Program-made: the position numbers and the translations under genes
Shown here: piece by piece, positions 1-64,000 of the stretch
Position numbering within the stretch: position 1 is the stretch's first letter
Layout of the letters: the number at the start of each line of letters is the position of its first letter
Notes under the pieces: model-generated
What the model saw: the letters and a program-made list of their open reading frames with translations, nothing else
Databases searched by the model: none
Told to the model about the DNA's origin: nothing
Assembly (NCBI GenBank): GCA_028282465.1
Contig: JANQHX010000056.1
Span: 62,001 to 126,000 of the forward strand
DNA length: 64,000 bases
DNA from: Gynuella sp.
Lineage (GTDB): Bacteria > Pseudomonadota > Gammaproteobacteria > Pseudomonadales > Natronospirillaceae
Reading direction: 5' to 3'

Positions 1-527
1 TCCGTAAATTCTTTGTACAAACCAAATTTGGCTTTGGTTACTTCTACTTCGATAAAAGGCGTTTCTGCATTTCCAATTATTTTGGTTATTTTTGCCTGTC
101 CTTTGCCATCAGGAAAAGGATGCTTATGTATTCTGCACTTGATGTAATCTCCAGGCTGAGCTTCTTTTCGTTCCTTCGGTGGAATAAAGAGCATCCTGTT
201 TAGTTGAGTATCATCTGGGTCAGCAAGATGAGCTTTGCCTCGTACGCAGTATTGGCCGACAAACTCTTTGAACTCAGATTTCAATATTTTCTGAACTTCT
301 GCGTATTCTTTGCCTTTATCATCTTCCAGCACTTGGAATTCGATCTCATCGCCAGGAAGGCATTTGTCCATTTCCGTTGGCGGTAGAAAATATTCTTTTT
401 CTTCTTCGAGTACCACAAAACCAAAGCGGCTAGCGGTACCTTTGACTCTACCTGTGAAGATTTTTTGATCTTCTCTTATATCAGTTTTTAGTTGTTTAAG
501 CTGGGCCAGAGCGTTGGCGTCAAGCAT
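1..527 (-). CDS. RNase II/RNase R-family exoribonuclease, N-terminal part
   Basis: This is the amino-terminal 175 residues of a gene that runs off the left edge of the window. The ATG is at 525-527 and the product begins MLDANALAQLKQLK. A cold-shock/OB-like RNA-binding segment follows around residues 20-65 (FTGRVKGTASRFGFVVLEEE, then FLPPTEMDKCLPGD), then a second OB-like segment. This arrangement is typical of VacB/RNase II family 3'-5' exoribonucleases, which degrade RNA processively in the cytoplasm. The catalytic RNB domain would lie outside the window, so RNase II and RNase R cannot be told apart. A sigma-70-like promoter lies about 40 bases upstream. Confidence 0.8.
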   Translation of the reverse strand, partial: MLDANALAQLKQLKTDIREDQKIFTGRVKGTASRFGFVVLEEEKEYFLPPTEMDKCLPGDEIEFQVLEDDKGKEYAEVQKILKSEFKEFVGQYCVRGKAHLADPDDTQLNRMLFIPPKERKEAQPGDYIKCRIHKHPFPDGKGQAKITKIIGNAETPFIEVEVTKAKFGLYKEFT

Positions 528-567
528 GTGCGAATAACCTCAGGTGGCACATTGAGTGAGGCGCCGA

Positions 568-595
568 ATTATACCTTTCCCATTGGAAATATCAG
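568..595 (-). promoter_or_regulatory. Putative sigma-70 promoter of the exoribonuclease gene
   Basis: On the minus strand there is a perfect -10 box TATAAT (573-568). A 4-of-6 -35 box CTGATA (595-590) precedes it with a 16-base spacer. The start codon lies about 40 bases downstream. Identified by eye only. Confidence 0.45.
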
Positions 596-688
596 TATAA
601 CTAGAGCAAAAGGTCTTTAAAACTGAGGCGAGCTGTATAGTTGTGATGTTTGTTTATTGACCATATTAATTTTAATGGAAAACAACGA

Positions 689-1762
689 CTAATTTGGTTT
701 ACCGGGTGAATCGCTAAAAGCGTCCAGATTTTTGAGGAAACGTTGGGCTCTGGCAATGTAATCCTTAAGCTGCGTGTTAGCAGGCTGCAGAGGTTGAATG
801 CTCAGCCAAGTATCAAGTGCTTCTTGAATAGCTCCCTGGCTGTACAGAATTCGACCTTCTTGAATGCCCGCGTCCACTTCTTGATCCGCCTTAATTTGCC
901 ACTGCTTATTCAACGCAGTTAGGCCATCCCATTTGGGATCCAACTTCCTGAGTTTGTTCAACGTTCGCCGAGCTGAGACCAAGTTGTTGGTCTGCATGGC
1001 CTGTTCAAACTGTTTAACTAAGGTGCGGTTTTGTTCTTGATAACGTTGTTCTGCTTTTTTTAACTGTAACTGCTGTTTTTCTGCTCGATGGAGTGTCAGT
1101 TGACTCAATAGATCATCTGTCAGGGGGCCAGGATTCAGTTCATGGGAAAGTTGCAGGGCCTGCCATGCCAAATGGTAGTCTTGGCGGCTGTAGGCATTTT
1201 GACCGATAAGATAAAGATCTTTGGCGGCAAGTCTGGATTCTCGATCAAAAGCTGAAAACTCCTGTTGCCAAGTATAGTTTTTTGGATCTGCGTCGAGAAT
1301 GGCTTCTATTGCGGGTTTTTTAGCAACCAAATATTGGCCTTTCTCTAATGCGATTTGTTCTGACCTAGCTTTTACGTATTGATCCCTGGACTGTTCGACT
1401 AATCGTATTTGATTGGCCAACTCATAAGACTCAGGTAAGTTCTTTTTTGCAGACTGGAGAATACTCAAAGAATCATTCCAACGCTCTTGTTGGTCTAAAG
1501 TTTGAGACTCAGTGATGACATCATGAAGGTAGTTTTGCTTTTTGTTGCGAATTTCTGGCAGTAAAGGGGCTAGCGCTTGATAGTGTTCTACATCTGGTTC
1601 AAGGCCTTCAATCAAACTAATGGCTTTATCGAACTGTCGCTCTTCAACAAATACTTCCACTTTCTCCTGGGGATCTTTCCCCTGCATGGCAACCATTTGG
1701 CAACCGCTTAGGGTCAACAATATGACTAGGGTGAGGCATGTGGTTTCAAGGAACTGCTTCAA
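689..1762 (-). CDS. TPR-containing outer-membrane-type lipoprotein
   Basis: A 357-residue lipoprotein. The N-terminus has a signal peptide ending in the lipobox LSGC (Cys21). The mature part is almost wholly helical, with tetratricopeptide-like pairs (for example AKDLYLIGQNAYSRQDYHLA near residues 180-200) and charged coiled-coil stretches. TTG is used as start, and its TTGA overlaps the stop of the cyclase gene upstream; the next internal ATG lies after the lipobox and cannot be the start. The 4-base overlap implies translational coupling to the adenylate cyclase. The exact role is unknown; it may be a scaffold or envelope partner of the cyclase. Confidence 0.75.
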   Translation of the reverse strand: MKQFLETTCLTLVILLTLSGCQMVAMQGKDPQEKVEVFVEERQFDKAISLIEGLEPDVEHYQALAPLLPEIRNKKQNYLHDVITESQTLDQQERWNDSLSILQSAKKNLPESYELANQIRLVEQSRDQYVKARSEQIALEKGQYLVAKKPAIEAILDADPKNYTWQQEFSAFDRESRLAAKDLYLIGQNAYSRQDYHLAWQALQLSHELNPGPLTDDLLSQLTLHRAEKQQLQLKKAEQRYQEQNRTLVKQFEQAMQTNNLVSARRTLNKLRKLDPKWDGLTALNKQWQIKADQEVDAGIQEGRILYSQGAIQEALDTWLSIQPLQPANTQLKDYIARAQRFLKNLDAFSDSPGKPN

Positions 1763-3213
1763 TTTAATAGAGCTTTCTTCACCAATTGCTGTGTTGCGGA
1801 GTGAATTGAATTTAACATTTCCGGTTCAAGACCGGTAATCTTCGAAGTGTGTATCTGTTCTTTTTTACCTTTCAGAGTGACCGGCTCAAACTCATAACCC
1901 TTTACCATTTTATGGCGATTCGCCTTTTTGTAAAACTTGCTATCAGCAACAATTTCCCCAGGCTCAGCAAGACTGCACAATCGACTAGCGAGATTCACGC
2001 TATCACCGATTACCGTATATTGCATTCGATCATGGGAGCCCAAAATCCCTGCTAGCATGGTACCAGATGAAACCCCGATTCTAACGGCAATGGGTTCTTC
2101 ACCTTGTTTCGCCTTTTGGATGTTAACCTCTGCCAAAATTCTTTGAATTAAAACGGCACAGGCCACTGCATGAAATTCATGGTTGTCGTCCTGTTGTGGT
2201 GCGCCGAACACTAGCATTGCACAGTCACCAATGAACTTGTCGACGATGCCATTGTAGTAGTTGGCGGCGTAGGAACAGTAACCAAATGCCTCATTTAATA
2301 TTTCCGAAATTTTCTCTGGTGGGTGCCGTTCTGACATAGGAGTAAAACCCACTATGTCCACAAAAACCACCGAAGCCGATACCCGCTTTCCTCCTAGTTG
2401 TACTTTGTCCAGGTCACCCATAAAACTGGTTGCTACTGGGTTAGATACGAATCGAGAAAACACAGACTCCACTTGTAACTTTTCTTGTAGCCCCTGAGCC
2501 ATCTGATTGAAGGAGGCCACCAATTTGCCAAACTCACCATGATGCCTTGCGCGAATTCTGAAGCCGTATCTTTCTTCAGATATCGCTTCTGTCGCTTCTA
2601 CCAATTCATTAATTGGACGGGCAAAACGACGGCTAATTAGCAGTATTAACCCCATGACTAAGAAGCTCAAAACAAGACCCAGGGCGATAACCCCTTGGGT
2701 TGCATGGACCATGGATTCATTAATGGAGGTTCTGGAATAGGTAATTAGAGCATGGCCACCTACTACGTCCTTGAATTTTACTGGGGTAATGAATGACACC
2801 AGCCCCTCAGGTTTGCGGGTGAGTTCTGTTGCTGGCCAGATGACTTGATGCTGTCTTTCCGACTCAGACAAATTTAGGTAAGACTTAACGACCACTTCAG
2901 GTGCGGACAAACCCGCCCCAGCGATCACAGTGCCCTCTCTGCTGTATATCTCGGCACCCAAGATGTTTTCTAGTTTTTCTATACCCGACACTAAACCAGA
3001 TAGGGCCAGATAATCCTCAGTGAATAAGGACTCGATTGCGCTATCCGAAAACTGTTGAACCGATGAATTGCCCCACGAGTCGAACTGGTCTTCAATCAAT
3101 TGGTGTTGGTCTTGCAGTACGGATCGAAAGAGAAGCAAGAAGGCGAAAAGAATTAGACCGTTAACAGCAAGGGCAAGCTTGTAGGCCAGAGGTATCTTGT
3201 TAATCCAATTCAT
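1759..3213 (-). CDS. Membrane-bound class III adenylate cyclase with HAMP domain
   Basis: Predicted to make cAMP from ATP in response to an extracytoplasmic signal. The 484-residue protein has a first membrane helix at about 12-31, a periplasmic sensor region to about 170, a second helix at about 172-194, a HAMP linker to about 245 and a class III cyclase domain from about 275 to 440. The metal-binding aspartates are visible in VFVDIVGFT and FIGD. The adenine-specifying Lys of VDKFIGD and Thr of QYTVIGDSVN are present, as are the transition-state Asn/Arg of VNLASRL, so ATP is the likely substrate and the enzyme should be active. The gene overlaps the downstream TPR lipoprotein by 4 bases. Confidence 0.9.
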   Translation of the reverse strand: MNWINKIPLAYKLALAVNGLILFAFLLLFRSVLQDQHQLIEDQFDSWGNSSVQQFSDSAIESLFTEDYLALSGLVSGIEKLENILGAEIYSREGTVIAGAGLSAPEVVVKSYLNLSESERQHQVIWPATELTRKPEGLVSFITPVKFKDVVGGHALITYSRTSINESMVHATQGVIALGLVLSFLVMGLILLISRRFARPINELVEATEAISEERYGFRIRARHHGEFGKLVASFNQMAQGLQEKLQVESVFSRFVSNPVATSFMGDLDKVQLGGKRVSASVVFVDIVGFTPMSERHPPEKISEILNEAFGYCSYAANYYNGIVDKFIGDCAMLVFGAPQQDDNHEFHAVACAVLIQRILAEVNIQKAKQGEEPIAVRIGVSSGTMLAGILGSHDRMQYTVIGDSVNLASRLCSLAEPGEIVADSKFYKKANRHKMVKGYEFEPVTLKGKKEQIHTSKITGLEPEMLNSIHSATQQLVKKALLN

Positions 3214-3467
3214 GTCTTAAACCGATTAGTGCGTTTATTGTTTTAATAACTGCTTGATCCTATAAGACTAGAATTTCCAGAACGACTTAGGGTACATTCC
3301 TTGCCAGCTGGCGGCGTATTTGATGGTGAAGTTTCAAGATTGATAACTATGTCTCACAACAATCCGGAATTTGATCTTAAAAGCCACTAAATATTTAGTT
3401 GGAACTGTACAATAACAGACGCTGAATAATCAAAAAAAACACTATCACTAGTTAGTAAAAGAGAAAT

Positions 3468-3788
3468 ATGGATATTTTCGGCCAGTACTACCCTCTGGTT
3501 ACTTTATTCCAAATTGGTTTTGCCGTACTGGTAATGCCATTCATGGTGTATGCCTTTATGCCTCAGCGGCATTTGGCTATTCAAGGGCTCTCGTTATTGA
3601 TGGGGTATGGAATCTTAATAGCTCTATGGGGTTGTTTTGGTGCCGACCTGGAAATGGGTACCACTGGTTTAGGACTATCAGGGCTAGGTGCTCTAGTAGT
3701 AATAAAAGGCTTAGCAGCGGTATTTCCAGCCCGAGACCTAGATACGCCTAAAAAGGTAGAATCGAACGATTCAGTGCCACAAGAATAA
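3468..3788 (+). CDS. Small membrane protein of unknown function
   Basis: A 106-residue protein with three probable membrane helices (about 10-30, 38-55 and 63-87) and a polar C-terminal tail ending PKKVESNDSVPQE. No family was recognised. The ATG is preceded by a GAGA-type, weak ribosome binding site. Its last 41 bases overlap tail-to-tail with the SirB2-like gene on the other strand. It is translated alone, with no obvious operon partner. Confidence 0.55.
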   Translation: MDIFGQYYPLVTLFQIGFAVLVMPFMVYAFMPQRHLAIQGLSLLMGYGILIALWGCFGADLEMGTTGLGLSGLGALVVIKGLAAVFPARDLDTPKKVESNDSVPQE

Positions 3789-4125
3789 TATAACCGTAAC
3801 AACTTAATGCTAGCCCAGCGAAAATCGCTTTTTGTTGTTTAGTCTTTCCTCTTTTAATGGCCCAAGTTCCGAAGACTATATAAAAAACCAATGCGACTAT
3901 TTTAGCGGTTAACCAGCTTTGCTGAAACGGGTATTGATGAGTAATTACCGCTAAGTAAATGGCGCAAGCCAAGAGAATGCTGTCGTTAACATGGGGCAAT
4001 ACTTTTACCCACTTGCTTTTCATAGCGCTATGGTCCAATTGAACCAGAATAACTCGAGTCAAGAATCCCGCCCCAGACAATAGCGCTGTTCCGATATGTA
4101 GATATTTAATCCAAAGGTAGATCAA
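3748..4125 (-). CDS. SirB2-family membrane protein
   Basis: A 125-residue, four-helix inner-membrane protein resembling the SirB2 family: it begins IYLWIKYLHIGTALLSGAGF and carries the family's internal LPHVNDSILL segment near residues 43-52. SirB2 was named as an up-regulator of invasion genes in Salmonella, but its biochemical role is unknown. The gene overlaps the 3' end of the small membrane protein on the opposite strand. Confidence 0.75.
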   Translation of the reverse strand: MIYLWIKYLHIGTALLSGAGFLTRVILVQLDHSAMKSKWVKVLPHVNDSILLACAIYLAVITHQYPFQQSWLTAKIVALVFYIVFGTWAIKRGKTKQQKAIFAGLALSCYGYIILVALNRSILPF

Positions 4126-4167
4126 GGGGTTATCCTTTTTTAATATAAAGCTAACTAAGATTTTGTT

Positions 4168-5265
4168 ATGGAGTTGAACTCAATGCTGCAGGATATGCAA
4201 TGGTTAAATTTGTTTACCCAATATTTAGATGCCAATAGATGGGTGATAGAAGTTTTTATCGTGGTCTTTGTGACCATGATGGTCGACTTCATTTCTCGCA
4301 AATTTCTCAATCGGATTGAAGTGAAAGTAAGGGAAAGCAAAAACAAATTTGACGATTTGATTTTAGATTCATCCCGCAAGCCTTTGCGCTTATTAATTTG
4401 GGTAACGGGCATATTTTGGGCTGCGGATATTGCTCGTTTGGAGTCTGAAGTCAGTTTGCTTTCGGCCATTGAGCCCCTTCGAGAGGTCGCTACCATCACC
4501 ATCATCAGTTGGTTCTTGGTTGGGGTGGCCAGGGAATCTGAAAAAATGCTCATTGATCCCAAAAAGACCTCTAAACCTATGGATCAAACCACCGCGTCCG
4601 CTATTGGTAAATTAGTACGAGCATCAATCATTATCACTGCAGTACTGGTGGGTTTGCAGTCTCTAGGTTTTTCTATTTCTGGGGTTCTTGCATTCGGGGG
4701 CATCGGTGGTATTGCGGTGGGTTTTGCAGCAAAAGATCTATTAGCGAACTTTTTCGGTGGTTTGATGATCTATTTAGACCGACCATTTAAAGTAGGAGAT
4801 TGGATCAAATCTCCAGATCAGGAAATTGAGGGCACAGTTGAACACATTGGCTGGCGGCAGACTCGAATAATGACCTTTGATAAACGGCCTTTGTATGTTC
4901 CTAACAGTACTTTTTCTACCATCTCTGTTCAAAACCCCTCGAGAATGAGCCATCGAAGAATCTATGAAACTATCGGCGTGAGGTATTGTGATTCTAAGTC
5001 CCTTAAAGCCATTGTAGAAGACGTGAAAACCATGCTGAGAAATCATGAAGAGATTGATCAATCCCAAACCATGATCGTTAATGTTAATGAGTTTGCTGCG
5101 TCTTCTATTGATTTTTTTGTTTACACCTTTACGAAAACTACTAATTGGGTGAGATATCACGAAATCAAACAAGATGTGTTATTTAAAATATTAGAAATTA
5201 TTGAAAATAATAACGCGGATGTGGCTTTCCCAACGCAGACATTGCACCTGGAGCAAGAAAACTAA
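4168..5265 (+). CDS. MscS-family mechanosensitive channel
   Basis: A 365-residue small-conductance mechanosensitive ion channel. Membrane helices lie at about 28-45, 72-90, 107-120 and 152-172. They are followed by the pore helix and beta-domain signature GGIGGIAVGFAAKDLLANFF (about 176-195) and the IYLDRPFKVGDWI motif that starts the cytoplasmic MscS domain. It releases solutes under hypo-osmotic stress. An in-frame ATG five codons downstream (4183) is an alternative start. Its stop overlaps the next gene's start (TAATG), so the pair is likely co-translated. Confidence 0.92.
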   Translation: MELNSMLQDMQWLNLFTQYLDANRWVIEVFIVVFVTMMVDFISRKFLNRIEVKVRESKNKFDDLILDSSRKPLRLLIWVTGIFWAADIARLESEVSLLSAIEPLREVATITIISWFLVGVARESEKMLIDPKKTSKPMDQTTASAIGKLVRASIIITAVLVGLQSLGFSISGVLAFGGIGGIAVGFAAKDLLANFFGGLMIYLDRPFKVGDWIKSPDQEIEGTVEHIGWRQTRIMTFDKRPLYVPNSTFSTISVQNPSRMSHRRIYETIGVRYCDSKSLKAIVEDVKTMLRNHEEIDQSQTMIVNVNEFAASSIDFFVYTFTKTTNWVRYHEIKQDVLFKILEIIENNNADVAFPTQTLHLEQEN

Positions 5266-6110
5266 TGCAAAATATTGTGCAGCCTTCATTTTTGTTTGAA
5301 GGCTTCAATAGTGAACCTGAACCCGACTTTGATGGAGCCAAAGACACAGGAATCAGTTTTGATCATGCGTTTGAAAATCACCTCAAAAAGCGAGTTGCTT
5401 ACTCAATTAAACTAGGGTCAGAAAATGCAGGTTACTCCAGTCAAACCTTATCTAGGCTGGTAAATGTAACCCCTAGCCAATTCAGCAAAGTAATAAACGG
5501 CGAGACATGGCTCAGCATTGATGGCGTTGGCCGGTGGGGCTTTGCTACGGGGGTGATCTACACAGATCTTATTAATCAGACGATCGAAAACGCTGGAGAA
5601 CTAGCTTTGCTGGTTTGGTTTATCAGTGGTCGTTTGTGTGGTGTTCGCTCAAAAGAATTTTGTCACTTAATGAATTATATATGCGCTAAATATTACTTGC
5701 CTGCCTATGAGCAAACGGTTGAAGAAGAGTGTGTTCCCAAGTTGGAAAGCCCTGAATGGTGTGAAAACTATCTTGAAGACTATCACTCAGTGCTGTCAAA
5801 ACGAATTTGCCAGTTGCGAGAGTATCTGGATATTTCCTTAAACCGAATGGCAGAAATATTAGGGGTGAGCTTGGCAACCGTTAAGCGTTATGAAACCGGT
5901 CAACACCGCATAGCACGGGGTGCCTTTTCAGGTTTCAGGCTTTGTGCAACACTCAATGTTAAGTCTATTGAAATGCTCAAAGGCTCTCAACACCATCAAC
6001 TAAGGTATACCCAACTGCATCGCCAAAAACAGCTTTATAATTGTTTCAAAGACCTTCCTGTCACCCAAATACCGGCGGTTAAAGCTCTAGTTTTAGCTGC
6101 TTCAAAATAG
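5265..6110 (+). CDS. Helix-turn-helix protein with two XRE-like domains
   Basis: A 281-residue, probably cytoplasmic DNA-binding protein. Two helix-turn-helix-like segments are visible: one near residues 52-75 (YSSQTLSRLVNVTPSQFSKV) and a clearer XRE-type one near 187-215 (SLNRMAEILGVSLATVKRYE). The segment between them is of unknown function. It starts on the A of the mscS stop codon (TAATG), so it is coupled to the channel gene. The target and any ligand are unknown; it may regulate the mscS operon itself. Confidence 0.65.
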   Translation: MQNIVQPSFLFEGFNSEPEPDFDGAKDTGISFDHAFENHLKKRVAYSIKLGSENAGYSSQTLSRLVNVTPSQFSKVINGETWLSIDGVGRWGFATGVIYTDLINQTIENAGELALLVWFISGRLCGVRSKEFCHLMNYICAKYYLPAYEQTVEEECVPKLESPEWCENYLEDYHSVLSKRICQLREYLDISLNRMAEILGVSLATVKRYETGQHRIARGAFSGFRLCATLNVKSIEMLKGSQHHQLRYTQLHRQKQLYNCFKDLPVTQIPAVKALVLAASK

Positions 6111-6219
6111 TCAATCTTTCGTTTTGGAAATTTTTAATTAAATAAATTAGCAATTTCGTTTCAAGAATTTTTCTTTGTTCTTATTAGCATGGTGTTGATT
6201 GGAGTGAGGAGAAATAACA

Positions 6220-7041
6220 ATGACAATACAACTTAATAATCCAAAATTAACAATTCTTTTATTGGGGACTTTGTTGCTTTCAGGCTGTGGTGGTGAATCC
6301 AGTTCAAGTTCTGATGCGGCACCACCTGCTAACAATACTGAGCTTCCAATAGGAATATTTCCTTTGGATTATGGGCTGTTTACCGGTGTTTATACGTTTT
6401 TAGACAATGGTGAGTTCTATGGCATTCATTATGTTAATAGTGGTAGCGTGTTAGCCGGACACCCAAGAGGGAGCCTCTCTGACAATAATTCTTTTTCAAA
6501 TTTAGAGTCTATTCACTGGGCAAACTTTATTGATGATGCCCGACAACTTGGCGCTCAAGAGCCAAACGGGCAATTTGGTCGAAGTTATGACGGAACTAGA
6601 CTTTCAGCATCCATTCGAGGATCTATGGGTTCTTTCACTGCTGATACCACAGGTCAATTAACTTACTCTGGATCTGACACCCGAGAATTATATTCAAACC
6701 CGCTATTACTAGAGGATTTGATGGGAAGCTACTCTGGCATTGTGAGAACTGTGGGTTTAAATAGAATTATCGAAAATATAAACAGTTTTACTATTGATCA
6801 AAATGGAAGTCTCAGTGTTGCAGCTGTAGATTGCGAATTTAGTGGCATGATTACTCAGTACCAAAACACTGGGGTATATAATGCTGAACTCAATGTTTCA
6901 GGAGCCGACTGTGAATTTAATTCGACTCCATTGCTAGGCATATTAACGCCTTTAGAGGTGTCTGACGGTCAGATTGAAATAGCCATTCAGGTGAATAGTT
7001 TTGATGAAACGCAAACCGCAGTATTTATCCTGAATAAATAA
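6220..7041 (+). CDS. Secreted lipoprotein of unknown function
   Basis: A 273-residue lipoprotein with signal peptide and lipobox LLSGC (Cys at residue 23), followed by a Ser/Gly-rich linker (GGESSSSSDAAPP). The mature region is rich in beta-type, Asn/Gly-containing sequence and resembles small beta-barrel lipoproteins of marine bacteria, but no named family was recognised. The ATG has a strong site GAGGAG nine bases upstream. It stands alone and ends 10 bases before the convergent chelatase gene, with no terminator seen. Confidence 0.7.
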   Translation: MTIQLNNPKLTILLLGTLLLSGCGGESSSSSDAAPPANNTELPIGIFPLDYGLFTGVYTFLDNGEFYGIHYVNSGSVLAGHPRGSLSDNNSFSNLESIHWANFIDDARQLGAQEPNGQFGRSYDGTRLSASIRGSMGSFTADTTGQLTYSGSDTRELYSNPLLLEDLMGSYSGIVRTVGLNRIIENINSFTIDQNGSLSVAAVDCEFSGMITQYQNTGVYNAELNVSGADCEFNSTPLLGILTPLEVSDGQIEIAIQVNSFDETQTAVFILNK

Positions 7042-7051
7042 TCAGTGGCTT

Positions 7052-7414
7052 CTAAAAGTTTTCAGTGTGATCAACAATCAGCTGGGCGAGTCCACTTACT
7101 TGACCCAGATGGGGGATCAAATGAATGCTCATGTCAGGGTGTGAATCAGACAAATTAATTAACATTTCAGGCAGGTCAGTTGCAACATGATAACCTGCTG
7201 CTAAAAAATGAGGATAAACCGTTAAGTGAGTGACTCCAGCTTGAGAAGCTTGCTTAACTTTTTCCTCGACCTTTGGATCTGTTAATTCCAAAAAAGCACA
7301 ATCTGCCCATTCGAATTCCTGTGTTTGATGTTTCACCAAATCAGATAGTTCTCTGATTTCATCATTTGAATCTTCTTTGCGGCTACCATGAGCAACGAGC
7401 AATAAACCTTTCAT
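7052..7414 (-). CDS. CbiX/SirB-type single-domain chelatase-like protein
   Basis: A 120-residue protein with the family opening MKGLLLVAHGSRK. His of AHGS and the His of YPHFLAAGYH correspond to the metal/tetrapyrrole-binding histidines of CbiX and SirB. Short CbiX-type proteins insert cobalt, or iron in sirohaem synthesis, into sirohydrochlorin; which metal is used here is not visible. The start chosen is the ATG at 7412-7414. A GTG at 7430-7432 overlapping the previous gene's stop would add six residues. Last gene of the tightly packed yidD/Trm112/cbiX group. Confidence 0.8.
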   Translation of the reverse strand: MKGLLLVAHGSRKEDSNDEIRELSDLVKHQTQEFEWADCAFLELTDPKVEEKVKQASQAGVTHLTVYPHFLAAGYHVATDLPEMLINLSDSHPDMSIHLIPHLGQVSGLAQLIVDHTENF

Positions 7415-7424
7415 AATTTTATTT

Positions 7425-7619
7425 TTAGCCACCTAATGCTTCGTATTCTTCTTGAGGAATCTTTCGAGCTTCGTCTTCTAACATGACCGGAATGCCATCT
7501 TTGATCGGATAGGCCAATTTGCTCGCTTTACACAGAAGTTCGGTTTTATCTGAACTTAGTTGCAACGGTGCCTTAGTGACTGGGCATACCAGTATTTTTA
7601 AAAGTTGTGGATCAATCAT
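7425..7619 (-). CDS. Trm112/YcaR-like small zinc-ribbon-type protein
   Basis: A 64-residue protein starting [19 protein letters not shown], with family features [20 protein letters not shown]. Such Trm112/UPF0434 proteins stabilise methyltransferases in eukaryotes; the bacterial role is poorly defined. One Cys of the usual pair set is present in CPVTK and another in LLCK. Longer in-frame starts run into yidD and are unlikely. The start overlaps the end of yidD by 8 bases, and the stop overlaps a possible GTG start of the chelatase. Confidence 0.85.
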
Positions 7620-7881
7620 CTTTGAAATCCCTGTTGGGTTGTGAATGTTCACAACACTGTTGGTTTTTTTGGGGCGGCACTGGATCGTAACCGCCAGGGT
7701 GCCATTGGTGGCATTTGCTAATTCTTTTAATGGACAACCAGCTACCTTTGAGCGCCCCATGTTTTTCTAACGCTTCAAGAGCATACTCCGAGCAAGTTGG
7801 CTGGAACCGACAACTAGGAGGCGTTAAAGGGCTAATAAAATACCTATAAAATCTCACTAACTGTTTAAGTAGCCACTTCAT
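7612..7881 (-). CDS. yidD: Membrane protein insertion efficiency factor YidD
   Basis: An 89-residue protein with the complete YidD signature: [37 protein letters not shown] and [13 protein letters not shown]. YidD aids insertion of inner-membrane proteins together with YidC. It is normally in the rpmH-rnpA-yidD-yidC cluster. Here it sits downstream of cysS and overlaps a Trm112-like gene, which is unusual. The ATG is at 7879-7881. The tail after PPQKNQQ is poorly conserved in the family. Confidence 0.92.
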
Positions 7882-7901
7882 GCTGTGCCTCCATTAAACC
7901 A

Positions 7902-9284
7902 CTAAACCCTTTGCCAGCGAGTGCCTTCCCGAGTGTCTTGAATTTCTACACCGGCGTCTAATAACTCCTGTCGAATAGCATCTGCTCTCGCAAAGTCTTT
8001 GTCTTTTTTGGCTGTTTTCCGATCTTCAATGAGAGCTTCAATGGCTTCAGCGGTTATTTCATCTGCGTTACCTGCTTTGAACCATTGCTCCGGGTCTTGT
8101 TGTAATAAACCCAACAGTTCTCCGCAAGCAAGCATTTGACCTTTCAGCACCGCTTTTTCGTTTTGATCCTCTGTTTTAAATATTTTCGAGGAAAGTTCAT
8201 GAAGTGCTGCGATGGCTACAGGTGTGTTCATATCATCCGCAAGAGCTTGGGTCACTTCTAGACTGGTTATATCCTCTACGGCTACTGGAGTGACATCTGC
8301 CAACTCTCTCAAGGCCGTATAGAATCTATCCAGAGCTACCTTGGCTTGCTTTAGGAGGTCATCGGTAAAATTCAATGTCGAACGATACTGAGCACTCATT
8401 AATGCATAGCGCAATTGCTCACCTGGATACTGTTCCAACAGTTCGGCGACAGTGATGAAGTTGCCTAATGATTTAGACATTTTTTCGCCGTTAATATTGA
8501 TCATGCCATTGTGCATCCAATATCTGGCGTATTCTCCTTCGTCATCACAGGAACACATACCCTGTGCCCGTTCGTTTTCATGATGTGGAAACACTAAGTC
8601 AGAACCGCCGCCGTGGATATCAATGGTTTTGCCTAAATGCTTATTGATCATGGCTGTACATTCAATGTGCCAGCCAGGTCTGCCATAACTCCATGGGGAT
8701 TCCCATCCTGGCAGGCCATCTTCCGAAGGTTTCCAAAGTACAAAATCCATGGGGTGCTTTTTATAGTCAGCAACTTCTACCCGCGCACCTGCAATCATGT
8801 CGTCGAGTTTACGGTTGGAAAGCTTTCCGTAATCGGACATAGAAGGCACATGAAAAAGTACATGACCTTCAGACTCATAGGCGTGGCCCCGCTGAATTAG
8901 GGTGTTAATGGTATCCACCATTTCAGGTATATGTTCTGTTGCCTTGGGCTGAACGTCGGGTTCTGTGTTCAATAACGCCGCCATATCCTCTTGGTAGGCT
9001 TGAGCGAACTTATTGGCAATAACACTAATCTCAACTCCCTCGTCTGCCGCAGCTTTGTTGATCTTGTCATCCACGTCCGTAATGTTACGAGCGTAGGTCA
9101 GTTTTGGATAAACCGCTCTAAGCAGCCTAACAAACACATCAAACACCACTGCTGGGCGGGCGTTACCAATATGAATTCTGTTGTAAACCGTTGGGCCACA
9201 GACATACATGGTGACATTATTTGGGTCAGCGGGCGTGAATATTTCCTTCTTACCTGAAAGGGTGTTGTGCAAAGTGATGTTCAT
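7902..9284 (-). CDS. cysS: Cysteinyl-tRNA synthetase
   Basis: A 460-residue class I aminoacyl-tRNA synthetase that charges tRNA-Cys. Visible motifs are the zinc ligand region MYVCGPTVYNRIHIGNARP (HIGH-type motif), GWHIECTAM and FPHHENE zinc ligands, and GEKMSKSLGNF (KMSKS loop, about residue 266). The C-terminal anticodon-binding domain is complete. The start chosen is the ATG at 9282-9284, preceded by AAGG at nine bases. A TTG eight codons upstream is less likely. Length fits the family. Confidence 0.96.
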   Translation of the reverse strand: MNITLHNTLSGKKEIFTPADPNNVTMYVCGPTVYNRIHIGNARPAVVFDVFVRLLRAVYPKLTYARNITDVDDKINKAAADEGVEISVIANKFAQAYQEDMAALLNTEPDVQPKATEHIPEMVDTINTLIQRGHAYESEGHVLFHVPSMSDYGKLSNRKLDDMIAGARVEVADYKKHPMDFVLWKPSEDGLPGWESPWSYGRPGWHIECTAMINKHLGKTIDIHGGGSDLVFPHHENERAQGMCSCDDEGEYARYWMHNGMININGEKMSKSLGNFITVAELLEQYPGEQLRYALMSAQYRSTLNFTDDLLKQAKVALDRFYTALRELADVTPVAVEDITSLEVTQALADDMNTPVAIAALHELSSKIFKTEDQNEKAVLKGQMLACGELLGLLQQDPEQWFKAGNADEITAEAIEALIEDRKTAKKDKDFARADAIRQELLDAGVEIQDTREGTRWQRV

Positions 9285-9456
9285 TGAAGAGTACCTTATG
9301 AAAGCCAATTAAAAGTTAACAAGATGAGTGGGAAAGGGAGTGTTAACAGCCTTCACTGTGTTGAAGTACTCGATTTTGGAACGAGTTAGATGTGTCCATG
9401 ATTAAAAAGGTGCAGTTAATTCTGGTGAACTGAAGTCTATCAGGTTTCCCATTGGC

Positions 9457-10299
9457 TCAGGAATAGGCTAGCGCGCCTTTCTTAAATCCCTCAAAAGCTT
9501 TTATGCGAAAGCTGTCATTTGGGTATTCTGATTTCAGTCGACTAGCCAGATGTTGTGCAATAAGTTCCACGGTGGTATCTGTGGTTAGAATGTCGCAAAG
9601 TTGAGAAGGCAAGGTTAGTGCAAACTCGCCTTGTTCGGCTTGATATTTAAGCGTAATGCGTTCAGCGTCACGTTTTACAATGTCTTCTTCAGTGATTAAA
9701 TAGATATCCTGCCAGCTCGATGCAATCGACTTTTCCAGTTCAAAGTCCCTAGATTCATTGCGCCATATTTCTATTCGCGAGCGATGCCCATGACAGATTC
9801 TTTGGCAATCGCCCTGATGCTTTTTTAGGCCATGACTGTAGTGATAGTAAGCATCCGTGATTTCTTCTGTATAAAGCGTCATATCAATGCCAGTCACATT
9901 ACTGGGTAGGATGCTTTTAATGTGCTTGGAAATAATAGGGGTCAGAATATCTATTGTGATGGTATTGCTCTCGACCAAATATACTGCCTCCCTGGGAGAT
10001 GAGTAATCCAGTTCAATACCTTTGTGGTTGTTGAAGGTGAAGCGAAAGGTTTCTTCAGAATCTTCGGTAATTTCAAGACCTGTCAGGTTTGCCGGAATTA
10101 GAAACTTGTGATCCACGCCTTCATCAATGGCCTGTTTTATCTGCTTTTTTACCAGTCCAAAGTCAAACACCATACCTTCATCATTGAGATCACCACTCAG
10201 AGTAATATCTACCAGCCAGCTTTCTCCCACGATGCCACGAACTGGGTGAAGGTAGCTAAAATCAATAACGGTGAGCTGATCAACAAAAAGACTAGACAT
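9457..10299 (-). CDS. Two-part 6-carboxytetrahydropterin synthase-like protein
   Basis: A 280-residue protein that appears to contain two 6-pyruvoyl/6-carboxytetrahydropterin synthase-like halves. The first (about 1-115) has YLHPVRGIVGESW, VFDFGLVKK and DHKFLIPANL. The second (about 120-280) has YYHYSHGLKKHQGDCQRICH followed by GHRS, where the clustered His/Cys resemble the zinc and catalytic residues. Family members act in queuosine or pterin synthesis, but the conventional 120-residue architecture is altered here, so the reaction is not certain. It lies alone between cysS and greB. Confidence 0.6.
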   Translation of the reverse strand: MSSLFVDQLTVIDFSYLHPVRGIVGESWLVDITLSGDLNDEGMVFDFGLVKKQIKQAIDEGVDHKFLIPANLTGLEITEDSEETFRFTFNNHKGIELDYSSPREAVYLVESNTITIDILTPIISKHIKSILPSNVTGIDMTLYTEEITDAYYHYSHGLKKHQGDCQRICHGHRSRIEIWRNESRDFELEKSIASSWQDIYLITEEDIVKRDAERITLKYQAEQGEFALTLPSQLCDILTTDTTVELIAQHLASRLKSEYPNDSFRIKAFEGFKKGALAYS

Positions 10300-10575
10300 A
10301 TATAAAGGTATTTCTATGGTTTACAAAAGGCGGCGCATTTTACCAACTTCCGCAACTAGGCAAAGCCCACGCAACTTATTTTTACCTTTTACATGAGTCT
10401 TTGTTCTAAAAATGTATTCTTTGCTAAGCCAGCAATTCCTTGCAATGGGCATGGTTACTAGCGCGATTATTAAACTAAGCTCGAGATACTGACAGTCCAT
10501 TAAGACAGCCCAGCAGATTATTTCATGGTATTTCGCCAGTTTTAGACTAGTTTTGGTTATACAAAAGGAGGAAGC

Positions 10576-10824
10576 ATGAGCTGGTTAACTAAGCGTACAG
10601 ACCAAAATAAAGAGCGGCAAACCGCCTCTGAAATCCGTCGTGCTGGAAACAAGGCTATGAAATTAAGGCGTGAACTCGCCTATACCTATCTTGCCTGCGA
10701 ACAAATTGCACAGACTATGAAGGAAATCCGTTTATCTTTGCCTACCAGAGAGTCACTAAAATCCCTAGAACACAAACCAGTAAATCAGCTGCCGTCACCA
10801 AGTACTGATACCGAATCCTCATGA
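10576..10824 (+). CDS. Small charged protein of unknown function
   Basis: An 82-residue basic, probably helical protein (MSWLTKRTDQNKERQTASEI...). No family was recognised. It is supported as a real gene by an ideal ribosome binding site, AGGAGG six bases before the ATG. It is convergent with greB. Confidence 0.5.
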   Translation: MSWLTKRTDQNKERQTASEIRRAGNKAMKLRRELAYTYLACEQIAQTMKEIRLSLPTRESLKSLEHKPVNQLPSPSTDTESS

Positions 10825-10873
10825 GCACATTATTGATCAGCGCACTCTATGATTAAACGCTTTGAGTTTTGGT

Positions 10874-11383
10874 TTAGAACTCCGGTTCGGTTCCGTAATG
10901 AATGGCTTCAATGAAATAGATTTGTTCGCCGGATGGAATCCTCACAACCACTTCATCATCTAACTGCTTTTTGAGTATGGCCTTAGCCACAGGCGAGTCC
11001 ATGCTGATGTATCGTTTGTCCATATCAAATTCATCAGGCCCGACAATTCGGATAAGTTTTTGATTGTCCTCTTCATCCACTAATATCACCCAAGCGCCAA
11101 AAAAAACTGTGTCATTATTTTCGGGTTTACCATGCACGACCTGAAGCTTCTCCAATCGCTTGCCCAAATGTCGAAGCCGAGAATCTATTTCTCGCAGTCT
11201 TTTCTTGCCATAAATATACTCTGCGTTCTCACTACGGTCACCAAGGGCGGCTGCAGCTTGTACTTCCAAAGTGACTTTGTCACGCTCTGGCCAAAGTGCC
11301 TTCACTTCTTCAGTTAACCGAGCATGGCCTTCTGGAGTAATGTAGTTAGATTTGGGTGGCGGAGGTGGACGATAACGACCCAT
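10874..11383 (-). CDS. greB: Transcription elongation factor GreB
   Basis: A 169-residue Gre factor that reactivates backtracked RNA polymerase by stimulating transcript cleavage. The N-terminal coiled coil carries the acidic tip motif AALGDRSENAEYIYGKKRLR. The C-terminal FKBP-like domain has RYISMDSPVAKAIL and the closing YFIEAIHYG. The Pro-rich start (RPPPPPKSNYITPEGHARL) is typical of GreB rather than GreA. It lies 18 bases downstream of mnmC on the same strand. Confidence 0.95.
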   Translation of the reverse strand: MGRYRPPPPPKSNYITPEGHARLTEEVKALWPERDKVTLEVQAAAALGDRSENAEYIYGKKRLREIDSRLRHLGKRLEKLQVVHGKPENNDTVFFGAWVILVDEEDNQKLIRIVGPDEFDMDKRYISMDSPVAKAILKKQLDDEVVVRIPSGEQIYFIEAIHYGTEPEF

Positions 11384-11401
11384 GTTTGAAACCCATGATA
11401 A

Positions 11402-13366
11402 TTAGTTGGATGGCGACTTTTTCAATGAACGTATTAAAAACCTGGCTGGGTGAAGATGATCTGCAATGTCTTTCGGAACCGGCAAAGGTTCATTGTTAAT
11501 CATAGCGGCAATCAGCTCTGCACTGAGCGGCGCCGAAGCCAAACCTCTGGAACCATGTGCTAAATTACAATAAAGATTTGTAAAGGTTTTACCTACAGGC
11601 CAAAGCGCATGTTTTTTCTGACCCCAGCCTTGGTAATTCTGTTGGTAGTAATCCCAGTCAGGTACTGGACCAACAATAGGTGTGTAGTCAGGTGAAGTGC
11701 AGCGAAATCCGACTCGACCATTTAACTGGGTCTCATCAATGTACTTATTAAGATAAGGAAAACTCTGAATTAATTGATCACAATTTTCTTGGTGGTCTTC
11801 TAGTCTCAGGCCTTCTTCATCTTCATTCAGATTAAATGTAGCGCCAAATACCAGCTGGTTTTTCCAGGGTGGAGCAACATAAACATGACTGCACAATACG
11901 GTTTTTAAATTAGGGGCTGTGGATTGCAGAGATTGATAACTGACTTGGCCGCGAATTTTTTTAATTGGCAATGGCTTTAGCTGAGAAAACTTTTTGCTCG
12001 CCCAGGCTGCCGTAATCACAACGGCATCAAATGCCTTCGACTCCCCCGAATGGAAATGTAGGTTCCATTGATTATCTGAATGTTCAATAGACAGTATGTC
12101 GGTTGAGAAGTTTACATCAATACCTTCTAGTGCCGCTTGGCATAATGATGGAGGATTGGCCCAGCCGCCTGATGGAAAGTAATGCCCTGGTACATCAAGG
12201 TCGATGCCAGACAAATGAGCGACATCAGTCCCTGAAACCTGCTTTACGAGGGTTTCAGGAAAGTTTCCTTTTGCGTTTATTTGCTGTTGTCGCGCGAGTT
12301 CTTTGTCATCCCATGCGGCTTGTATGACTCCACATTGATGCCATTCTGCGCCAGAGGATTTTAAGGTATCGAAATCTTTTGAAGCATGAATAAAGGCTTG
12401 AGAATAAAATCGGCAATGGTGTGTGAGATCCGATGCTAATTTTATGTATAAAGCGCCTTGTGCATTACCGGAGGCCCCTTGTGCTGGAGAAGATTCCTTT
12501 TCAAAAACCTCCACTTTAAATCCACGCTTTTTCAATGCCCTGGCGGTGAATGAGCCAGCGATGCCCGCGCCCACAATTGCAATGGATTTTTGAGATGATT
12601 GATTAATCGAGGGGTAAGTAAACCAGTTGGCTCGTTGTTCTGGCTTAGGTGGACAAATACCTTGAAATTGGCCCCTTAGCATGTCGCGTTTTTTACCAAA
12701 GCCAGCACATTTTTCAACTTTAAAGCCAACTCCTTTTAAACCATTTCGAACTAACCCGGCAGCAGTGAAAGTGGCAAAGCTAGTATTGTGTTTACTTATT
12801 CTGGCAATACTGGAGAAGAGCTCAGCTGTCCACATACCTGGATTTTTTGATGGTGCAAAACCATCAAGAAAAAATGCGTCCACTTTTCCGTAAAACTCTT
12901 TAAATGCCCAGCTTGCATCGCCAAAAGCCAGGGTCAGATTAACCTGTTGAAATGCCAAGCGATGATAGCCATGAACCAAATCAGGGTACTGGCGAATCAA
13001 AGGTTGAGCTAAGTCAGAAAATTCAGGCCAGATGGCTAAGGCTTTGGTTAAATCAGCTTGAGTGAGCGGAAATAAGTCTACTGAAAAAAAATTAAGTTGA
13101 GCGTTTTTCGGTGCAAGCTCATTCCATAGCTGCCATACACAGAGAAAATTTAATCCTGTACCAAAACCGGTCTCGGCAATGGTGAATTGTTCACCTGGTT
13201 TTAGTGTTTTGATTTTTTCAGCGAGTTTATTTTGTTGAATAAATACGTAACGGGTTTCTTCAGTACCGCCGGCTCGGGAAAAATAAATGTCATTAAATTC
13301 TTTAGAAGCTGGGGTACCGTCATCATTCCATTCAATGACGGCAGGGAAGATTTTTGAGGGGGACAT
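11402..13366 (-). CDS. mnmC: Bifunctional tRNA-modifying enzyme MnmC
   Basis: A 654-residue fusion that completes the mnm5(s2)U wobble modification of tRNA. The C-terminal FAD-dependent oxidase (about 260-640) removes the carboxymethyl group; it has the dinucleotide fold VGAGIAGSFTARAL at about residue 264. The N-terminal MnmD methyltransferase (1-245) then methylates the amine; it has ETGFGTGLNFL and DAFFLDGFAPSKNPGMW. Both halves look intact and the length matches the family. Its ATG lies 9 bases beyond the stop of the cyclophilin gene, so the two are probably co-transcribed. Confidence 0.96.
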   Translation of the reverse strand: MSPSKIFPAVIEWNDDGTPASKEFNDIYFSRAGGTEETRYVFIQQNKLAEKIKTLKPGEQFTIAETGFGTGLNFLCVWQLWNELAPKNAQLNFFSVDLFPLTQADLTKALAIWPEFSDLAQPLIRQYPDLVHGYHRLAFQQVNLTLAFGDASWAFKEFYGKVDAFFLDGFAPSKNPGMWTAELFSSIARISKHNTSFATFTAAGLVRNGLKGVGFKVEKCAGFGKKRDMLRGQFQGICPPKPEQRANWFTYPSINQSSQKSIAIVGAGIAGSFTARALKKRGFKVEVFEKESSPAQGASGNAQGALYIKLASDLTHHCRFYSQAFIHASKDFDTLKSSGAEWHQCGVIQAAWDDKELARQQQINAKGNFPETLVKQVSGTDVAHLSGIDLDVPGHYFPSGGWANPPSLCQAALEGIDVNFSTDILSIEHSDNQWNLHFHSGESKAFDAVVITAAWASKKFSQLKPLPIKKIRGQVSYQSLQSTAPNLKTVLCSHVYVAPPWKNQLVFGATFNLNEDEEGLRLEDHQENCDQLIQSFPYLNKYIDETQLNGRVGFRCTSPDYTPIVGPVPDWDYYQQNYQGWGQKKHALWPVGKTFTNLYCNLAHGSRGLASAPLSAELIAAMINNEPLPVPKDIADHLHPARFLIRSLKKSPSN

Positions 13367-13375
13367 ATAAAGGGT

Positions 13376-13957
13376 TTATTGGCTGAATGCCCGCTCAATA
13401 ATGACGTCATCGGCTGGTACATCACGATAAAAGCCCGATCTTGTGGTTTTCACTTTAGCAATGGCGTCGACTACCTCCATGCCTTCTACCACTTTTCCAA
13501 ATACCGCGTACCCAGGCTGATTGCCTTTTGCGTTTAAGAAAGTGCTGTCGACAACATTAATAAAAAACTGGGACGTAGCTGAATCTGGATCATTGGTTCT
13601 GGCCATGGATAGGGTGCCTCTGTCATTGCCAAGGCCATTTGATGATTCATTAGTAATAGGGGCTTCTGGGTTTTTCTTGACCATTTCAGGCATAAAACCA
13701 CCCCCTTGAATCATGAAACCTGGGATGACTCGATGAAAGATTAGCCCATCATAAAATCCGGAATCTACGTACTCTAAAAAGTTTTTCACAGTGATAGGTG
13801 CTTCTTTAGGCGCCAGTTGAATGGTGATTTCACCTTTATTGGTAACCAAAACTACCTGATCCATAGTTTCTTTTTTCGAGTTTTCTTTTTCACCCTCTGC
13901 TGCAATTAAAGCAGAAGACAAAATCAGTGATAGGAATACAGTGATAATGTGTTTCAT
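13376..13957 (-). CDS. Periplasmic cyclophilin-type peptidyl-prolyl isomerase
   Basis: A 193-residue PpiA-like isomerase. It has a cleavable signal peptide (MKHIITVFLSLILSSALIAA) and a charged linker. The cyclophilin domain shows VTNKGEITIQLAPKEAP, DGLIFHRVIPGFMIQGG (catalytic Arg in FHRV), SMARTNDPDSATSQFFIN and YAVFGKVVEGMEVVD. It accelerates proline isomerisation during folding of exported proteins. It is upstream of mnmC and may share its transcript. Confidence 0.92.
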   Translation of the reverse strand: MKHIITVFLSLILSSALIAAEGEKENSKKETMDQVVLVTNKGEITIQLAPKEAPITVKNFLEYVDSGFYDGLIFHRVIPGFMIQGGGFMPEMVKKNPEAPITNESSNGLGNDRGTLSMARTNDPDSATSQFFINVVDSTFLNAKGNQPGYAVFGKVVEGMEVVDAIAKVKTTRSGFYRDVPADDVIIERAFSQ

Positions 13958-13973
13958 GTGAGTGATCCGAATT

Positions 13974-14294
13974 TTATTGTTTTGAAAGTTGTTCTATCCA
14001 ACTATGGAAGTATTCTTTTGGCAGCAGTACGTCACTTTGAGAAAACCTTTGCATGTCGTCTATGCTGTATTGACTCGCCAGATGCAGCTCCCATTTAACC
14101 ACTACTTCGTCAGCAACCTGCAATGTTGGGTCTTCGGTTAATGGGCTGTTGTGATAGTCAACATACTCTGCACACCATTGCACTATTTGCCAGTGGCTGT
14201 GACTGGACAATGTGCCTTTCTCCCCTTGATGCAGTAGTTCCATCAAAGACTCTTGATTAAAAGGCTTTTTAATGACCGAATCTTGCCACGGCAT
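13974..14294 (-). CDS. Conserved-looking hypothetical protein
   Basis: A 106-residue soluble protein starting MPWQDSVIKKPF; no family was recognised. A TTG at 14310-14312 overlapping the SH3 protein gene would add six residues; neither start has a clear ribosome binding site. It lies 16 bases before the cyclophilin gene on the same strand, suggesting an operon. Confidence 0.5.
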   Translation of the reverse strand: MPWQDSVIKKPFNQESLMELLHQGEKGTLSSHSHWQIVQWCAEYVDYHNSPLTEDPTLQVADEVVVKWELHLASQYSIDDMQRFSQSDVLLPKEYFHSWIEQLSKQ

Positions 14295-14302
14295 AGAGGT
14301 GA

Positions 14303-14968
14303 TTAAGCCCAACTATTGCTTTTACTTGATCTCATTCTCGGAATGATCAGTCCTAGCAATAGGCCAACACCTAATATTACTGCTCCGACAATCCATTGTT
14401 CGGTATTAGCTTGATCTTCAAGAGTTTGATTTTCGACTGTCAGTACATCAATCTGATTTTTTAGACTTTGGTTTTCTTCCAGTAGTTGTTGATTATTCGT
14501 TTGCAGGTTTATGGCGTCTGCCGAAATGGCTTTGATTTCAGCCAACTCTTTAGCAAGTTGGTCTTTTTCAGATTTCAGCGCTGATACTTCCTGCCCAGAG
14601 TTTGACGCTGATGAACTGGCTTTAGTTAAATTTTCTTTTGTGGCATTGAGTTCAGCCTTCACATTTTCCAATTCCGCAGTGGTGGTAGCGAGTAACTGTT
14701 TTGCAATAGGTGTCTCTGTAAGGTAACGCAACGGAATCCAACCTTCTTCACCTCTGGATGTTTTAACCATCATCCAGTCGGCTTCTTCGTTTTGCTCGAT
14801 AAACTCGAGTGAATTGCCGCTTTTAAGCACTCGAATAATACGATAATCCTGTCCTGGCCCGCTTCTTAGGTTTACCCAAAGTTCATCTGACACATAATAG
14901 GTTTTAGCAAAAGCAAAGAGGGGAGCAAGCATTCCTAACAGCAAAACTCCTGAAAGAAGCTTTTTCAT
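14303..14968 (-). CDS. SH3-domain, YgiM-like membrane-anchored protein
   Basis: A 221-residue exported protein. It has a signal peptide (MKKLLSGVLLLGMLAPLFAFA), then a bacterial SH3 domain (WVNLRSGPGQDYRIIRVLKS and GWIPLRYL), a long coiled coil (about 95-185) and a C-terminal membrane helix (WIVGAVILGVGLLLGLIIP) with a basic cytoplasmic tail. This is the TIGR04211/YgiM layout, whose function in the envelope is unknown. The ATG at 14966-14968 has AAGGA eight bases upstream; a TTG six codons earlier was rejected. Confidence 0.88.
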   Translation of the reverse strand: MKKLLSGVLLLGMLAPLFAFAKTYYVSDELWVNLRSGPGQDYRIIRVLKSGNSLEFIEQNEEADWMMVKTSRGEEGWIPLRYLTETPIAKQLLATTTAELENVKAELNATKENLTKASSSASNSGQEVSALKSEKDQLAKELAEIKAISADAINLQTNNQQLLEENQSLKNQIDVLTVENQTLEDQANTEQWIVGAVILGVGLLLGLIIPRMRSSKSNSWA

Positions 14969-15003
14969 ATTGTTTTCCTTAGACAAATGAAAGTGTATTG
15001 ATT

Positions 15004-15303
15004 TTAGGGTAGAACCTTTTTGAACGGTTTTACTAGAACCTGTTCATAAACTCCAGCATCAACATAGGGATCTGAGTCTGCCCAGGCTTTTGCTGCTGCT
15101 AGAGACTCAAACTCTGCGATAACAAGAGACCCGGTAAATCCAGCTTCACCTGGGTCATTGCTTTCAATAGCTGGATGGGGACCAGCGAGCAGCAAACGCC
15201 CTTCGGATTTCAGCTTTTCCAGTCGCGCAAGGTGATCAGGCCTGGCGCTTTCTCGTTTCTCCAGAGAGTCTTCAACATCCGTGGATATAATTGAATAGAA
15301 CAC
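15004..15303 (-). CDS. yciI: YciI-family protein
   Basis: A 99-residue ferredoxin-like-fold protein of the YciI family. The conserved residues are [22 protein letters not shown] and [24 protein letters not shown], including the family's His and Asp. The fold is related to muconolactone isomerase, but its cellular reaction is unknown. The start is GTG, supported by AAAGGA upstream. It follows yciB by 12 bases, as in many gammaproteobacteria. Confidence 0.92.
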
Positions 15304-15315
15304 GATTTAATCCTT

Positions 15316-15939
15316 TCAGGTGTCTTGCTCGGATTCTGCGGCTTCTGGTTGCATGTGTTTTGCGAGATAAACGCCTTGGGCTATCACAAACAATAGAGTC
15401 AAACCCATAATCCCGAAAAGTTTAAAATTAACCCAGGTATCTTCGCTGAAGTTGTAAGCGACCAACAAATTTAGAATGCCAGTGGCAATGAAGAAGATGA
15501 CCCAGGCCATGTTCAGACGATGCCAAATATGAGATTCAATTTTTACTTGTTCTTCCAGCATCCGTTGAATAATAGGTTTACGGCTGCCGACCCAGGCGCT
15601 GATCAAGAAAGCAGCGGCAAAAATGACATCGGCGACGGTAGGCTTCCACATGAACAGGGTTTTGTTGTTTAACAGAATGGAAGGCACGCCCAATGCCAGC
15701 ACAATGGCTAGAACAATAAGATTCAATTTGTCGATTTTTTTGGTGGCTACGTAACTAATCCCAACCACTAGCAAGGACGCCGGTAAAAACACCGCAGTGG
15801 CCAACATAAATGGGTCTGCATTGAGCAAGAACTCAGTATTCTCTGGGCTAATGAGCGGTGAAATCAGGGAAATCATTTTTTCAGGTAACTTATAGACCAG
15901 AAAAAACAGGATGATGGGTATAAACTCTAGGGTTTTCAT
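15316..15939 (-). CDS. yciB: Inner-membrane intracellular septation protein YciB
   Basis: A 207-residue multi-pass membrane protein of the YciB/IspZ family, linked to envelope synthesis and septation. Family motifs include FIPIILFFLVYKLP, TLFMWKPTVADVIFA, WHRLNMAWVIFFI and FKLFGIMGLTLLF. It is slightly longer at the N-terminal loop than the E. coli protein. It is first of the leftward yciB-yciI pair and divergent from the PHP nuclease gene 33 bases away. Confidence 0.93.
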   Translation of the reverse strand: MKTLEFIPIILFFLVYKLPEKMISLISPLISPENTEFLLNADPFMLATAVFLPASLLVVGISYVATKKIDKLNLIVLAIVLALGVPSILLNNKTLFMWKPTVADVIFAAAFLISAWVGSRKPIIQRMLEEQVKIESHIWHRLNMAWVIFFIATGILNLLVAYNFSEDTWVNFKLFGIMGLTLLFVIAQGVYLAKHMQPEAAESEQDT

Positions 15940-15971
15940 TGAAAATCAATAACTTCTGATTAGGTAAAGCC

Positions 15972-16826
15972 ATGATAGCAAGTGAATCCGATCCTTCCAA
16001 CGACCGGATGACAAATGCCGACCTGCACTGCCACACTTTGGCTTCTGACGGCACTTTGACCCCAGAAAAGCTAATGGAAAGGGCCATTGCAAATAATTTG
16101 GAAATATTAGCCATCACTGATCATGATACTATTGATGGTTATTTATCAGTGAAAGACATGGCTGCGCCCTTTAAGCTGGTATCTGGGGTAGAGTTCAGTA
16201 CCCAATGGCGAGGTATGGGGATACATATAGTAGGCTTGGACTTTCAGGCAGAAGAAATAACTTCAGCGGTTCAACATCAGATTGATGTACGAGTTCAGCG
16301 ATCAGAAAAAATTGCGTCCAGATTGGAAAAGAAGTTTAAGAGACCCATCTATGAGGGCGTGAAGCAATTGGCTGGTAATGGTGTTATTACTCGACCGCAC
16401 TTTGCAGAATATTTAGTACAAGAAGGGTTATACAGCTCTGTAGCTGAGGCTTTTAAAAAATTCTTAGGTACCGGTAAGCCAGGGGATGTGAAATCCGGTT
16501 GGCCAGAAATTGCACAAGCGGTGGATTGGATTACTAAAGCAGGGGGCTTTGCCGTCTTGGCCCATCCCCATAAATACAAACTCACCAACAGAAAGCTCGG
16601 TATGTTGCTAGATGAGTTTAAAGCCGTGGGCGGTCAAGGGTTTGAATTGTCTGTCACTGGAATAAATCCAAACGTGCGTCATTACTATACCGAGCTTTGC
16701 CAGAAATACGATTTTATAGGTTCCCGTGCTAGTGACTTTCATGGGCCTGGCCATCATTGGTGTGAACTGGGCAAGGTGCCTCCTATTCCTGCTGGAGTCA
16801 CTCCGATATGGCAAGCATTTAAGTAA
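15972..16826 (+). CDS. rnm: PHP-domain 5'-3' exonuclease RNase AM-like (YciV/TrpH)
   Basis: A 284-residue PHP metallophosphoesterase. The metal-binding motifs are visible: ADLHCHTLASDGTLTPE, ITDHDTIDGY, GVEFST, RPHFAEYL, LAHPHKY and SDFHGPGH. E. coli YciV (RNase AM) trims 5' ends of ribosomal RNAs and degrades short oligonucleotides, which is the likely role here. A second in-frame ATG at codon 13 (MTNADLHCH) is an alternative start. It is followed by yciO after nine bases, an arrangement also seen in enterobacteria. Confidence 0.9.
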   Translation: MIASESDPSNDRMTNADLHCHTLASDGTLTPEKLMERAIANNLEILAITDHDTIDGYLSVKDMAAPFKLVSGVEFSTQWRGMGIHIVGLDFQAEEITSAVQHQIDVRVQRSEKIASRLEKKFKRPIYEGVKQLAGNGVITRPHFAEYLVQEGLYSSVAEAFKKFLGTGKPGDVKSGWPEIAQAVDWITKAGGFAVLAHPHKYKLTNRKLGMLLDEFKAVGGQGFELSVTGINPNVRHYYTELCQKYDFIGSRASDFHGPGHHWCELGKVPPIPAGVTPIWQAFK

Positions 16827-16835
16827 GGACTATTA

Positions 16836-17459
16836 ATGAGCCAGTTTTTTTCCATTCATCCGGAAAACCCGCAGCCAAGACTAATTAAGCAAGCCGTTGA
16901 AATTATCAACAAAGGGGGAGTTGTTGCTTACCCCACAGATTCTGGATATGGCCTGGGTTGCCATATTGATGAAAAGAGAGCTGTAGAGCGGATTAGAGAG
17001 ATTCGCCGAATTGATGAAAAACATCACTTGTCTCTCATTTGCCGAGATCTTTCAGATCTATCGACCTATGCCAAAGTTGACAACTCTGTGTTTCGGCTGC
17101 TGAAAGCCAATACCCCGGGGGCTTATACCTTTATTCTTCAGGCGAGTCGGGAAGTTCCCAGGCGCTTAATGCATCCAAAGAAGAAGACCATAGGCTTGAG
17201 ATTGCCTGCACATCCGATCACCCAAGCCTTGTTAGAAGAATTAGGCGCGCCTCTAATGAGTACATCTTTGATCATGCCTGGGGAAGAAGAACCCTTGCTG
17301 GAACCTTGGGAAATTAGAGAAACTCTTGAGCACTCGGTTGATTTGGTGATTGATGGCGGTTACTGCGGTTACGAACCCTCGACAATTGTGAGCTTGCTCG
17401 AAGACATCCCTGAAATTGTGCGTGAAGGTGTAGGCCCAATTGATCCCTTTCTTTCTTAA
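16836..17459 (+). CDS. yciO: YciO/Sua5/YrdC-family protein
   Basis: A 207-residue YrdC-fold protein. It has the ATP/threonyl-carbamoyl binding motifs GGVVAYPTDSGYGLGCHI, KHHLSLICRDLSDLSTYAKV, PGAYTFIL and KKTIGLRLPAHPI. YciO is a paralogue of the tRNA threonylcarbamoyl-adenosine synthase TsaC; its own role is less clear. It is co-directional with the PHP nuclease upstream. Confidence 0.92.
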   Translation: MSQFFSIHPENPQPRLIKQAVEIINKGGVVAYPTDSGYGLGCHIDEKRAVERIREIRRIDEKHHLSLICRDLSDLSTYAKVDNSVFRLLKANTPGAYTFILQASREVPRRLMHPKKKTIGLRLPAHPITQALLEELGAPLMSTSLIMPGEEEPLLEPWEIRETLEHSVDLVIDGGYCGYEPSTIVSLLEDIPEIVREGVGPIDPFLS

Positions 17460-17572
17460 ATGTTGAACGAAAGACATTGACTGGATTGAAGAGAAATTAA
17501 GGGCGGTCTTTTGCTTAGGATGCCGCTATACTCGCCAGGAAAATTTTTGATCCAAAACAGACACTTATCTCA

Positions 17573-18532
17573 ATGTCCGATCCAAATCAGGAACAAAACA
17601 CTAACGCTCAAGAGTCTACATCTGTCGATAACAAAGAAAGCATTGAGCTTGAAGTGACAGATCAGTCTTTAGACGAATCTCAGGAAGAGGCCAGTCCGCC
17701 TTTCAACGTTGTTTCGCTGTCTGAGGCGCGGGAACAAGCGAGACAGGGCCAGCAGGAAATGCCTTTTGCCGTTGTGGAAGGCCGTTCGATGACTCAACTG
17801 CCCCTGGATTTGTATATTCCACCGGATGCATTGGAAGTGTTTCTTGATGCCTTCGAGGGTCCTCTAGATTTGCTGTTGTATCTGATTAAAAAGCAAAACT
17901 TAGATATCTTGGATATCAATGTTTTTGAAATAACAGAGCAGTACATGAAGTACGTTGAACTCATGCACAGTCTGAATCTTGAACTGGCTGCAGAGTATCT
18001 GGTAATGGCCGCCATGTTGGCAGAAATCAAATCACGAATTCTGCTACCAAGAAATGAAGAATTGGATGCGGAAGACGAAGAAGATCCGCGTGCGGAACTC
18101 ATTAGGCGCTTGCAGGAATATGAACAATTTAAGCAAGCAGCAGAAGATATGGATGGTCTTGCGAGGGAAGGTCGAGAGTTTTTCACCCGAGATACTTTTA
18201 AGCCTGATGTTAAATCCGATATTCCCGAACCGGATGTGGATTTTAAAGAGCTGCTGTTGGCCATGAAAGAGGTGATGGAGCGGGCCGAAATGTTCGAGGA
18301 GCACAATATTGAACGGGAAACCCTGTCAACAAGAGAACGGATGACGGAAGTGCTGGATCAAATAAAAGGCAAAGCTTTCGTGCCCTTTGTGTCGTTGTTT
18401 CGGCCTTCAGAGGGAAAAGTGGGTGTCGTGGTTACTTTTTTAGCTGTTATGGAACTCAGTAAAGAATCATTGTTAGATCTGGTTCAAAATGAAAATTTCG
18501 GGCCGATACATGTCAAGGCAAAAACGGAATGA
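17573..18532 (+). CDS. scpA: Segregation and condensation protein A
   Basis: A 319-residue kleisin subunit of the SMC-ScpAB chromosome condensin. An acidic N-terminal extension of about 80 residues precedes the kleisin N-domain (FEGPLDLLLYLIKKQNLDILDINV, then TEQYMKYVELMHSLNLELAAEYLVMAA). The middle region is acidic, and the C-terminal winged-helix domain (about 245-315) follows. The start codon overlap with scpB (ATGA) points to coupled translation. Presence of scpAB here without mukBEF fits the Oceanospirillales/Pseudomonas lineage. Confidence 0.94.
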   Translation: MSDPNQEQNTNAQESTSVDNKESIELEVTDQSLDESQEEASPPFNVVSLSEAREQARQGQQEMPFAVVEGRSMTQLPLDLYIPPDALEVFLDAFEGPLDLLLYLIKKQNLDILDINVFEITEQYMKYVELMHSLNLELAAEYLVMAAMLAEIKSRILLPRNEELDAEDEEDPRAELIRRLQEYEQFKQAAEDMDGLAREGREFFTRDTFKPDVKSDIPEPDVDFKELLLAMKEVMERAEMFEEHNIERETLSTRERMTEVLDQIKGKAFVPFVSLFRPSEGKVGVVVTFLAVMELSKESLLDLVQNENFGPIHVKAKTE

Positions 18533-20013
18533 CCTCAGAGAAAGAAAATACACCTAAAGCCGGTGAACAAGACTCAGAAACTATTGAACAGAATCCCGAG
18601 TCTATCGAACTGACAGACGATGACACGTTACGCCAAGCTTTTTATTCCGCACATCCTGATGGCATGAATATAGAAGCCAATACCGTTTTTGAATCCGATC
18701 AAGAGGCCTATTCTGAGCCTGAATCAACTGAAAACTCTGTTGAAAAAAGTGAAGCCGAAGGCCCAGATGATCAGGATTTTTTGAATGATCATCCCGAAGA
18801 CGATGCCGAGTTCCCTGAGTCAGATAATGCTGACCTTGATATAGAGATTTCGACATTACAAGAAATGGCTGACCAAGCGCCTGAATCCATCACCCTGGAA
18901 ATGGCGAGTCAACTGTTAGCCCAGGAACAAAAAGACGCAAACGAACGCAGTATCAGTGCGCCGGATCCTGATACTTTAAATGAAGAAGATTTGGCGGGTT
19001 ACTCATTAGAACAGCTGAAGAACATTGTAGAGGGGTTGGTTTTTGCCGCTGGTAAAGCCATTAACCTGGATCGAATTAGAGAAATTTTTGAGGAAGGCCT
19101 GGAGCCATCCAAGCCAGCCATCCGCGTGGCCTTAGCTGAACTGCAATCCGACTACAAGGCGAGAGGCATTCAGCTGGTTGAGGTAGCATCGGGTTTTCGC
19201 TTTCAAACCAGTATGAATGTCTCTGATCAGGTCATTAAACTCTGGGACGAAAAACCAGCAAGATATTCCAGAGCCTTGTTGGAAACCCTTGCATTGGTGG
19301 CCTATCGACAACCCATTACCCGTGGCGAAATTGAAGATGTGCGCGGTGTATCTGTGAGCTCTCACATCGTAAAAACACTCCAAGAGAGAGACTGGATACG
19401 AGTGGTTGGCCACCGCGACGTACCCGGGCGACCAGCCATGTTTGCAACCACTCGCGGGTTTCTCGACTACTTCGGGTTAAAAACCCTGGACGAGCTGCCG
19501 AGTCTGTCTGAATTGAAGGATTTGGAAGACTTGAATCCGGAACTGGGACTTGAAGACAGTGGTGTTGACCCAGATCGCGAAACCAGCTTCAGTGAGATGG
19601 TCGATAAACTGAAAGAAGGAACTGAGCAAAGTGAAGAGCAGGATTACATCGACAACGAACTAAAAGATGATCTTGCTGCTATGGACGAAGTCAACAAAGG
19701 CTTCGAAGACATGTTGGAAGCTCAGAGGCAGTCCTTGAGAGAGCAGGCTGAAGCGGAAGCGTCTGTTGAAAAGTCCTCTGAACAGGTCGTTAATGGTGAA
19801 GACCAGATAGATCCAAATACAGTTGCGGAGACGACGTTTGAGCCCGAACCTCACTTGAATGAACAAACCACAGCATCTGAACTGCCCTCGGTTTTTGAAC
19901 AACCAAATTCCGAGCTCAGCGAAGAAGAACAAATTGCCATTATTCAAGCTAAGCTTGCTGAACAGGCGGCGTTGTTGAATAACAAAGAATCAGAAGAAGA
20001 TGACCACAGCTAA
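18529..20013 (+). CDS. scpB: Segregation and condensation protein B, with long acidic extensions
   Basis: The second SMC-complex subunit. The conserved double winged-helix core (about residues 159-330) has LKNIVEGLVFAAGKAI, YSRALLETLALVAYRQPITR and VVGHRDVPGRPAMFATTRGF. At 494 residues it is about twice the usual ScpB size because of a roughly 155-residue acidic N-terminal part and a roughly 165-residue acidic, Glu/Gln-rich C-terminal part. Both are probably disordered. It overlaps scpA by 4 bases and rluB by 14 bases. Confidence 0.93.
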   Translation: MTSEKENTPKAGEQDSETIEQNPESIELTDDDTLRQAFYSAHPDGMNIEANTVFESDQEAYSEPESTENSVEKSEAEGPDDQDFLNDHPEDDAEFPESDNADLDIEISTLQEMADQAPESITLEMASQLLAQEQKDANERSISAPDPDTLNEEDLAGYSLEQLKNIVEGLVFAAGKAINLDRIREIFEEGLEPSKPAIRVALAELQSDYKARGIQLVEVASGFRFQTSMNVSDQVIKLWDEKPARYSRALLETLALVAYRQPITRGEIEDVRGVSVSSHIVKTLQERDWIRVVGHRDVPGRPAMFATTRGFLDYFGLKTLDELPSLSELKDLEDLNPELGLEDSGVDPDRETSFSEMVDKLKEGTEQSEEQDYIDNELKDDLAAMDEVNKGFEDMLEAQRQSLREQAEAEASVEKSSEQVVNGEDQIDPNTVAETTFEPEPHLNEQTTASELPSVFEQPNSELSEEEQIAIIQAKLAEQAALLNNKESEEDDHS

Positions 20014-20830
20014 TACAGAAAAACTCCAAAAAATCCTAGCAAATGCAGGAAAAGGGTCCCGTCGCGAAATGGAACGAGCCATTGAAGCGGGCCGGGTCAC
20101 CTTAAATGGTAACCCTGCAAAGTTAGGTGATAGAGCAGGCAAATCAGACGTGATCCAGCTTGACGGTAAAGCTGTTGAAATGGCTCAAGCCCAGGGTGTC
20201 AGACGAGTGCTTGTTTATAACAAGCCTGAAGGTGAAGTCTGTACCCGAAACGACCCAGAGGGCAGGCCAACCGTTTTTGATCGTTTGCCTAAGCTTAAAG
20301 GCGAGCGTTGGATAGCAGTTGGTCGTCTAGATTTAAATACATCGGGCTTGCTTTTGTTCACCACAGACGGCGAGTTGGCGAATAAATTGATGCATCCATC
20401 CGCTCAAATCGACAGAGAATACGCCGTAAGGGTGTTAGGCGACGTCAATATGGACATGGTGAACGCTATGCATGAGGGCGTTATGCTTGAGGATGGTTTT
20501 GCCAGATTTACCGACATACAAGAGTTTGCGGGCTCAGGTGCCAACACTTGGTACCATGTGGTAATTATGGAAGGTAGAAACCGTGAAGTACGAAGACTTT
20601 GGGAAAGCCAAGGGGTAAAAGTTTCTCGGCTTAAGCGGGTTAGGTACGGTCACGTATTTTTAGACCCAGATGTTCGTGCGGGTACTTGGAAAGAAATGCC
20701 TAGAAAAGAAGTTGATGCCCTTGCGAAAGAAGTCGACCTTAAACCAGCACCTTGGCAACCATTGTTTGGTAAAGACGATCATGAAAAACGAAAATCTCAG
20801 CGCCAACGAACTCGACGCCATGCGAAATAA
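20000..20830 (+). CDS. rluB: 23S rRNA pseudouridine synthase RluB
   Basis: A 276-residue RsuA-family enzyme that isomerises a uridine of 23S rRNA helix 80-90 region (U2605 in E. coli). It has an N-terminal S4 RNA-binding domain (KLQKILANAGKGSRREMERAI) and a catalytic domain with GRLDLNTSGLLLFT (catalytic Asp), then GRNREVRRLWE. A basic tail (KRKSQRQRTRRHAK) ends the protein. The start overlaps the end of scpB by 14 bases, giving a scpA-scpB-rluB operon as in Pseudomonas and relatives. Confidence 0.94.
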   Translation: MTTANTEKLQKILANAGKGSRREMERAIEAGRVTLNGNPAKLGDRAGKSDVIQLDGKAVEMAQAQGVRRVLVYNKPEGEVCTRNDPEGRPTVFDRLPKLKGERWIAVGRLDLNTSGLLLFTTDGELANKLMHPSAQIDREYAVRVLGDVNMDMVNAMHEGVMLEDGFARFTDIQEFAGSGANTWYHVVIMEGRNREVRRLWESQGVKVSRLKRVRYGHVFLDPDVRAGTWKEMPRKEVDALAKEVDLKPAPWQPLFGKDDHEKRKSQRQRTRRHAK

Positions 20831-20857
20831 TAAATACTAAAACCAATTAAGTACCAG

Positions 20858-21412
20858 TTAGGCTGCTTTCCATTTAATGTTGCAGCCAACACTTGGGTTT
20901 TGTTTAGACACAGTCTTTCCACTGATCATTAATTCAACGGCTTCTTTTAGGTCTTTTCCAGTTAAGGGTATTCCATTCCCTGGCCTGCTGGCATCCAGTT
21001 GACCTCGGTAGATCAACTGCGATTTGTTATCAAATAAAAAGAAATCGGGTGTGCAGGCAGCACCGAGTTCTTTCGCAACCAATTGGTCTTCATCATAAAC
21101 ATAAGGAAAATTGTATTGATGTTCCTGTGCTCTTTTTGCCATTAATTCAGGAGCATCCTGAGGGTAGGCTTCAATGTCATTGGAATTCACAGCAATCATC
21201 CCAACTTTTAAATTTTCCAGCCAACTATTCAAAGTCGATAGATAAGACGAGATATGCATCGAGAACGGGCAATGGTTGCAGGTAAATAGCACCAATAACC
21301 CATTGGGCATTTTGATATCTTCAGATGAGACAAAATTCCCTTCCCCATCAGTCAAAGAAAATGGTTGCAGCTGGCTTCCAAGCGGGGTCATATTTGATGC
21401 AGTTAGTGCCAT
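20858..21412 (-). CDS. Thioredoxin-fold AhpC/TSA-like redox protein
   Basis: A 184-residue thioredoxin-fold protein with a CxxC-type active site in FTCNHCPFS (about residue 47) and the cis-Pro region GAACTPDFFLFD. This is the layout of the cytosolic redoxin family protein common in marine bacteria; the physiological partner is unknown. The ATG at 21410-21412 has GGAG seven bases upstream; a GTG six codons earlier was rejected. Divergent from pdxH. Confidence 0.85.
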   Translation of the reverse strand: MALTASNMTPLGSQLQPFSLTDGEGNFVSSEDIKMPNGLLVLFTCNHCPFSMHISSYLSTLNSWLENLKVGMIAVNSNDIEAYPQDAPELMAKRAQEHQYNFPYVYDEDQLVAKELGAACTPDFFLFDNKSQLIYRGQLDASRPGNGIPLTGKDLKEAVELMISGKTVSKQNPSVGCNIKWKAA

Positions 21413-21533
21413 AATTAATCTCCGGTCCACCGAGTTTCCATTGGGGAAGTATAGTTTGTATTATACGTTTGACCCATTCGACAATGGTTTACGTAGTAAA
21501 ATTCCTTCCGGAACAAAATTTAATTGGAACATC

Positions 21534-22175
21534 ATGGAATTAAACGACATCCGCCGTGAATATCTTAAAAATGGTTTGGATCTTGCCGACTTAAAGCCGG
21601 ATCCTATTGAACAATTTCAAGATTGGTTAGATCACGCATTAAGCTGCGAAATGTTTTCGGACCCAACTGCGATGAACGTTGCAACAGTTTCCGAGTCTGG
21701 TCAGCCTAGTTTGAGAACAGTATTACTAAAGCAATACGACAACAAAGGCTTTGTATTTTACACCAACTTAAAAAGCCGTAAAGCACATGAAATAGCCAAT
21801 AACAATAAGGTTTGTTTGTCTTTCGCTTGGCTTCCTCTGGAGCGACAAATAATTATTTACGGAACAGCGGAAAAGTTATCCATTGCCGAAGCCACTAGCT
21901 ACTTCTTGAGCCGCCCTCACGATTCTCAACTTGCTGCCTGGGCTTCTCAACAAAGCAAAATGATTCAAAGCCGTAAACTATTAGAACAAGCGTTTTCTCA
22001 AATTAAAAACAAATTTAAAGAGGGAGAAGTGCCTTTGCCAGACTTTTGGGGTGGCTATAGAGTGCGCCCATATGCAATAGAATTCTGGCAGGGCAGACCC
22101 AGTCGTCTACATGACAGATTTATGTACCAACAGCAAGATAATAACACTTGGACTATTGAACGTTTACAGCCTTGA
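21534..22175 (+). CDS. pdxH: Pyridoxamine/pyridoxine 5'-phosphate oxidase
   Basis: A 213-residue FMN-dependent oxidase that makes pyridoxal 5'-phosphate. Motifs are IRREYLKNGLDLADLKPDPI, RTVLLKQYDNKGFVFYTNL, SRKAHEIANN, LPLERQI and the C-terminal FWQGRPSRLHDRF. The start MELNDIRREY was chosen because it gives the family's usual length; the longer open frame upstream lies antisense to the redoxin gene. It could share a transcript with the DUF748 gene 37 bases downstream. Confidence 0.95.
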   Translation: MELNDIRREYLKNGLDLADLKPDPIEQFQDWLDHALSCEMFSDPTAMNVATVSESGQPSLRTVLLKQYDNKGFVFYTNLKSRKAHEIANNNKVCLSFAWLPLERQIIIYGTAEKLSIAEATSYFLSRPHDSQLAAWASQQSKMIQSRKLLEQAFSQIKNKFKEGEVPLPDFWGGYRVRPYAIEFWQGRPSRLHDRFMYQQQDNNTWTIERLQP

Positions 22176-22212
22176 TTTATCAACGCATCACCCATGGAAG
22201 GGAATTCTCTAG

Positions 22213-24591
22213 ATGAATGTCAAGAAGATTGTTTCTAACACCATTATTGGATTTTTTGCTTTAGGTTTAATTACACTAGTTTTCTTATGGTCTTTTTCCC
22301 CTATATTGGTCAGATACTTTGGCAATGAGGCTTTAGCCCATTATCAGTTGTCAGTCGCAGACAAGTCCGTTGTTCGCATCAACCCATTTAATGCATCTGT
22401 CACCGTCAAAAACTTTCAGTTGAATGATGATGAATCCGTTACTAAAGCTTCACTCATTGCTGGTAAGGTTCAAATATCCATTTGGCAATTGTTGCTGAAG
22501 AAAATAGAAATCACTGAATTTGTAATAGAAGATTTTCAAGTAGATGCTCAATTGAGTGGAGAAGAGCTAATCATTGCTGGCTTTAATTTATCAGAGCTAC
22601 AAACCTCCTCTGAAAGTGAAGCCAATTTGAATGTTCAGGAAAATAACGTTCAGGTAAATTCTGGGGAAGCCCTAGGCGTTTTTCTACCGGATGCTAGACT
22701 CATTAATTTTCAGTTAAATGCCATTGTTAATGGACAAAATCATTCTTTAACCATTAAAGAGTTGTTACTGAAAGATCTCAGAGCGGTTGGTCAAGAAATA
22801 AATGCTGACATTAAAGTAGAAGGTTTAGTCAACCAAAGCGAGCTTTCGCTGATAGCCTCAATTGAACAGGTAAATGAAAATGGTAATTTCGACCTTCAGT
22901 TTAATTTAGATGGCTTCCAGCTCAGTCATTTACAACCTCTTCTTATGGAATATGCAGTAGAGTTAGCTGGCGATGTTTCACTGTCATTTGACGCTAATGT
23001 ACAAACAACCCCCGACACCACAGCCATTCTAATACCAGATCTAGTTTTGTCTCTTAATGGTTTACAAGGAAAATATGAAAACTGGATTACTCAGTCAGCT
23101 GCACAAACACTCAATATTAAAAACCTAGATGCTCAACTGGCCTCTGATAGTTCTGTAACGCTAACTTCCGAAATGACTTATGGGTTACAGGATTTTTCCC
23201 TTGCACAAGATGATCCGGAAAATCAAATAGTATCCTTAAAGTCGTTAAATGTACTTCAAACGGAACTGAATTGGTCCGAAGATCTTCAAATAAGGAACAA
23301 TGGAATTGAGTTTGAAAACTTACAAGCGTTAAATGCTTCGGGAATTGAAAATCCTCTGTTATCTCTAGATCAGTTCAAACTGTCTTCCGTTGATTTTTCT
23401 GAATCAAGGGCAAATATTGGGTTTATTAATCTTGTAAATCTAAATGCAGATGTGAGACTCGATGAAAATGGAGAAATGATTGGCATCCCTGATTTCAGCT
23501 CATCCAACACCGAATCCAGCCAAAATACTGATGCTGAAACTGAGCCTGATTCTACCAGCAGTGACGAAGCGTTTTATTTTGATCTTACTGGTTTAGAGTT
23601 TTCTGGCTCCTCGGAGGTTAGCTTTCAAGATCAAAGTGTAACTCCCGAATTTTCCGAAACCTTTGTCATTGAATCCTTGAAAGTCGGTCGTGTTACCAAT
23701 GTTGATATTAATCAGGCGACTGATTTTGAAGTGATCACGCAAACCGGTAAGTACACCAAGCTCTCGGTTGTTGGAGCAGCACAACCTTTTACTGAAAAAG
23801 TGAATGCCAACGCAAAAATTGAGGTCACTGAGTACTCACTGCCCAAGGTATCAAGTTATGTGAGAGATGCCATGGGAATTGATTTGGTGACCGGGCAATT
23901 AGATTCCGTTATTGATATCTCCATTAACGAAGACCAACTTGAAGGTGAATCTGTTATTAATGTTGCCGGACTAAAACTGGGGAATACCAATAATTTCGAT
24001 GAACAGGATTTAAAAAACGGCGCTGCGATGCCTTTAAATCAAGCCATCAATACCTTGAAGGACAAAAACGACAATCTTGAACTCAAGGTGCCAGTAAAAG
24101 GAGATATTTCCGATCCGTCTTTTGGCCTAGGGAGTTTTGCATCCATTCTTATTAAAAAAGCGGCTATGACGAAAACTCGTAATTTCCTCATTGATTTATT
24201 TGTGCCTTATTCGAAGGTTGTCAAAATAAGTTTGTCTGGTGCCGATTTATTATTGAAAGTTCGATTTGAGCCATTACATTTCGGTGTTCAGCAATTTGAG
24301 CTTGATGAAGAACAAAAAGAGTATCTTTCACAAATGGCACAACTTATGAAAGATCGCCCCAAACTGATTGTAAAAACCTGCGCCACAGTAGTACCAGAAG
24401 ACAATGGCTACACCACAGTAGACTTAGATGAAGAACAGGTAAAAGCTTTAATCGAGATTGGCGATAAAAGGGAAGACTTGGTTAAAACTCATCTTATCGA
24501 GTTAGGTGTTGAATCGGAAAGAATTCTTTATTGTTTGCCAGAAGTCAATTTTGAGCTGGATACCACGCCAAAAATTAGGATGAAGACCTAG
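22213..24591 (+). CDS. DUF748/AsmA-like envelope protein
   Basis: A 792-residue protein with one N-terminal membrane helix (about 8-30). A long periplasmic beta-rich region follows (INPFNASVTVKNFQLND near residue 58 is the family entry motif). The C-terminal DUF748 domain contains LGNTNNFDEQDLKNGAAMPL and VPVKGDISDPSFGLGSFASI. AsmA/DUF748 proteins resemble bridge-like lipid carriers between the membranes, but a role for this protein is inferred only. A Ser/Asp/Glu-rich linker lies near residues 430-455. The final 100 residues have an OmpA-like appearance (LIELGVESERILYC). Confidence 0.82.
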   Translation: MNVKKIVSNTIIGFFALGLITLVFLWSFSPILVRYFGNEALAHYQLSVADKSVVRINPFNASVTVKNFQLNDDESVTKASLIAGKVQISIWQLLLKKIEITEFVIEDFQVDAQLSGEELIIAGFNLSELQTSSESEANLNVQENNVQVNSGEALGVFLPDARLINFQLNAIVNGQNHSLTIKELLLKDLRAVGQEINADIKVEGLVNQSELSLIASIEQVNENGNFDLQFNLDGFQLSHLQPLLMEYAVELAGDVSLSFDANVQTTPDTTAILIPDLVLSLNGLQGKYENWITQSAAQTLNIKNLDAQLASDSSVTLTSEMTYGLQDFSLAQDDPENQIVSLKSLNVLQTELNWSEDLQIRNNGIEFENLQALNASGIENPLLSLDQFKLSSVDFSESRANIGFINLVNLNADVRLDENGEMIGIPDFSSSNTESSQNTDAETEPDSTSSDEAFYFDLTGLEFSGSSEVSFQDQSVTPEFSETFVIESLKVGRVTNVDINQATDFEVITQTGKYTKLSVVGAAQPFTEKVNANAKIEVTEYSLPKVSSYVRDAMGIDLVTGQLDSVIDISINEDQLEGESVINVAGLKLGNTNNFDEQDLKNGAAMPLNQAINTLKDKNDNLELKVPVKGDISDPSFGLGSFASILIKKAAMTKTRNFLIDLFVPYSKVVKISLSGADLLLKVRFEPLHFGVQQFELDEEQKEYLSQMAQLMKDRPKLIVKTCATVVPEDNGYTTVDLDEEQVKALIEIGDKREDLVKTHLIELGVESERILYCLPEVNFELDTTPKIRMKT

Positions 24592-24642
24592 CAGATTCTT
24601 CACAATTAAGTCGGTTTAGTCTTTAATTATGCTTAATATAAA

Positions 24643-24664
24643 AGTGCATCTAGTTTTATGCACT
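24643..24664. terminator. Weak hairpin between convergent genes
   Basis: Inverted repeat AGTGCAT/ATGCACT with an 8-base loop between the DUF748 gene and the convergent tatD-family gene. No long T-tract follows, so termination strength is doubtful. Confidence 0.35.
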
Positions 24665-24670
24665 CAGGTT

Positions 24671-25486
24671 TTAGGCGTTTTTCAAATTAAAAACACTCAC
24701 AGAGTTCTCATAGCACTGAGTAAGTACTTGCTCAAGGTCTATTCCCTTTACCTCTGCAACTTTCTCGGCAATGAACGGCAGGTATTTAGGTGCATTCTCA
24801 ACGCCCCGATAAGGCGTGGGGGTTAAGTAGGGAGCGTCGGTTTCAAGAAGAATTCTATTTAATGGTGTAGCCGCCATCACTTCCCTAACATTTTCTGCTT
24901 TGTTGAAAGTGGAAATACCATTAAAACCTAGGCTAAAACCTTCTTCCAAACAAAATTCTGCCAGCTCCAAACTTGAGGTAAACGAGTGAATAACACCTTT
25001 CTGTTTTAAATGGTTTGCAAAGTTAGCGAGGATGCTTTGAGTATCAGCATCGGCATCTCTCGTGTGAACCACTATTGGAAGATCGAGGTCGACTGCGATT
25101 TGTAGTTGAGTTTCAAATGCCTGTTGTTGTGACTCTGTGTCAGAGTGGCCGTAAAAATAATCTAAGCCTATTTCTCCCACCGCCAACAGTTTCGGGTGTT
25201 TTAAATTCTCTTTGATTTTTTGCTCAACTTGGCTGTCAAAATATTTAGCGTCATGGGGGTGGATGCCCTGGGTTCCAAATACATTGGTATGTTGCTCAGC
25301 AATATTCAACACCGTATCTAGATTGTCAGGTTGAGTAGCGATTGTTACGACATGCTCGATGTTGTGAGCACGGGCTTGTTCCAAAGTTATGTCGATGGAC
25401 TGTTCTTTTAGAAAGTCTAGATGACAATGTGTTTCAATAATCGGTTGATCGAAAACGGGAATGTCTCTTTTTTTCTTTTTGGACAT
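24671..25486 (-). CDS. TatD-family metal-dependent hydrolase
   Basis: A 271-residue TatD-like nuclease or hydrolase with the metal ligands of the family: ETHCHLDFL, GIHPHDAKYF, VGEIGLDYFYGHSD, VVHTRDADADT, IHSFTSSLE and LLETDAPYLTPTPYRG. Family members are 3'-5' exo/endodeoxyribonucleases acting in DNA repair or turnover. The basic start MSKKKKRDIPVF is retained; a GTG five codons earlier is less likely. A hairpin immediately upstream includes the probable ribosome binding site. Confidence 0.88.
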   Translation of the reverse strand: MSKKKKRDIPVFDQPIIETHCHLDFLKEQSIDITLEQARAHNIEHVVTIATQPDNLDTVLNIAEQHTNVFGTQGIHPHDAKYFDSQVEQKIKENLKHPKLLAVGEIGLDYFYGHSDTESQQQAFETQLQIAVDLDLPIVVHTRDADADTQSILANFANHLKQKGVIHSFTSSLELAEFCLEEGFSLGFNGISTFNKAENVREVMAATPLNRILLETDAPYLTPTPYRGVENAPKYLPFIAEKVAEVKGIDLEQVLTQCYENSVSVFNLKNA

Positions 25487-25518
25487 GAAAACGCCACTCA
25501 CTAATTGGAGTGACGTTT
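25487..25518 (-). promoter_or_regulatory. Hairpin abutting the tatD-family start codon
   Basis: An inverted repeat AAAACG(T)CACTC/GAGTG(G)CGTTTT with an 8-base loop. It ends one base before the ATG, lying downstream of the diguanylate cyclase stop at 25553. It could end the upstream transcript (four-T tract) or occlude ribosome binding (the GAGTGG arm); seen by eye only. Confidence 0.4.
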
Positions 25519-25552
25519 TATAAGGATTTCTGAGTTTAAATCAACTAGAAAC

Positions 25553-26512
25553 TTATGAATTGATTTGAAAAGAATTGGTTACCATGGTGCCACGGCAGAC
25601 TTTATTGCGACCTGTGTTTTTAGCTTTATAGAGTGCCATATCTGCAGCTTTAATGAGGTCTTCATGGCTGCCTTCTACATAGTTTGCAACGCCGATTGAA
25701 ACCGTGACCGGCTCTCGACCTTCTTTAAAAACTGGCGTTTTCGAAATTTCCGATCTGACACGTTCTGCAATATTCAGTGCTTGTTCCAATTCTGACTGGT
25801 TAAGAATTACCAAAAACTCTTCGCCGCCATATCTGAATAATTGATCAGAATTTCTAATACAGCCTTTAACCATTGAGCTGACAGATTGCAGTACTAAATC
25901 GCCAGTTTGGTGGCCATATTGGTCATTAAATTTTTTAAAATGATCAATGTCTAGCATTAAAATACACAGAGGCTGTTGATATCGATTTGCCAGTTCAACC
26001 TCATGTTTTAAGCTTTTGCTCATGGATTGTCGGTTACCTGCACCGGTGAGCGGGTCAGTGAGTGCAAACTCTATAGCCTGTCGATACTGCAAAGCATTTC
26101 TTAAGGGAAACACGAACAGATCCATTAAAGACTCAATAAAACTAAGTTCTTCTTCACGGATACGCTTTGAGCGACTGAAGCTGATGTCGCCATAGTAGGA
26201 GTCCCCAGAGGTCAAGCGGTAGCTCACTTGATGCTTAGCCTGTCTGCCTACGGTGTGCCGAATGTTATTGGTTTCATGCTGAAAACGTATGCAGTCAATT
26301 TCCAGAATTGGCTTTAGCTCATCAAACAGAATACCCATAAGCTTTTCTAGCTCTAGGGTGCTTTGAAATAAGGTGCTCAAGCGTAGACGGACATCCTTAA
26401 GTTTATCCTTAGCAAGCAGGCTTTGAGTTGCCACCAACTTGTTAATATCCGTTTGATGCATGAAAGTTTTACTTTCCTGAAGAGCCACTGGAGGCTGATA
26501 ACTGCTAGTCAT
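25553..26512 (-). CDS. Diguanylate cyclase (GGDEF domain)
   Basis: A 319-residue protein with an N-terminal region of about 150 residues that looks GAF-like and a C-terminal GGDEF domain starting at LTDPLTGAGNRQSM. The active-site loop is GGEEF (FRYGGEEFLVIL). The inhibitory I-site RNSD sits five residues before it, so the enzyme should make cyclic di-GMP and be feedback-inhibited. DIDHFKKFNDQYGH carries the metal and substrate residues. No membrane helix is present, so it is cytoplasmic. The gene is monocistronic or precedes tatD. Confidence 0.93.
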   Translation of the reverse strand: MTSSYQPPVALQESKTFMHQTDINKLVATQSLLAKDKLKDVRLRLSTLFQSTLELEKLMGILFDELKPILEIDCIRFQHETNNIRHTVGRQAKHQVSYRLTSGDSYYGDISFSRSKRIREEELSFIESLMDLFVFPLRNALQYRQAIEFALTDPLTGAGNRQSMSKSLKHEVELANRYQQPLCILMLDIDHFKKFNDQYGHQTGDLVLQSVSSMVKGCIRNSDQLFRYGGEEFLVILNQSELEQALNIAERVRSEISKTPVFKEGREPVTVSIGVANYVEGSHEDLIKAADMALYKAKNTGRNKVCRGTMVTNSFQINS

Positions 26513-26622
26513 AAGTCAATTTCCAGGCATTAAATGCGTTTAAACTAAAACTGCTTGTAACTAGAGCCAGAAGTGTGCCAAAGGTTTTTTATTAGCCAAT
26601 TCGGTTGATTCAGAATCAATGT

Positions 26623-26837
26623 TTAGTTGCTGAAAGCCTTGGATAGTAACGGTTTCAGAGTCATTGTTGTTTTGTAAGGAAATGTATTGCCGCTTGTGAC
26701 CTGCAAATTGATGGCTAAGTGCAGATATTTGCCGGTGTCAAAATCTACGAATGGCAGCTTTTTGACTGAAATTTTGAAGTTTTTATGACTAACTTCTGCT
26801 CCCAGTGATTTGGTTGCTGTTTGAGGGCCTAAAAGCC
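26623..26837 (-). pseudogene. Possible decayed gene fragment
   Basis: About 70 codons open on the minus strand, ending in TAA at 26625-26623. The predicted stretch includes KISVKKLPFVDFDTGKYLH followed by a hydrophobic/Thr-rich end, which reads like protein rather than random sequence. There is no ATG or plausible start; the frame is cut by a TGA inside the hairpin upstream. It could be a remnant of a lost gene or chance. Confidence 0.25.
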
Positions 26838-26846
26838 CTCAAACAG
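26817..26846 (-). terminator. Strong hairpin downstream of yciK
   Basis: A perfect 12-bp inverted repeat, CTGTTTGAGGGC/GCCCTCAAACAG, with a 6-base loop, 53 bases past the yciK stop. It lacks a T-tract on either strand, so it may stabilise the mRNA end or act Rho-assisted rather than as a classic terminator. Confidence 0.5.
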
Positions 26847-26898
26847 AAAATCCATCTTCTAGTTAGATCTTATCTTATTGGATTTTATAAAGGGTTTG

Positions 26899-27663
26899 CT
26901 AAATGAAGTCTTTTGCTTCAATTGCCTGTCCATGGACACTCTGAGAATCGTTAGACATTAAATACAGATACAGCGGCATAAGTTCAGCCGGCGTTTTTAG
27001 GGTATTTGGATCTTCCGCCGGATAAGCTGCTGCCCGCATATCGGTTCGCGTTGCGCCAGGGTTGATGCTGTTGACTCTGGTTTTGCTGATGTTTTCCAGC
27101 TCGTCTGCCAATGTTTGCATTAGGCCCTCCACTCCAAACTTGCTGACAGCATAAGCTCCCCAAAAAGCTCTGCCTTTTCGTCCAACACTTGAAGAGGTGA
27201 AAACGATTCGTCCATGTTCAGATTTTTCGATATAAGGAAGCAAGGCCTGGGTTAAATGAAAATTTGAGTTGAGGTTGGTTTGAATCACATCGTCCCATTG
27301 TTTGCCCGAGATGGTTTCAATTGGGCTTTGATCCCCTAATACACCACCGTTGTGAAGTAAGCCGTCGATCACTTCCAACTCGTTTTCTACCGCATTGGCA
27401 AGCTCTTGGTAGGGCTTGAGATCCCTGGTGTTTAAATCAAAGGGGTAAATGAAGGGTTCAGGGTTTTTTGATGCCATAATGTCATCATAAACCTGCTCTA
27501 GTTTTTTTACGGTTTTGCCGAGCAAAATAACTGTGGCTCCGAATTCAGCGAAGGTTAGAGCAGCTTGTTTTCCGATACCGGCGCCAGCGCCAGTAATTAA
27601 TATCTTTTTTCCCGCTAACAACTGCTTGTTGTTGAGAATGTCTGATGGGATTTCAAAACTCAT
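26899..27663 (-). CDS. yciK: Short-chain dehydrogenase YciK
   Basis: A 254-residue SDR oxidoreductase. The cofactor motif is ITGAGAGIGKQAALTFAEFG. The catalytic Ser-Tyr-Lys set is seen in IVFTSSSVGRKGRAFWGAYAVSK. The NxxR-like end motif INPGATRTDMRAAAYPAEDP is typical of YciK. Substrate is unknown. Its ATG overlaps the stop of mupP by four bases; it is last in the mtaD-ubiG-mupP-yciK run, the order known from Pseudomonas. Confidence 0.92.
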   Translation of the reverse strand: MSFEIPSDILNNKQLLAGKKILITGAGAGIGKQAALTFAEFGATVILLGKTVKKLEQVYDDIMASKNPEPFIYPFDLNTRDLKPYQELANAVENELEVIDGLLHNGGVLGDQSPIETISGKQWDDVIQTNLNSNFHLTQALLPYIEKSEHGRIVFTSSSVGRKGRAFWGAYAVSKFGVEGLMQTLADELENISKTRVNSINPGATRTDMRAAAYPAEDPNTLKTPAELMPLYLYLMSNDSQSVHGQAIEAKDFI

Positions 27664-28331
27664 ACTTCTTCCTGAATAAATTCTAACAACAGGCGGTCAA
27701 ACTCTTCTGGCTGTTGGCAAATCCAGTCTGCGCCCCAGGTCTCAGGGGTTTCATGTTCAGGCACGAAACCAAATGGCACCGCAATGCTTTTGGTGCCTGC
27801 ATTTTTTGCGGCTTCGATATCTTTTCGGTGATCGCCACAATAGATGGCGTTGGCTGGGTCAACTTGCATATGGGTACAAGCTTTTAAAATCCCTTCGGGA
27901 TCAGGTTTCACAATTTTCACATGCTCTGGACAAATAACAATTTCAAAACAATCCAAGATTCCCATTTGCTGTAAAACCGGTTGAGCCAATACTTCCGGTT
28001 TATTAGTGACTACCGCCAGTTTCATACCTTCTTTATGAAGACTTTTGATGGTATTCACTAAGTCGCCATAGGCGATCACATTTTGTTTGGCGATGGGCTC
28101 ATAGTATTCAATAAACACATCTCGAATTTCTTCAACTTGCTGAGGAGTAAACTCCTCCACCATGCGGATAATTCCGCGGGCACCACCGGAAATGTTTTTC
28201 TGAATGGTTTCGTCATCCAACATCGGGTGACCAAATTTAGTTAGAGCGAAATTAATAGATTCAATAAAGCTTGCCGAGGTGTCGGCAAGGGTGCCGTCCA
28301 AATCGAAAATAATGGCGGAGGGGGATTCCAT
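27660..28331 (-). CDS. mupP: HAD phosphatase, MupP/Gph-like
   Basis: A 223-residue haloacid dehalogenase-family phosphatase: nucleophile motif IIFDLDGTLADTSASF, KLAVVTNKPE, and PDPEGILKACTHMQVDPANA then IYCGDHRKDIEAAKNAG. In Pseudomonas the gene in this exact position between ubiG and yciK is mupP, the N-acetylmuramate 6-phosphate phosphatase of peptidoglycan recycling. By motif alone it could also be a phosphoglycolate phosphatase; the context favours MupP. Confidence 0.85.
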   Translation of the reverse strand: MESPSAIIFDLDGTLADTSASFIESINFALTKFGHPMLDDETIQKNISGGARGIIRMVEEFTPQQVEEIRDVFIEYYEPIAKQNVIAYGDLVNTIKSLHKEGMKLAVVTNKPEVLAQPVLQQMGILDCFEIVICPEHVKIVKPDPEGILKACTHMQVDPANAIYCGDHRKDIEAAKNAGTKSIAVPFGFVPEHETPETWGADWICQQPEEFDRLLLEFIQEEV

Positions 28332-28356
28332 GTAAATGTCCTGATTTTAGTCGGGC

Positions 28357-29067
28357 CTACTGGTCGAGCTTAGTTGTCTGGAACATGTAGTTCACGGACA
28401 TGTCGTTAGCCACGAGTTTGTATCTCTTAGTTATTGGGTTGTAAGTCAGACCCGTACTGTCGCCGAGTAATAAACCAGCTTGGCGTACGTACCCAGCCAG
28501 TTCTGACGGTTGGATAAATTTGCGATAGTCATGGGTGCCCTTGGGTAGTAGGTTAAGCACATATTCCGCACCGATAATTGCAAACAAATAAGACTTTGGA
28601 TTGCGATTCAGTGTAGAAAAAAATACTTGGCCACCCGGTTTTACCAATTTTGCACAGGCAGATACAACAGAGGCTGGGTCTGGCACGTGCTCAAGCATTT
28701 CTAAACAAGTCACAATGTCAAAGCTTTCTGGTTGTTCATTAGCCAGTTGTTCAACGGGTATCTGTTGATATTCAACAGACTCCAAACCTGTTTCAAGGGC
28801 ATGGAGTTGTGCAACCTTTAACGGTGCTTCCCCCATATCGATACCCTTAGCTTGAGCACCTCTATGGGCCATAGCTTCAGTTAAAATACCACCGCCACAG
28901 CCTACATCCAGAATGGTTTTACCTGCTACCTGAGCTCTCTCATCAATCCAGTTAGCTCGTAACGGATTAATCTGGTGAAGCGGCCTAAATTCACTTTCAG
29001 GATCCCACCACCGACTGGCTAAGGCTTCAAATTTTGCTATTTCTGCTTTATCAATATTGGTTGTCAT
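28357..29067 (-). CDS. ubiG: Ubiquinone biosynthesis O-methyltransferase UbiG
   Basis: A 236-residue S-adenosylmethionine-dependent enzyme that performs both O-methylations of ubiquinone synthesis. Motifs are [36 protein letters not shown] (SAM binding), [11 protein letters not shown] and [20 protein letters not shown]. The length matches the family. It is followed by mupP 25 bases downstream. Confidence 0.96.
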
Positions 29068-29089
29068 ATCAGGTCATCACTCGCAACGG

Positions 29090-30427
29090 TTATTTTTCAG
29101 CGGTTTGCTCTCGACCTTTTACGATTTTCTCTTTCCATTCGATTGCAGTGGCAATCAATTCACTGATAGGCAAGGTTGTTAGCTCTCTGTTGGCAAGTAA
29201 TTGTTTACCGCCAACCCAAACATCCGTTACTTGATTCCGGGTAGTGGCGTAAACAATATGGGAAACAGGGTCAAAAATTGGCTGGCTTTCCAGATCTGAA
29301 AGATCTACCGCAACAACATCTGCAAATTTACCGGCTTCAAGACTACCGAATTTATCTTCTTTAGCCATTGATTTAGCACCATTAATAGTCGCTAAAGCTA
29401 AGGCTTCATAGGCAGGTAATGCTTCAGCATTTTGAGCGACCGCTTTTGCCAGCTGAGCTGCTGTGCGCATTTCACCAAGCATATCTAAATCATTATTGGA
29501 TGCGGCACCATCGGTACCCAAGGTCACATTAATGCCTTTTTCTTGCAGCTTATGAACAGGACAAAACCCGCTCGCCAATTTTAAGTTGGATTCAGGACAA
29601 TGCATGACATGACTGCCGGTTTCAGCAATGATTTCAATATCTTCTTCATTTAACGCAGTCATGTGGACACACTGCATGTGTGGCCCTAGCAATCCTAGAT
29701 CATGAAGGCGTTTGATTGGCCGCTTGCCATATTGCTCGATACTGCCATCGACTTCAGTTTGAGTTTCATGGACATGCATTTGAATGAGGATGTTGTTTTC
29801 TTTGGCGAGTTTAATGATCTTTTTAAAGGGCTCGTCAGAGACGGTATAAGGTGCGTGCGGGCCAAAAATAGGCATCACATAGTCGTTGTCTTTGTATTTT
29901 TCCCAGAGGTCCATGGCATTTTGAATGCCTTCATCTGGTGTCTCAGCGCCAGGAGTCGGAAAGTCAATAACGGTCGAACAGATCTGTCCTCTAATCCCAG
30001 ATTTTAAAATCTCCTGGGCGACTTCTTCGCCATAAAAATAATTATCAGAAAAGCAGGTCGTGCCTGATCGAATCATCTCGCCGATGGCGAATCGGGTACC
30101 ATCAGCAACAAATTCAGGGCTCACCCATTTACCTTCAGCGGGCCAGATATGATCGTTCAACCAAGTCATCAACTCTAAATCATCAGCCATTCCACGGAAT
30201 AAAGTCATGGCGGCATGACCATGGGAATTCACAAAACCTGGAATCAGGGCATGGCCCGGCAAAGCAATTTTTTCATCCGGCTGATATTTGGTTAACGCTT
30301 CTTCAGTTTTTAGAATTTCAACGATTTTGTCTTCCTTTATCACCACAGAATGGTTTTCCAAAATGTCTCTGGATTCATTGACTGGGACTACCCACCGAGC
30401 ACTAATGATTTTATGAACTGATTCCAT
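29090..30427 (-). CDS. mtaD: 5-methylthioadenosine/S-adenosylhomocysteine deaminase
   Basis: A 445-residue amidohydrolase of the TRZ/ATZ family. Metal ligands are visible in FVNSHGHAAMTLFRG, QMHVHETQTEVDGS, CVHMTALNEEDIE and LGTDGAASNNDLDMLGE. The Pseudomonas enzyme in the same place deaminates methylthioadenosine. The mtnA gene that lies next to it in Pseudomonas is absent here. It is divergent from gyrA, with 247 bases between the two starts. Confidence 0.92.
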   Translation of the reverse strand: MESVHKIISARWVVPVNESRDILENHSVVIKEDKIVEILKTEEALTKYQPDEKIALPGHALIPGFVNSHGHAAMTLFRGMADDLELMTWLNDHIWPAEGKWVSPEFVADGTRFAIGEMIRSGTTCFSDNYFYGEEVAQEILKSGIRGQICSTVIDFPTPGAETPDEGIQNAMDLWEKYKDNDYVMPIFGPHAPYTVSDEPFKKIIKLAKENNILIQMHVHETQTEVDGSIEQYGKRPIKRLHDLGLLGPHMQCVHMTALNEEDIEIIAETGSHVMHCPESNLKLASGFCPVHKLQEKGINVTLGTDGAASNNDLDMLGEMRTAAQLAKAVAQNAEALPAYEALALATINGAKSMAKEDKFGSLEAGKFADVVAVDLSDLESQPIFDPVSHIVYATTRNQVTDVWVGGKQLLANRELTTLPISELIATAIEWKEKIVKGREQTAEK

Positions 30428-30674
30428 GAGGTTCCCTCAACGATTAAATGGCGACAATTAAAATAGCGGGGAATCCTATCAGGCCACAACCCAAGTATCT
30501 ATGTTGTGTCCGCACTGTTCGGGTAAGTGTCTGATTTTCGACGGTAAAGTAGTTAGATTTCGCAATTTTATGTTAGAATCTCGGGCTAATTTTGCGGCTT
30601 TAAAATTAGAACAATTACTGATCAATTTCGCCGCCAGAATCACCTAATTCAGTACAGTAAGGAACCATCAATTT

Positions 30675-33299
30675 ATGGTTGATATGGCCAAAGAAATTCT
30701 TCCAATTAACATCGAAGAAGAATTGAAGCAGTCCTACTTAGATTACGCCATGAGCGTTATTGTCGGAAGGGCTCTGCCTGATGTCCGGGATGGACTTAAA
30801 CCAGTGCACCGTCGTGTTCTTTTTGCCATGAATGTTCTGGGCAATGACTGGAACAAACCTTATAAAAAATCTGCCCGTGTGGTTGGGGACGTAATTGGTA
30901 AGTATCACCCCCATGGTGATTCAGCGGTTTATGAAACCATTGTTCGTATGGCTCAAGATTTTGCCATGCGTTATACCCTTGTGGATGGCCAGGGTAACTT
31001 TGGTTCCATTGACGGTGACTCCGCTGCTGCTATGCGTTATACAGAAATTCGCATGGAAAAACTGGCCCATGAATTGTTGGCTGACTTAGATAAAGAAACC
31101 GTCGATTTTCAGCCTAACTATGATGGCCAAGAGCTCATTCCTGAAGTGCTACCAACCAAAGTGCCGGCATTATTAGTGAATGGATCTTCAGGCATTGCGG
31201 TGGGTATGGCCACCAACATTCCTCCTCACAACCTGACAGAAGTGCTCAATGGTTGTTTGGCCATGATTGAAAACCCGGACATCACAGTGGATCAGCTGAT
31301 GGAATATGTACCGGGTCCAGATTTCCCAACCGGCGGCATCATTAATGGTAAGAAAGGTATTGTTGATGCTTACCGTACTGGTCGTGGACGTATCTATGTT
31401 CGCGCCAAAACCCATATTGAAACCAATGATAAGAGTGGTCGCGAATCCATTATTGTCACCGAAGTACCTTATCAGGTGAACAAGGCTCGCTTGATCGAAA
31501 AGATTGCTGAGCTGGTCAAAGATAAGAAAATCGAAGGCATTTCAGAGCTGCGTGACGAGTCGGATAAAGACGGCTTGCGTATCGCCATCGACCTTAAACG
31601 GGGCGAAGTGGCGGACGTCATTCTGAACAACCTTTACAGCCAAACCCAGATGCAGTCTGTGTTTGGTATCAATACCGTTGCGCTGGTTGATGGTCAGCCG
31701 AAAACCTTAAATCTGCAAGAATTAATTGAAGCCTTTATTCGCCACCGTCGCGAAGTGGTGACTCGTCGTACGATTTACGATTTGCGCAAGGCTAGAGAGC
31801 GTGCTCATATTTTGGAAGGCCAAGCAGTGGCCCTGGCTAATATTGATGAAATTATTGAAGTCATCAAAACTTCAAAAGATGCGAGTGAAGCCAAAATTAA
31901 ATTAGTTGAACGTTCATGGCAGTTGGGGCAGGTGTCTGCAATGCTTGAGCGTTCGGGTTCAGATGCTTCACGTCCTGAAGATCTTGAAGAACAGTATAGC
32001 ATTCGCGATGGTGCTTATTTCTTAAGCCCTGTTCAAGCTCAAGCCATTTTGGATTTGCGTCTTCAAAAACTTACTTCTTTAGAAAGTGACAAAATCATTA
32101 ACGAATACCAGAGCATTCTGGATGACATTGCAGAGTTCTTGCACATCTTGAATAGCTTTGAGCGCCTGATGGAAGTGATACGGGAAGAAATTGAAGCCAT
32201 TCTTGAAGAATATGGTGACGAGCGTAAGACAGAAATCATGGTTTCTCAGCAAGACTTCGCCATGGAAGACTTGATTACCGAAGAAGACATGGTGGTGACT
32301 ATTTCCCATGGTGGTTACGCCAAGAGTCAGCCACTGACTGAATACCAAGCCCAGCGTCGAGGTGGTAAAGGAAAGTCGGCGACAGCGGTTAAAGACGACG
32401 ATTATGTCGCTCACTTATTTGTTGCCAGTACCCACGACAACATCCTTTGTTTTACCGACAGAGGAAAAGTTCACTGGATGAAGGTTTGGGAAGTGCCGCA
32501 GGCAGGTCGCTCGGCCAAAGGGCGACCTTTGGTTAACATCATTAAGCTTGAAGCAGATGAGCGAGTAACAGCGGTATTACCTGTTAATGATTACGATCCA
32601 GAAAAATTCATATTTATGGCAACCTCCAGTGGTACGGTTAAGAAGACCTCTTTGGAAGCATTCTCCCGTCCACGTTCTTCTGGTCTTATTGCCTTGAGCC
32701 TAGATGACGGTGACCATTTAGTGGGGGTAGCCATTACAGATGGTACTAAAGACATCATGCTGACCGCTTCTAACGGTAAAGTATGTCGTTTCCCGGAAGA
32801 AGCGGTTCGAGAGATGGGTAGAACAGCAAGAGGTGTTCGGGGCATAAAAATGGCTGACGAGTGCAAGGTTATCTCTCTGATTATTCCAGAAGAATCCGGC
32901 ACTGTGTTGACCGTATCTGAAAAGGGTTATGGCAAGCGAACTGCTTCTACGGAATTCCCAACCAAAGGACGAGGAACCCAGGGTGTTATTGGGATGGTGG
33001 TCAACGACCGTAATGGTTCATTGGTTGGTGCCGTCCAGCTCTTTGAGGGTGACAACATCATGCTTATCTCTGACCAGGGGACACTGGTTAGAACAAGGGC
33101 TGATGAGATTTCTGTACTGGGTAGAAACACCCAGGGGGTTACCCTGATTAAAGTTGCAGAAGACGAAAAATTGGTAAGTGTTGAGCGTATTGAAGAAGAC
33201 GATGACGAAGATCAGAATGATTCTGATGAAAACTCTGTAGAAAACGCATCGGATACCGGAGCAGCTGATAGCAGCGATAGCGCACCGGCAGAAGAATAA
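30675..33299 (+). CDS. gyrA: DNA gyrase subunit A
   Basis: An 874-residue type II topoisomerase subunit that introduces negative supercoils with GyrB. The N-terminal breakage-reunion domain carries the catalytic Tyr122 ([10 protein letters not shown]). The quinolone-determining region reads GDSAVYETI: Ser83 is the sensitive residue and position 87 is Glu (Asp in E. coli), as known in some other genera. The C-terminal pinwheel domain has a GyrA box-like QRRGGKG. The last 40 residues are strongly acidic. It starts the gyrA-serC-pheA-hisC-tyrA-cmk run. Confidence 0.98.
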
Positions 33300-33324
33300 A
33301 CAAGAATCAAGGAAAATACTGGAA

Positions 33325-34404
33325 ATGACTCGCGCATATAATTTCTCTGCGGGCCCTGCGGCTCTGCCAACTGAAGTATTGGAAATAGCACAAAAAGAAT
33401 TATTAGATTTTAAAAGCACAGGTATGTCAGTGATGGAAATGAGCCATCGCTCAACTGAGTATGTGCAGGTGGCTACCGAAGCCGTGCAGGATCTTCGGGA
33501 TCTTATGAATATTTCCGACGACTATGAAGTGTTGTTTTTACAGGGTGGGGCGACTGCTCAATTTTCGGCGATTCCTATGAATCTGATGCACACAGGTAAA
33601 GCTGACTATATCCACACCGGCGCCTGGGCGAAAAAAGCCATTGCCGAAGCTAAAAAATACGGTGAAGTGAATATTGCGGGAAGCAGTGAAGATAAGAACT
33701 TTACTTACGCGCCTGCCCAGGAAGAGTTAAAGCTCAGCGCTGATGCTTCCTATATTCACTACACGCCCAATGAAACCATTGGCGGTGTTGAATATGATTA
33801 CATTCCTACCAATGGCGATATTCCTGTAGTTGCAGATTACTCCTCTTCTATTCTTGGCCATGAAATTGATGTGTCTAAGTTTGGTTTGATCTATGCGGGT
33901 GCTCAGAAAAATATCGGGCCTTCAGGGGTATGCTGGGTGATCGTACGTAAAGATCTAATGGGTAAATCAATACCAACGACACCATCAGTGTTTGATTATC
34001 AAAAAAATGCTGATGCAGATTCCATGTTAAATACCCCTCCAACATTGGCGGTTTATCTGTGCGGGCAAGTATTCAAATGGATGAAACGTCAGGGTGGCGT
34101 TAAAGCCTTGCAGGAAATTAACGAGCGTAAGGCTTCTAAGCTATATGGTTTTATTGATGCTAGTGATTTCTATGCAAACCCGGTTGCAGTGAACAATCGC
34201 TCACGCACTAATGTTCCATTCACTTTGGCAAATGCAGAATTGGATAAAGTATTTTTGTCTGAAGCCACCGAAGCGAATCTTTTGACGCTTAAGGGTCACA
34301 GAAGTGTGGGTGGCATGCGTGCCAGCATTTATAACGCTGTTACAGAAGAAGCAGTGGATGCCTTGATTAACTTCATGGCAGATTTTGAAAAAAGAAACGG
34401 ATAA
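33325..34404 (+). CDS. serC: Phosphoserine aminotransferase
   Basis: A 359-residue PLP enzyme of serine (and pyridoxine) synthesis. Motifs include YNFSAGPAALPTEVL, GMSVMEMSHRS and FLQGGATAQFSAIPMN. The PLP-binding Lys is in IYAGAQKNIGPSG. The C-terminal end has HRSVGGMRASIYNAV. It lies 25 bases after gyrA and is probably read from the same transcript. Confidence 0.97.
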   Translation: MTRAYNFSAGPAALPTEVLEIAQKELLDFKSTGMSVMEMSHRSTEYVQVATEAVQDLRDLMNISDDYEVLFLQGGATAQFSAIPMNLMHTGKADYIHTGAWAKKAIAEAKKYGEVNIAGSSEDKNFTYAPAQEELKLSADASYIHYTPNETIGGVEYDYIPTNGDIPVVADYSSSILGHEIDVSKFGLIYAGAQKNIGPSGVCWVIVRKDLMGKSIPTTPSVFDYQKNADADSMLNTPPTLAVYLCGQVFKWMKRQGGVKALQEINERKASKLYGFIDASDFYANPVAVNNRSRTNVPFTLANAELDKVFLSEATEANLLTLKGHRSVGGMRASIYNAVTEEAVDALINFMADFEKRNG

Positions 34405-34414
34405 TTAAAAAACA

Positions 34415-35521
34415 ATGAAGCCAGTCGATACTAAACGACTAATACAGTTGCGTGATCAAATTGATGATATTGATCATGCGATCCAGAAGCTTATTTCTGA
34501 GCGTGCTGAATGTGCTCAAGAAGTGGCTCATGTTAAATTGCAAGATGAAGAATCTGCAAATGCAGTTTTTTATCGGCCTGAACGAGAAGCTCAGGTTCTG
34601 AATCGTGTGATGGAAAGAAATGTAGGGCCGTTATCTAATGAAGATATGGCCCGACTTTTTCGGCAGGTGATGTCGGCTTGTTTGGCCTTAGAGCAGCCTT
34701 TAACTGTTGCTTATTTAGGACCAGAAGGCACATTCACGCAGCAAGCTGCAATTAAACATTTTGGCGATTGGGTGAATACTAAGCCCATGAATGCCATTGA
34801 TGAAGTATTTCGTGAAGTAGAGGCTGGTGCTGTTCACTATGGTGTAGTGCCTGTAGAAAATTCCACAGAAGGGGTCGTTAACCATACCCTTGATAGTTTT
34901 TTAGGTACTGGTTCAACGGTTAAAATTGCGGGTGAAGTAGAACTCAGAATTCACCAAAATATTTTAGTGGGTGAAAACACACGCACTGAAAACATTACCC
35001 GTGTTTACTCACACCAACAGTCATTAGCTCAATGCCGCAAATGGCTAGATACTTACATGCCCCATGCTGAGCGTATTGCTGTGAGCAGTAATGCGGATGC
35101 AGCAAAACGAGTTAAATCAGAATGGAATTCCGCCGCAATAGCCGGAACCCTAGCTGCAGAACAATATGGTTTAAACGTTCTTAATCAAAAGATTGAAGAC
35201 AATCCAGATAATTCAACTCGGTTCTTAATTATCGGCCCAAATGCAGTACAACCCAGTGGCGATGATAAAACGTCTTTAATTGTTGCCATGCATAACGAAC
35301 CCGGTGCTTTGTATAAACTGCTGAAGCCTTTTTACGATTTCGATATCGACATGACTCGATTAGAAACTCGTCCTGCTCCGAGTGGTAATTGGACTTACGT
35401 ATTTTTCATTGATTTCATAGGACATGAAGAAGATGAAAATGTTCAAAAGGCTCTGACCGAGATTAAGAAAGTCTCCTTGGAAGTCAGGGAATTAGGTTCT
35501 TATCCAAAAGCTGTGCTGTAA
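34415..35521 (+). CDS. pheA: Bifunctional chorismate mutase/prephenate dehydratase
   Basis: A 368-residue enzyme that makes phenylpyruvate from chorismate. The chorismate mutase domain occupies about 1-90 (LIQLRDQIDDIDHAIQKLIS). Prephenate dehydratase runs from about 95 to 270 (VAYLGPEGTFTQQAAIKHFG, VPVENSTEGVVNHTLD). An ACT regulatory domain for phenylalanine follows at about 285-365 (VAMHNEPGALYKLLKPF). All parts look complete. It lies between serC and hisC, as in Pseudomonas. Confidence 0.97.
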   Translation: MKPVDTKRLIQLRDQIDDIDHAIQKLISERAECAQEVAHVKLQDEESANAVFYRPEREAQVLNRVMERNVGPLSNEDMARLFRQVMSACLALEQPLTVAYLGPEGTFTQQAAIKHFGDWVNTKPMNAIDEVFREVEAGAVHYGVVPVENSTEGVVNHTLDSFLGTGSTVKIAGEVELRIHQNILVGENTRTENITRVYSHQQSLAQCRKWLDTYMPHAERIAVSSNADAAKRVKSEWNSAAIAGTLAAEQYGLNVLNQKIEDNPDNSTRFLIIGPNAVQPSGDDKTSLIVAMHNEPGALYKLLKPFYDFDIDMTRLETRPAPSGNWTYVFFIDFIGHEEDENVQKALTEIKKVSLEVRELGSYPKAVL

Positions 35522-35536
35522 CTTAGGGACAAAATA

Positions 35537-36643
35537 ATGACAACCGATGCATTTGAATTAGCTAATCAAGGGGTGAAAGGATTACAACCCTACGTACCAG
35601 GAAAGCCAATTGAAGAACTGGAACGAGAATTAGGTATTTCAAATATTATTAAATTAGCGGGTAATGAAAATCCTTTAGGGCCAAGTGATTCAGTCATAAA
35701 GGCCATAGAAGCAGTGACAAAAGATCTGACCCGTTACCCAGATGGTTCTTGTTATAAATTAAAAATGGCATTGGCTGAGAAGCTGGCCGTTTCACCCGAA
35801 CAAATCACCATTGGAAATGGCTCTAACGAAGTTCTTGAGATCATTGCCCATACCTTTGCCGACAGTAACAGTGAAATCATTTTTTCCGAGCATGGCTTTG
35901 CGGTTTATCCATTGTTGACCCAATCAATTGGCGCTCAAATGGTGGTGACTCGAGCACGTAATTGGGGTCATGACTTAGATGAAATGGCAAATGCCATAAC
36001 CGAAAAGACCAAGATTATTTTTATCGCGAACCCAAATAATCCAACAGGTACTTGGTTGAGTAAGGGTGAGTTGAAGGCGTTTTTAAAGTCTGTGCCAGAA
36101 AACGTGTTAGTTGTGCTTGATGAAGCTTACTTCGAATATGTTGATCAAGAAAACTACCCAAATGGCGTGAAGCTGATGAAAAAGTTTCCAAACCTAATTG
36201 TGACTCGAACCTTTAGTAAGATTTATGGTTTGGCTGCACTAAGAATTGGTTACTCCGTATCATCGCCAGACATCGCTGAATTAATGAATAGAGTTCGACA
36301 GCCTTTTAATAGCAATGCGCTCGCTCAGGCAGCAGCAATTGCCGCGATAGATGATCAAACCTATATTGAAACCAGCCGTGACCTAAATTCAAAAGGCTTG
36401 GTTAAACTTGAAACCGGGTTTCAAACATTGGAACTTAATTATATTCCTTCAGTTGGCAACTTTATTTCTGTAGAAGTTGGCCCACAAGCAGATCTGATTT
36501 TTAAAGAGCTGCTACAGGAAGGAGTTATTGTTCGGCCTGTTGCTAATTACAACATGCCTGAGTTTCTTAGGGTAAGTGTCGGCACTGAAGAAGAGAACAA
36601 CCGTTTTCTTGCTGCCCTAGAAACCGTATTGAATCGCGTATGA
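35537..36643 (+). CDS. hisC: Histidinol-phosphate aminotransferase
   Basis: A 368-residue class I/II PLP aminotransferase. It has IKLAGNENPLGPSDSVIKAI, IANPNNPTGTW, VVLDEAYFEY and the PLP Lys in RTFSKIYGLAALRIGY. In this operon position such HisC2 enzymes also act on aromatic amino acid precursors. Start codon overlap with tyrA (ATGA) indicates coupling. Confidence 0.95.
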   Translation: MTTDAFELANQGVKGLQPYVPGKPIEELERELGISNIIKLAGNENPLGPSDSVIKAIEAVTKDLTRYPDGSCYKLKMALAEKLAVSPEQITIGNGSNEVLEIIAHTFADSNSEIIFSEHGFAVYPLLTQSIGAQMVVTRARNWGHDLDEMANAITEKTKIIFIANPNNPTGTWLSKGELKAFLKSVPENVLVVLDEAYFEYVDQENYPNGVKLMKKFPNLIVTRTFSKIYGLAALRIGYSVSSPDIAELMNRVRQPFNSNALAQAAAIAAIDDQTYIETSRDLNSKGLVKLETGFQTLELNYIPSVGNFISVEVGPQADLIFKELLQEGVIVRPVANYNMPEFLRVSVGTEEENNRFLAALETVLNRV

Positions 36644-37554
36644 AAACCCTCCAGTTAAAAGACTGTAACTTACTAGTCATTGGTCTGGGGCTTATTGGTG
36701 GGTCATTGGCGAAAGACTGTGTTGAAAGAAAGGTATTTAACAAAGTAATAGGCTACAGCAGAAAGTCTGAAACCATGGCCAAGGCGAAAGAGCTTGGACT
36801 AATTAATGACTTTGAAGCTGACTTGGAAACTGCAGTTTCTCAATCAGATGTGATTTTTATTTCAGTGCCTATTCTGACAACTGAAAAAATTATTGCTGCC
36901 ATTGCACCTTACCTAAAAACAGAGACTATCCTGACCGATGGTGGCAGTTCTAAAGAATCCATTGTCGAAAGTGCTCGACAGTTTCTTTCAACAACGCAGT
37001 TCGAGAATTTCGTTCCAGGCCATCCTATAGCTGGCGCAGAAAACAGTGGCGTGCATGCAGCCAGAGCTAACCTTTATCAAAACCAAAAAATTATTTTAAC
37101 GCCAGAAGACGAAACCAACAAAACGGCGATAAGCATCGTCAAAGCGATGTGGCAAGCAGTTGGTGGTCAGGTGGATTTAATGTCTCCACAAAGGCACGAT
37201 TCTGTTTTAGCCGCGACCAGTCATTTGCCTCATCTGTTGGCATTTAATTTGGTCGATAGCTTGGCAAAAAATTCAGATTACAAAGATATCTTCAATTATG
37301 CTGCTGGTGGATTTAGAGATTTCACTCGAATTGCTGCTAGTGATCCAGTGATGTGGCATGACATCTTCCAAGCAAATCAAAAGTCTGTACTCACCGCGCT
37401 GGATCAGTTTCTATCTGAGCTTCATCGGTTAAGAGATGCGGTTGAGAAATCGGATGGCGACTACATGAAAAAAGTATTTATGGATGCCAAGGTTGCGCGA
37501 GACCATTTTTCAAAAATATTGGAAGCTCGTAATTCAGGTTGTTCAGAGGAATAA
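36640..37554 (+). CDS. tyrA: Prephenate dehydrogenase (stand-alone)
   Basis: A 304-residue NAD-dependent enzyme that converts prephenate to 4-hydroxyphenylpyruvate. It has the Rossmann motif [17 protein letters not shown] and the catalytic His-containing segments [14 protein letters not shown] and [12 protein letters not shown]. It ends after residue 304 with no aroA (EPSP synthase) domain, unlike the tyrA-aroA fusion in the same position in Pseudomonas. It overlaps hisC by four bases. Confidence 0.95.
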
Positions 37555-37556
37555 AC

Positions 37557-38237
37557 ATGGATCAAATACCCGTCATTACCATTGATGGCCCCAGTGGTGC
37601 TGGGAAAGGAACCATCTCTACTATGTTAGCGGAGAAGTTGGGTTTCCATTTCTTAGATTCAGGCGCTCTGTATCGTTTAACAGCATTGGCCGCAAAGAAT
37701 CATGGTGTTGCCATTGAAAACAATGAAGCGTTAGCCCTACTAGCTGAGCATTTGGACGTGGTTTTTGAAAAGTCCAATGGCAAAGTAAAGATTATCCTAG
37801 AAGGGGCGGAAGTTACCGAAGCTATTCGCACCGAAACAGTGGGTGGTATGGCATCAAAAATTGCCCCCATACCCGAAGTTAGAGCGGCACTATTAAACCG
37901 ACAGCGAGCCTTTCAAGAAGAGCCGGGACTAGTTGCAGATGGCCGTGATATGGGCACTATTGTTTTTCCCAATGCTAGTTTGAAGGTGTTTTTAACTGCG
38001 AGCGCAGAAGAACGGGGGAAAAGGCGATATTTGCAGTTGAAAGAGCAAGGACTCGATGTTAGCATCGCGCGCCTTACTGAGGAGATCAAACAAAGAGACG
38101 AGCGCGATTGCAACCGTCCAGTCGCTCCTCTGAAACCTGCTGATGACGCGCGCGTTCTAGACAGCAGTGACAAGAATATTGATGAAGTCTTTGCAGAAAT
38201 CATGAACATGATCGCGGAGGCTGGGCTTTTAGACTGA
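37557..38237 (+). CDS. cmk: Cytidylate kinase
   Basis: A 226-residue nucleoside monophosphate kinase that phosphorylates CMP and dCMP. The P-loop is [15 protein letters not shown]; further motifs are [29 protein letters not shown] and [13 protein letters not shown]. The ATG at 37557-37559 follows AGAGGA; a TTG six codons earlier was rejected. The start lies two bases past the tyrA stop. Confidence 0.96.
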
Positions 38238-38517
38238 CCTTCTTCTAATGTATTGGAAGAAATAAACAAAAACTGGAAGTCTTTGGAACGTGCTTTTCCA
38301 ATCTCCTTTTCTTAAACAAGGAGGGCGGGGAAGTGCGTTTTTGCGTATTTGGGCATTTATTTTGGGGTTTATGGCTGTCTTAACCAGCATTGATGCCATA
38401 AACCAAACTAGGGTTGACCCCTGTGGGCTGGAATGGGGTTGTGCTCTATTAGCAGTTTTAAAATTAAACAATGACTGTTGATAGCGCCGTTGATCATTTT
38501 TTTAGGTAACTGTCGTA

Positions 38518-40197
38518 ATGACTGAATCTTTTGCTGAACTATTTGAAGAAAGCCTTAAAGGCATAGAAATGGCCCCTGGGTCAATTATCACTGGTGTGAT
38601 TGTTGACATCGATAGCGACTGGGTGACTGTTCACGCTGGTCTTAAATCTGAAGGTGTAGTACCTCGTTCCCAATTCCTTAATGAAATGGGTGAATTAGAA
38701 GTTGCTATTGGCGACGAAGTTAAAGTATCTCTGGAAGCCGTAGAAGATGGCTTCGGTGACACTAAACTGTCTCGCGAAAAGGCCAAACGTGCTGAATCCT
38801 GGCTGGAACTTGAGCAGAAGTTTGAAGACAGCGAAGTGGTTATGGGTGTTATCAATGGCAAGGTTAAGGGTGGTTTCACTGTAGATGTGAATGCTATCCG
38901 TGCCTTCCTGCCTGGTTCTCTGGTTGACGTACGTCCAGTACGCGACACAGCTCATCTGGAAGGTAAGCCATTAGAATTTAAAGTTATCAAGCTTGATAAG
39001 AAGCGCAACAACGTTGTTGTTTCTCGTCGTGCGGTTCTTGAACAGGCTAACTCTGAAGAGCGTGATGAACTGCTGGCTAACCTGGCTGAAGGTCAGAGTG
39101 TTAAGGGTATCGTTAAGAACCTGACAGACTACGGTGCGTTCGTAGATCTGGGTGGTGTTGACGGTCTGTTGCACATCACTGACATGGCTTGGAAGCGTAT
39201 CAAGCACCCATCAGAAATCGTTGCAGTAGGTGACGAGATTGATGTTAAGGTTCTGAAATTCGACCGTGAGCGTAACCGCGTATCACTGGGTCTGAAGCAG
39301 CTGGGCGAAGATCCTTGGGTAGATATTAAGGCTCGTTACCCAGAAGATGCAGTTGTAACAGCTAAGGTTACTAACCTGACTGACTACGGTTGTTTTGCTG
39401 AGTTGGAAACTGGTGTTGAAGGTCTGGTTCACGTGTCAGAAATGGATTGGACTAACAAGAACATCCACCCATCTAAAGTTGTTCAAGTTGGCGACGAAGT
39501 TCAGGTTATGGTTCTGGATATCGACGAAGAACGTCGTCGTATTTCTCTAGGTATCAAACAGACTCAAATTAATCCTTGGGAAGCTTTCTCGGGCAACTTC
39601 GAGAAAGGTGGCAAGGTTAAAGGTAAGATCAAGTCTATCACTGACTTCGGTATCTTCATTGGTCTGGAAGGTGGTATCGACGGTCTGGTTCACCTGTCTG
39701 ACATCTCTTGGAACGAAGCGGGCGAAGACGCTGTACGTCGTTACAAGAAAGGTGACGAAATTGAAACCATTATCCTGTCTATTGATGCTGAACGTGAGCG
39801 TATCTCCCTGGGCGTTAAGCAGTTGGAAAGTGATCCATTCCAGGAATTCGTTGCTGAAAAAGATAAGGGTGTAATCGTTAAAGGTACGGTTAAAGAAGTT
39901 GATGCTAAGGCAGCTGTTATCACTTTAGGTGAAGAAGTTGAAGGCGTATTGAAAGCTTCTGAAATCAGCCGCGATAAGGTTGAAGATGCTCGTAACGAAT
40001 TCAAAGAAGGCGACGAAGTTGAAGCTAAGATCATCAGCGTCGACCGCAAGAACCGCGTAATCAGCTTATCTATTAAAGCGAAAGATCAAGACGATGAGAA
40101 AGCTGCTCTGAAAGAAATGCGTGAGCAAGAGCAGGTAGCTGCAGGTCCTACTACTATTGGTGACTTGATTAAGCAGAAAATGGAAGGCGATCAGTAA
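38518..40197 (+). CDS. rpsA: 30S ribosomal protein S1
   Basis: A 559-residue protein with six S1 RNA-binding repeats (about residues 19-87, 105-171, 190-260, 275-347, 362-434 and 449-518; repeats 3-5 have the strongest signature, e.g. [18 protein letters not shown]). It binds mRNA leaders to the 30S subunit. Codon use shifts to that of a highly expressed gene. The leader between cmk and rpsA (about 280 bases) includes a CTCCTT/AAGGAG hairpin at 38303-38323, which might serve S1 autoregulation. A terminator follows. Confidence 0.97.
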
Positions 40198-40223
40198 TTT
40201 ATAGCTGGTAATAACGTCTAATG

Positions 40224-40253
40224 AAAAAGCTCGCTTCGGTGAGCTTTTTTTTT
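40224..40253 (+). terminator. Rho-independent terminator of rpsA
   Basis: Stem GCTCGC/GTGAGC closed by a cUUCGg tetraloop, followed by nine T residues. This is a textbook intrinsic terminator 27 bases after the rpsA stop. Confidence 0.92.
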
Positions 40254-40257
40254 GCTT

Positions 40258-40347
40258 GAAGCTGGAGGCTTGAAGCAAGAAGCTAATAATTGCTTCAGGC
40301 TTCAGACTTCAGGCTTCAGGCTTCAGGCTTCAGGCTTCAGGCTTCCA
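40258..40347. repeat. Heptanucleotide tandem array (GCTTCAG) with inverted lead-in
   Basis: From 40292, eight 7-base units follow head to tail: six are exactly GCTTCAG, the third is ACTTCAG and the last GCTTCCA. The preceding bases (40258-40285) read as degenerate inverted 7-base copies: TTGAAGC, TGGAGGC, TTGAAGC, AAGAAGC. They are separated from the direct array by a short AT spacer, so the element can fold into a long hairpin. It lies between the rpsA terminator and the SulP gene. Confidence 0.9.
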
Positions 40348-40434
40348 ACCTAACTATTAACTGTGTTTTATACCCCAATTCTGATAGTATCCGCCGCCTT
40401 CTAAGCAGCCCCTTCCCGAGAAAATTGTAGATTC

Positions 40435-42000
40435 ATGTTTGATTTAATTAAAACCAACCAGACGAATATAAAAAACGATGTTTTGTCTGGAATAACGGTA
40501 GCGCTCGCACTGGTCCCAGAAGCTGTTGCATTTGCATTTGTTGCTGGCGTGGAGCCAATGGTTGGCCTATATGCAGCCTTTATGATGGGATTGATCACCT
40601 CTGTGTTTGGTGGACGTCCGGGTATGATTTCAGGCGCTACTGGTGCAATGGCGGTTGTGATGGTTTCTCTAGTGGCCGAGCATGGCGTGGAATATTTATT
40701 TGCTGCCGTCATTCTCGCAGGTGTGCTTCAAATGACTTTCGGTATTCTGCGGTTGGGTAAATTTATTCGCTTAGTACCTCATCCGGTTATGCTGGGTTTC
40801 GTAAACGGTTTAGCAATCGTTATCTTTTTAGCTCAATTAAGCCAGTTCATGGTGAAGAATGCATCGGGTGAAATGGAATGGATGTCTGGTTCAATGCTGT
40901 ACACCATGCTTGGATTAGTCGCTATCACTATGCTCATTATTCACTTTTTACCCAAATTGACCACAGCTGTACCTTCTGGGCTTGTGGCTATTGTTGCTAT
41001 CACACTTGCTGTCGTTTTTGGTGGTCTCGAAGCTAGAACAGTTATCGACTTCGTTAGAGATATGGTACCAGCAGAACAAGCTGCCACTGCATCCTTGGAA
41101 GGCTCGTTGCCTATGTTTTCTCTACCTGAAGTGGCTTTTAGTGTGGAAACACTAATGATCATTCTGCCTTACAGTTTGATTTTGGCTGCGGTTGGTTTGA
41201 TAGAGTCGTTGTTGACATTAACCCTTATTGACGAAGTAACTAACACCCGCGGTCGTGGTAACCGTGAGTGTTTAGGCCAAGGGCTGGCAAACACGGTAAA
41301 CGGCTTCTTCGGCGGCATGGGTGGTTGCGCCATGATAGGCCAAAGTATGATTAACATTAATTCTGGTGGGCGTGGTCGCTTGTCTGGTATTACAGCGGCG
41401 TTGGTATTATTGGCATTTATTTTATTTGCCGCAGATTTAATTGAAATGATTCCTCTAGCAGCCTTGGTTGGTGTTATGTTCATGGTTGTGTTGGGTACTT
41501 TTGAATGGTCTTCATTCAGAATCGTCGGCAAAATTCCAAAATCAGACGCCTTGGTAATTGTATTGGTTTCGGGAGTGACTGTTGCAACTGACTTGGCTAT
41601 TGCCGTCGTCGTTGGTGTAATTGTTTCGGCATTGGTGTTTGCTTGGAAACATGCTCAAACTATTTATGCATTAGAATCTACTGATGAGAAAGGTTCGAAA
41701 GTTTACGAGCTTCACGGGCCCATATTTTTTGGTTCAGTGACAAACTTTAAAGAGATATTTCATCCGGAGAAAGATCCTGACGATGTGATTATAGAATTTC
41801 AGTATTCTAGAATTGCCGATCACAGTGGCATTGAAGCACTGGATTCAGTGGCTGAGAAATATCAGAAGCTTGGTAAAACGCTTCACATAAGACATGTTAG
41901 CCCGGAATGCCGAAAGCTCTTGAGAAAGGCTGGTAACCTTTGTGAAGTGAATGTACTCGAGGATCCAACCTACAAGGTTGCAACAGATGTTCTAGCTTAA
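40435..42000 (+). CDS. SulP-family anion transporter with STAS domain
   Basis: A 521-residue inner-membrane transporter with 10-12 helices. The SulP opening motif is [36 protein letters not shown] follows. A C-terminal cytoplasmic STAS domain runs from about residue 425 to 515. SulP members carry sulfate, bicarbonate or other anions; the substrate cannot be read from this sequence. It stands alone behind the heptamer array. Confidence 0.9.
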
Positions 42001-42005
42001 CACCC

Positions 42006-42023
42006 AGGCCTCCATTGAGGCCT
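42006..42023. terminator. Terminator between SulP gene and convergent coiled-coil gene
   Basis: Seven-base-pair stem AGGCCTC/GAGGCCT with a 4-base loop, followed on the plus strand by a T-rich stretch (TCTTCATTT). It probably serves the SulP gene, six bases past its stop. Confidence 0.65.
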
Positions 42024-42026
42024 TCT

Positions 42027-43415
42027 TCATTTGAATAGCACGTCTTCGGCTGATTCTTGCAAATTAGCTTTATCCAATTCAGCCTGTAGCTCTTTGTTCT
42101 TTTGTTCCAAATCTTCTATGCATGACGTCATGTCTTTCGTGCTTTCTAGGAGTTCTTCAAGAGATTCAGCAAGTCTTTCATTCTCATCTTCAAACTGAGT
42201 TAATTTTTGAATTTCCAGCTCAAGCTCTAATATCGTTTCCGTAGATCGATCCAGTTCGGATTCTAAAACAGTGATGCAGCCTTCAGCTTCCATGACGGAT
42301 CTTTCTAGCTTATTTATTTCGACTTCCTGTTTTTCAGCAACGTTTTGGGCTTGTTCAATATTCTTCAGTTCCTCAATTTGAGATTTCAATGTTTCTACAC
42401 TGCTCTTTTGAATACTTTGTTGCTCTTGCATGGAGTTTACGGACGAATGCTCAACATGGTGTTGTTCACTTGTGACTGCAGATGACTTGGCGTTTTGTTT
42501 CGCTTCTATAAGCTTTGATTGGAGCTCTATATTTTCTTTGTTTGCTGCGTCCAGCTCTTTCTCTAACAGAGATATGCAAACATCAGCTTCTTTCATGTAC
42601 TTGGATTGATCAGCAATAATTTTTTCTTGAATCTCAGCCTGCGCTAAGTTTTCTCCTTGTTGCGCTTCGAGTCTAAGCTTGTTAATGGATTCTTTTAGAT
42701 CAAAGTTTTCACTTTTTAACTGATGAATTTTATCTGTATATTTCTCTTGCCGGGGTTCGATGCCATCTAGGACTTTTTCGTCTATGGTTTGATAGTTGGC
42801 TAAGGCTTCCCGAGCATTAGCCAGTTCTTTATGAGTTTCTTCATACATCCCTTCGAAGCGTTCTAGATTCTCGATTCTAGCTCGGTAATGAACATTTTCG
42901 CCGGTCAGCTTCTGAACAATATCTTTAAGCTCTTCTATTGATTGGTCATCTGTATCCGAATGGGTTGAGTCAGTACTGATGTATTTTTCGATAAATACTT
43001 CTATTAACTCTTTTTCCCGGTCAGGCTCCTGCTCAATCTGTTGTTCTAGTATTAAATAAGATTTTCTGATGTCAAAGGCGACTTCATCGGCGATAGCCTC
43101 GTCAGTATCATGTGCCTGAGATCGTAATGCCTCTAACTCACGAGTTAACGACTGAATCTTAACTTCTAGGTGGTTGCTGAATGTTTCAGGACCTTCCAAA
43201 TTGATATCTTTAGCTAGATTTCGATTCTCTTGGTATTGTCGGGCGAGTTCGCGAGCCTTAGCCTGTTCCCGCTGCGACCTTGCACGGCGGAGCTCTTTCA
43301 AAAGAGATATCAATACTTTTAAAAGTCGGCTGCGATGAAATAGAAATATCGACACAATCAAATAGACGACAAATACTTCGCCTAAGATGAACAGTGTCAT
43401 TTTGTCAATGTACAT
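42027..43415 (-). CDS. Membrane-anchored long coiled-coil protein
   Basis: A 462-residue protein with a single N-terminal membrane helix (about 6-28). Basic residues and nearly continuous coiled coil (Glu/Lys/Leu heptads) then run to the C-terminus. No enzymatic or PilZ domain was seen. It follows flgN by 37 bases on the same strand, at the place where Pseudomonas has the PilZ protein FlgZ, so a flagellar or cell-pole role is an inference only. AAGG eight bases before the ATG supports the start. Confidence 0.7.
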   Translation of the reverse strand: MYIDKMTLFILGEVFVVYLIVSIFLFHRSRLLKVLISLLKELRRARSQREQAKARELARQYQENRNLAKDINLEGPETFSNHLEVKIQSLTRELEALRSQAHDTDEAIADEVAFDIRKSYLILEQQIEQEPDREKELIEVFIEKYISTDSTHSDTDDQSIEELKDIVQKLTGENVHYRARIENLERFEGMYEETHKELANAREALANYQTIDEKVLDGIEPRQEKYTDKIHQLKSENFDLKESINKLRLEAQQGENLAQAEIQEKIIADQSKYMKEADVCISLLEKELDAANKENIELQSKLIEAKQNAKSSAVTSEQHHVEHSSVNSMQEQQSIQKSSVETLKSQIEELKNIEQAQNVAEKQEVEINKLERSVMEAEGCITVLESELDRSTETILELELEIQKLTQFEDENERLAESLEELLESTKDMTSCIEDLEQKNKELQAELDKANLQESAEDVLFK

Positions 43416-43452
43416 GATTTAACCTTAGCAGCTAAAACCCGCAAATTCGAAG

Positions 43453-43935
43453 TTAAGCTTTTCCTAAGGTATGTGATGCTCTAGTGGCGCTTTGTTTTCC
43501 TTTAGGGTCATAGGAATTTGTTGGTTCATCCATCAATAAAAGCTTCTTGAGAAACTCATTCTTGAAGCTGGCTCGTTTGATCAAAACGCCATTCATTTCA
43601 TTTAGAGACTTGTTTTTCTCAAGTGTTTTAGCAAGCGTATCCCATTCTTGTTGAAGCTCCACTGAGCTTTGTCTTTTTATCCAAGACTTTAATTCAAGCT
43701 GGGGATTTTCAAGACCAAGATTTTCGTTAGCGAAGGTTGTTAGTTGGTCGGTGAGGGCAGACAGAGATTTCAGTAGTTCTGATTTATGCTTAGTAATTGC
43801 CTGAACCTGTATTCTGTCGGAGGTTTGTAGTGCTTCTCGTTCTTGTTCTAGTGCTATTAGCAGTTGATTACTAAGGTTAGTTTTTTCTTCAATGAAGCCT
43901 TTTAACATCTCATTACTGTTAGCCGATGTATTCAT
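43453..43935 (-). CDS. flgN: Flagellar hook-filament junction chaperone FlgN
   Basis: A 160-residue helical protein with the FlgN layout: a long heptad-rich N-terminal helix pair (LKGFIEEKTNLSNQLLIALE) and the C-terminal NGVLIKRASFKNEFLKKLL. FlgN escorts the junction proteins FlgK and FlgL to the export gate. It lies next to flgM, as in most gammaproteobacteria, and is downstream of a sigma-28 promoter. Confidence 0.85.
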   Translation of the reverse strand: MNTSANSNEMLKGFIEEKTNLSNQLLIALEQEREALQTSDRIQVQAITKHKSELLKSLSALTDQLTTFANENLGLENPQLELKSWIKRQSSVELQQEWDTLAKTLEKNKSLNEMNGVLIKRASFKNEFLKKLLLMDEPTNSYDPKGKQSATRASHTLGKA

Positions 43936-43999
43936 AAATTATTTCCCGCTATTAAAAGAGGGAACTGCAGCCAGTCTAAGAATACATTCTGCTTAGGGG

Positions 44000-44308
44000 T
44001 TACAGTTCCGAGTCAAACTTTGATATCGCTGTTGCTAAGCGGTCATAATCAATTTGATATTGACCCGATCGCAGAGCATCTTTGATTCTGTTAATTTTGT
44101 TCTGATCAATATCTGGTAAAGACTTGATCTCGCTTTCAAGCTTCTTCATAACCTTGGCTTCAGCGCTAATTTGTACCTTGTCGGAGGCAGCTTGAGCCCC
44201 TGGCTTGTCTTGAGGGCCAGTGGTATTTGATTTTGCTGCTTCGTCACTACCTCTGGTTTTCGAACTGTTTCCAGTTGTACCAGTTAAGTTATTGATATTT
44301 ATAGGCAT
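44000..44308 (-). CDS. flgM: Anti-sigma-28 factor FlgM
   Basis: A 102-residue protein. It begins MPININNLTG and, after a disordered Gln/Ala/Ser-rich part (including SDKVQISAEA), has the C-terminal sigma-28-binding helices IDQNKINRIKDALRSGQYQI. FlgM holds FliA inactive until it is secreted through the finished hook. It lies upstream of flgN and behind its own FliA-type promoter, giving the expected feedback loop. Confidence 0.9.
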   Translation of the reverse strand: MPININNLTGTTGNSSKTRGSDEAAKSNTTGPQDKPGAQAASDKVQISAEAKVMKKLESEIKSLPDIDQNKINRIKDALRSGQYQIDYDRLATAISKFDSEL

Positions 44309-44349
44309 TTCTCATTTCCCCATTTACATTAGACAGACTGCTATGTGGT

Positions 44350-44376
44350 GTAACGGCAAGCTAGGTAAAAACTTTA
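44350..44376 (-). promoter_or_regulatory. Sigma-28 (FliA) promoter of flgM-flgN
   Basis: On the minus strand: TAAAGTTT, an 11-base spacer and GCCGTTAC, against the consensus TAAAGTTT-N11-GCCGATAA. The -35 is perfect and six of eight -10 bases match. It sits about 40 bases before the flgM ATG. Confidence 0.85.
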
Positions 44377-44410
44377 ATAACTTTTTTCTACTTTTTACAG
44401 TCTGTAACAT

Positions 44411-45124
44411 TTAAGGGATTTCCACCAGTCCAGGTTCAACGACTACGGCTTTAATAATTCTTTTGCTGGAGTGATTCCGCACTGAAATTTGCTGGCCCAC
44501 GCGACCATCTATTAATGCTTCTCCTGACATACTGACTTTTAAAGAACCTTGGTTTGCTTGTATGGAAACAGTATCTCCTCGCTGAATCACTTCAGCTGGT
44601 TGAAGCAGATTTGCGGTCACCACGGTACCCGGATTAATTTGTCGGCGTACTTCTTTCCCTACCACATCTTCGGATGTCACATAGAACCCTTGCTTTAACA
44701 TCCCTAAGTCTCGCTCAGCTAATTGAATGTCAAATGCTGATACTACTTGTGTGTTAGCGAGTGAATTCGAAAATACCAGCACTTGATGCTTGTATGACAC
44801 GTGTATAGGTACATAAAGAGCCCAGGGAGAGTCAGATGCACAGGAGACATTGACGACTTTTCTGCCTAAAGGGACTTTTTTAAAAGGTTTTAGTGTCAGC
44901 TTTTTGTCGCAAGCATTGAATTTCACATGATTGAGAGAGGGCTCAAAGCCTACCTTAAGTTTGCTTGGATCAAAGTTGTCAAAAAAAATGGCCAAGCTTT
45001 CTAAAACGGTTTCTTTGATCTCTTTTTTTATTTGCAGAGCAGCATGGGACTCAGGCGATGCCGGAGCGCTCGCAACCAAAAGAATCATCAGTGTTATTCG
45101 GGTTATCGCTTGTCGTTGTTCCAT
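44411..45124 (-). CDS. flgA: Flagellar P-ring assembly chaperone FlgA
   Basis: A 237-residue periplasmic protein with a signal peptide and the SAF domain in its second half. Motifs are ERDLGMLKQGFYVTSEDVVG, RQINPGTVVTANLLQ and the closing GRVGQQISVRNHSSKRIIKA with VVEPGLVEI. It helps FlgI polymerise into the P ring. It is divergent from cheV with a 119-base shared control region containing a sigma-54 promoter. Confidence 0.93.
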   Translation of the reverse strand: MEQRQAITRITLMILLVASAPASPESHAALQIKKEIKETVLESLAIFFDNFDPSKLKVGFEPSLNHVKFNACDKKLTLKPFKKVPLGRKVVNVSCASDSPWALYVPIHVSYKHQVLVFSNSLANTQVVSAFDIQLAERDLGMLKQGFYVTSEDVVGKEVRRQINPGTVVTANLLQPAEVIQRGDTVSIQANQGSLKVSMSGEALIDGRVGQQISVRNHSSKRIIKAVVVEPGLVEIP

Positions 45125-45197
45125 GTCGGTCTATGCTTTAGTACAGACGTCATCAAATTGGCTTATCTGTTATTTAAGTTAGTTTGAATGAAGAAAT

Positions 45198-45213
45198 AGC
45201 AAAGCTTGTGCCG
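45198..45213 (-). promoter_or_regulatory. Sigma-54 promoter of flgA
   Basis: On the minus strand: CGGCACAAGCTTTGCT, matching the -24/-12 consensus TGGCACGN4TTGCW except for the first base. The invariant GG and GC are spaced correctly. The start of transcription would lie about 60 bases before the flgA ATG. Confidence 0.85.
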
Positions 45214-45243
45214 TAAAGCTGAATCCAATTATCGGAGTATCCT

Positions 45244-46194
45244 ATGGCAGGTGTATTGGACAATGTAAATAAACGGACCCAGTTGGTTGGACAAAACCGT
45301 TTAGAGCTCTTGCTCTTCCGTTTGCAAGGAAAGCAGGTTTACGGGATCAATGTATTCAAAGTTAAAGAAGTTCTGCAATGCCCTGACTTAACATCACTTC
45401 CAAAGAGCAATCCTGTTATTAGAGGTGTTGCTCATATTCGTGGTGGAACCATTCCTATTATGGATTTGAGTATGGCAACCGGTAACCTACCGATTGATGA
45501 TATTAAAGATAAATTCGTCATCATCACTGAATACAATATGAAAACCCAAGGCTTTCTTGTGAACTCTGTTGAACGAATCATCAACATGAATTGGGAAGAA
45601 ATTCATCCACCACCAAAGGGTTCAGGTCACGAGCATTATTTAACCGCTGTTACTCGCCAGGAAGACAAACTGGTAGAAATTATTGATGTGGAGAAAATAC
45701 TTTCTGAAGTATCTCCATTACATACAGAAGTAACAGAAGGCTTAGTCAGCGATGATATTTCCGAAAAAGCTGTTTCCTATAAAGTGCTGGTGGTTGATGA
45801 CTCTAAAATAGCCTTGAAACAAACCACGCGCTGTATTGAGCAGGTTGGAGTAGAGACAACAAAGCTCATGGATGGTAAACAAGCTTGGGATCATTTAATG
45901 GAGTTGATTGCCAACGGGCAGGATCCGTTAGATGAGTATCTCATGATCATCTCCGATATTGAGATGCCAGAGATGGATGGCTATACCTTGACGGCGGAAA
46001 TACGGAACCATCCAAAACTGAAGGACATGTACATCATGCTTCATACTTCATTGAGTGGTGTGTTCAATGAAGCCATGGTAAGAAAGGTTGGTGCGAATAA
46101 TTTTTTACCCAAGTTTAAACCCGACGAATTGGCAGAAATTGTTGCCAACCAGATCGAATCCAAAGGCGGTGAATTGCCTAACTTGGCTAAGTAG
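45244..46194 (+). CDS. cheV: Chemotaxis coupling protein CheV
   Basis: A 316-residue protein: CheW-like domain (about 20-165, LFRLQGKQVYGINVFKVKEV) fused to a response-regulator receiver domain (about 182-305). The phosphoacceptor Asp is in MIISDIEMPEMDG. It couples receptors to CheA. It is followed by cheR after 15 bases. Confidence 0.95.
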   Translation: MAGVLDNVNKRTQLVGQNRLELLLFRLQGKQVYGINVFKVKEVLQCPDLTSLPKSNPVIRGVAHIRGGTIPIMDLSMATGNLPIDDIKDKFVIITEYNMKTQGFLVNSVERIINMNWEEIHPPPKGSGHEHYLTAVTRQEDKLVEIIDVEKILSEVSPLHTEVTEGLVSDDISEKAVSYKVLVVDDSKIALKQTTRCIEQVGVETTKLMDGKQAWDHLMELIANGQDPLDEYLMIISDIEMPEMDGYTLTAEIRNHPKLKDMYIMLHTSLSGVFNEAMVRKVGANNFLPKFKPDELAEIVANQIESKGGELPNLAK

Positions 46195-46209
46195 CAAAGG
46201 CTAATTGAA

Positions 46210-47034
46210 ATGGCATTAACTGAAGCTGGTTATCGGGAGTTTTCTGCTTTTCTAGAGAAATCTTCTGGAATCTGTTTAGGTGAAAATAAACAGTACTTGG
46301 TCTCTAGCCGACTTAGAGGGATACTCAAAGAAAAGCAATTAACGACCATTGATCAACTAATTGATATCCTAAAAAAAGATGTTCGTGGCGAGTTAAAAAG
46401 CAAGGTCATTGATGCAATGACCACCAATGAAACCCTTTGGTTTCGGGATGCTCATCCCTTTGAAATTTTAAGAAACACTATCTTACCCGAGATGAAACAA
46501 CAGAATCGTCATGGCTTGAGTATTTGGTCTGCTGCCTGTTCTACAGGACAAGAGCCTTACAGTATTTCAATAATTTTGGAAGAATTTAAAAAGAAAAACC
46601 CAAAGTATTCCATCACAGGGGACAAAATACTGGCCACTGATATTTCTCACACTGCATTATCAGAAGCTAAGTCTGGGGAATATGCCATGCTTGCGTTAGG
46701 GCGGGGTTTAGATCCAGCTAAAATGAAATTGAACTTCACTGAATTAGATTCAGGCCGCTGGAAAATCAATAGCAGTATTGCCAGTCGAGTGAATTTTAGA
46801 TCTTTAAACTTGAAAGACAGCTATAGCAGTTTAGGGAAGTTCGATATTATTTTCTGTCGAAATGTACTTATTTATTTTACGGCAGAATTAAAAAAAGACA
46901 TTCTTTCACGAATGCATTCAAGTCTAAAACCCGGTGGTTATCTTATGGTTGGCGCTTCAGAAGCGGTAAGCGGCTTGAATGATAAATATGAAATGGTGCA
47001 CTGCCGACCTGGTATTGTTTACCGGGCAATTTAG
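46210..47034 (+). CDS. cheR: Chemoreceptor methyltransferase CheR
   Basis: A 274-residue enzyme that methylates glutamates of chemoreceptors using S-adenosylmethionine. The N-terminal helical domain is followed by SIWSAACSTGQEPYSI (SAM site) and FDIIFCRNVLIYFT. Ends with LMVGASEAVSGL. Paired with cheV as in Pseudomonas and Vibrio. Confidence 0.96.
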   Translation: MALTEAGYREFSAFLEKSSGICLGENKQYLVSSRLRGILKEKQLTTIDQLIDILKKDVRGELKSKVIDAMTTNETLWFRDAHPFEILRNTILPEMKQQNRHGLSIWSAACSTGQEPYSISIILEEFKKKNPKYSITGDKILATDISHTALSEAKSGEYAMLALGRGLDPAKMKLNFTELDSGRWKINSSIASRVNFRSLNLKDSYSSLGKFDIIFCRNVLIYFTAELKKDILSRMHSSLKPGGYLMVGASEAVSGLNDKYEMVHCRPGIVYRAI

Positions 47035-47059
47035 TTTTCATAGGTTTGTCATAATATAA

Positions 47060-47668
47060 TTACTGATGTCTATAAAGATAAATTGCCAGTATAAAAAACC
47101 AAAAATAAAACAAGATCTCCATCAGCCTTTGTACTAATCCAACTATTGGTAGCTCTGGTGTCATGTTGAAATATAGAAATAAAGCAATAATGCCAATACC
47201 CAGGCCCGACGTGTAAACTGGTTTTCCATTAGGTAAATTTTTTAGTCCAAATGACATTAGTACTATGCCCAAAATTGCAAATGCATAGGCTATTGCTCCT
47301 AAAATCATGTGAACTTTATGGGACAACGTAGGATTCACAGGCCGACATTCGAAATCACATGGGAAGACAGCTGCGAGCATTAGAGCAGTTGCATAAACCG
47401 AGAGGCTACTTAAACCGAATACAGCCAGTGTGTTCTTTTTTAAGAGCAAAAATGCCATGCCAATAAATACTAATAAAAATAACTCCGTAGGAACAAATCC
47501 AAAGAAATTAACCAAACCACCGTGCTCTGAACCTGAGGCACCTAGCTCACTCATAAACTGAGTAACATGGCTGTAATCTGGATAGTTCAGCCCACCAATA
47601 AAAACTGTGCCGACAAGCCAAAATAAACTGACTATGGGTAGAAGCAATATTGGAATTTTTGAGTTCAT
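47060..47668 (-). CDS. DUF998-type membrane protein
   Basis: A 202-residue protein with six probable membrane helices and the DUF998-like segments YSHVTQFMSELGASGSEHG and HKVHMILGAIAYAFAI. Function is unknown. ATG at 47666-47668. It marks the start of the accessory stretch that separates cheR from flgB, and its stop lies 25 bases from the convergent cheR stop. Confidence 0.75.
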   Translation of the reverse strand: MNSKIPILLLPIVSLFWLVGTVFIGGLNYPDYSHVTQFMSELGASGSEHGGLVNFFGFVPTELFLLVFIGMAFLLLKKNTLAVFGLSSLSVYATALMLAAVFPCDFECRPVNPTLSHKVHMILGAIAYAFAILGIVLMSFGLKNLPNGKPVYTSGLGIGIIALFLYFNMTPELPIVGLVQRLMEILFYFWFFILAIYLYRHQ

Positions 47669-48064
47669 CAAGAATGCCTTTAATGCGCTTTACGACTAAC
47701 TTCAAAATCTGATTGCTCTATTGTGACTTTGGTTCAAGAAAATACAACTAATAACAATGTTAGAGTCTAGTTAGAAGCGACGGCTCTTTGCATTTATCCT
47801 TACTCATTATTGCTCTGAGCCAGAAGTCTTGGCCAATTGTGGGGTATAGTTTAGTTTTTCACTTATTAATCAAATAAAAAGTGTCTGAAATCATTAAAAA
47901 TATTTCCCATTGTGAATTAGAAATTACCAGTTTTCGGTTGGAAACAATAATTGCGAAACCCATTGCAAAGTTAGCAAGAGCTTTCGCCAGTTATTGCTTC
48001 GGAAGACTTCGGCTGCTAGGTTAATTCTCAAATATTTTTTGTTTTTCTGAATTGAGGACACATT
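47669..48064. other. Gene-free gap
   Basis: AT-rich stretch between divergent genes. I see no gene, clear terminator or consensus promoter. It presumably holds the promoters of both flanking genes. Confidence 0.5.
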
Positions 48065-49861
48065 ATGAAAGTTGAAATATTCAGCAGTGTTATCCGTTCT
48101 TCATTTAGCTTCTTGTTAAAAAACCAAGTGTGCATTTTAATGCGAACTATAACTGTGGTTCTGGCTATTTTGCTTTCCGGTTGTTTAGAAATCGAAACTG
48201 AAGAGACAACGGATGAAGCGAACACAACGGATACAGATACTGGTACAACCAATACTGATACCACAACAGACACAGACACGACAGATACGGATACAGATAC
48301 TGGCACAACGGATACTGTAACAGATGATGATACCTCGACTGACACTCTAGCTTGGCCAATAGAAGATGGCAGGTTTGGCGTTGCAGAAGAAGTGTTAGTG
48401 TTACCACCTCCTAACAACCAAAACGCAATGCATATTCCAGATGTGCAAGCTAGTTACCCTGATGTTAATTGGAATACACTTGATAGACTCTATATTCAAG
48501 CAGGTCAGTATGCATTTATACGTCTGGGTAATTTACCTATTAGATCGCCAGATGATCCATTAATTATTACCAACAAGGATGGACAAGTACGTGTTGGAGG
48601 CCTTAACCACTATTATTTGTTTTCCATCGGAGGCGGTGCTAATTGGGTTTTGACCGGGCGCTATGACCCTGAAAGTGGTACCGGCCATGAAGACTACCCT
48701 GGCCACAGGGGTGGTAATTTTGCGAACTCTCGAGACAGTTACGGCATATTGGTTGACGATGATTATCTGCGTGATGGCAATTCGGGTATTGCCATAGGTA
48801 GCTCAGCAACAGACTTTGAATTGGAGTATATTGAAGTTCGTGAAGTCGGCTTTGCTGGTATTACCATTAAAACCGATGATATTGGTAGTGCGCATATGCG
48901 TAACGTCAAGCTCCACGATCTATATATTCATGATACCGGTAGCGAAGGTCTTTATCTTGGAAGTACACAGGCGCAGCCCCAACATAAATTAATTGATTGG
49001 GAAATCTATAACAACCGAGTGCTTCGCACCGGAACAGAGGCGATCCAGATGGGGCAAATGTCTGGCTCCAATACCATCAGAAACAATATTTTTGGGCCTG
49101 CTGCAATGGATTGGCGGGCAGCATTTCAAAATTATCAAGATTTCAATTTTCAAATTGGTTTACGTGAAGGCTTACTCAGAGTTGAGAACAATATCTTTTT
49201 AGGCGCTGCTGGGCAGATCGTTTCTTTCTTCGCCCATGATGTTGCAGGGGACTCAACTGATACTAATGTTGGCGCTCAGTTTTATAATAACTATTTTGAA
49301 GGCATGCGCAGTCTGGGCATGTATATTAATTCAACTGCTTTGGAAGGCATGAGCTATGAATTCGTAGATAACACTTTTGGAGGATTTCGATTCTTGCGCG
49401 ACGAAGTCTATGATGTCGAACCCTACAACCATCTATTGCGAATATTTAACAGTACTACACCCATAACCCTGACTGGAAATACTTGGAGTGGCCCAGAACG
49501 CCTGAGTATTGAAGTTGAAAACAATGGAACTGAGGGTAATCACACCGCAACAAATAACGTCAACGAAGAACCTGAAAAAATTCTTTTTGTTGACAGCGGC
49601 CTTCCTGATAATTTTGATTGGCTAACCATTGAAATGTGGACAGAAACGGCAACTTTAGGAAATAACCAACCCGTGGACTATGAGCTTGATGATTATGTAA
49701 CCCATCTAGGCATTCCATACCGTTGTCGAATTGCTGTGTGTACAAGCGGACTTATCCCTACAGACTCTCCCGACGCCTGGGAGGCCTTGCCTTATCTTGC
49801 TGATGATGTTCGAGTAAGGCTAGGTACCACTTGGGAACATTTAGGTTTGCAGCCTAATTAA
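48065..49861 (+). CDS. Secreted beta-helix lipoprotein with Thr/Asp linker
   Basis: A 598-residue protein. A lipobox LLSGC lies at Cys40 and is followed by a low-complexity Thr/Asp linker to about residue 97. A right-handed parallel beta-helix region (about 120-470) then has repeats such as HMRNVKLHDLYIHDTG, IDWEIYNNRVLRTG and RNNIFG. The end (about 545-598) resembles a chitin-type carbohydrate-binding module (YVTHLGIPYRCRIAVCTS and DAWEAL). This suggests a surface polysaccharide-binding or cleaving protein. The first ATG has the better ribosome site (GAGG); the ATG at 48140 gives a shorter, more usual signal peptide. Confidence 0.75.
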   Translation: MKVEIFSSVIRSSFSFLLKNQVCILMRTITVVLAILLSGCLEIETEETTDEANTTDTDTGTTNTDTTTDTDTTDTDTDTGTTDTVTDDDTSTDTLAWPIEDGRFGVAEEVLVLPPPNNQNAMHIPDVQASYPDVNWNTLDRLYIQAGQYAFIRLGNLPIRSPDDPLIITNKDGQVRVGGLNHYYLFSIGGGANWVLTGRYDPESGTGHEDYPGHRGGNFANSRDSYGILVDDDYLRDGNSGIAIGSSATDFELEYIEVREVGFAGITIKTDDIGSAHMRNVKLHDLYIHDTGSEGLYLGSTQAQPQHKLIDWEIYNNRVLRTGTEAIQMGQMSGSNTIRNNIFGPAAMDWRAAFQNYQDFNFQIGLREGLLRVENNIFLGAAGQIVSFFAHDVAGDSTDTNVGAQFYNNYFEGMRSLGMYINSTALEGMSYEFVDNTFGGFRFLRDEVYDVEPYNHLLRIFNSTTPITLTGNTWSGPERLSIEVENNGTEGNHTATNNVNEEPEKILFVDSGLPDNFDWLTIEMWTETATLGNNQPVDYELDDYVTHLGIPYRCRIAVCTSGLIPTDSPDAWEALPYLADDVRVRLGTTWEHLGLQPN

Positions 49862-49932
49862 AGGGAAGAGAGATTGGGGCCTTACTTTTTTATGCTAAAT
49901 TGAAGGCTCGAAACAGACTAATTGATAAACAC

Positions 49933-49981
49933 GAACCTTTCCAACGCTTCAAAACCACCAAATACTGCGCTGGAAAGGTTC
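49933..49981. terminator. Hairpin between convergent lipoprotein genes
   Basis: A perfect 11-bp inverted repeat GAACCTTTCCA/TGGAAAGGTTC, extended by CGC/GCG after one mismatch, with a 19-base loop. It lies between the convergent stops at 49861 and 50014, so probably serves both as a terminator-like structure. No T-tract. Confidence 0.5.
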
Positions 49982-50013
49982 TAGATAAACTCTAAAACCC
50001 TATCGCTCTATTA

Positions 50014-51627
50014 TTACCTTCTGTGACGGTCCTGTCTTTCGGTATTAGCATCAGTTTGACTATCAGGTTCTAACCAGCGAGGTATGATGAATCCAGCCCA
50101 ATTGCGACATGCATCTGGAAAATTAGCACACAGTGGTAATTCTTCATGACGCATCGGATCCATTAAATAGGGTGTCTCCGTTGTTGGTTTCCTACTTTTT
50201 AATAATGCTAGTGCTTCACTTGGAGTAATGCCTTGATTGCGATGGATTTGCTCCAGAACTGCTATGCCAAGACCATTAATAAATGAGGTGGTCATTAAGA
50301 ATTCGGGGCTCCCGCTGCCTCCCCAAATGCTAAAAAGTATCGGGTGATCACCAAAATAAGGTAGGTCTTCAAAACCTTTGACCGTACCTGAGTTAATCAT
50401 TAAGTCTGTACAACTTTTAACGGTGTGCATGGTACCGTTCAATAAGCTCAAATAGGCATCAGAGTAGGGTATTCCACCCTGTGGAATAATGGGTAGGTTA
50501 GGTTCATTTAAATAGCTTTTCGCGATATAGCCAGTCCGTAATCTATTGGGTATATCAACACAATCAGAGTAATGGTTTTCACCAAAATCCCCATCTAACA
50601 CTGGCGTTAATGTTGGACGGGCACCATTGGGTGCTGCCTGGACTAACACCGCTTTGTTTGCCATGGCTTGGAGTATTCTTGTGTAAGATGCATTAAGTTT
50701 ATCTGCATTTAGGATTTTATTTTCAAGACTGGGGCAGTGTTGATTGATGTCATCGAAAAAACTAGCGCGAGTTCTTCCTGCTGATAGGTTAACGTATTCT
50801 ATATCGTGCTCGTCGATTAGATTCGAAATTGAAGTAATAATTTGATCTGTATAAGAATCAATGGTTTCTTCGCTATTGCTACATATTACAGAATTTGGAA
50901 AGTGATAAAACTTCAAAGTAATAAATTGGGCATAGGGAATATAATCAGCCAGTGCGTTAAGAATAATTGAGCCATGGTATTCGGTTGCTGCATTATCTGC
51001 TGTTTTAACCTTTCCCATTCGGTCATAATCAAGTTGCCGAGTTAACTCCGAGTTTGGTAAGAAAGATTCGCTTCTTGCAATCATCTTTTTAAACTGAAAA
51101 TCGGCTGGGCTGGTGACATACATATCGGTTGCTTTAACAATATCAGCAGTCACTGCATCGCCATTTTCCTCGACTTGCCAATCATACATTCCTAACATTC
51201 TTTTAGCATTTCGAATCACCGCACCACCGAATCGATAGTCAATAACCAGTATCTTCGCCGTGGTTGGGTCATCCCTCATTTGTTCTCTTTCTGCAGTAAA
51301 TTCGTCTGAGCCGAAAAGCACATGGTCCAGTTCGTGTAGATACATCGAGCAGTGGCTTGTATCAGAATTTTCGGGTGTATCTGGTTCTGGGCATTCATCA
51401 AGCGAATCTAAATAGTTGTTCATTTCATCTGAAAACTCAGCAACACCTTTTATAAAGTCTTCACCTGTATTTTTATAAATTTTTTCGGTGGGTTCTATCG
51501 GAGTACCGATGGTGTCTATTGGGTCGTAGAGTGGAAGTTCTTCGGGTGATCGATTCTCTGAGTTTTCAGTTTGGCATCCTGCTAAAGTAGCTAGTAAAAA
51601 AATTGTCGGTACTACGAAACGTTTCAT
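50014..51627 (-). CDS. Lipoprotein with divergent subtilisin-like (S8) fold
   Basis: A 537-residue lipoprotein (lipobox LAGC, Cys18). After a Glu/Pro-rich linker, segments in the order of the subtilase fold can be picked out: Asp130 in ILVIDYRFGG, His218 in YHGSIILNAL, the strand IEYVNLSAG, Asn334 in VLVQAAPNGA (oxyanion Asn) and Ser448 in TTSFINGLGIAVLEQI. All four expected positions are present, but the flanking consensus (GTSMAAP) is eroded. It may be an active divergent protease or a pseudo-protease. Assignment is by eye. Confidence 0.55.
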   Translation of the reverse strand: MKRFVVPTIFLLATLAGCQTENSENRSPEELPLYDPIDTIGTPIEPTEKIYKNTGEDFIKGVAEFSDEMNNYLDSLDECPEPDTPENSDTSHCSMYLHELDHVLFGSDEFTAEREQMRDDPTTAKILVIDYRFGGAVIRNAKRMLGMYDWQVEENGDAVTADIVKATDMYVTSPADFQFKKMIARSESFLPNSELTRQLDYDRMGKVKTADNAATEYHGSIILNALADYIPYAQFITLKFYHFPNSVICSNSEETIDSYTDQIITSISNLIDEHDIEYVNLSAGRTRASFFDDINQHCPSLENKILNADKLNASYTRILQAMANKAVLVQAAPNGARPTLTPVLDGDFGENHYSDCVDIPNRLRTGYIAKSYLNEPNLPIIPQGGIPYSDAYLSLLNGTMHTVKSCTDLMINSGTVKGFEDLPYFGDHPILFSIWGGSGSPEFLMTTSFINGLGIAVLEQIHRNQGITPSEALALLKSRKPTTETPYLMDPMRHEELPLCANFPDACRNWAGFIIPRWLEPDSQTDANTERQDRHRR

Positions 51628-52067
51628 TGAATTACAGTTCCTTATGAATAATGAATGAAAAAGACTAGGTTCAACAATGAAAGGTTTAAAGAAATTTTTT
51701 TAAAAATTAAAAAATTTCGTTATTTGAATTTCTTTAGTAAAAACTATATGTTGATAATTTGTTCAGAAATTTGTCTATAGTGTTTCATAAAATATCAATC
51801 AGTTTTTCTTAGGCTGATTGCAGTCAATGACTATTGAATATTATTTAAGTGCAGTATTAAAGAATGGATCAACCAGTCGGTTTATGTTTCATTATTTTCA
51901 AATTGTTCTTTGATAACAGGTTATGGGAAAGAAGAAAGCCAGAATAAAAAAAGTTCATTTTCCTCCGAAAAATATGTAAAAAAAATCTAAGCTTTCCATA
52001 AAATATTTAGGTGCCTTTTAACTTGGATCGTATATTAATTGAGGCGTAATGGTTCTGTTATTAATGC
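51628..52067. other. AT-rich gene-free gap
   Basis: About 440 bases of very AT-rich sequence with short A and T runs. I see no gene, structured RNA or repeat. It lies 5' to the subtilase-like gene and presumably holds its promoter. Confidence 0.5.
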
Positions 52068-52271
52068 TTAGTCACAGTACTCAAGAATATCCCCAGGTTG
52101 GCACTCTAAGATCTGACAAATTTTTTCCAGTGTAGAAAATCTAACACCTTTAACTTTGCCATTTCTCAGCAAAGATAAATTCTGCTCCGTGATACCTATT
52201 TTAGTTGCTAGCTCTTTACCGCTAATTTTTCGTTTTGCCATCATCACGTCTAAATTAATTACGATTGGCAT
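52068..52271 (-). CDS. Small XRE/YozG-type transcriptional regulator
   Basis: A 67-residue Cro/C1-type helix-turn-helix protein (ISGKELATKIGITEQNLSLL) ending in CQPGDILEYCD, typical of small YozG-like regulators that are paired with DUF2975 membrane proteins. The ATG at 52269-52271 follows GAGGAG; a longer in-frame start is not supported. Its gene lies eight bases downstream of the DUF2975 gene, so they form one operon. A 23-bp palindrome before the operon is its probable operator. Confidence 0.88.
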   Translation of the reverse strand: MPIVINLDVMMAKRKISGKELATKIGITEQNLSLLRNGKVKGVRFSTLEKICQILECQPGDILEYCD

Positions 52272-52279
52272 AATACTCC

Positions 52280-52801
52280 TCAGACAAACTGCTTGTTTTC
52301 TTGTTCGATTTGACTGGCTTTGACCAGTAAATCGCTGATTACCCAAAAAATAACTGCCAGCCCCAGTGTTTTAATTTCATTTGAGCCAAAGGAAATTGAA
52401 AGTATTTTCTGTCCGGCCGGATGGTTTATGGAAAGTAACAGACTGGAAAACGCAAGATGTAATGGAGTTGCCAAAGCCTGTATGGCTAAAAACTGTGAGA
52501 AGCGTTTCAGGTGAGTACTATTTGTTTCGTTAAATAATTCACCTAGAGCGAAATTCGCAAACGCACGCCTTAAATAGTAAAGCCCCACTAAACCAGGAAG
52601 CATACTCAAGCAGGTTAGCAGCCAAAACATGTAGGCCTGAAACGGAGTGACGGTATGCCACTGAATAGCGATAGCTAGGTTGGTGCTAGCAAGACTCAAG
52701 AAGGTTTGAATATCAATTAAAAAATACAGGGCCACCATAGGTGCCAGCGCCAGTATTGCTGTACAACCTCTTGCAATAACTAGGGATAAGGTGTTTTTCA
52801 T
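52280..52801 (-). CDS. DUF2975 membrane protein
   Basis: A 173-residue protein with four membrane helices and the DUF2975-like pattern (LRRAFANFALGELFNETNST between helices 2 and 3, and a terminal VIFWVISDLLVKASQIEQEN). It is partner of a small XRE regulator, an arrangement widely seen across bacteria; the function may be sensing or transport-like and is not known. Its ribosome site forms one arm of a palindrome shared with the divergent gene. Confidence 0.85.
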   Translation of the reverse strand: MKNTLSLVIARGCTAILALAPMVALYFLIDIQTFLSLASTNLAIAIQWHTVTPFQAYMFWLLTCLSMLPGLVGLYYLRRAFANFALGELFNETNSTHLKRFSQFLAIQALATPLHLAFSSLLLSINHPAGQKILSISFGSNEIKTLGLAVIFWVISDLLVKASQIEQENKQFV

Positions 52802-52807
52802 TGAAAC

Positions 52808-52872
52808 TTCCTCTTGTAATGTTTGTTAAACAGCAATAAATTATCGTAAAACAATAATTTCTACAAGAGGAA
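52808..52872. promoter_or_regulatory. Divergent control region with nested palindromes
   Basis: Between the DUF2975 operon and the Rap1a-like gene. Outer arms TTCCTCTTGTA (52808-52818) and TACAAGAGGAA (52862-52872) are perfect inverted repeats, and each contains the AAGAGGA ribosome site of the adjacent gene. Inside lies a 23-bp near-perfect palindrome (52838-52860), centre TTATCGTAAAACAATAA, a likely operator for the XRE regulator. Confidence 0.7.
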
Positions 52873-52878
52873 ATCTAT

Positions 52879-53253
52879 ATGAAGGTCAATTTTCATAGTT
52901 CATACCTGGGTTCAAAGCTGGTTCGTATGTTGTTGCTTATGGCTCTATTCTTCCCTATGTCGCAGGCATCGGCGCTCACAGCTATTGAGTTTTCGAATAT
53001 TTGCAAGACTGTAGAAGGGGAGTGTAGCCAGCACCCAATATTGAACGCCTATGTGGGAGGAGCGTTGGATTTAATCGCTAGCTTGCAGGAGCAAGATCTA
53101 ACAGCAACTAAAGTTTACTGCAAAGAACCAAAAGAGATTTTTAACGTGCCGAGGATTATCAGTTATATGGATGAGCACAGTCATTTGCGTGCTAAACAGA
53201 ATGCGATGGTCTTATTAATAAATTATTTTGAAGAGTTTGGCGGCTGTGAATGA
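52879..53253 (+). CDS. Secreted Rap1a/Tai-like protein
   Basis: A 124-residue exported protein: signal peptide to about Ala32, then a Rap1a-type domain with Cys pairs in FSNICKTVEGECSQ, GGALDLIASLQEQDLTATKV, YCKEPKEIFN and a final FEEFGGCE. Rap1a/Tai members include immunity proteins of type VI secretion effectors, but others are general periplasmic proteins, and no effector gene is nearby. It is divergent from the DUF2975/XRE pair, with 78 bases between. Confidence 0.65.
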   Translation: MKVNFHSSYLGSKLVRMLLLMALFFPMSQASALTAIEFSNICKTVEGECSQHPILNAYVGGALDLIASLQEQDLTATKVYCKEPKEIFNVPRIISYMDEHSHLRAKQNAMVLLINYFEEFGGCE

Positions 53254-53343
53254 CCCAAGGAAATCATTGGAATAAGCATGGAGTTGATGACCTGACCCAT
53301 GCTTAATAAATGTCTTAACAGATCATTGGCGACCATCAGATAT

Positions 53344-54372
53344 TTACACTAACCGCCTGCTTAGATTTGGAACTAGTGTTCGGTCTTTAACATGGCCGTT
53401 TGATTTAGACTTTCGAGCGCTGTGCGCCGGGCCTTTCAGTATTAAGATCAATAGCACTCCAAAAATTGGCATGTGTCCGACAAGTTCTTCCACGCCAGCA
53501 ACAATTGTGGTTAGTGTGAATACCAAGGCTAGGGTTAAGGCCACCAGTCGAGTGCCTAGTCCCATTGCTACCAGCAAGCCAAAAGTAAATTCAAATAAAC
53601 CAGCGGCGAATACAAAATCTAAATGGCTGAAACTTTTGAAGCCAACTAATTGCATAAAGTTAAAGTGACTATGTTGTTCTAGAAATAACAAAGAAATACC
53701 GGGTTCGTACAACTTATTGTGAATACCTAAAACCATTAACTGAAAACCTAAGCCAAGCCTGAGAGACAGAAAGGCATATCTCTCCAGATCAATCCCCGTC
53801 AATTTGGGCAGAATTTTTCTGTCGAAATTGCTAATAACTGGCCCAATCAAGATAAGAGCAATGCCAACACCTAGAAATTCAAAGAAGTAATCAATAGCTA
53901 AATTAACGCCGAAAATGGAAAAAATTAAGAAGGAGACAAAAACTAAACCAACACCCGCCAATGCCGGTGACACCGCTAATATAACAATCACCGCTGCTTG
54001 TAACACAAGACCTAGCATAGTGAGGTTGTAAGGGAGTAAAAGATTAGGTGCAAGGAATTCACCGAGCAACAAACACAGAATTAAGGTAATCGAAAGTAGG
54101 GCGATTAAGACATACCAACCACCATTAGCGGGTAATAACCATGGTCGGTTAAGAGACTTGGCAAAGTTAGACCTCTCTAAGGTGACTAATCTGTTTAGCC
54201 AAAAGATGAAGATGCAATAACTAATGGCACCAAAGATAGTTAAATAGGTAATAAAGTCATATTCAAACTGTACTTGGGGTATTTCCGATGCATCCACAAA
54301 CCAACGCACGTGAGCAGTGGTGGCAAACGAAACCAAAAATAAACCTATTGCAATCATTGCTTTTTTAAGCAT
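53344..54372 (-). CDS. DoxX-like multi-pass membrane protein
   Basis: A 342-residue inner-membrane protein with about nine helices; the C-terminal part (FDLV-type LSLRLGLGFQLMVLGIHNKL... and FAAGLFEFTFGLLVAMGLGTR) looks DoxX-like. Function unknown. The start was put at the ATG at 54370-54372 (TAGG upstream). An ATG at 54414 would add 14 residues. A palindrome TTGCTGT-agaa-ACAGCAA (54381-54398) sits upstream. Confidence 0.65.
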   Translation of the reverse strand: MLKKAMIAIGLFLVSFATTAHVRWFVDASEIPQVQFEYDFITYLTIFGAISYCIFIFWLNRLVTLERSNFAKSLNRPWLLPANGGWYVLIALLSITLILCLLLGEFLAPNLLLPYNLTMLGLVLQAAVIVILAVSPALAGVGLVFVSFLIFSIFGVNLAIDYFFEFLGVGIALILIGPVISNFDRKILPKLTGIDLERYAFLSLRLGLGFQLMVLGIHNKLYEPGISLLFLEQHSHFNFMQLVGFKSFSHLDFVFAAGLFEFTFGLLVAMGLGTRLVALTLALVFTLTTIVAGVEELVGHMPIFGVLLILILKGPAHSARKSKSNGHVKDRTLVPNLSRRLV

Positions 54373-54629
54373 ATGCCTATTTGCTGTAGAAACAGCAACC
54401 TCCCCAAAGCACATCGTCCTAGTTGATGTCGCGAAATCTACCAATTTTGATTATTTAGTCAACGATTAAAGCGATTAATTAAAATCTCATATAGTAGTTT
54501 GAGTAATTATTAGACTCTGATTATGTTGGGCTGATTGAAGTCACTATAGATTTCAGGATGCAATGCTCTAAACCAAACCAAAAATAGTTTGTTATCAACG
54601 ATTTGGAAGCTGTTAAGTCGCTTAATGGT

Positions 54630-55091
54630 TTAGGCTTGCAGGGCGGCCACTCTTTTTAAAGCATTACGAGCAATCATGACATGAAAAGGGTAAATCATTC
54701 CCAAATAGAGTTTGCCCCCGATATTATGAGTATGCACCCAGGTTCCCAAATAGACTTGTCCAGATTGGGAAATAACAGAAATTCGAAAGTTCAAATGCTT
54801 GTCATTAAAACCTGCAATAAATTCTTCGTCTGTATCCAATTCCACTGGAAAAGGCCCTACTTTATCTTCTGCCATAGGTCCGTCATTGGATAGCCCAAAG
54901 GGGGCCGTTAATATTTTTCGTAGAAACACTAGGGCACGACCCCATTTAGGGAACTGAACCACGACCTCGGCGGCTTTTCTAGCTGGTAGAGTGGAGTTGA
55001 CTACAAAACAATCGACAAAATCTGACTTCCCAATACGTTTTTGCAAAATGCTGTTCATAGGAAGGTCTGTTTTACGAACTCTGTTTTTCAT
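54630..55091 (-). CDS. DUF2867-family protein
   Basis: A 153-residue soluble protein with the DUF2867 pattern: FVDCFVV, VFLRKILTAPFGL, GPFPVELDTDEEFIAGFNDKHLNFRIS and YLGTWVHTHNIGGKLYLGMI. Function unknown. The ATG at 55089-55091 is preferred over an upstream GTG, since GGGGAT precedes it. It follows the oxidoreductase gene on the same strand. Confidence 0.75.
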   Translation of the reverse strand: MKNRVRKTDLPMNSILQKRIGKSDFVDCFVVNSTLPARKAAEVVVQFPKWGRALVFLRKILTAPFGLSNDGPMAEDKVGPFPVELDTDEEFIAGFNDKHLNFRISVISQSGQVYLGTWVHTHNIGGKLYLGMIYPFHVMIARNALKRVAALQA

Positions 55092-55162
55092 TGTTAGATT
55101 AGATCCCCGATTAAAATTAAACACTCAAGGTAATTCTTGTTATTAAACTCTTTGGCCGGCCT

Positions 55163-56128
55163 TCAGCCAATAGAAATCACAACCTTTCCCAGATAGTTAC
55201 CGGATTGAAAATATTTGAATGCTTCTACAATTTCCTCTAGTGAAAATACCTTATCAACACAAACCCTAAGTTCGCCTTTTGAAACGGCATCAGCCATAGC
55301 TGTCATGAGTGTCTGTGTTTGTTGGTGCAATAAAATACCTGTCTTTTGTTTGCTAAATTTAGTGGTGATTAATCCACCAAGACCTGTCATAAAAATACGC
55401 CGGGTGCGTCCACCCACCATGCAATAGCTGCCCGTTTCGGTCAGTAGGGCTTTATTACTGCTTAATGGATTTGGCCCAGGAAAATCAACGATCAAATCAA
55501 ACTTCTCATCGAGATCTAGGTAGTTTTCAGTTTCGAATCTCAGGTGTCTATCAACCCCCAAATCTTTTAAGAAGTTTGTTTTGGATTTTCTATCGACGGA
55601 TGTTATGCGCAACCCTTTGGATTTGGCTTGCTGAACGAGAAATGAGCCAGCTCCACCACCGGCGCCAATGATTAATATGCTTTTGACTGATTCAGGGTTA
55701 TTTGGGTAGTTCAATACTTCGTGGGCGATAACTCCTGATTGCGGAATGCATGCAGCTTCAATGTGAGTGATGTTATCTGGCTTCTTTACCCATAGTTTTT
55801 CCGGTGCACAAACGGTTTGGGCAAAGCCTCCCCAGTGATCGAATGTGTCTCCGAATACCAAGTCACCAACTTTGAATTCAGTAACCTGTTCTCCTACCGC
55901 AGTCACCACTCCAGAAATATCGGAGCCCAATATTTCATTTGCAGGTTTCAATGGGCCAAACAGCCTAATGTAATTGGGCTTCGCAGTAAGAAACTCTAAG
56001 TCTGAAGCATTAATTGAACAGGCTTTTACCGACACCTGAATTTCATTTGGTTTGGGTTCTGGGGTGGCTGCATCCGAAATAGATAAAACTTCCGGAGGGC
56101 CATATTGTTTATAAATGGCAGCTTTCAT
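55163..56128 (-). CDS. Zinc-independent MDR-family quinone oxidoreductase/alcohol dehydrogenase
   Basis: A 321-residue medium-chain dehydrogenase/reductase. The N-terminal GroES-like part starts MKAAIYKQYGPPEVLS and has EILGSDISGVVTAVGEQVTE; the Rossmann part has SILIIGAGGGAGSFLVQQAK. The structural and catalytic zinc ligands of alcohol dehydrogenases are absent, so it resembles quinone oxidoreductases. Substrate unknown. The ATG is at 56126-56128; a TTG three codons earlier was rejected. Last accessory gene before flgB. Confidence 0.85.
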   Translation of the reverse strand: MKAAIYKQYGPPEVLSISDAATPEPKPNEIQVSVKACSINASDLEFLTAKPNYIRLFGPLKPANEILGSDISGVVTAVGEQVTEFKVGDLVFGDTFDHWGGFAQTVCAPEKLWVKKPDNITHIEAACIPQSGVIAHEVLNYPNNPESVKSILIIGAGGGAGSFLVQQAKSKGLRITSVDRKSKTNFLKDLGVDRHLRFETENYLDLDEKFDLIVDFPGPNPLSSNKALLTETGSYCMVGGRTRRIFMTGLGGLITTKFSKQKTGILLHQQTQTLMTAMADAVSKGELRVCVDKVFSLEEIVEAFKYFQSGNYLGKVVISIG

Positions 56129-56341
56129 GAGAATCAATCCTGGGTGAAAGTGTCTGTATAAATTTCAATCAATACAATTGCTCGCACTAATGTCGATTGG
56201 TGCCGAAACTAACTCGCGTTAGCGGTCGAACCAATCTTACCGGCAAAGAATTCCATGATTATGGGGAAATGCATTGCCGCTTCTGTGACGGGTCATTCTC
56301 AAAAAGGGTGTAAGTTGTTGAAAAATAAAGCCTAGAGTATT

Positions 56342-56357
56342 TGGCACATGGGTTGCT
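56342..56357 (+). promoter_or_regulatory. Sigma-54 promoter of the flgB operon
   Basis: TGGCACATGGGTTGCT matches the -24/-12 consensus TGGCACrNNNNTTGCW with both invariant doublets correctly spaced. It lies about 40 bases before the flgB ATG and sets transcription about 28 bases upstream of it. FleQ-type activation would be expected; no activator site was identified. Confidence 0.92.
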
Positions 56358-56395
56358 CTATTGTTTGCAAGTACAATTTTATGGAAGGCATTACC

Positions 56396-56794
56396 ATGAG
56401 CGCACTAGGCTTTGACAATTCGTTGAGTATTCACCCACAGGCATTATTGACCCGTGCTCATCGTTCAGAGGTCTTGGCAAACAACCTATCCAATGGTGAT
56501 ACCCCAGGATTCAAAGCTAGAGATATTCCATTTAATGAAATCATTAAAGGTGAAATTCATAAAGTGAGTAGCTTAGCCGTAGACAGAACAGATGAGCGCC
56601 ATTTAAAGGGTAGAGGCAAATCTGAATATGACCTAATGTTTAGGGTACCCCATCAGCCATCTATTGATGGTAACACTGTAGATGATAATTATGAGCATGG
56701 GGAATTCACCAAAAATGCCATGGACTATAACGCCAGTTTTGATTTCTTAAATAGAAAGTTTAAAGGTCTGACCAGAGCGCTAAGGGGTGAATAA
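56396..56794 (+). CDS. flgB: Flagellar basal-body rod protein FlgB
   Basis: A 132-residue proximal rod subunit. The N-terminal rod motif is QALLTRAHRSEVLANNLSNG and DTPGFKARDI. The C-terminal heptad is NASFDFLNRKFKGLTRAL. The start MSALGFDNSL is fixed by GGAAGG eight bases upstream; an earlier in-frame ATG lies inside the sigma-54 promoter. Stop and flgC start are separated by two bases. Confidence 0.95.
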   Translation: MSALGFDNSLSIHPQALLTRAHRSEVLANNLSNGDTPGFKARDIPFNEIIKGEIHKVSSLAVDRTDERHLKGRGKSEYDLMFRVPHQPSIDGNTVDDNYEHGEFTKNAMDYNASFDFLNRKFKGLTRALRGE

Positions 56795-56796
56795 AG

Positions 56797-57237
56797 ATGT
56801 CATTAAGTAATGTAATCAATATTTCTGGTTCAGGTATGAATGCCCAGTCTATTCGGCTGAACACAACAGCATCAAATATTGCCAACGCCCAAACCGTGAG
56901 TAGCAGCATAGATGAAACCTATCGAGCCAGAAAACCTATTTTTCAGGTTCTACAAAAAGAATGGGAACATCGAGACTTCAGCGCCGTTGATTTAGATTCT
57001 GATGTTGGCAACGGAGTCAAAGTGGGCGCGATTGTTGAGAAGGGGGCGCCTTTGCAAATTCGCTATGAACCCACTCACCCAATGGCAGATGAAGAGGGTT
57101 ATGTTTACTACCCTAATGTTAATGTCGTTGAAGAAATGGCAGATATGATTTCCGCATCTCGCAGTTTTCATGTCAATGTAGAAGTATTTAATACAGCAAA
57201 AACTTTGCTGCAAAAAACCTTAACTATGGGTCAATAA
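56797..57237 (+). CDS. flgC: Flagellar basal-body rod protein FlgC
   Basis: A 146-residue rod protein: SLSNVINISGSGMNAQSIRL, NTTASNIANAQTV and the C-terminal VVEEMADMISASRSFHVNVE with NTAKTLLQKTLTMGQ. Length and both ends match the family. Confidence 0.96.
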   Translation: MSLSNVINISGSGMNAQSIRLNTTASNIANAQTVSSSIDETYRARKPIFQVLQKEWEHRDFSAVDLDSDVGNGVKVGAIVEKGAPLQIRYEPTHPMADEEGYVYYPNVNVVEEMADMISASRSFHVNVEVFNTAKTLLQKTLTMGQ

Positions 57238-57273
57238 GATTGCAAACCCAATCTATTAATCAGGCGGTGATTC

Positions 57274-58032
57274 ATGGCTGATATAAATGGTGTAAACAAC
57301 ACAACCAGTGCTATTGATAAATACAGCATTGATGACAAGGTTGTTGAAGAAGAAAAGTCTAATGAATTAGGCCGGAATGAATTTCTAGAGTTAATGATTG
57401 CTCAAATGGAAAATCAAAGCCCTCTAGACCCTAAATCAAATGAAGATTTTATCGCGCAGCTGGCTCAATTCAGTTCCGTTGAAGGGATCGAAAAAATCAA
57501 TGAAAGCCTGGAAGATTTATCGGCCTCATATCGCTCTAGCCAAACACTAGAGGCCACCAGCTTAGTAGGGAGTTCAGTCACTCTCGATGGGCAGAGCAGT
57601 TCACAGCTTATCTGGGGGGATGTAGTTTTCGCTACTGCGGAAATTCCGGCAGGTTCGGATGGTTTAACATTGTCCATTGAAAATGACGTGGGTGAAATTG
57701 TTGAACAGGTCGAAATAGGTTATCAAGAAGCAGGTAATCTGAATATTAAATGGGACGGCATGAATCTAGAAGTGGGTGGTCAGTTGATGGATATTGACTA
57801 TGAAAAATTTGCCACAGATGAGGATGGAAATCCTATTCCTCATGACGAGGGCGAATACTCTATTTCCATCATTGGTAACGTAGCTGGGTCAGCAAATGCT
57901 GAAAGTATTGCGGTTTCAATGAGTACTCGAGTAGACAGTGTTTCTATTAATTCGGATAACACAGTAACGCTTAATTTACTGGGTGGTGAAAAAGCGTCAA
58001 TCGACAGTATTAAACAAATAAACGATATATAG
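57274..58032 (+). CDS. flgD: Hook-capping protein FlgD
   Basis: A 252-residue scaffold that caps the growing hook. The N-terminal capping signature is NEFLELMIAQMENQSPLDPK and NEDFIAQLAQFSSVEGI. A FlgD tudor/Fn3-like domain follows (IKWDGMNLEVG, DEGEYSISIIG). It is probably co-translated with its partner flgE, whose hook protein is much enlarged here. Confidence 0.94.
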   Translation: MADINGVNNTTSAIDKYSIDDKVVEEEKSNELGRNEFLELMIAQMENQSPLDPKSNEDFIAQLAQFSSVEGIEKINESLEDLSASYRSSQTLEATSLVGSSVTLDGQSSSQLIWGDVVFATAEIPAGSDGLTLSIENDVGEIVEQVEIGYQEAGNLNIKWDGMNLEVGGQLMDIDYEKFATDEDGNPIPHDEGEYSISIIGNVAGSANAESIAVSMSTRVDSVSINSDNTVTLNLLGGEKASIDSIKQINDI

Positions 58033-58145
58033 AATTTAAATAATTCCAAATTATCAACAAAAAATAATTTATTTGTCTGAAAAGACGAAGGGGCTTTGTC
58101 AGCTCTAAATTTTGAAAAAGACATTAACTCAAAGAGGTAAGGGTT

Positions 58146-61100
58146 ATGAGTTTTAATTCCGGCCTAAGCGGAGTAGCAGCCGCAAATCAGGATTTAAAAA
58201 TTACGGGTAATAATATCGCGAATGCGAGTACTGTTGGCTTTAAGGCCAGTCGGGCTGAGTTTGGGGATGCCTACACCGCCTCAATTTTGGGTATGGGAAA
58301 TGATCCAATCGGCAGCGGGGTTAATGTTGAAAACGTAGGTCAAAAATTTGAGCAAGGCAGTATTACCCAAACCAATAGTATTTTAGATATGGCTATTGAT
58401 GGTTCGGGTTTTTTTGTTACCCGTTATCCGTCTAACGGAACTGTCACTTACACCAGGGCTGGTATTTTTGGCGTTGATAAAGAAGGCTATGTGGTAACAA
58501 ACCAGGGCGCTCATGTTCAAGGATATGGTACTGATGAGAACGGTATTGTTCGAGGTATATTAACGGATATTCAAGTAGATACTGGCTCTCAGCCACCCAG
58601 AGGCACCCATGGTGTTCAGGGCTCAGTAAATGTGCCTGCGGGTGCGCAAGTGTTAGCTCAAATGGGTTCCATTACCACCACCAATGGTTTAGCTGTTGGA
58701 CAAGCTCAAGTCGGTGAACCTGAAGCCACAGCTACTCGCTTATTAACCGTAGGTCCTTCAACAACCTCAGGACAAGCTGCAACCGTGCCCGGTACTACCA
58801 ACTTGGCGGCAACACTTACCGGCAGTGCAGACATTCCGATTCATAATAGTTTTAGTGCCGGTTTTGATATGCCAAATATTGAATCCTGGCAAACCGCCAC
58901 CGTGGTTAATGGCGGCGCAGTCTATTCCATTGACCGCTCAGCCGAAGTCATAGATTTAAGCATTACTTTGCCTGGCGCTGCTTCAGCATCCACTGTTTCC
59001 TTAACCATGTTGCCGGCTCCAGCAGCAAACATTTCTTCAGCAGTTTCAATTATTCAAAACGTATTGAGTACTAACCCAACAACAGCAGGTCATGTGTTCG
59101 TTCGGGAAAATCCATCCGCATTAGGCACCTTGGAATTTTATACCACTGACGGCACAACCATTACGAACGTTGTGGATAATGGCGCAGGTACCCTGGCAGT
59201 TGACTTAGGGTTAGCAGCTGGTGCGGCGGCGGCACCGCGTATTATGTTGGATGCATCTGTCATCGACTTTGATATTAGTTTTACAGATGCCACAGGTACA
59301 GCCCAAACCTTTAACGTGGCTGCCATGGCAAACCAACCCTATGATGCCGGGCCAACCACAGCCGATAACCTGAATGATTTTATTACTGACTTACAAGCCG
59401 CAGTTGATGCTGCCGCAGTTAGTGCAGGTGGTGCTGGTGGTGGCGCGGAATTTACGGTACAGGAAGACCCATATAATCCCGGCGGTTTTGAAATTATTAC
59501 CACAAACCCTTTTGTCGCCACCACCAGTGAATGGGGTATTACAAGCATTGTGGATAACACAGGCACTATTGCGAAAGATACCACCATGCAATACTCCAGA
59601 GCGGACTCCAGAGTATTTCCATTTATTACACCTTCTACTCCAGACCCCACATACACAGTGCAGATTCAAATTCAGGATCCCAATGTAAATGGGGGTACTC
59701 CTTACAATGCACTCATTAAGCCTCTAGCTTTTGATAACCGAATTACATCAATGAATGAATTAGTCACTCGATTTCAAACTGCTGTAGACACAGACCCTGT
59801 GTTAGCAGGTCGAGTAACGGTTCAACCTGACCCTGCAAATTTGAATCGACTGCAATTTATTTCATCAACAGGTACCAGTATTCGAAGTGTTTCTGATATT
59901 GGGGCATCAACCATAGCGGGAGATCTTTCTTTAGATACTGCTGTGGTGGTTGATTCTTTGTTTGTGAATTTCCCACCAGCATCGCCAGAAACCATTGATA
60001 TTCAAATTCAAGGGCCAAATCTAAATAACGGCAACCCCATTATTGCGAACATTGAACCATTTCCTACCACGGTGACCATTAATAACATGGGTGAATTAAT
60101 TGGCTCTTTTCAAGCGGCAATTGATGGCAACCCAGACCTTGCTGGTACTTTGGAAGTATTGGAAGACCCTAGCAATCCTGGTCAGTTAATGATTAGAACT
60201 ACTGGGCCTTATGCCACCGATGGCACACAAATCATTGCCATTAATGACAACGTAGGCACCACTGCTTTCGACCTTGGTATAGACAGTGGCTCTGTGAGCC
60301 CAACACCGGCATTAGCAGGTACCGATTTGTGGGAAGCAGGTGGTATTGATTTAAAGACGGTAGAAGGTTCGCCAGTTCAAGTGCAAGGTAATGAAGCGTC
60401 CGAGCTGGAATTTAATGATCTAATTCCGGGTACAGTCACTGAACTAACGGGTTCTGCTTTATTATCTTCTACACCGTTGTTCAATGTGGATGTCATTCCT
60501 CACTCACTAACCTTGCAACTGCAAGTAGGTGGCTTTGCACCGGCTACCATTAATCTAACCTTGCCTGCTGGTGGCTATGCAGATTTAAACGCGTTGGTAA
60601 CCGACTTCAATAACCAGATTGCCGTGTCGACATTGGCAGGCGAAGTGGCCGCTCGTAATAGCAATAACTTTTTAGAGTTAGTCAATCTAGATACGGGGCC
60701 TCAATCTATTAACGTAATAGAACTATCATCAACTAACGTGGGTTTTACCGGGCAGTCTATTGGATTAACGGCGAGCGCGAGTCCTTCTCCATCGCTAATA
60801 TTGGGTGAAGCGGATACTCCTGCAAACAACCTGATCACTATTCAAGTGGGAGGCTCGGACCCGGGTTTGGGAACCATTCAAGTACCTCCAACTACTTATG
60901 GTAATGTTGATGCCGTAGTGGATGCCATCAACTTTCAAATAAATTCTGATGCTAGTTTATTTGGAAAAGTTTATGCCGAAAATGTTAACGATAGAATCGT
61001 GTTTTCCCTCAGTGAGTTAGGCGGTTTTCCAAATACTCTGGACGTTACAGGTTCAGCAGAGGCGATGGAGGCCATTGGGCATACCACCCAAACCACTCCA

Positions 61101-62909
61101 ACCCCAGAAAACCCTTTTGATCGCACACACTCATTTAGAATTAATTTAAATGTTCCGTTACCGGATCCAGAGAACCGAAGTGGGTCTGTTGAAATTTCCC
61201 TCGATGAAAACATCAGAACCATTGAACAATTGGCCGCTTCTATTAATCGAGAATTAGCAGCCGTTCCTCAAGATGATTATATCGGTGTACGTGCAGAAGT
61301 TGTGAAAGACGATAATGGAGACAAGGTATTAAACTTTGTTGCCACTGAATCCGGTGAAGCGTCGCAAATTTCTTTAACAGATGTTCGTGCCATCGGCGAT
61401 GATATTACAGTGCAAGAACTCTATGGGTTGTTACAAGTAGACAGGTTTGATCCGGATTTATTGATAGAAGGCGAAGCAGAAGTCACTAATGGTTATCCTG
61501 AACAAACCTTTGTTTTATATGATGAAGAAAATGACATTAGACGAAACATTGTAACTGAAGAGAATGCACAGGCTTCAGAATTAGCCGCTCAGTTTAGTTC
61601 GTTGGCAGGTGTTACCGCAAGCGCAGAAACTGAGGCGCGCATTCTGTTAGAGGATTACATCAACAGCGGTAACATGGACATTTATATCAACGGCCAAATC
61701 ATTGTGGCTGACGATTTTCAAGACATGGTGGATGAAGTTGCGTTGTACCAACAAACGTCATTGACTGGAGTGACTGCAGAATTAGACAGTGAAACCGGAG
61801 ACCTGGTGCTTCGTTCGGGAATTGGTATTGATATTAAATTGCAGATTGAAACCACAACCGTGACTGACAGTTTAGTTGTTCAGGGTCTGCCGGGAACCGC
61901 ACCTGCCATTCTGGGTGGTTCAGATACTGCTGATATTGCAGCGCGAATAGGGGGGTACGTAGATATTGTGCTGAACGAAGGCTACACCTTAACGGAGCCA
62001 GATCCTAGAGTAGCAGGTTTATTTAATGGGTTAACTGAAAACGATTTCGAAGATTTTGTTTTAAATGAATTTGATCCAAATGACCCTGAAACCTATAACG
62101 AAACCGCCGCCATGTCGATTTACGATAGCTTGGGTAATCAACACAGACTGCAAATGTTCTACGTAAAAGACCCTGCAGATCCAGCAAGACCTTTTGATTT
62201 AGCATCATGGACTGTCTATGCCCAAATTGATGGTGAAGATATTGGCGACCCTGATCCCTCGCTGCCATATCCTGAAAACTTAGAGGCTCAGATAGCGTCA
62301 TTTAAAATGTACTTCAATGCTGATGGTACATTGGATGAAGAAGCAACAGGAAATTGGTTGATTTCTAACTGGGATCCGATTGATGAAAATGGTAATTTCA
62401 ATGGTGCCTACACTTCCGCCAATGTTGCGGAAGGTGGTTCATTACCTATCCCAAACCCAAATAACAATTCAAACTTTGAAATTGACTTAAGAGGATCAAC
62501 CCAATACGGCGGACCATTTGCTCGTTATGATTTTCAACAAGACGGTTATGCGTCTGGGCGACTCAAAGATTTAGAAATTGATTCATCCGGTGTGATATAC
62601 GCAAGGTATACCAATGGTGAAGCGCAGGTGTTAGGTCAAGTGGCCTTAGCATCCTTTGCCAACCAAGAGGGATTAAATCCTGTAGGGCATACCGAATGGC
62701 AAGAAACGTTTGAGTCTGGAGATGCCACAGTGGGTGATGCTGGGACTGGCGTATTAGGAACCATTAGAGCCAGTGCGCTAGAAGACTCTACAGTTGATTT
62801 ATCAGAACAATTAGTAAACTTAATTATTGCTCAGAGAAATTACCAGGCCAGTGCCAAAACCATTGAAACGGCCAACGCGGTGACGCAAACGATAATTAAC
62901 CTTCGCTAA
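58146..62909 (+). CDS. flgE: Giant flagellar hook protein FlgE
   Basis: A 1587-residue hook subunit; about 400 is usual. The N-terminal rod/hook domain (MSFNSGLSGVAAANQDLKIT, NIANASTVGFKASRAEFGDA) and C-terminal part (TAAMSIYDSLGNQHRLQMFY from about 1320, and SEQLVNLIIAQRNYQASAKT) are conserved. Between about residues 190 and 1310 lies a large insert built from repeated units, starting near 269, 373, 503, 617, 788, 896 and 997. They resemble flagellin IN-type domains. No frameshift is seen. The insert would form outward-facing hook domains. Confidence 0.95.
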   Translation: MSFNSGLSGVAAANQDLKITGNNIANASTVGFKASRAEFGDAYTASILGMGNDPIGSGVNVENVGQKFEQGSITQTNSILDMAIDGSGFFVTRYPSNGTVTYTRAGIFGVDKEGYVVTNQGAHVQGYGTDENGIVRGILTDIQVDTGSQPPRGTHGVQGSVNVPAGAQVLAQMGSITTTNGLAVGQAQVGEPEATATRLLTVGPSTTSGQAATVPGTTNLAATLTGSADIPIHNSFSAGFDMPNIESWQTATVVNGGAVYSIDRSAEVIDLSITLPGAASASTVSLTMLPAPAANISSAVSIIQNVLSTNPTTAGHVFVRENPSALGTLEFYTTDGTTITNVVDNGAGTLAVDLGLAAGAAAAPRIMLDASVIDFDISFTDATGTAQTFNVAAMANQPYDAGPTTADNLNDFITDLQAAVDAAAVSAGGAGGGAEFTVQEDPYNPGGFEIITTNPFVATTSEWGITSIVDNTGTIAKDTTMQYSRADSRVFPFITPSTPDPTYTVQIQIQDPNVNGGTPYNALIKPLAFDNRITSMNELVTRFQTAVDTDPVLAGRVTVQPDPANLNRLQFISSTGTSIRSVSDIGASTIAGDLSLDTAVVVDSLFVNFPPASPETIDIQIQGPNLNNGNPIIANIEPFPTTVTINNMGELIGSFQAAIDGNPDLAGTLEVLEDPSNPGQLMIRTTGPYATDGTQIIAINDNVGTTAFDLGIDSGSVSPTPALAGTDLWEAGGIDLKTVEGSPVQVQGNEASELEFNDLIPGTVTELTGSALLSSTPLFNVDVIPHSLTLQLQVGGFAPATINLTLPAGGYADLNALVTDFNNQIAVSTLAGEVAARNSNNFLELVNLDTGPQSINVIELSSTNVGFTGQSIGLTASASPSPSLILGEADTPANNLITIQVGGSDPGLGTIQVPPTTYGNVDAVVDAINFQINSDASLFGKVYAENVNDRIVFSLSELGGFPNTLDVTGSAEAMEAIGHTTQTTPTPENPFDRTHSFRINLNVPLPDPENRSGSVEISLDENIRTIEQLAASINRELAAVPQDDYIGVRAEVVKDDNGDKVLNFVATESGEASQISLTDVRAIGDDITVQELYGLLQVDRFDPDLLIEGEAEVTNGYPEQTFVLYDEENDIRRNIVTEENAQASELAAQFSSLAGVTASAETEARILLEDYINSGNMDIYINGQIIVADDFQDMVDEVALYQQTSLTGVTAELDSETGDLVLRSGIGIDIKLQIETTTVTDSLVVQGLPGTAPAILGGSDTADIAARIGGYVDIVLNEGYTLTEPDPRVAGLFNGLTENDFEDFVLNEFDPNDPETYNETAAMSIYDSLGNQHRLQMFYVKDPADPARPFDLASWTVYAQIDGEDIGDPDPSLPYPENLEAQIASFKMYFNADGTLDEEATGNWLISNWDPIDENGNFNGAYTSANVAEGGSLPIPNPNNNSNFEIDLRGSTQYGGPFARYDFQQDGYASGRLKDLEIDSSGVIYARYTNGEAQVLGQVALASFANQEGLNPVGHTEWQETFESGDATVGDAGTGVLGTIRASALEDSTVDLSEQLVNLIIAQRNYQASAKTIETANAVTQTIINLR

Positions 62910-63228
62910 ATAGGCTAGAAACTTGATGCCGGAAGCCAGAAGCCGAAAATCAGCTTCTAGCTTCTAGCTTCTAGCTTCTAGCTTCTAGCTTCTAGCTTCT
63001 AGCTTCTAGCTTCTAGCTTCTAGCTTCTAGCTTCTAGCTTCTAGCCGGAACGCCGAACCGTTCTAACTTCCGGCAAAAAACCGACAATTAATTCGGTAAC
63101 TGATTGCCGCTGCAAACTATTTCAAAATTCGAAAAACGATCCAACTCACTGAAATTAAAGGCTTTTTCATAACTGGCACTGCTCTTGACTTATAACCTGC
63201 AAGAGACAGTTCCATTAGGAGAAGTTAA
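62910..63228. other. flgE-flgF intergenic region with heptamer array
   Basis: Unusually long gap for a flagellar operon. It holds the 13-copy heptamer array (62952-63042) and its inverted arms. At 63174-63189 is TGGCACTGCTCTTGAC, a sigma-54-like motif with a poor -12 (GA for GC). The flgF ribosome site (TAGGAG) is at its end. Confidence 0.75.
62928..63077. repeat. Heptanucleotide tandem array (AGCTTCT x13) bounded by inverted arms
   Basis: Thirteen perfect head-to-tail copies of AGCTTCT span 62952-63042. The left flank has degenerate inverted 7-base copies (CGGAAGC, CAGAAGC). Outer arms GCCGGAAG (from about 62929) and CTTCCGGC (about 63070-63077) are inverted repeats, so the whole can fold as one long hairpin. 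Similar design to the array after rpsA but with a different base at the unit's end. Confidence 0.93.
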
Positions 63229-63981
63229 ATGGATCGTGCGATATACATTGCCATGTCTGGTGCCAAACAAAATATGTGGAGCCAGACTGCGCACTCAAAT
63301 AATTTGGCAAATGCCAGAACCACTGGATTTAAAGCTGACTGGACGCAAGCTCGGTCGATGCCTGTTTGGGGTGAGCATTATCCCACCCGTGCTTATGCCT
63401 TAGCAGAACGACCAGCCTCAGATTTTAATGATGGCGCGTTGGTTGAAACCGGAAACGATTTGGATTTGGCTATTCAAGGCGACGGTTTTTTTGCGGTTCA
63501 ATCGCAAACCGGTGAAGAAGCTTATACCCGCCGCGGAGACTTATCCGTTACCCCACTAGGGCAATTAATTAATGGTGAAGGTTTACCTGTCATTGGTGGT
63601 GGTGGGCCTATTGTGCTGCCTGAATTTGAAAAAATTCATATTGGTGAAGACGGCACTATTTCAATTAGACCCGCCGGTGCTGGCCCAAATGCATTAGCCG
63701 TTATTGATCAAATTAAAATAGTAGATCCCGATTTGCAAACCATGGACAAAGGTACTGATGGTTTATTCCGACCTTTGGAATTACCACCTGGCGTTGCAGT
63801 GTTACCGGCAGATCCAAACCTTAGAGTGGCGTCTGGTTTTATAGAAGGTTCGAACGTCAACAGCGTTAATGAACTGACCAGTATTTTGAGTTTATCCCGC
63901 CAGTACGAAATTCAAGTAAAGATGATGAAGACAGCGGAAGACGTTTCCAAAGCGTCGGAACGCATATTGCAAATTTCATAA
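63229..63981 (+). CDS. flgF: Flagellar basal-body rod protein FlgF
   Basis: A 250-residue proximal/distal rod protein with MDRAIYIAMSGAKQNMWSQT, SNNLANARTTGFKADW, DLAIQGDGFFAVQ and the C-terminal SNVNSVNELTSILSLSRQYE. Start supported by TAGGAG. The next gene (probably flgG) would begin just beyond the window. Confidence 0.95.
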   Translation: MDRAIYIAMSGAKQNMWSQTAHSNNLANARTTGFKADWTQARSMPVWGEHYPTRAYALAERPASDFNDGALVETGNDLDLAIQGDGFFAVQSQTGEEAYTRRGDLSVTPLGQLINGEGLPVIGGGGPIVLPEFEKIHIGEDGTISIRPAGAGPNALAVIDQIKIVDPDLQTMDKGTDGLFRPLELPPGVAVLPADPNLRVASGFIEGSNVNSVNELTSILSLSRQYEIQVKMMKTAEDVSKASERILQIS

Positions 63982-64000
63982 TCTAGGGCGTTAGCGTCAA

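Follow-up and report, generated by a model that had tools for sequence, protein, structure and literature searches.

Mirrored heptamer arrays dispersed at gene ends in Gynuella sp., and their possible growth by seven-nucleotide steps

Introduction

Between rpsA and sulP in Gynuella sp., a perfect-looking array of heptamers faces shorter, degenerate copies of the same unit in inverted orientation. The locus raises the question of how such a mirror-image array is made: by slippage on the spot, by insertion of a mobile element, or by selection for the hairpin that its two arms can form. We analysed it within a stretch of 64,000 nucleotides, called here the window, and compared it with the rest of the genome and with other bacteria. 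Positions given without a locus handle are those of the window, + strand.

Results

The gene upstream of the element was identified as rpsA, and its intrinsic terminator (40223..40250, a 12-pair stem with a T tail) abuts the element on its upstream side. By direct reading, the left arm (40254..40283) begins with an extra GCTT at 40254, which lengthens it beyond the four inverted, degenerate units GAAGCTG (40258), GAGGCTT (40265), GAAGCAA (40272) and a partial GAAGC (40279). An 8-base spacer, TAATAATT (40284..40291), separates it from the right arm (40292..40345), which reads GCTTCAG, GCTTCAG, ACTTCAG, four further GCTTCAG and GCTTC(CA), the third unit carrying a first-base change and the last being partial. 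Tandem Repeats Finder returned the interval 40292-40345 as 7.7 copies of period 7 (95% matches, score 101). The eight GCTTCAG-type units and four degenerate inverted copies that a sequence-only reading had placed after the rpsA terminator were thus confirmed. Downstream, sulP (PF00916 match) starts at 40435. No promoter-like site was found in 40150-40480, and Rfam 15 at gathering score gave no match in the window.

That reading had also proposed a long hairpin, and the capacity to form one was borne out: the arms pair in the predicted folds, the RNA fold of 40253-40350 reaching -46.4 kcal/mol (z -4.75, none of 200 shuffles as good) and the DNA fold, with the terminator included, a z of -3.61 (1 of 200 shuffles as good).

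A second and longer element, absent from the earlier note, lies in the flgE/flgF gap (62925-63074). Direct reading gave a left arm GATGC-CG-GAAGC-CA-GAAGC at 62925..62943; the right arm (62953..63045), read directly and by Tandem Repeats Finder, consists of 13 GCTTCTA units with 100% matches. The tail (63044..63074) holds GCCGGAA...CTTCCGGC and CGAACCGTTC inverted repeats beyond the heptamers, CCGAACCGTTC-type ones among them. Both elements are made of head-to-tail 7-bp units, as heptameric simple sequence repeats are, and neither GCTTCAG nor GCTTCTA contains the GGG tract of a quadruplex. The only other array in the window at a score of at least 40 is an imperfect tandem repeat of about 20-27 bp (CACAACGGATACAGATACGG-type) at 48223-48325.

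A whole-genome search for three consecutive GCTTCNN units found four loci with 23 matches between them (control 0), and mirrored patterns gave six clear loci (reversed-pattern control 0). Apart from the two copies in the window, these are the gltX/TonB-dependent receptor gap, the divergent glyA/ettA gap (glyA by its SHMT match), the ahpC/ahpF gap, and a site 5' of mutM that follows two ribosomal-protein genes, one identified by search as that of L28 and the other, we assume, that of L33 (rpmG). The element is therefore not unique, and the dispersed family suggested earlier exists. A looser pattern added one probable small member, immediately 3' of a stop codon (C5:16253), and one doubtful match (C100:133674). 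The rpmG/mutM copy, judged by eye, also sits after a strong terminator. Compared by eye, the copies have their heptamer cores in common and no other sequence; arm length, spacer and variants are different in each, and CCGAAC/GTTC inverted repeats occur in two. About 60 bases past the gltX array, before the TonB-dependent receptor gene, lies a riboswitch-like sequence (L027:1640-1720), presumably of the cobalamin kind. Chance was rejected as the origin of the elements, reversed-pattern controls being 0 in all genomes searched by mirrored or tandem pattern.

We then asked how far the period of seven extends. Arrays with a score of at least 14 in a 319,312-base sample of the genome had period 7 (3), 14 (3), 21 (3) or 15 (1), 14 and 21 being multiples of 7. 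A relaxed mirrored statistic gave 6 for the GAAGC core and 0 for 29 permuted cores in the same 319 kb, a sample picked partly for its known copies, so that the 6 is not an unbiased density. A general heptad excess was not seen in this genome once strict-mirror gaps were removed, period 7 then being at chance (tandem gaps, 71 vs 70). Among the periods tested (4-12, 15, 17, 18), 7 was by far that of the commonest intergenic arrays in samples of our genome, Zobellella and the relative G021 (3, 12 and 8 arrays). Three genome samples together gave 25 arrays with period 7. A reverse-complement partner lay within 120 bp of 17 of them, against 0/25 in each of the reversed and complemented controls. 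With strict-mirror gaps removed, period 7 remained strong in Zobellella tandem gaps (119 vs 20) and weak in Stutzerimonas/Pseudomonas loci (56 vs 27), where period 4 was raised as well (48 vs 26). Tandem gaps of 39 non-gammaproteobacterial loci exceeded shuffles at period 7 (187 vs 59) and also at period 8 (118 vs 57). No period-7 intergenic array of score 12 was present in 400-kb samples of each of G017 and G011, against 8 in G021, and there was no period-7 excess in 20 gaps from a 50-kb stretch of E. coli K-12.

No gap orthologous to rpsA-sulP was found in relatives, where the gene after rpsA looks by eye like what we take to be ihfB. At the rpsA end, compared in 11 of 22 loci, our own included, G021 has other heptamers and its sibling G010 has no such array. 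The flgE/flgF gap gave matches in 19 of 22 family genomes, our own included. Gaps of at least 60 bp from 17 relatives contained strong heptads of other units in five cases. Period-7 matches over the 17 gaps numbered 160 vs 23.7, nearly all from these five, which were chosen by eye (137 vs 9.8); the other 12 gave 23 vs 14.0. The related genomes G011 and G004 have mirrored arrays of another heptamer there, whose lengths differ by a single 7-bp unit, and G017 carries about 12 CCCGCAG units. Two gaps, L263 and L268 (G018 and G020), have CGTCTTT-type motifs every ~17 bases and no heptads; period 17 pooled over 12 flgE/flgF gaps was 37 vs 13.2.

Farther afield, 95 other genomes from the family and order were searched for the strict mirrored pattern, and none had it. 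Another pattern, 3x3 AAGC, matched 2 of the 369 genomes searched in the class, our own not among them. A scan of GTDB contigs gave at least 115 stretches with the mirrored pattern; the matches listed come from Stutzerimonas, Pseudomonas, Zobellella, Halomonas, Acidobacteria, Gemmatimonadetes, Nitrospira, Chloroflexi and others, and some isolated short ones among the 115 could be due to chance or be hairpins of the ordinary kind. In seven genomes traced from these loci, matches numbered 1 to 25 per strand, with controls at 0. An Acidobacteria MAG (G465, locus L119) has 25 mirrored elements, mostly with near-identical GAAGCCAGAAGCCAGAAT...ATTCTGGCTTCTGGCTTC arms and a variable centre, which are more uniform than the gammaproteobacterial ones. 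Zobellella also has long arrays of the unrelated heptamers CCTCACG and TCACACC (L219:11748-11798, L220:15063-15142), so period 7 is not bound to the AAGC core. In G021, three tandem copies of a ~250-bp repeat (L321:16750-17600) each contain a CAAGCTG heptamer array; several arrays of this genome adjoin similar AAGTAA-containing sequence, and are perhaps the heptad ends of a larger dispersed element.

Genes around the 115 listed elements were called with a codon-usage gene caller written for the analysis. Seventy-one elements lay in tandem gaps, 15 in convergent and 3 in divergent ones, while 14 were called coding and 12 were edge calls. As control, the remaining gaps of these loci with a minimum length of 70 bp were tandem (189), convergent (34) or divergent (74). 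Divergent gaps are avoided among the matches listed (Fisher p 7.7e-7, the 14 coding and 12 edge calls dropped), in a statistic that ignores kinship, since orthologues, forming 10 groups among the listed loci, were kept. One of the six members in our genome is nonetheless in a divergent gap (glyA/ettA), and 4 of 21 Zobellella divergent gaps also have heptads. We considered a strand bias of expansion and rejected it: within our genome the 3' arm was the longer in 3/3, and this does not generalise, the 71 listed tandem gaps having a longer 3' arm in 21, a longer 5' arm in 21 and equal arms in 29.

In Stutzerimonas and Pseudomonas, orthologous elements occupy the same site, with drift at the two variable bases and unit numbers that change in multiples of 7 bp; lengths differ by 14 bp between L078 and L089, and by 7 bp between L050 and L128 and between L081 and L141. 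The ongoing expansion read from the perfect copies at rpsA gains partial support from these differences, which belong to other genera and other loci. Facing variable bases of the two arms were complementary in 27/52 cases in 26 gammaproteobacterial elements, against 28.5 by shuffling. Over all 115 listed elements the count was 153/230 against 75.8, because many non-gammaproteobacterial matches are perfect palindromes. Elements with more units in one arm tend to have more in the other (rho 0.39, n=115 listed elements). The claim that the array is not ordinary slippage was weakened: the frequency of mirrored partners is unusual, but the perfect 3' arm looks like a product of slippage, and the arm dinucleotides do not match each other.

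At the gap between dnaJ and dapB, all 41 Stutzerimonas-group genomes matched, and in the 30 loci analysed a hairpin was kept (mean z -2.96, 23/30 below -2). Heptamer arrays were visible by eye in 6 of the 30 gaps. The other 24, which include near-identical sequences and are not 24 independent cases, still gave period 7 above shuffles at 82 vs 11.8, period 14 at 52 vs 10.1 and period 20 at 37 vs 9.4. Across the 12 gaps that could be aligned, 26 pairs were predicted and 6 of them showed double changes. Conservation of this hairpin looks selected. A CTTGGAG/CTGGAGC unit just 5' of dapB, from its position likely the dapB Shine-Dalgarno site, is in phase with the right-arm heptads (L108:3400-3490, orthologues L226-L255). 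Since these heptads run in phase into that unit, it is suggested that the Shine-Dalgarno unit seeded the array.

Discussion

With moderate confidence, we propose that a mirrored heptamer array begins as a stem-loop and is enlarged by slippage in steps of 7 nucleotides, perhaps together with template switching, where gene ends tolerate it. A short stem-loop would arise by chance, or through a template switch that copies one arm in reverse complement, and each arm would then lengthen by 7-nucleotide replication slippage, with fold-back DNA favouring more slips. The arms would homogenise separately and so come to differ in the dinucleotides between common cores. Selection would purge arrays that grow inside coding regions and, for the most part, those in divergent gaps, where promoters lie, leaving gene ends. 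The rpsA-sulP copy itself may have little or no function. Growth in place, rather than mobile insertion, is indicated by the 7n differences, the unlike arm variants and the other heptamers in the relatives' flgE/flgF gap. Template switching is a plausible source of the mirror, a subject to which a study of quasipalindrome mutation reportedly belongs. PMC8794818 describes template switching as generating hairpins. Against slippage count the conserved dnaJ-dapB hairpin, the excess of period 8 outside gammaproteobacteria and the Zobellella heptads in divergent gaps, and it leaves the choice of 7 over 5, 6 and 8 without explanation.

The main rival, possible though rather unlikely, is a selected RNA hairpin, an intercistronic or 3'-end stem-loop of REP/BIME-like role that protects the upstream mRNA or separates the expression of neighbouring genes, heptads being one rapidly changing way to build it. 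Strong RNA folds, the preference for tandem and convergent gaps and the correlated arm lengths fit it, as do, on the dapB side, the hairpin of the 30 Stutzerimonas-group loci with its double changes and the period 7 above shuffles in gaps without obvious arrays. Little RNA is expected, however, behind the strong terminators that precede the rpsA copy and, by eye, the rpmG/mutM copy; the variable bases of the gammaproteobacterial arms are not complementary above chance, and compensatory change can be mimicked by template switching. At rpsA, the position behind a terminator speaks against such a hairpin being needed; the series from the dnaJ-dapB gap speaks for one in that gap. A binding-site array for a protein that recognises an AAGC core every seven bases would explain why the core is kept in both arms while the next two bases vary, and why distant genomes show similar cores. 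It is improbable: the query required the core, which makes its wide occurrence partly a matter of construction, relatives have unrelated heptamers in flgE/flgF, and Zobellella has its CCTCACG and TCACACC arrays.

REP/BIME and REPIN elements are dispersed hairpins at gene ends, built on a conserved REP palindrome. Our elements share the dispersal and the gene-end position, and the genome has one Y1_Tnp (PF01797) gene (G000:C25), for which no connection to the heptamer elements was established. A REP moved by such a RAYT transposase, or a MITE, would account for the scattered copies and for the inverted repeats found in two of them. We regard this as very unlikely, as no conserved palindrome or other sequence beyond the cores was seen by eye, the copies differ in 7-base units as well as in arm length, spacer and variants, and orthologous sites change stepwise by 7 bp or carry other heptamers. 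Least credible is a contingency locus that tunes sulP or its neighbours by phase variation; long perfect arrays with 7n copy differences would suit it, but the elements are not in coding frames, their neighbours are housekeeping genes (rpsA, gltX, ahpC/ahpF, mutM), and no promoter-like site was found around the rpsA-sulP gap (40150-40480).

We found no description of GAAGC/GCTTC mirrored heptamers in the open-licence papers searched. Among published kinds, the heptamers of Xanthomonas come closest, likewise paired as inverted repeats. In PMC4692102, the G-rich heptamers (GGGAATC in Xanthomonas, GGGGA(C/T)T in Nostoc) are intergenic and present in many copies, Xanthomonas has 70-75 pairs of convergent arrays that make inverted repeats, and among gammaproteobacteria such heptamers are reported for Xanthomonas and not for others. 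As described there, they resemble ours in period, intergenic position, lengths that vary from species to species at a given gene pair, a bias towards aligned ORFs and away from divergent gaps (here 71/15/3) and pairing of arrays (here 17/25). They are unlike ours in being G-rich and quadruplex-forming, the GAAGC/GCTTC units being without G-tracts and our genome having few of the elements. Geobacter metallireducens also has tandem heptanucleotides at many genome sites, but PMC2700814 gives them nearly fixed unit numbers (four or five), other units, and a proposed role as regulator sites or RNAs. The TAACTGA repeats of Beggiatoaceae are intergenic heptamers of variable copy number too; according to PMC4679880 they are, unlike ours, almost all direct, with one inverted set, and mostly 5' of start codons. 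PMC4692102 and PMC4679880 relate, at second hand, that heptamers are over-represented among bacterial simple repeats, together with the idea of a polymerase footprint.

Tentatively, and with the chances rather against it, these elements may represent a general, unrecognised bacterial class: gene-end or intercistronic hairpins of mirrored heptads whose position is kept while the unit turns over between species, which a neighbouring functional heptad such as the dapB Shine-Dalgarno CTTGGAG/CTGGAGC can seed, and whose 7-nucleotide period is set by the replication machinery. The unit is GAAGCNN in our genome, in Stutzerimonas, in Zobellella and in Acidobacteria, and GAGACGG/GTCTCCC, GCTGCGG or CAAGCTG in relatives. 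If the slippage reading holds, the elements would also serve as variable-number markers for these organisms. On the same reading, intergenic hairpins could arise and be rebuilt fast by a fixed 7-nucleotide mutational step, with no mobile element involved. The arrays would then offer a testable system for the cause of the dominance of heptamers among long simple repeats in bacteria, and a test of how much of the apparent conservation of intergenic hairpins is owed to selection and how much to template switching.

Follow-up and report, generated by a model that had tools for sequence, protein, structure and literature searches.

The flgE gene in the window (the whole 64,000-nucleotide stretch of DNA analyzed here) encodes a hook protein in which an ordinary core carries, at the opening of domain D2, a long insert of repeated units and a flagellin-like module. 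Comparison of sequences shows that modules of these kinds are shared with other external flagellar proteins and that the lengths of these proteins scale with that of FlgE. We consider it rather probable that the normal core and an outward shell produce a thick, probably stiffer hook whose size matches the enlargement of the junction, the filament and the cap.

Hook core and composition of the insert

The open reading frame at 58146-62909 (+) is intact, has no internal stop and encodes 1587 aa, approximately four times the size of a normal hook protein. Four Pfam domains exceed their cut-offs, namely Flg_bb_rod (residues 4-33), FlgE/F/G D1 (83-147), FlgE_D2 (1308-1468) and Flg_bbr_C (1543-1586), and the protein scores 447.7 bits with the NCBIfam FlgE equivalog NF004238, for which the cut-off is 400. 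In a phmmer alignment with the 437-aa FlgE of 8z5u, residues 6-167 correspond to 5-170 and residues 1307-1587 to 176-437; approximately 1139 aa (168-1306) stand in place of approximately five residues at the start of D2. The order of the flg genes is normal (flgB, flgC, flgD, flgE and flgF, with more rod genes and flgK downstream). Judging from the domains, the equivalog model and the gene order, we identify the gene as a genuine hook protein gene. The features are as follows.

56348-56794, +: flgB (open reading frame, gene order; Flg_bb_rod match)
56797-57237, +: flgC (open reading frame, gene order; Flg_bb_rod match)
57274-58032, +: flgD (open reading frame, gene order; FlgD Pfam match)
58146-58646, +: FlgE residues 1-167, N-terminal D0/D1 and first D2 strand, as in an ordinary hook protein (Pfam; phmmer to 8z5u FlgE)
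58647-62063, +: whole insert, residues 168-1306, at the opening of D2 (Pfam; alignment to ordinary FlgE)
58647-58913, +: linker, residues 168-256, no confident predicted fold (pLDDT <40; no Pfam match)
58914-59243, +: unit U1 (257-366), lineage-specific copy that groups with U4 (iterated profile, phmmer, profile-profile, unit tree)
59241-59624, +: unit U2 (366-493) (iterated profile, phmmer, profile-profile, unit tree)
59616-59963, +: unit U3 (491-606), the first unit quoted in the first-pass annotation (iterated profile, phmmer, profile-profile, unit tree)
59952-60311, +: unit U4 (603-722), the second unit quoted there, common to all aligned relatives (profiles, phmmer, alignment, unit tree)
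60468-60797, +: unit U5 (775-884), predicted fold resembling FliD D2-D3, Vibrio flagellin and myophage sheath domains (iterated profile; model)
60792-61112, +: unit U6 (883-989) (iterated profile, profile-profile, model)
61092-61454, +: unit U7 (983-1103), homology to the other units at profile level only (iterated profile, phmmer, profile-profile)
61479-62012, +: juxta-D2 module (approximately 1112-1289), predicted P. aeruginosa FliC D2/D3 fold; its profile also matches FlgK (Flagellin_IN in relatives, Foldseek, VIA, profile search)
62064-62909, +: FlgE residues 1307-1587 and stop, the remaining D2, D1 and D0 (Pfam; phmmer to 8z5u FlgE)
63229-63981, +: flgF-type rod gene of normal size, 250 aa (open reading frame; Pfam)

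The gap between flgE and the flgF-type gene holds a perfect 7-bp tandem array, AGCTTCT, in 13.4 copies (62952-63045). This array is a candidate for slippage, by which spacing or readthrough could change.

An iterated profile finds seven homologous units of 107-128 aa each in residues 257-1103, and residues approximately 1104-1300 form a separate module that is distinct from U1-U7. Because iterated profiles can generate their own support, the units were compared singly by phmmer in a database with 2100 shuffled decoys. In this comparison, U1-U4 were mutually related, mostly at E values of 1e-15 to 1e-6 (U2-U3 at just 5e-3), U5 and U6 were related at 3e-5, and U7 was not detected against the other units. 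Profile-profile comparison linked U6 to U4, U5 and U7 with probabilities of 97, 98 and 92% (U7-U6 E value 6e-7), and forward versus reversed controls gave approximately 2% or less. The copies have diverged at the DNA level: the best 27-nt pair in a DNA repeat search of the gene was 81% identical, and this search revealed no recent duplication among them.

AlphaFold models were made of two segments, residues 165-745 and 725-1480. The units are mostly confident and have the order beta-beta-alpha-beta-beta-beta, except that U7 is poor (pLDDT 40-65). Because the whole-chain pTM is low (0.36 and 0.33), the unit folds are usable and the arrangement of the units is not reliably predicted. The juxta-D2 module (1112-1289) matches D2/D3 of P. 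aeruginosa flagellin, with 8.6e-9 in Foldseek and Z 14.3 in VIA (3.2 A over 168 residues). The stretch that surrounds U5 (761-890) has fold matches to a myophage sheath domain (Z 13), FliD D2-D3 (approximately 10) and Vibrio flagellin (9.4). For the U1-U4 model, the VIA matches were weaker (all Z <8), and a Foldseek search gave no significant match. A viral structure library returned scattered phage and giant-virus matches of no clear meaning, and a PHROGs search gave no match. Flagellin_IN (PF07196) is matched by the juxta-D2 module in 17 of 28 relatives (best 1.6e-8); the window copy lies under the curated cut-off (13.6 versus 22.7 bits, E 0.08), one relative (L088) exceeds it at 23.2 bits, and U1-U7 have no match to this family.

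The first-pass annotation had described intact N- and C-terminal hook domains around an insert of approximately 1100 residues, with at least seven related units of approximately 100 residues, and the core alignment and the decoy-checked unit comparisons bear out this description. Its four quoted motifs were located at residues 507, 619, 543 and 655, and the kinship that it saw between the units near 503 and 617 (U3 and U4) agrees with the phmmer links among U1-U4. The self-alignment that it proposed links U1-U4 and U5-U6 singly, with U7 joined by profile-profile comparison only, and the proposed structure prediction of the insert gave the folds described above. Its description of the insert as built of related units holds for the seven units, but it missed that the part adjoining D2 is a different, flagellin-D2/D3-like module. 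The radially outward position that it expected is supported by the insertion site, the fold and the homology to flagellin and FliD outer domains.

Shared modules and co-scaling in relatives

A profile made from the FlgE units alone was searched against 32 whole genomes in six frames, and besides FlgE it matched almost only FliD, some flagellins and FlgK; the exceptions noticed were a phage tail sheath protein, a large protein of genome G221 and one frame of genome G281. The FliD identity of the matches is given by FliD_N at the same places and, for the genome's own FliD, by FliD_N and FliD_C. The matches reach 2e-27 in the FliD proteins of the own and related genomes, and in a direct comparison two relatives had matching flagellins, one of 1224 aa at 1e-13 and one of 2154 aa at 1e-23. 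With the juxta-D2 profile, each of the nine FlgK proteins tested gave a match, the genome's own at 3.8e-8. In a database of 46 sequences, the best reversed decoys reached 0.004 for a short T1 sub-profile, 0.03 for the unit profile and 0.09 for the full juxta-D2 profile. The unit profile gave no match to the genome's own FlgK (E 2.8), and the presence of U-type units in that protein was accordingly rejected; it carries a juxta-D2-type module only. By these searches, the unit belongs to a type of flagellar outer domain that also occurs in FliD, in some of the giant flagellins and, with weak matches, in FlgK.

Three of the matched proteins deserve separate description. The 2154-aa flagellin (L101, G221:C23:36400-43400) has approximately ten matches to the unit profile and far exceeds the giant flagellins of 1000-1200 aa (PMC6248924). 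The phage tail sheath protein, which lies in a Reinekea genome (L121:444-2405), matches at 4.7e-8, in agreement with the fold matches of the U5 region to myophage sheath domains; the likeness may reflect a domain common to flagella and contractile tails, or convergence. The large G221 protein (L119, G221:C22:78000-94345) is a frame of more than 2800 aa (5369 aa in the six-frame search) with several weak matches (best 8.8e-8) and is possibly a surface protein.

Among 391 genomes sampled from the order, FlgE_D2 was found in 283, and the listed FlgE open frames range from 394 to 1593 aa (one relative, G059, has ten FlgE_D2 matches instead of the usual one or two). When FlgE proteins of more than 1000 residues were sought in related genomes, as the first-pass annotation had advised, each of the 18 genomes with FlgE in the sample of the window's own family (Saccharospirillaceae, judging from its named relatives) had a frame of 1222-1593 aa with 4-7 units. 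A wider sample of the phylum covered 299 genomes, and of the approximately 150 frames listed there, only the window's FlgE exceeds 700 aa. The relatives that could be named belong to Saccharospirillum, Reinekea, Natronospirillum and Salinibius, with Thalassolituus, Oleibacter, Bermanella and Oceanobacter at a greater distance; a contig search with the window protein alone as the query gave no match, whereas the family alignment as the query did match. Length follows the number of units: four in proteins of approximately 1210-1240 aa, five in 1307-1317, six in 1432-1495 and seven in 1573-1587.

In the window/Natronospirillum lineage, U1-U3 were gained on the upstream side of U4, with which they group in the unit tree (0.935). 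The Reinekea/Saccharospirillum form has its extra unit on the downstream side of U4, and in the tree this unit groups with U5 (0.90). Together, the alignment and the tree show separate expansions at two places, with no fewer than two independent duplications. For the pairs in which dS was measurable, dN/dS is 0.06-0.125 in the insert and 0.01-0.055 in the core, values that show purifying selection on the insert.

Lengths were compared by Spearman correlation in up to 75 genomes of the order, with lengths taken from open frames, some cut at contig ends, and with species treated as data points though not independent and without full phylogenetic correction. FlgE length correlates with that of FlgK at 0.93 (family means 0.93; 0.91 minus the two giant families; 0.59 within families), with that of FliD at 0.84 (0.78 for family means) and with that of the longest frame for flagellin at 0.81 (0.80 for family means; a weak 0.27 within families), and parallel shifts are also seen inside three families (f15, f40 and f45). 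FlgL length is unchanged (median 421 vs 417), which rules out the scaling of every axial protein with FlgE. The match of FlgE to FlgK and FliD is not fine-grained, because in the window's family FlgK plateaus at approximately 1020 aa and FliD at approximately 1310 aa while FlgE varies over 1222-1593 aa. The same genome has a giant FliD of 1313 aa (L116:4131-8069, G000:C93), a giant FlgK of approximately 1030 aa (L057, G000:C101) and a flagellin of at least 784 aa that is cut by the contig end. The first-pass annotation was right that FlgE is enlarged and missed that FlgK, FliD and flagellin are enlarged too. At approximately 8989-19100 of L057, after flgK/flgL and before flagellin, a gene run resembles nonulosonic-acid (pseudaminic or legionaminic) synthesis; judged from sequence starts only, it looks like a candidate for the type used in flagellin glycosylation.

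A proposed thickened hook and its rivals

According to our proposed explanation, the conserved D0, D1 and D2 would assemble into the usual hook core, and the loop that opens D2 would bear a chain of outer domains, consisting of the flagellin-D2/D3-like module and seven FliD/flagellin-type units of approximately 110 residues that would have arisen by tandem duplication. The chain would project outward as an outer shell around the normal core, and the hook would be approximately twice the usual diameter and probably stiffer, which would match it to FlgK at the junction, the flagellin filament and the FliD cap, all of them enlarged. We infer the projection, the shell, the diameter, the stiffness and the matching, and favor this reading because of published hooks widened by D2 inserts, the estimate of width and the thick filament of DSM 24913. 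Hooks retain an 11-protofilament core, to which extra domains inserted in D2 add outer layers (PMC5069557, PMC5097172, PMC6769732); the C. jejuni hook is 280 A (28 nm) wide versus 180 A (18 nm) in Salmonella, and its authors expected it to be stiffer (PMC5097172). With residue volume and helical rise, and with these two hooks as the only calibration points for packing, the predicted width for 1587 aa is approximately 35-39 nm, or 25.5 nm if solid. DSM 24913 (Oleibacter marinus 2O1 in PMC6248924, also named Thalassolituus maritimus) has a filament at least 30 nm thick (PMC6248924) and a 1209-aa FlgE with four units; in the open-licence literature, we found no report of hook width for any member of the group. 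Several observations count against the thick hook: FlgL, a junction part, is not enlarged; in the window's family, the match of FlgE to FlgK and FliD is not fine-grained; the within-family correlation of FlgE with flagellin is weak, and the species are not independent; the unit profile does not match the genome's own FlgK, and the genome's flagellin is cut by a contig end; and the models do not reliably predict how the units are arranged.

The insert may instead serve mainly for surface display, with adhesive, glycosylated or decoy domains acting in attachment or in evasion of phages or grazers and with thickness as a by-product. The outer domains of flagellin and FliD are variable, exposed parts of the flagellum (PMC6248924), and the insert has changed more quickly than the core (identity of 57-81% versus 82-93% in several pairs). 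However, no adhesin or carbohydrate-binding family was found among the Pfam matches of the units, and co-scaling with cap and junction would not be expected from display on the hook alone, and we regard this alternative as unlikely. Neutral growth, in which tandem duplication in a permissive surface loop is retained because the harm is small, would suit the variation of 4-7 units among relatives and the independent growth at two places; it seems quite improbable to us, since the insert is under purifying selection, at least about four units are retained in most members of two families, and three other proteins are enlarged in parallel. The gene is repetitive and the assembly is in 110 contigs, which could raise the suspicion of an assembly or sequencing duplication. 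We give that explanation practically no credence, because the units have diverged at the DNA level and homologues of the same length and architecture, with approximately 51% identity from end to end, are present in independent genomes, of which one is a single-contig chromosome.

Relation to known systems

Enlarged FlgE proteins and giant flagellins are each already known, separately. The C. jejuni FlgE has 865 aa, with extra domains D3 and D4 inserted in D2 (PMC5069557), and, as in the window, a normal core bears extra domains in D2 that end just before the conserved IYDSLG strand, where the alignment is weak. In contrast to its approximately 386 inserted residues without repeat units, the window insert has 1139 residues and seven homologous units, and the two inserts have no sequence match. 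The giant flagellins of Bermanella and Oleibacter, which have Domain Extension (DE) regions and form a thick filament (PMC6248924), belong to the same or neighboring lineages and likewise have internal duplication in an exposed region. The juxta-D2 module has the P. aeruginosa FliC D2/D3 fold, where DE homology has been placed (PMC6248924), a likeness by fold alone; the DE regions were described in flagellins only (PMC6248924), whereas related modules are found here in hook, cap and junction proteins. The units resemble the outer domains D2-D3 of FliD (HAP2) in both profile and fold, but FliD is the filament cap, and in the window the unit is repeated seven times in the hook protein. The likeness to Flagellin_IN is limited to the juxta-D2 module of the relatives. 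In the open-licence literature, we found no report of an FlgE of more than 1000 aa, of growth of a hook protein by repeat units, or of hook, junction, filament and cap proteins that share domains or scale together in length.

The parallel enlargement of these four parts with overlapping domain kinds suggests that the whole external flagellum has been thickened as a unit. At slightly less than even odds, we would go further: one family of outer-domain modules may have been amplified in FlgE, FlgK, FliC and FliD by exchange or parallel duplication, with the external flagellum thickened as a coordinated unit and the number of FlgE units (4-7) setting hook thickness. Size variation that has lacked an explanation would become a testable rule, namely that the sizes of the hook, junction, filament and cap change in concert during evolution, with related modules. 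Among the relatives, hooks that share this core differ in having 4, 5, 6 or 7 units, and this natural series is suited to asking how thickness sets bending stiffness and how the drive to a thick filament passes through a standard core.
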